Shown here piece after piece: positions 1 through 9,175 of a DNA stretch of 9,175 nt. Origin of the DNA: Archaeoglobales archaeon (lineage in GTDB: Archaea > Halobacteriota > Archaeoglobi > Archaeoglobales > Archaeoglobaceae); contig QMZF01000024.1 in the NCBI GenBank assembly GCA_003663055.1, positions 1-9,175 on the forward strand, given 5' to 3'. The first letter of the stretch is position 1, and every line of letters starts with the position of its first letter. The translations under genes were made by a program, and so were the position numbers. The notes under the pieces are model-generated. The model was given only the letters and a program-made list of their open reading frames with translations. It was not told where the DNA came from and searched no databases.

Positions 1-323
1 TCGCAAAGGCCGATCCAATAAAGGGTGAGATTCCACTGATATACGTCGTTCTCAAGAAGGGTTGCGAACCAAGTGATGAGATGGTGAGGGAGTTGAAGAC
101 ACACTTGAGATCTACGATGGGGCCCGTTGTTGCATCAGATGCTATGATAACGTTTGTTGAGATACTACCAAAGACTAGGAGTGGTAAGATAATGAGGAGG
201 CTGTTGAGGGCTGTTGCCGAAGGTAAGCCCTTAGGAGATGTAACGACACTTGAGAGTGATGTTGCTGTTGAGGAGGCGAAGAGGGCTTATGAGATGGTGA
301 AGTCCGCACTTGAGGGTGTTTAG
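1..323 (+). CDS. acs: Acetyl-CoA synthetase (AMP-forming), C-terminal end, partial
   Basis: About 106 C-terminal residues of an AMP-forming acetate-CoA ligase; the 5' part lies outside the window, and the frame is open from base 3. The enzyme converts acetate, ATP and CoA to acetyl-CoA, AMP and PPi in the cytoplasm. The diagnostic stretch is PKTRSGKIMRR; its second lysine (codon 186-188) is the catalytic lysine that is reversibly acetylated in well-studied bacterial Acs. Before it comes STMGPVVASDAMITFVEILP, the usual approach to that motif, and after it the LGDVTTLES segment and a charged C-terminal helix, both typical of Acs tails. The downstream symporter genes fit a role in acetate assimilation. 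A propionyl-CoA synthetase or another Acs-like acyl-CoA synthetase cannot be excluded from the tail alone. Confidence 0.93.
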   Translation, partial: AKADPIKGEIPLIYVVLKKGCEPSDEMVRELKTHLRSTMGPVVASDAMITFVEILPKTRSGKIMRRLLRAVAEGKPLGDVTTLESDVAVEEAKRAYEMVKSALEGV

Positions 324-406
324 ATAAAAAATTGGGGGTGATGTGGGTGGAGCAATACAGTTTGGTTTGTGTTGGATTAAAAACTTTTGGATTGCAGGGG
401 TGAAAA

Positions 407-642
407 ATGATGGCAGAGGTTGCAGAGGTCGAATTTAAGGAGATTGCAAGGACGACGCCAACTTGGCTTGGTGCGCTGCTAGACGACATGCTTGCACACA
501 AGGCTGTGAGCGAAGCGGCAGTCATAGGCGAGCCGAGAATTCTGAGGGCTATAGAGAAGGGTGAGGCGATAGGAGACGCAACAACGCTCGAAGACGAGAC
601 AGCGTTGAGGAGGCGAAGAAGATAGTGGAGGAAGCGGAATAG
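407..642 (+). pseudogene. Decayed second acetyl-CoA synthetase copy (internal deletion plus frameshift)
   Basis: Read from the ATG at 407, this gives a 72-residue product made of two pieces of Acs that are not adjacent in an intact enzyme. Residues about 21-43 (LLDDMLAHKAVSEAAVIGEP and neighbours) match the segment where Acs reads roughly LGTAELEDxLxxHxAVxEAAVIG. It is joined directly to RILRAIEKGEAIGDATTLED, which normally follows the catalytic-lysine motif. About 60 residues, including PKTRSGK, are therefore missing at a junction near 535/536. Near 604 one base is lost: the annotated frame runs into an Arg-rich tail and stops at 625. The next frame reads VEEAKKIVEEAE and stops at 640-642, matching VEEAKRAYEMVKSA at the end of the upstream gene. 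The first 20 residues are not recognisable. Most likely a relic of tandem acs duplication; a functional small protein is unlikely. Confidence 0.82.
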
Positions 643-668
643 AAATAATTTAGAATTTAAATAATTAT

Positions 669-704
669 TGAAATTGTGTATTAAAGTTGGGCTAGTCTGG
701 ACTA
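669..704 (+). promoter_or_regulatory. Putative promoter with palindromic operator for the symporter operon
   Basis: A purine-rich BRE-like stretch (669-674, TGAAAT) is followed by a TATA-like GTATTAAAG at 678-686. This would place transcription start near 708, ahead of the small symporter subunit. Between the two lies a perfect dyad, TAGTC-TG-GACTA (693-704), at a position where a bound repressor would block initiation. The elements are short and the region is AT-rich, so this is a suggestion only. Confidence 0.3.
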
Positions 705-737
705 TCTCGGAGGTTTGTAAGGTTTGGAGGTGTGCGG

Positions 738-1013
738 ATGGGGATTGATGTGAAAGGAAAAAAGAAGGAAGAAGCGTACAGGGAATACTGGAGGAAGCTG
801 AAGGTAATAACAGTCGTATGGATGTTGCTGTGGACCATACCCGCCATACTTCTGCACATCCCAATTGAAACAACCAAGTCTATCAGAATTTTCAACGGAA
901 TACCGCTGCACTGGTTCAATGCTGCGTTTCTGGCGGTTGTCATTGGAATACTGCTGATCTTTGCCTACGCGTTTGTAATGGACAGACTCGATAGAGAAAT
1001 TCTGGGAAAATGA
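738..1013 (+). CDS. Sodium:solute symporter small subunit (DUF4212)
   Basis: A 91-residue protein with a charged N-terminus, an EAYREYWRKLK segment, two hydrophobic helices (about residues 22-40 and 58-80) and the ending FVMDRLDREILGK. The YW(R)...L pattern and the terminal MxRLDRE motif are typical of the DUF4212 small subunit that accompanies one class of SSF sodium:solute symporters. It is an inner-membrane partner of the next gene; its exact role is unknown for the family. The ATG at 738 is chosen because GGAGGT at 726-731 lies 6 nt upstream. A GTG at 732 would abut that ribosome-binding site with no spacer. The stop codon overlaps the ribosome-binding site of the large subunit gene, so the two are probably translated together. 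Confidence 0.9.
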   Translation: MGIDVKGKKKEEAYREYWRKLKVITVVWMLLWTIPAILLHIPIETTKSIRIFNGIPLHWFNAAFLAVVIGILLIFAYAFVMDRLDREILGK

Positions 1014-1022
1014 GGTGGTACC

Positions 1023-2777
1023 ATGGGATTGGGAGGTAAAAATGCGATTATCGCAGTGTTCGTGTGCTATTTCGCTGTAGTTGCAGCAATAGCATCAACG
1101 GGGAACACGTTCGTAGCTTCTGCCGTAGCCGTCTTTGGCTCGCTCTTCATATACCTTGCAGTGGCTCTAATAATGAGGTCGCACGCCGCTGCAGACTTCT
1201 ACGTTGCAGGCAGGGACATAGGTGCAATACCCATAGGGTCATCAATTGCATCGAACTGGATGAGCGGCGCATCTTTCGTTTCAATGGCAGGAGCCATTGC
1301 CCTTCTTGGCTTCGACGGACTGCCGTACATCATAGGATGGACTCTCGGTTATTGCATCGCAGCATTCATGATCGCTCCGTTCATAAGGAAGTCTGGAACG
1401 TATACAGTTCCGGAATTCATTGAAACGAGAGCAGCGAACTGGTCTGTTGCAAGGCTTATAGCAGTTCTAATGCTTTTCATAGTCTCGTTCACGTATTTGA
1501 CTGCTCAGCTTGTCGCAACAGGAGTCATCATCGGGAGATTCCTCGGAATTCCCGCAGTTATCGGGGCATTTCTTGGGTCTGCGGTAGTTATACTGTTCGC
1601 GGGAACTGGAGGCTGGAGGTCTGTCGTCTGGGTTCAGGTTACCCAGTACTGGATACTGATAATCGCCTACTGGGTTGCGTTCATCATAGCAGCGTTTGCA
1701 GCAGGAATATTTAATCCGTGGCCGCATTTTGGATATGGCGAGCTACTAAGTCAGCTTGAGGCAAGAGAAGTATCATTTGGTCTTCTACCGTTCACAGAAC
1801 CCTTTGCAAGAGCTTTCGCCGGAGGAACTGGGCAGCTCAACTGGATTCTTGGAGCCCTCGTTCTGATGCTTGGAACCGTCGGCTTACCGCACGTACTATC
1901 GCAGTTCTACCTGGTTAGAGATGTCAGAACAGCAAGATACGGTGTTGGATGGGGTCTGACGTTTATAGCGTTGCTTTACGTTACAGCTCCTGTCTATGCC
2001 ATACTCGCAAGGTATGCCTTCTCACAAGTTTGGGGCATGCCCGCTGAACAAGCATCGCAACTCGGATGGATACAGAAGTGGCTTCCTACGGGACTCGTGA
2101 AGCTCAACGATCTGAATGCCGACGGAATAATTCAACCGGCTGAGCTTTCATTCCATAAGGACATAGTTGTCATTGGAATGCCGGACATGTGGGGGCTGAT
2201 TTGGTTCATCGCCGTAATAGTTGCAGTTGGTGGACTTGCGGCAGCGTTAAGCACTGCAAACGGATTGCTAATGGTTATGACCGTAGGGGCAACGAGGGAC
2301 ATATACAAGAGATTCATAAATCCGAAAGCGTCAGAAATCAAGGAAATATGGATTGGCAGAACAATGCTTGTGTTGCTTGCTGTGATTGCCGGAATTCTTG
2401 GCTCACTTGCTATAAGCGATCCAACGTTCTCTAAGTACGTCGCATTGCTCGTTGGTTGGGCTTTCGTCTTCGCTACTGCATCATTTACACCGTCGGTAAT
2501 ACTGGGCATATTCTGGAAAGGGCTCAACAGATACGGTGTGGTTGCAGGAATGATTGCAGGGATGGCAGTTGCTCTGCCTTACGTTGCTGGAGTCGGATTG
2601 TTTGGAATGGAGCCGATAGTGATAGCAGGAAACAAGATCGGCACGATAGCTTGGGGAATAGTACCGTTCTTCGTTAACCTGATAGTGTCAATAATAGTCT
2701 CGCTTATAACTGGAGGAGAAAAACAGAACCCGCCAGAAACGATCAGGTTTGTCGATGAGATGAAGATGCCAGGATAA
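1023..2777 (+). CDS. Sodium:solute symporter, large subunit, probable acetate transporter (SSF family)
   Basis: 584 residues, about 13 hydrophobic segments. SSF signatures include FYVAGRDIGAIPIG (59-72), ASNWMSGASF (76-85), a GWxxGY region (105-110) and GGLAAALSTANGLL (403-416). The last is the TM8-equivalent where Ser/Thr residues form the Na2 site in vSGLT and PutP. Proteins paired with DUF4212 form a distinct SSF branch, often next to acs, so Na+-driven acetate (or short-chain carboxylate) uptake is likely. Residues 363-374 carry an EF-hand-like loop (DLNADGIIQPAE) in a soluble segment before the TM8-equivalent. GAGGTG just upstream of the ATG at 1023 supports this start, and the gene lies 9 nt after the small subunit. 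The substrate is inferred from context; other monocarboxylates are possible. Confidence 0.92.
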   Translation: MGLGGKNAIIAVFVCYFAVVAAIASTGNTFVASAVAVFGSLFIYLAVALIMRSHAAADFYVAGRDIGAIPIGSSIASNWMSGASFVSMAGAIALLGFDGLPYIIGWTLGYCIAAFMIAPFIRKSGTYTVPEFIETRAANWSVARLIAVLMLFIVSFTYLTAQLVATGVIIGRFLGIPAVIGAFLGSAVVILFAGTGGWRSVVWVQVTQYWILIIAYWVAFIIAAFAAGIFNPWPHFGYGELLSQLEAREVSFGLLPFTEPFARAFAGGTGQLNWILGALVLMLGTVGLPHVLSQFYLVRDVRTARYGVGWGLTFIALLYVTAPVYAILARYAFSQVWGMPAEQASQLGWIQKWLPTGLVKLNDLNADGIIQPAELSFHKDIVVIGMPDMWGLIWFIAVIVAVGGLAAALSTANGLLMVMTVGATRDIYKRFINPKASEIKEIWIGRTMLVLLAVIAGILGSLAISDPTFSKYVALLVGWAFVFATASFTPSVILGIFWKGLNRYGVVAGMIAGMAVALPYVAGVGLFGMEPIVIAGNKIGTIAWGIVPFFVNLIVSIIVSLITGGEKQNPPETIRFVDEMKMPG

Positions 2778-2790
2778 AATTTTAAATTTA

Positions 2791-2798
2791 TTTTTCTT
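2791..2798 (+). terminator. T-tract, possible archaeal terminator of the symporter operon
   Basis: A TTTTTCTT run lies 13 nt after the stop codon of the large symporter subunit, in a very AT-rich 69-nt gap. Archaeal RNA polymerase terminates at such U-tracts without a hairpin. No stem-loop is visible. Read-through into the DUF1646 gene remains possible. Confidence 0.4.
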
Positions 2799-2808
2799 AA
2801 TATTTTAC

Positions 2809-2822
2809 GAAAAACTATTTTT
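2809..2822 (+). promoter_or_regulatory. Putative promoter of the DUF1646/nucleotidyltransferase operon
   Basis: CGAAAA (BRE-like, 2809-2814) followed by CTATTTTT (TATA-like, 2815-2822). This is about 29 nt upstream of the ATG at 2847 and would give a very short leader. The whole gap is AT-rich, so another TATA position (around 2799-2808) is equally conceivable. Confidence 0.3.
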
Positions 2823-2846
2823 AGTTGTAGTGCATGCGGTGGAAGG

Positions 2847-3938
2847 ATGACTGTAATTTCCGCAGAGCCCATACCACACATCGCTGCTAGTTTATTTACG
2901 ATCTTCCTGATAGTACTAATTCTGCCATTCAAAGTCAGGAAAATAGAAGAAAACCTAGAAGCTTTCTTTCTTGCAATGGGTATACTTGCCGTAACGGTTT
3001 CAAGTCTCTGGAGTGTTGAACTCGTGAAGGAAGCTTTGAAGGATCCTGTAAGCGTGGGCGGTTTGCCCATAGGCATATTCCAAGTTGTGCTCTTTGCGGG
3101 AATTGCAATCTACAAGTTCAGCAGACAGATATACGGCGGTATTATTAGCGCCATGAACAAACTCGGCTTGAGATTCTTCGTTTTTCTGCTCATACTGCTG
3201 TTAAGTCTTGCATCGAGCATAATATCGGTGATAGTAACTGCTGTTATTCTTTCCGAGATAATAGCAGTCATGCCAATTGAGAGAGAGAAGAAGGTTAAAA
3301 TTACCGTTATAACGTGCTTTGCCGTTGGATTGGGAGCTGCTTTAACACCTGTAGGTGAACCTCTATCAACAATAGCTGTCTCGAAGCTTAAGGGCGAGCC
3401 TTATCATGCGGACTTCTTTTTCCTCTTCGATCTGCTGGCCGTGTACATCATACCTGGGGTCGTTGTGCTGTCTGTTCTTGGTTCCATGCTCGTGAGTAAA
3501 GCGAAGGGCAGTACGGAGGTGCCAGAATATACGGAAAGTCTTAGATTTGTTATTTTAAGGGCTTTTAGAGTCTACATGTTCGTTGCGGCCTTAGTTCTAC
3601 TGGGGAGGGGTCTAACACCCCTCGTTATATGGTACTTTACGAAAATTCCTCCTCAAGTACTGTACTGGGTGAACATGATCTCAGCAGTATTGGATAACGC
3701 CACACTCACCGCAGCAGAGATAGCACCACAACTCAGCTTGATGCAGATAAAAAGCGCCCTAATTGGCCTACTTATTTCTGGAGGAATGCTGATACCGGGA
3801 AACATACCAAACATAGTTGCAGCAGGAAGGCTCAGAATTACGAGCAAGGACTGGGCAAGGACAGGCGTTCCGCTCGGCCTTGTGCTGATGACCGTATACT
3901 TTGTTATTCTGCTTCTGGAGGGCTCTGTCCATGCTTGA
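2847..3938 (+). CDS. DUF1646 family predicted cation transporter
   Basis: 363 residues, about 9-10 membrane helices. It resembles the archaeal DUF1646 group, which by motif layout belongs with the ion transporter superfamily that includes NhaD and ArsB. There are two repeat-like signature regions. The first is GLGAALTPVGEPLSTIAVSK (161-180), a discontinuous-helix motif. The second runs from SAVLDNATLTAAEIAP (279-294) to GGMLIPGNIPNIVAAGR (312-328), with the conserved Asp-Asn pair and GN-PN motif expected at an ion site. The likely role is Na+/H+ antiport or another cation or anion exchange; the substrate is unknown. A purine-rich GGTGGAAGG lies just before the ATG. Its last 8 nt overlap the next gene, so it is probably translationally coupled to the CBS-nucleotidyltransferase. 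Sodium handling would complement the Na+-driven symporter upstream (inference). Confidence 0.85.
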   Translation: MTVISAEPIPHIAASLFTIFLIVLILPFKVRKIEENLEAFFLAMGILAVTVSSLWSVELVKEALKDPVSVGGLPIGIFQVVLFAGIAIYKFSRQIYGGIISAMNKLGLRFFVFLLILLLSLASSIISVIVTAVILSEIIAVMPIEREKKVKITVITCFAVGLGAALTPVGEPLSTIAVSKLKGEPYHADFFFLFDLLAVYIIPGVVVLSVLGSMLVSKAKGSTEVPEYTESLRFVILRAFRVYMFVAALVLLGRGLTPLVIWYFTKIPPQVLYWVNMISAVLDNATLTAAEIAPQLSLMQIKSALIGLLISGGMLIPGNIPNIVAAGRLRITSKDWARTGVPLGLVLMTVYFVILLLEGSVHA

Positions 3939-5313
3939 GGGCTTTGACTTGCAGGCTGTGAGGATAAGGGACATAATAATCGATGAGCCAGCTATTGTGC
4001 ATCCTTCAATGAGCATAAGAGATGCGGCGAGGCTAATGGATAGGATGGGAAAATCCTGTGTGCTTGTGGCGGATGTTGAAGTGAAGGGCATAGTTACTGA
4101 GGGAGACATAAGAAGGGCTGTGGCAGGCGAAGTTGAGTCTTCGGAACCTATAAGTAAAATTATGACCACGAACTTGATTACAATTGACGAAAATGCAACG
4201 CTCTTCGATGCTGTCGTTCTATTCTTCAAAAACGGTATAAGACATCTCCCGGTTAAGAGAGGAAAGAAGATAACTGGCGTGATAACGATTAACGAAGTTC
4301 TGCTTTTTGCTTCCCGCATTCCATTCTACTTTCTTGACAGTTCTGCAAAGGCCCAGAGCATATGGGAGCTCAGATCGATATACTCAAGGCTCAATGCATA
4401 CATTCTCGAAATCCTTGCAAGGGACGAATACACCAATCCGGTCTACTTTGGCAAGATACTCGGCTACATAAACGACCAGATACTCAGGAGCGTTGTTAGG
4501 TTAAGCATCGAGGAATTGGGCAAACCCCCTTCAAGGTTTAGCTTATTTGTCACGGGCAGCGAAGGCAGGCTTGAGCAGCTTATAAAAAGCGATCAGGATA
4601 ACGCAATGATCTACGAGAACGCAGCCCACAGAGATTACTTCGTTGAACTTGGCAGACTAATACACTCGAATCTCCTTGAAATAGGCTTTCCCGATTGTAG
4701 AGGTGGTTACACTGTTGGTAATGAAGAGTGGGTTAAGCCAGCAGAAGATTGGATCAATCTGATTTCTGAGTGGGGATCCGTTTTTTCTTCAGAGAATCTG
4801 CTTAACATCTCTATATTTGCAGACATGAGATTGGTTTACGGAGACGTTTCACTCTTTAACTACGTTAGAAGTGCACTCTACAGACTCGGGGAGAAGGAGG
4901 CGATATTCGTAAAACTTCTCAGCGAAGCTTTGAAGTTTAGACCTCCCGTGGGCTTCGCCGGAAGATTAACTTCGGAAGTATTGGACATTAAAAAGGATGC
5001 CATAGCTCCAGTTGTAATGCCGATTAGAGCTCTCGGTCTTAAATTCAACGTGAAATCGCACAACACTGCTGATAGAATTGAAGAACTTTCTGGAAAGGCT
5101 ATGAGCCCAGAATTAGCAACTAATCTGAGGATGAACTACGTTTTCCTTAAAAGAATGCAGTTTTTAACGCAGGTCAAGAACATAAGACTTGGTAGACCGG
5201 AGATCAACCGGTTAAAGCTCAAGGAATTGCCAAAGCTAAGGGTGGACTTTATAAAAAACTCTTTAAGAAGCATTGCTGAATTTCAGAAAATGATTGCAGC
5301 GAGGTATCTTTAA
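3931..5313 (+). CDS. CBS-pair / GlnD-like nucleotidyltransferase (DUF294 with DUF294_C), catalytic signature intact
   Basis: 460 residues from the ATG at 3931, which has GGAGG 9 nt upstream; the frame stays open to an upstream TTG at 3901 that is less plausible. Two CBS motifs cover about 11-65 and 74-130 and probably bind adenine nucleotides. A helical linker leads to a DUF294 nucleotidyltransferase: GSEGRLEQ (209-216) then SDQDNAMIYE (220-229), the GS...DxD pattern of the Pol-beta/GlnD fold with D221 and D223 as metal ligands. FADMRLVYGD (296-305) and the helical DUF294_C region (about 280-455) follow. The N-terminal cNMP-binding domain often seen in bacterial relatives is absent. It presumably transfers a nucleotidyl group to a protein or small molecule, by analogy with GlnD; the target is unknown. 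It overlaps the DUF1646 gene by 8 nt and ends 8 bp from a convergent gene. Confidence 0.88.
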   Translation: MLEGFDLQAVRIRDIIIDEPAIVHPSMSIRDAARLMDRMGKSCVLVADVEVKGIVTEGDIRRAVAGEVESSEPISKIMTTNLITIDENATLFDAVVLFFKNGIRHLPVKRGKKITGVITINEVLLFASRIPFYFLDSSAKAQSIWELRSIYSRLNAYILEILARDEYTNPVYFGKILGYINDQILRSVVRLSIEELGKPPSRFSLFVTGSEGRLEQLIKSDQDNAMIYENAAHRDYFVELGRLIHSNLLEIGFPDCRGGYTVGNEEWVKPAEDWINLISEWGSVFSSENLLNISIFADMRLVYGDVSLFNYVRSALYRLGEKEAIFVKLLSEALKFRPPVGFAGRLTSEVLDIKKDAIAPVVMPIRALGLKFNVKSHNTADRIEELSGKAMSPELATNLRMNYVFLKRMQFLTQVKNIRLGRPEINRLKLKELPKLRVDFIKNSLRSIAEFQKMIAARYL

Positions 5314-5321
5314 ATTCTGAG

Positions 5322-5909
5322 CTACCATATGAATTTCTCTCTCTTTCCTATTCTACTAAGCTCTGCAAGACTAACTCCGTATTCTGACAATCTTATCAGC
5401 TGTTTCTGAAATATGCAGGCCGTATAGTACGCATCGGCAAGAGCTGTGTGCCTGTAAATCTTGCAAAGTCCGTACTTCTCTATTAGCCCATCCATATCTA
5501 GATCCTCATTTCTTCCCTCTCTTCTCGCGAGCCATCTCTCAATCTGGGAAATGTCAACCCAATCGAACTCAAACTTCATTTTAACTTTCGAAAAGTGATT
5601 TTTGAGAATTTCAGCATCGAATTCTGAGTAGCACACAACGACACTGCCCTCAACGATTCTCCTAACCCTTTCGGCTATTCTCTCAAAGCTAGGTGCTTCA
5701 TTTATTGCATCTATCCCTATTCCGTGGAACTTTATAGACTCGGCCCTAAATTTTTTTGGCTTTACAAGGCTGAAAAAGTACCCTCCTATAAGAATTCTGC
5801 TTCCTAACATTGGAATTATGGCTATTTCGATTATCTCATCTTTCTTCGGACTTAAACCTGTGGTCTCCACGTCTAAGGCTGAGTATCTAGCAGAAAGAAT
5901 TTCTGTCAT
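5322..5909 (-). CDS. DEDDh 3'-5' exonuclease, DnaQ/PolC-epsilon-like
   Basis: 195 residues with all acidic motifs of the DEDDh fold. ExoI is LDVETTGL (D13, E15), ExoII is VVCYSEFDAEIL (D98) and ExoIII is HTALADA (H154, D159, spacing H-x4-D). It should degrade DNA or RNA from the 3' end using two metal ions. It has no polymerase or BRCT domain. In ExoII the usual His-Asn before the Phe-Asp is replaced by Tyr-Ser-Glu. I recall similar GYYLEFD-type motifs in exonucleases encoded beside DUF294 genes in bacteria, so this probably belongs to that associated group and not to replication proofreading. The ATG lies in an ATGA overlap with the stop of the upstream cNMP/CBS gene, so the two proteins are very likely made together. 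Confidence 0.88.
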   Translation of the reverse strand: MTEILSARYSALDVETTGLSPKKDEIIEIAIIPMLGSRILIGGYFFSLVKPKKFRAESIKFHGIGIDAINEAPSFERIAERVRRIVEGSVVVCYSEFDAEILKNHFSKVKMKFEFDWVDISQIERWLARREGRNEDLDMDGLIEKYGLCKIYRHTALADAYYTACIFQKQLIRLSEYGVSLAELSRIGKREKFIW

Positions 5910-7462
5910 AAGCTCTCCTGAATTTTCGCCAATATCTTGTTTGCCTCTTTCATTAGCAATTCATCGACCTTGCCAAGTGAACTTCCAAGGATTTCTCGCA
6001 ATGATACGTCCATAACTACGCTGTATGCCTCTCTAGCTTCGCTAACTTCATTTTCTTCCCCTTTAAGCTCTAGAGCTTTGATTGCAAATAGAAAAGCTTT
6101 GGCTATGTCTGTGCATCTCTTTGACTCCTCTACAAATACTTTTATAACATCTTCCCTCTTTTCTTCCAGCATTTTGTCAAATTTCCCTTTCCATGCAAGA
6201 TAGAGTTCCTTAGGACCGAAGATATACTTTGTGTCCATGAACATCAGGATGTCCTGGGCAAACTCTCTCGGAGACGAGAACCACTCGTCTATCGTTTCCA
6301 TCCAGCTGTTTAGGGTGCTGGAAGTGTCAAGAGGCTGTGCTCCTATTCTTCTGAGGGAGGAAACAAACTCGTGCCAGTCTTCGGCTATGATGCCAAGATG
6401 CATTGGTGGAAAGACCAGACTCTGCCTCGCTGCATCGCCAGCAAAGAATACACAACCTTCAAAGCTTAACTGAGCGCATCTTTTTACAACAAGTTCGTAA
6501 ATTCCGCAGGCTATTTTTGACATTTCATCAAAATCTGCACCGCTGATGACCATATTCTCTATCGACGACTTTATTTCTTCCATTATTTCTTTAAGCTCGT
6601 CTATTCCTGCTCTAGCAACTTTTCTGGATATCGAAAGTAGTGAAGAAGCTGAACTTAGTTTTAAAAGGAGGTCTTTGGTCGAGACAACTCCCTTTATACC
6701 TCCGTCACCCATAACGACTATGTGGTTTATCGCATTCGTAACGATTGCAAGGTACGCTTCAATTAGACTATCGTTCTCATTTATGGAGATAACCGGAGAG
6801 GTCATGTATTCTCCAACGCTATCCTCCAGATCCTTGCCCCTGGCAATTAGCTTCATTAAATCTCTCTGGGTGAAAACGCCAACGGGTTTTCCATCGGCAA
6901 CGACTACGACAGAACCAACCCTGTTCTTGTCCATTATTTTCGCAGCTTCAACCACGCTTGTTTCTGGACTGCACGTAACCGCTTTCCTCGAAACTATCTC
7001 GGATACCTTTATGCTGTACAAGTTCTCCAACCCATGACTGGATTTTTTGGAGAGTTTGAGCAACGAAGACAGTCTCCTTGATAGCAAGCTCGTGAAGAAG
7101 TCGGAAAATTTCTGGTTGGAGTTAAATACCTTCAGAAAGCTGTTCCTTCTTATGAGATAGCAGACGGAATCTTCAAGTGCAATAGCCGTAAACCTTGGTG
7201 GATTGCCGCTTATCGCTGACGCAACACCGAAAACGTCACCATCTGTCAAGATTTCCTCGTGTCCATTCTTCAGCTTCACCCGCCCGGACTTCAGTAGGTA
7301 AACGTACTTCAGTGGTTTCCCACTCTTCTTGAATATCATCTCTCCTTTACGAAATACCTCCGATTCTAGACTGCCGATAACCTCTTCAAGCTCTCTCTCA
7401 CTCAAGAACGAGAAAGGCTTATGTTTTTTCAGGTATTCGAAGGGGGGAAGTATCTCAATCAT
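5906..7462 (-). CDS. cNMP-binding-fold / CBS-pair / DUF294-like protein with inactivated nucleotidyltransferase signature
   Basis: 518 residues. A cyclic-nucleotide-binding fold covers about 15-130, a CBS pair about 150-268, then a DUF294-type domain and a DUF294_C-like helical tail. The domain order matches bacterial DUF294 proteins, but active-site residues are gone. Where the plus-strand neighbour has GSEGR...SDQDNAMIYE, this protein has AGDAARQ...PPMHLGIIAE (341-361), so both metal-binding aspartates are lost and GS became GD. VYGD became IFGP (414-417). The cNMP cassette reads FGVASAISGNPPRF (78-91), without the Glu of the usual FGE, so cyclic nucleotide binding is doubtful. Most likely a regulatory pseudoenzyme that senses nucleotides through CBS or cNMP domains and acts on a partner, plausibly the active paralogue. 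No Shine-Dalgarno precedes the ATG. The first ATG of the open frame is used. Confidence 0.87.
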   Translation of the reverse strand: MIEILPPFEYLKKHKPFSFLSERELEEVIGSLESEVFRKGEMIFKKSGKPLKYVYLLKSGRVKLKNGHEEILTDGDVFGVASAISGNPPRFTAIALEDSVCYLIRRNSFLKVFNSNQKFSDFFTSLLSRRLSSLLKLSKKSSHGLENLYSIKVSEIVSRKAVTCSPETSVVEAAKIMDKNRVGSVVVVADGKPVGVFTQRDLMKLIARGKDLEDSVGEYMTSPVISINENDSLIEAYLAIVTNAINHIVVMGDGGIKGVVSTKDLLLKLSSASSLLSISRKVARAGIDELKEIMEEIKSSIENMVISGADFDEMSKIACGIYELVVKRCAQLSFEGCVFFAGDAARQSLVFPPMHLGIIAEDWHEFVSSLRRIGAQPLDTSSTLNSWMETIDEWFSSPREFAQDILMFMDTKYIFGPKELYLAWKGKFDKMLEEKREDVIKVFVEESKRCTDIAKAFLFAIKALELKGEENEVSEAREAYSVVMDVSLREILGSSLGKVDELLMKEANKILAKIQESL

Positions 7463-7486
7463 ATTGATTAATCATTGCTGTTTGAC

Positions 7487-7500
7487 TTAAATAGTTTGCT
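7487..7500 (-). promoter_or_regulatory. Putative leaderless promoter of the cNMP/CBS-exonuclease operon
   Basis: On the minus strand a BRE-like AGCAAA is followed by CTATTTAA (7494-7487). The TATA centre lies about 28 nt upstream of the ATG at 7462, so transcription would start at or next to the start codon. The absence of a ribosome-binding site there agrees. Confidence 0.5.
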
Positions 7501-7504
7501 TAAC

Positions 7505-7520
7505 TGAAACTCTTTTAAAA
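7505..7520 (+). promoter_or_regulatory. Putative leaderless promoter of kptA
   Basis: GAAAC (BRE-like) and TTTTAAAA (TATA-like, 7513-7520) are centred about 27 nt upstream of the GTG start at 7543, which has no Shine-Dalgarno. A second TATA-like CTATAAAA lies at 7526-7533 but would put the start inside the gene. It shares an 80-bp intergenic region with the divergent minus-strand promoter. Confidence 0.5.
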
Positions 7521-7542
7521 TCTTCCTATAAAAGTTTATAGC

Positions 7543-8112
7543 GTGGAAATCAGGATAAGTAAATTCCTCAGCGGACTGCTAAGGCATTTTGGCCCTAAAT
7601 TTGGCATTGAATTGGACGAGGACGGATGGGCAGAGCTTGAAAAGGTTGAGAGAGTAGTCAGGGAAAGGTATGGTGTTGGAAGGGATATAATTCAGCGCAT
7701 AGTTGAAAAGGATGCAAAGGGAAGGTTTGAGTTAGCGAATGGGAGAATAAGGGCGAAGTATGGCCATAGCGTAGCTGTGAATACCAGGTGGAGTGAGAGC
7801 AGCGAAATTCCACCAAGGCTCTACCACGGAACGAGACCTGAGGCAGTAAATTCCATTCTTGAACGTGGTTTGCTTCCGATGAAGAGGCTTGAGGTTCATT
7901 TGAGCGAGAGCGTGAAGGAGGCGATTGAAGTTGGGAGAAGGCACTGCAAAAATCCCGCTGTTCTAGAAATCGATGCAAAGGGTATGCTTAGGAAGGGCTA
8001 TGAGATAAGGAAGAAGGGGAAGGTTTACACAGCGGATTTTGTCCCACCAGAGTTCATTCGTGTGAAAAATGATTTGAACGACGATTTTGAACAAAATAAA
8101 GTAAGAAATTGA
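7543..8112 (+). CDS. kptA: RNA 2'-phosphotransferase (Tpt1/KptA)
   Basis: 189 residues. The family removes a 2'-phosphate from spliced tRNA or other RNA by transferring it to NAD+, releasing nicotinamide and ADP-ribose cyclic phosphate. The N-terminal winged-helix part has ISKFLSGLLRHFG with the catalytic Arg-His pair (R14, H15), then DEDGWAELE and KGRFELANGRIRAKYGHSV with R70 before GHS. The C-terminal ADP-ribosyltransferase-like part has YHGTRPEAVNSILERGLLPM (94-113), KRLEVHLS (114-121), and VGRRHCKNPAVLEID. One oddity: the usual R-x-H-V-H pattern reads R-L-E-V-H here (E117). There is no N-terminal zinc-ribbon such as I recall in some archaeal homologues. Start is GTG at 7543; no in-frame upstream coding sequence is evident. 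Apparently monocistronic. Confidence 0.93.
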   Translation: MEIRISKFLSGLLRHFGPKFGIELDEDGWAELEKVERVVRERYGVGRDIIQRIVEKDAKGRFELANGRIRAKYGHSVAVNTRWSESSEIPPRLYHGTRPEAVNSILERGLLPMKRLEVHLSESVKEAIEVGRRHCKNPAVLEIDAKGMLRKGYEIRKKGKVYTADFVPPEFIRVKNDLNDDFEQNKVRN

Positions 8113-8134
8113 ATCAGCTAAACTATTGACATCT

Positions 8135-8415
8135 TTATAGCAATTTTAGAATTTCATCTATCAAGTTCTGATCGGTCAAGAAAGTATGCGGCACTTGCAG
8201 TCTATCAGACTTTTAGCCTTAATAAGAACTCCGAAGGTTCAGGGAACTTTCAGATCCAACGACCTGGCTATTCTCCTCCTCTTTTCGTCAAGCGGAATTG
8301 GGAGACTTTCCCCTTAGCCAGCGCTATTGCCTCTGCTTCATCTAAGCTTGCCTATCTTTCAATCTCCGTTTTTAGGATTCTTCTTTACTTCTATCCTCAA
8401 TCCACTGCTGAAAAA
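8135..8415 (-). pseudogene. Decayed PIN-domain toxin gene, DUF3368-like
   Basis: On the minus strand, fragments in different frames follow the order of a DUF3368 PIN protein. First, a Trp-Ile-Glu start near 8404. Then ASLDEAEAIALAKG (8351-8310), resembling the LDxGEAEAIALA motif. Then LTKR (8291-8280), IARSLDLKVP, a stop (8241-8239) and TFGVLIKAKSLID (8238-8200), resembling IAxxLGLKVxGTxGVLLxAKxxGLID. Finally LIDEILKLL and TAA (stop at 8137-8135). At least two frameshifts and an in-frame stop separate them, and the N-terminal region carrying the first catalytic Asp is not recognisable. This is a dead toxin gene, tail to tail with kptA. Family assignment rests on remembered consensus, so the DUF3368 label is less certain than the pseudogene call. 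Confidence 0.68.
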
Positions 8416-8470
8416 GATAGTGTACATTCACACTTCCTACTTCTTGCCAAATAACTCAAATAATCAACAT

Positions 8471-8487
8471 CAAAAGCTATATACTTA
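8471..8487 (+). promoter_or_regulatory. Putative leaderless promoter of vapBC
   Basis: CAAAAG (BRE-like) followed by CTATATACTTA (8477-8487). The TATA centre is about 25 nt upstream of the ATG at 8506, and there is no Shine-Dalgarno before that ATG, so the transcript is probably leaderless. RHH antitoxins usually repress their own promoter, but I see no clear operator repeat here. Confidence 0.55.
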
Positions 8488-8505
8488 TTTTGTAAACATT
8501 ATTTC

Positions 8506-8730
8506 ATGGAAACTTCAGTCTACAGCATAAGAATACCAAAGGAAGTTAAGAAGATGATGGAAGAGATGAAGGATGTGAACTGGCAGGCAGAGCTTAGGAG
8601 GTTGATAGAGGAGAAGATAAGAGAAGAGTACAAAAAGAGGATTCTGAGTGAGGCAAGGGAAATAAGAAAGAAGATGAAGACTTCCGTTCCTGCAGCCGAA
8701 CTGATTAGGGAGGATAGAGATGAAAGGTAA
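8506..8730 (+). CDS. vapB: VapB-type antitoxin, ribbon-helix-helix (CopG-like)
   Basis: 74 residues. A short N-terminal strand (SVYSIRIPKEV, 4-14) is followed by a Lys/Glu-rich helix and WQAELRRLIEEKIREEYKKR, the pattern of archaeal RHH antitoxins that dimerise through the strand and bind DNA. The C-terminal part (about 45-74), highly charged and ending in AAELIREDRDER, would wrap the toxin and block its active site. It overlaps vapC by 11 nt, which keeps the two proteins in step. The start ATG fits a leaderless transcript. The family gene symbol is used in the general sense; which of the many archaeal VapB groups it belongs to is not determined. Confidence 0.87.
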   Translation: METSVYSIRIPKEVKKMMEEMKDVNWQAELRRLIEEKIREEYKKRILSEAREIRKKMKTSVPAAELIREDRDER

Positions 8731-9142
8731 AGTCGTTTTAGATTCGAGCGCAATAGTGGCTTTGTTCTTCCAAGAAGATGTATCTGAAAGGGTAGAAGAA
8801 GTTGTTGAGAAATATTCGGAGTATTACACAGTCAGTCAAGCTTATTCAGAAGTTGCCAACGCTGCTTGGAAGAGGGTTAGGATTTACGGCGAGGACGAAG
8901 GTCTTTCGAAGCAAGCTTTGGAAAAGGCAGTTGAGTTCATGGATAGGGTTTGCAGGGTGGAAGATAGCAAGATACTTCTAAACTCAGCCTTTGAAATCGC
9001 ATTGAAGAACGGGATAACTGTCTACGATGCTTTGTTCATAGCCCTTGCGATGAAGCTCAACGAGAAGCTTGTGACAACGGACAGAAAACTCTATGACAGA
9101 ATTAAGAAGACGGAGCTTGTAAAGTTTGTAAAGTGCGTATAG
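8720..9142 (+). CDS. vapC: VapC-type PIN-domain ribonuclease toxin
   Basis: 140 residues, the standard VapC size. All four acidic residues of the PIN active site are present: D8 (VVLDSSAIVALF), E44 (AYSEVANAAW), D103 (TVYDALFIALA) and D121 (VTTDRKLYDRI). VapC toxins cleave tRNA or rRNA with Mg2+ when released from the antitoxin. The ATG at 8720 has GGGAGG 6 nt upstream inside vapB and overlaps its end by 11 nt, so translation is probably coupled. Intact and presumably active; in hyperthermophilic archaea such pairs are numerous and often linked to stress responses. The RNA target cannot be told from sequence. Confidence 0.93.
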   Translation: MKGKVVLDSSAIVALFFQEDVSERVEEVVEKYSEYYTVSQAYSEVANAAWKRVRIYGEDEGLSKQALEKAVEFMDRVCRVEDSKILLNSAFEIALKNGITVYDALFIALAMKLNEKLVTTDRKLYDRIKKTELVKFVKCV

Positions 9143-9152
9143 AGTTCTGCAC

Positions 9153-9158
9153 TTTTTT
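9153..9158 (+). terminator. T-tract after vapC, possible terminator
   Basis: A run of six T lies 10 nt after the vapC stop codon, followed by a second T-rich step (GCTTTG). This is suitable for archaeal U-tract termination. No hairpin is evident. Confidence 0.4.
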
Positions 9159-9175
9159 GCTTTGACATGCATCAA

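Follow-up and report, generated by a model that had tools for sequence, protein, structure and literature searches.

An intact and a catalytically dead DUF294 protein with a DEDDh exonuclease beside likely archaeal acetate-uptake genes: a possible protein-nucleotidylation switch

What are two DUF294 proteins, one with an intact nucleotidyltransferase motif and one with a ruined motif, doing next to a DEDDh exonuclease-family protein and the genes of a likely acetate symporter? The question is posed by a stretch of 9,175 nucleotides (the window) that constitutes contig 24 of a 76%-complete Archaeoglobus-like draft genome. The reading developed here, to which we assign a probability of roughly 0.4, is that the locus is a three-part protein-nucleotidylation switch for acetate uptake, in which the intact DUF294 protein (A) would be the writer, its dead counterpart (B) the regulatory component and the exonuclease-family protein (EXO) the eraser. 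An earlier note had drawn attention to this DNA; the locus that it observed is real, and its interpretation is partly supported.

The gene content and positions given in that note were borne out by Pfam and TIGRFAM matches (Table 1). The uptake genes encode a VC_2705-type symporter, composed of a TIGR03648 large subunit and a DUF4212 small subunit. A overlaps the DUF1646 gene by 8 nt and is convergent with EXO and B, which occupy the opposite strand from eight bases past the A stop codon onwards; the end of B overlaps the start of EXO by 4 nt. The A and B proteins of the window are 75% and 69% identical to their Archaeoglobus veneficus counterparts, respectively.

Table 1. Features of the window that bear on the proposed switch.
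Feature	Position	Strand	Evidence
acs (acetyl-CoA synthetase) 3' end, cut by window edge	3..323	+	AMP-binding_C 52 bits; PRK00174/TIGR02188 C-terminus
Relic of older acs 3' end, not a gene	492..634	+	nucleotide identity to L118 acs
DUF4212 small symporter subunit	732..1013	+	PF13937 60 bits (cut-off 30); TIGR03647 40 bits
Sodium:solute symporter, VC_2705 family	1023..2777	+	TIGR03648 475 bits (cut-off 321)
DUF1646 predicted cation transporter	2847..3938	+	PF07854 454 bits
A: CBS2-DUF294-DUF294_C, intact nucleotidyltransferase motif, no cNMP; predicted writer	3931..5313	+	two CBS, PF03445 109 bits, PF10335 86 bits
Catalytic motif of A (GSEGRLEQLIKSDQDN)	4555..4602	+	same alignment columns as B motif; invariant columns
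EXO: DEDDh exonuclease-family protein; predicted eraser	5322..5909	-	RNase_T 85 bits; D13 E15 D98 H154 D159
B: cNMP-CBS2-pseudoDUF294; predicted regulatory subunit	5906..7462	-	cNMP 60 bits, two CBS 94 bits
Ruined catalytic motif of B (GDAARQSLVFPPMHLG)	6392..6439	-	same alignment columns as A motif

A had been called active-looking and B a pseudoenzyme, and both descriptions are right since, at the same alignment columns, the motif is intact in A (GSEGRLEQLIKSDQDN) and ruined in B (GDAARQSLVFPPMHLG), with both aspartates lost. G209, S210, R213, E215, D221, D223 and D298 are all present in A, the catalytic residues being intact in 15 of 15 A rows, while the G-S...D-x-D pattern characteristic of DUF294 catalysis is missing from B. 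At least one catalytic aspartate is gone in each of the 16 B rows and both motif aspartates are absent from 14 of them, including window B; among the twelve B proteins of the gene arrangement termed System II below, eleven lack both and the L144 protein keeps an aspartate at the second position, and P0005, a relative of B, keeps one at the first. The C-terminal 250 residues or so of window B have no Pfam match. P0005 and P0006, which are 47% and 44% identical to window B, both carry PF03445 and PF10335, and the B protein of genome G038 reaches 22.2 bits for DUF294, neighbouring stretches included, against a cut-off of 21. With A above the Pfam cut-off and window B placed inside the DUF294 tree, both proteins belong to the family. 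EXO was correctly recognized as a DEDDh exonuclease: its RNase_T domain has all five catalytic residues (DEDHD in the window), and the DEDDh set is kept in 35 of 35 Archaeoglobaceae rows. Across 82 EXO rows shorter than 320 aa, the size class to which this count is confined (proteins of 320 aa or more were left out), 80 or 81 retain the expected residue at each catalytic position; the exceptions are gaps and one glutamate at the third position.

B does not look like debris. Omega for its dead domain lies between 0.08 and 0.13 in the unsaturated pairs of the six compared; two pairs are saturated for this domain, with pN/pS of 0.29 and 0.46, and in five of the six it is the fastest-changing part of the protein. 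The dead domain is thus under purifying selection, and a decaying pseudogene was rejected on the omega values of the unsaturated pairs. The cyclic-nucleotide pocket varies among B proteins; as the PR element occurs in just 6 of the 16 B rows, cAMP was rejected as a general ligand of B. The model of A (pLDDT 89.6) combines a nucleotidyltransferase fold with a helical domain in the manner of GlnE and GlnD, and the solved structures closest to it, among the matches listed, are GlnE and DrrA, in keeping with the nucleotidylation-type activity that the earlier note had proposed. The nucleotidyltransferases among those matches are protein adenylyltransferases; they are few, the lists being taken up by CBS and cNMP domains, and the absence of other families there carries no meaning. 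A fold match of A does not by itself establish function. B has kept its sensor domains and, judging from its model, likely also its fold.

Across 59 genomes of the class Archaeoglobi, cNMP-CBS-DUF294 proteins are found in 28 (E <= 1e-30) and two gene arrangements can be distinguished. System I consists of a single intact chain of 582-616 aa accompanied by EXO (23 loci fetched). System II comprises acs, DUF4212, the symporter, A, B and EXO (12 loci including the window), with A and B in tandem in L128, L129, L132 and L140 and convergent in the other eight; DUF1646 is part of it only in the window, L118 and L119. Seven genomes contain both systems (G010, G011, G013, G014, G024, G025 and G026). 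DUF4212 occurs in 13 of the 59 genomes and A, told from other DUF294 matches by length and tree, in exactly the same 13; B is present in 12 of these, with unbroken reading frames. The recurrence of the A/B/EXO set in 12 Archaeoglobi loci, window included, argues that the set is not a product of chance. The thirteenth genome (G009, locus L155) has A without B or EXO on a 13-kb contig; in the Altiarchaeales contig L038, too, A stands without them.

The earlier note had regarded A and B as a split DUF294 pair; this does not hold, as the two fall in different clades and are not halves of one gene. In quick trees of hand-picked DUF294 rows (83 and 60, the latter with some long branches), the 12 B proteins group with four dead relatives in a single clade (SH-aLRT 99 with 83 rows), which pairs with the intact archaeal System I clade (97 with 83 rows, 91 with 60), and the A proteins form a separate clade (97) joined by one Altiarchaeales protein. 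A is thus no fragment of the ancestor of B, and the split of a single gene was rejected. Both clades divide in the same way: one group is Archaeoglobus-like, its A proteins having DQDN, and in the other A has DRDT. A comparable division is seen in bacteria. At locus L042 of Thermodesulfobacterium thermophilum, the gene of an ActP-type symporter is followed by a cNMP-CBS-DUF294 gene with GAHGRREASFKTKLK, by EXO and by an intact CBS-DUF294 gene without cNMP. A relative of the dead chain was found in 11 of 41 Thermodesulfobacteria genomes searched (E <= 1e-40); four of them (G059, G328, G331 and G334) have both chains in the same order and with the same motifs, and each of the remaining seven has just one chain, its motif intact, the frame being interrupted in G341. 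Holding the dead forms together, as if catalysis had been lost only once, is rejected on the quick 60-row tree (16 rows constrained, log-likelihood lower by 142.7, AU p 2.6e-6). The division into an active and a dead DUF294 chain therefore arose at least twice, with the cNMP domain on the dead chain both times.

The association had been thought to be conserved across domains, and for DUF294 and the exonuclease it does recur well beyond close relatives. EXO lies within 300 nt of a DUF294 gene in 35 of 35 Archaeoglobaceae loci and in 48 of 71 evaluable named loci, the named loci being the best 80 of 576 confirmed stretches found by catalytic-motif patterns, less nine whose flanks were short and showed no exonuclease. 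Within this best 80 of 576, adjacency is seen in eight bacterial phyla (Aquificota, Chloroflexota, Thermodesulfobacteriota, Deinococcota, Bacteroidota, Acidobacteriota, Nitrospirota and Pseudomonadota), the one Calditrichota locus lacking it. The 115 loci, 1.97 Mb in all, contain four exonuclease-family genes at more than 1.5 kb from a DUF294 gene. The conservation does not extend to the intact archaeal DUF294 loci L156, L180, L181 and L182, outside Archaeoglobaceae, where EXO, symporter and DUF4212 are all absent within 16 kb. EXO keeps company with the sensor-bearing chain: it follows 46 of 65 chains with cNMP versus 2 of 13 without (best 80 of 576 loci, related rows; 8 of 86 chains were dropped, five cut by a contig end and three with short flanks). 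A cNMP domain and an intact motif share one chain in 69 of the 86; since the named loci are the best 80 of 576 and motif-seeded, they cannot gauge how frequent dead forms are. The proposed tie to the uptake genes stood in part. Within 5 kb, the named loci (best 80 of 576) have a symporter-family gene in 27 of 57 cases, DUF4212 in 10 and an acs-like gene in 13. A sample of 295 genomes from the phylum includes 46 outside Archaeoglobi that carry DUF4212; none of these has a DUF294 match (E <= 0.001), and neither has Haloferax volcanii, a named control in which DUF4212 is present; a general link between DUF4212 and DUF294 is thus rejected.

The uptake cassette of the window probably has a history of its own. 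Its symporter is 77-80% identical to five System II symporters from other genera (L128, L132, L140, L142 and L146), 42% identical to that of its congener L118 and 44% to that of L119, the L118 and L119 symporters sharing 93% identity. In A, B and EXO the window instead resembles the congener, at 75, 69 and 65% identity to L118. The intact acs tail is 87% identical at the amino acid level, over 104 residues, to an acs of L146, a locus of another genus in which B separates the matching acs from the rest of the locus; the relic is made up of two matches to different stretches of the L118 acs 3' end, one of 43 nt (91% identity) and one of 103 nt (86%), and the 72-aa open frame that spans it matches no Pfam family. 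Judging from these sequences, a newcomer likely took the place of an older acs-DUF4212-symporter cassette and left an acs scar behind, with DUF1646, A, EXO and B remaining. The distances of A, B and EXO intercorrelate at 0.85-0.92 and correlate with those of the symporter at 0.42-0.59 (permutation test, relatedness only partly controlled). An enzyme specific for the symporter would have had to tolerate the exchange.

In print, the bacterial association of DUF294 with an exonuclease and the idea of nucleotidylation are already found in the available text of PMC5715377 and PMC9927547, the former crediting the predicted nucleotidylation to Aravind and Koonin 1999. The closest known system, by description, is the bacterial cNMP-CBS-DUF294 operon of the CrbS/R (MxtR/ErdR) acetate regulon (Pflu5625; PP_0354/PP_0353; PA3232-PA3235), with the same kinds of domain, a 3'-5' exonuclease neighbour and, as in the window, a tie to an acetate symporter and acs (excerpts of PMC5715377, PMC9927547 and PMC9765439). 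Pflu5625 is a CrbS/R target whose deletion has a negligible effect on growth on acetate (PMC5715377, in part), PP_0354 is raised on acetate (PMC8402216, in part) and PA3232-PA3235 is reported with ActP (PMC9765439, in part); in the two bacterial species concerned, strains deleted for the DUF294 gene grow on acetate as before or almost so. The window shares with this operon the exonuclease adjoining the cNMP chain. It differs in that the bacterial protein is annotated with sensing and catalytic domains on one chain, whereas the window has two chains, one of them dead and the intact one devoid of cNMP; its uptake cassette is of the VC_2705/DUF4212 type, unlike that of the CrbS/R regulon, and no histidine kinase or response regulator was detected among ten window proteins scanned with Pfam. 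In a search of mainly open literature, no DUF294 protein was found to have been assayed, DUF4212 was named in no paper and a pairing of active with dead DUF294 was nowhere described. GlnE and GlnD share their fold with the A model, GlnE lacking the CBS and cNMP domains of the window proteins. Their erasers are a second nucleotidyltransferase (GlnE) or an HD domain (GlnD) and not a DEDDh protein. DrrA/SidM, a protein AMPylator, resembles A in the fold of its nucleotidyltransferase domain only, its biology being unrelated. The Bacillus AcuA-AcuB-AcuC system acting on AcsA likewise sets a writer, an eraser and a CBS energy sensor beside acs (available text of PMC13121692); it works, however, by lysine acetylation, has no writer or eraser family in common with the window and has an ACT domain in AcuB, and no acetyltransferase or deacetylase domain of its type was found among the ten window proteins scanned.

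How could such a switch work? A would attach a nucleotide, probably AMP, to a target protein and not to nucleic acid. B, with its catalytic aspartates lost and its sensor domains kept, is likely the regulatory partner of A, and the CBS pairs are predicted to read the adenine-nucleotide state. DEDDh enzymes release a 5'-NMP from a phosphodiester. EXO could accordingly be a phosphodiesterase that erases the mark by removing the nucleotide. The predicted target is the neighbouring symporter, Acs or the DUF1646 transporter being alternatives. Compared with most relatives seen, in which one chain would do the work of both A and B, catalysis would have gone to A and the sensor chain B would have kept the exonuclease. 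Several findings count against the switch: the occurrence of A without B or EXO (L155, L038), the loci free of both EXO and symporter (L156, L180-L182), the symporter swap, DUF4212 without DUF294 outside Archaeoglobi, the absent or negligible effect of the bacterial deletions, the poorly conserved cyclic-nucleotide pocket of B and its fast-changing dead domain.

Other readings have to be weighed against the same facts. The locus could consist of two separate arms, A writing alone and B serving as a nucleotide-sensing subunit of EXO only, with no A-B complex; the constant closeness of EXO to DUF294 in Archaeoglobaceae (35 of 35 loci within 300 nt, and a 4-nt overlap with B), its preference for cNMP chains over chains without cNMP and the finding of A without B or EXO in G009 and L038 all point this way. 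B is never found without A, however, in the loci examined (12 of 12 archaeal, 4 of 4 bacterial), and EXO alone would need no dead nucleotidyltransferase domain kept by selection, so that we consider separate arms unlikely while taking them seriously. The DnaQ/RNase_T character of EXO, with its intact DEDDh site, would also suit an action on RNA, the nucleotidyltransferase tailing and the exonuclease trimming or degrading the transcripts of the uptake genes; mRNA decay is speculated upon by the Pseudomonas putida authors in the available part of PMC9927547. Quite improbable in our judgement, this action is hard to square with the nucleotidyltransferases among the listed A-model matches being protein adenylyltransferases (the lists are otherwise filled by CBS domains) and with Pfam finding no RNA-binding domain in A or B.

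The presence together of a nucleotidyltransferase, a phosphodiesterase-type enzyme and two types of nucleotide-binding sensor is what one might expect if A made a nucleotide signal that EXO degraded and the cNMP and CBS domains read. Such a second messenger is nevertheless very unlikely, given that the fold matches of A are protein-modifying enzymes and that the cNMP pocket differs from genome to genome. We give even less credence to the view that B is a decaying paralogue kept by linkage in an incidental neighbourhood: the loss of both motif aspartates in 14 of 16 rows and the rapid change of the dead domain within B in five of six pairs (pN/pS up to 0.46, in a saturated pair) would fit decay, whereas omega of 0.08-0.13 in unsaturated pairs, at least two origins and the retention of B with unbroken frames across 12 loci do not.

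Beyond the three-part switch itself, a more specific version can be formulated: a switch by heteromeric protein AMPylation, with two or more evolutionary origins, catalysis being left to one DUF294 chain, the cNMP/CBS chain becoming a pseudoenzyme regulator and the DnaQ-type "exonuclease" acting as a de-AMPylase on an acetate symporter. We regard this version as doubtful; if true, it would, to our knowledge, give DUF294 its first function and a DEDDh protein a job of a new kind. What is found here is the enzyme-pseudoenzyme division with at least two origins, its link with DUF4212 within Archaeoglobi and the preference of EXO for the sensor chain, the DUF294-exonuclease association having been partly known before. 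In many bacteria, DUF294, often with the exonuclease, belongs to acetate regulons or stands beside organic-acid symporters, and the Pseudomonas papers, in the parts available, leave its function unexplained. Sensing and catalysis lie on two genes in the loci of the archaea and of Thermodesulfobacterium, which makes each part accessible to its own assay. If the switch exists, it would constitute a layer of post-translational control of organic-acid uptake common to archaea and bacteria, and a DnaQ-family enzyme would have gained a new role.

The remainder of the window calls for two observations. A Na+ riboswitch, which precedes DUF1646-family genes in bacteria (PMC9337991, available text), was considered ahead of DUF1646 and rejected, the family being absent from an E-value scan of the window and none of the three rows listed reaching the gathering score. 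Farther along the window lie a KptA/Tpt1 gene and a VapBC-like pair.

The interval between the acs tail and the DUF4212 gene holds the scar of an older acs gene, which suggests that the acs-DUF4212-symporter uptake cassette was replaced in place by one from another Archaeoglobaceae genus. At the other end of the window, a KptA/Tpt1 gene adjoins the gene of B (the cNMP-CBS-pseudoDUF294 protein), as it also does in the congener locus L118; a further stretch matches the CRISPR direct repeat family RF01360 at 29.7 bits, below the gathering threshold of 39.

Among the compared loci with DUF294 genes, the exonuclease proteins of L043 and L071, the two covered by the domain scan of long forms (further long ones occur among the fetched loci), have an extended N-terminal region, which in L043 resembles a PAS domain, and represent a fused and possibly sensory form of EXO, the window's DEDDh exonuclease-family protein. 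The domain scan assigned a symporter-histidine kinase to L062; L043, L046, L061, L063, L065, L072, L087 and L096 also encode SSF proteins of about that size (~900 aa), matched by length. Bacterial L040, L061, L096, L102 and L109 each have two intact DUF294 genes, and in L078 DUF4212 and symporter genes lie close to a DUF294 gene with other sensor domains.

Features in the window and compared loci
Feature	Position	Strand	Details
acs scar	window 324-731		
KptA/Tpt1 RNA 2'-phosphotransferase gene	window 7543-8112	+	PF01885, 124 bits
CRISPR-repeat-like stretch	window 8356-8392	-	
VapB-like antitoxin and PIN-domain (VapC-like) pair	window 8506-9142	+	NF050799 (antitoxin)
Long exonuclease protein	L043:15368-17485		705 aa; near DUF294 gene
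Long exonuclease protein	L071:6933-8972		679 aa; near DUF294 gene
Symporter-histidine kinase protein	L062:2111-4837		CrbS-like; near DUF294
DUF294 protein	L078:8849-11356		Cache and PAS domains replacing cNMP
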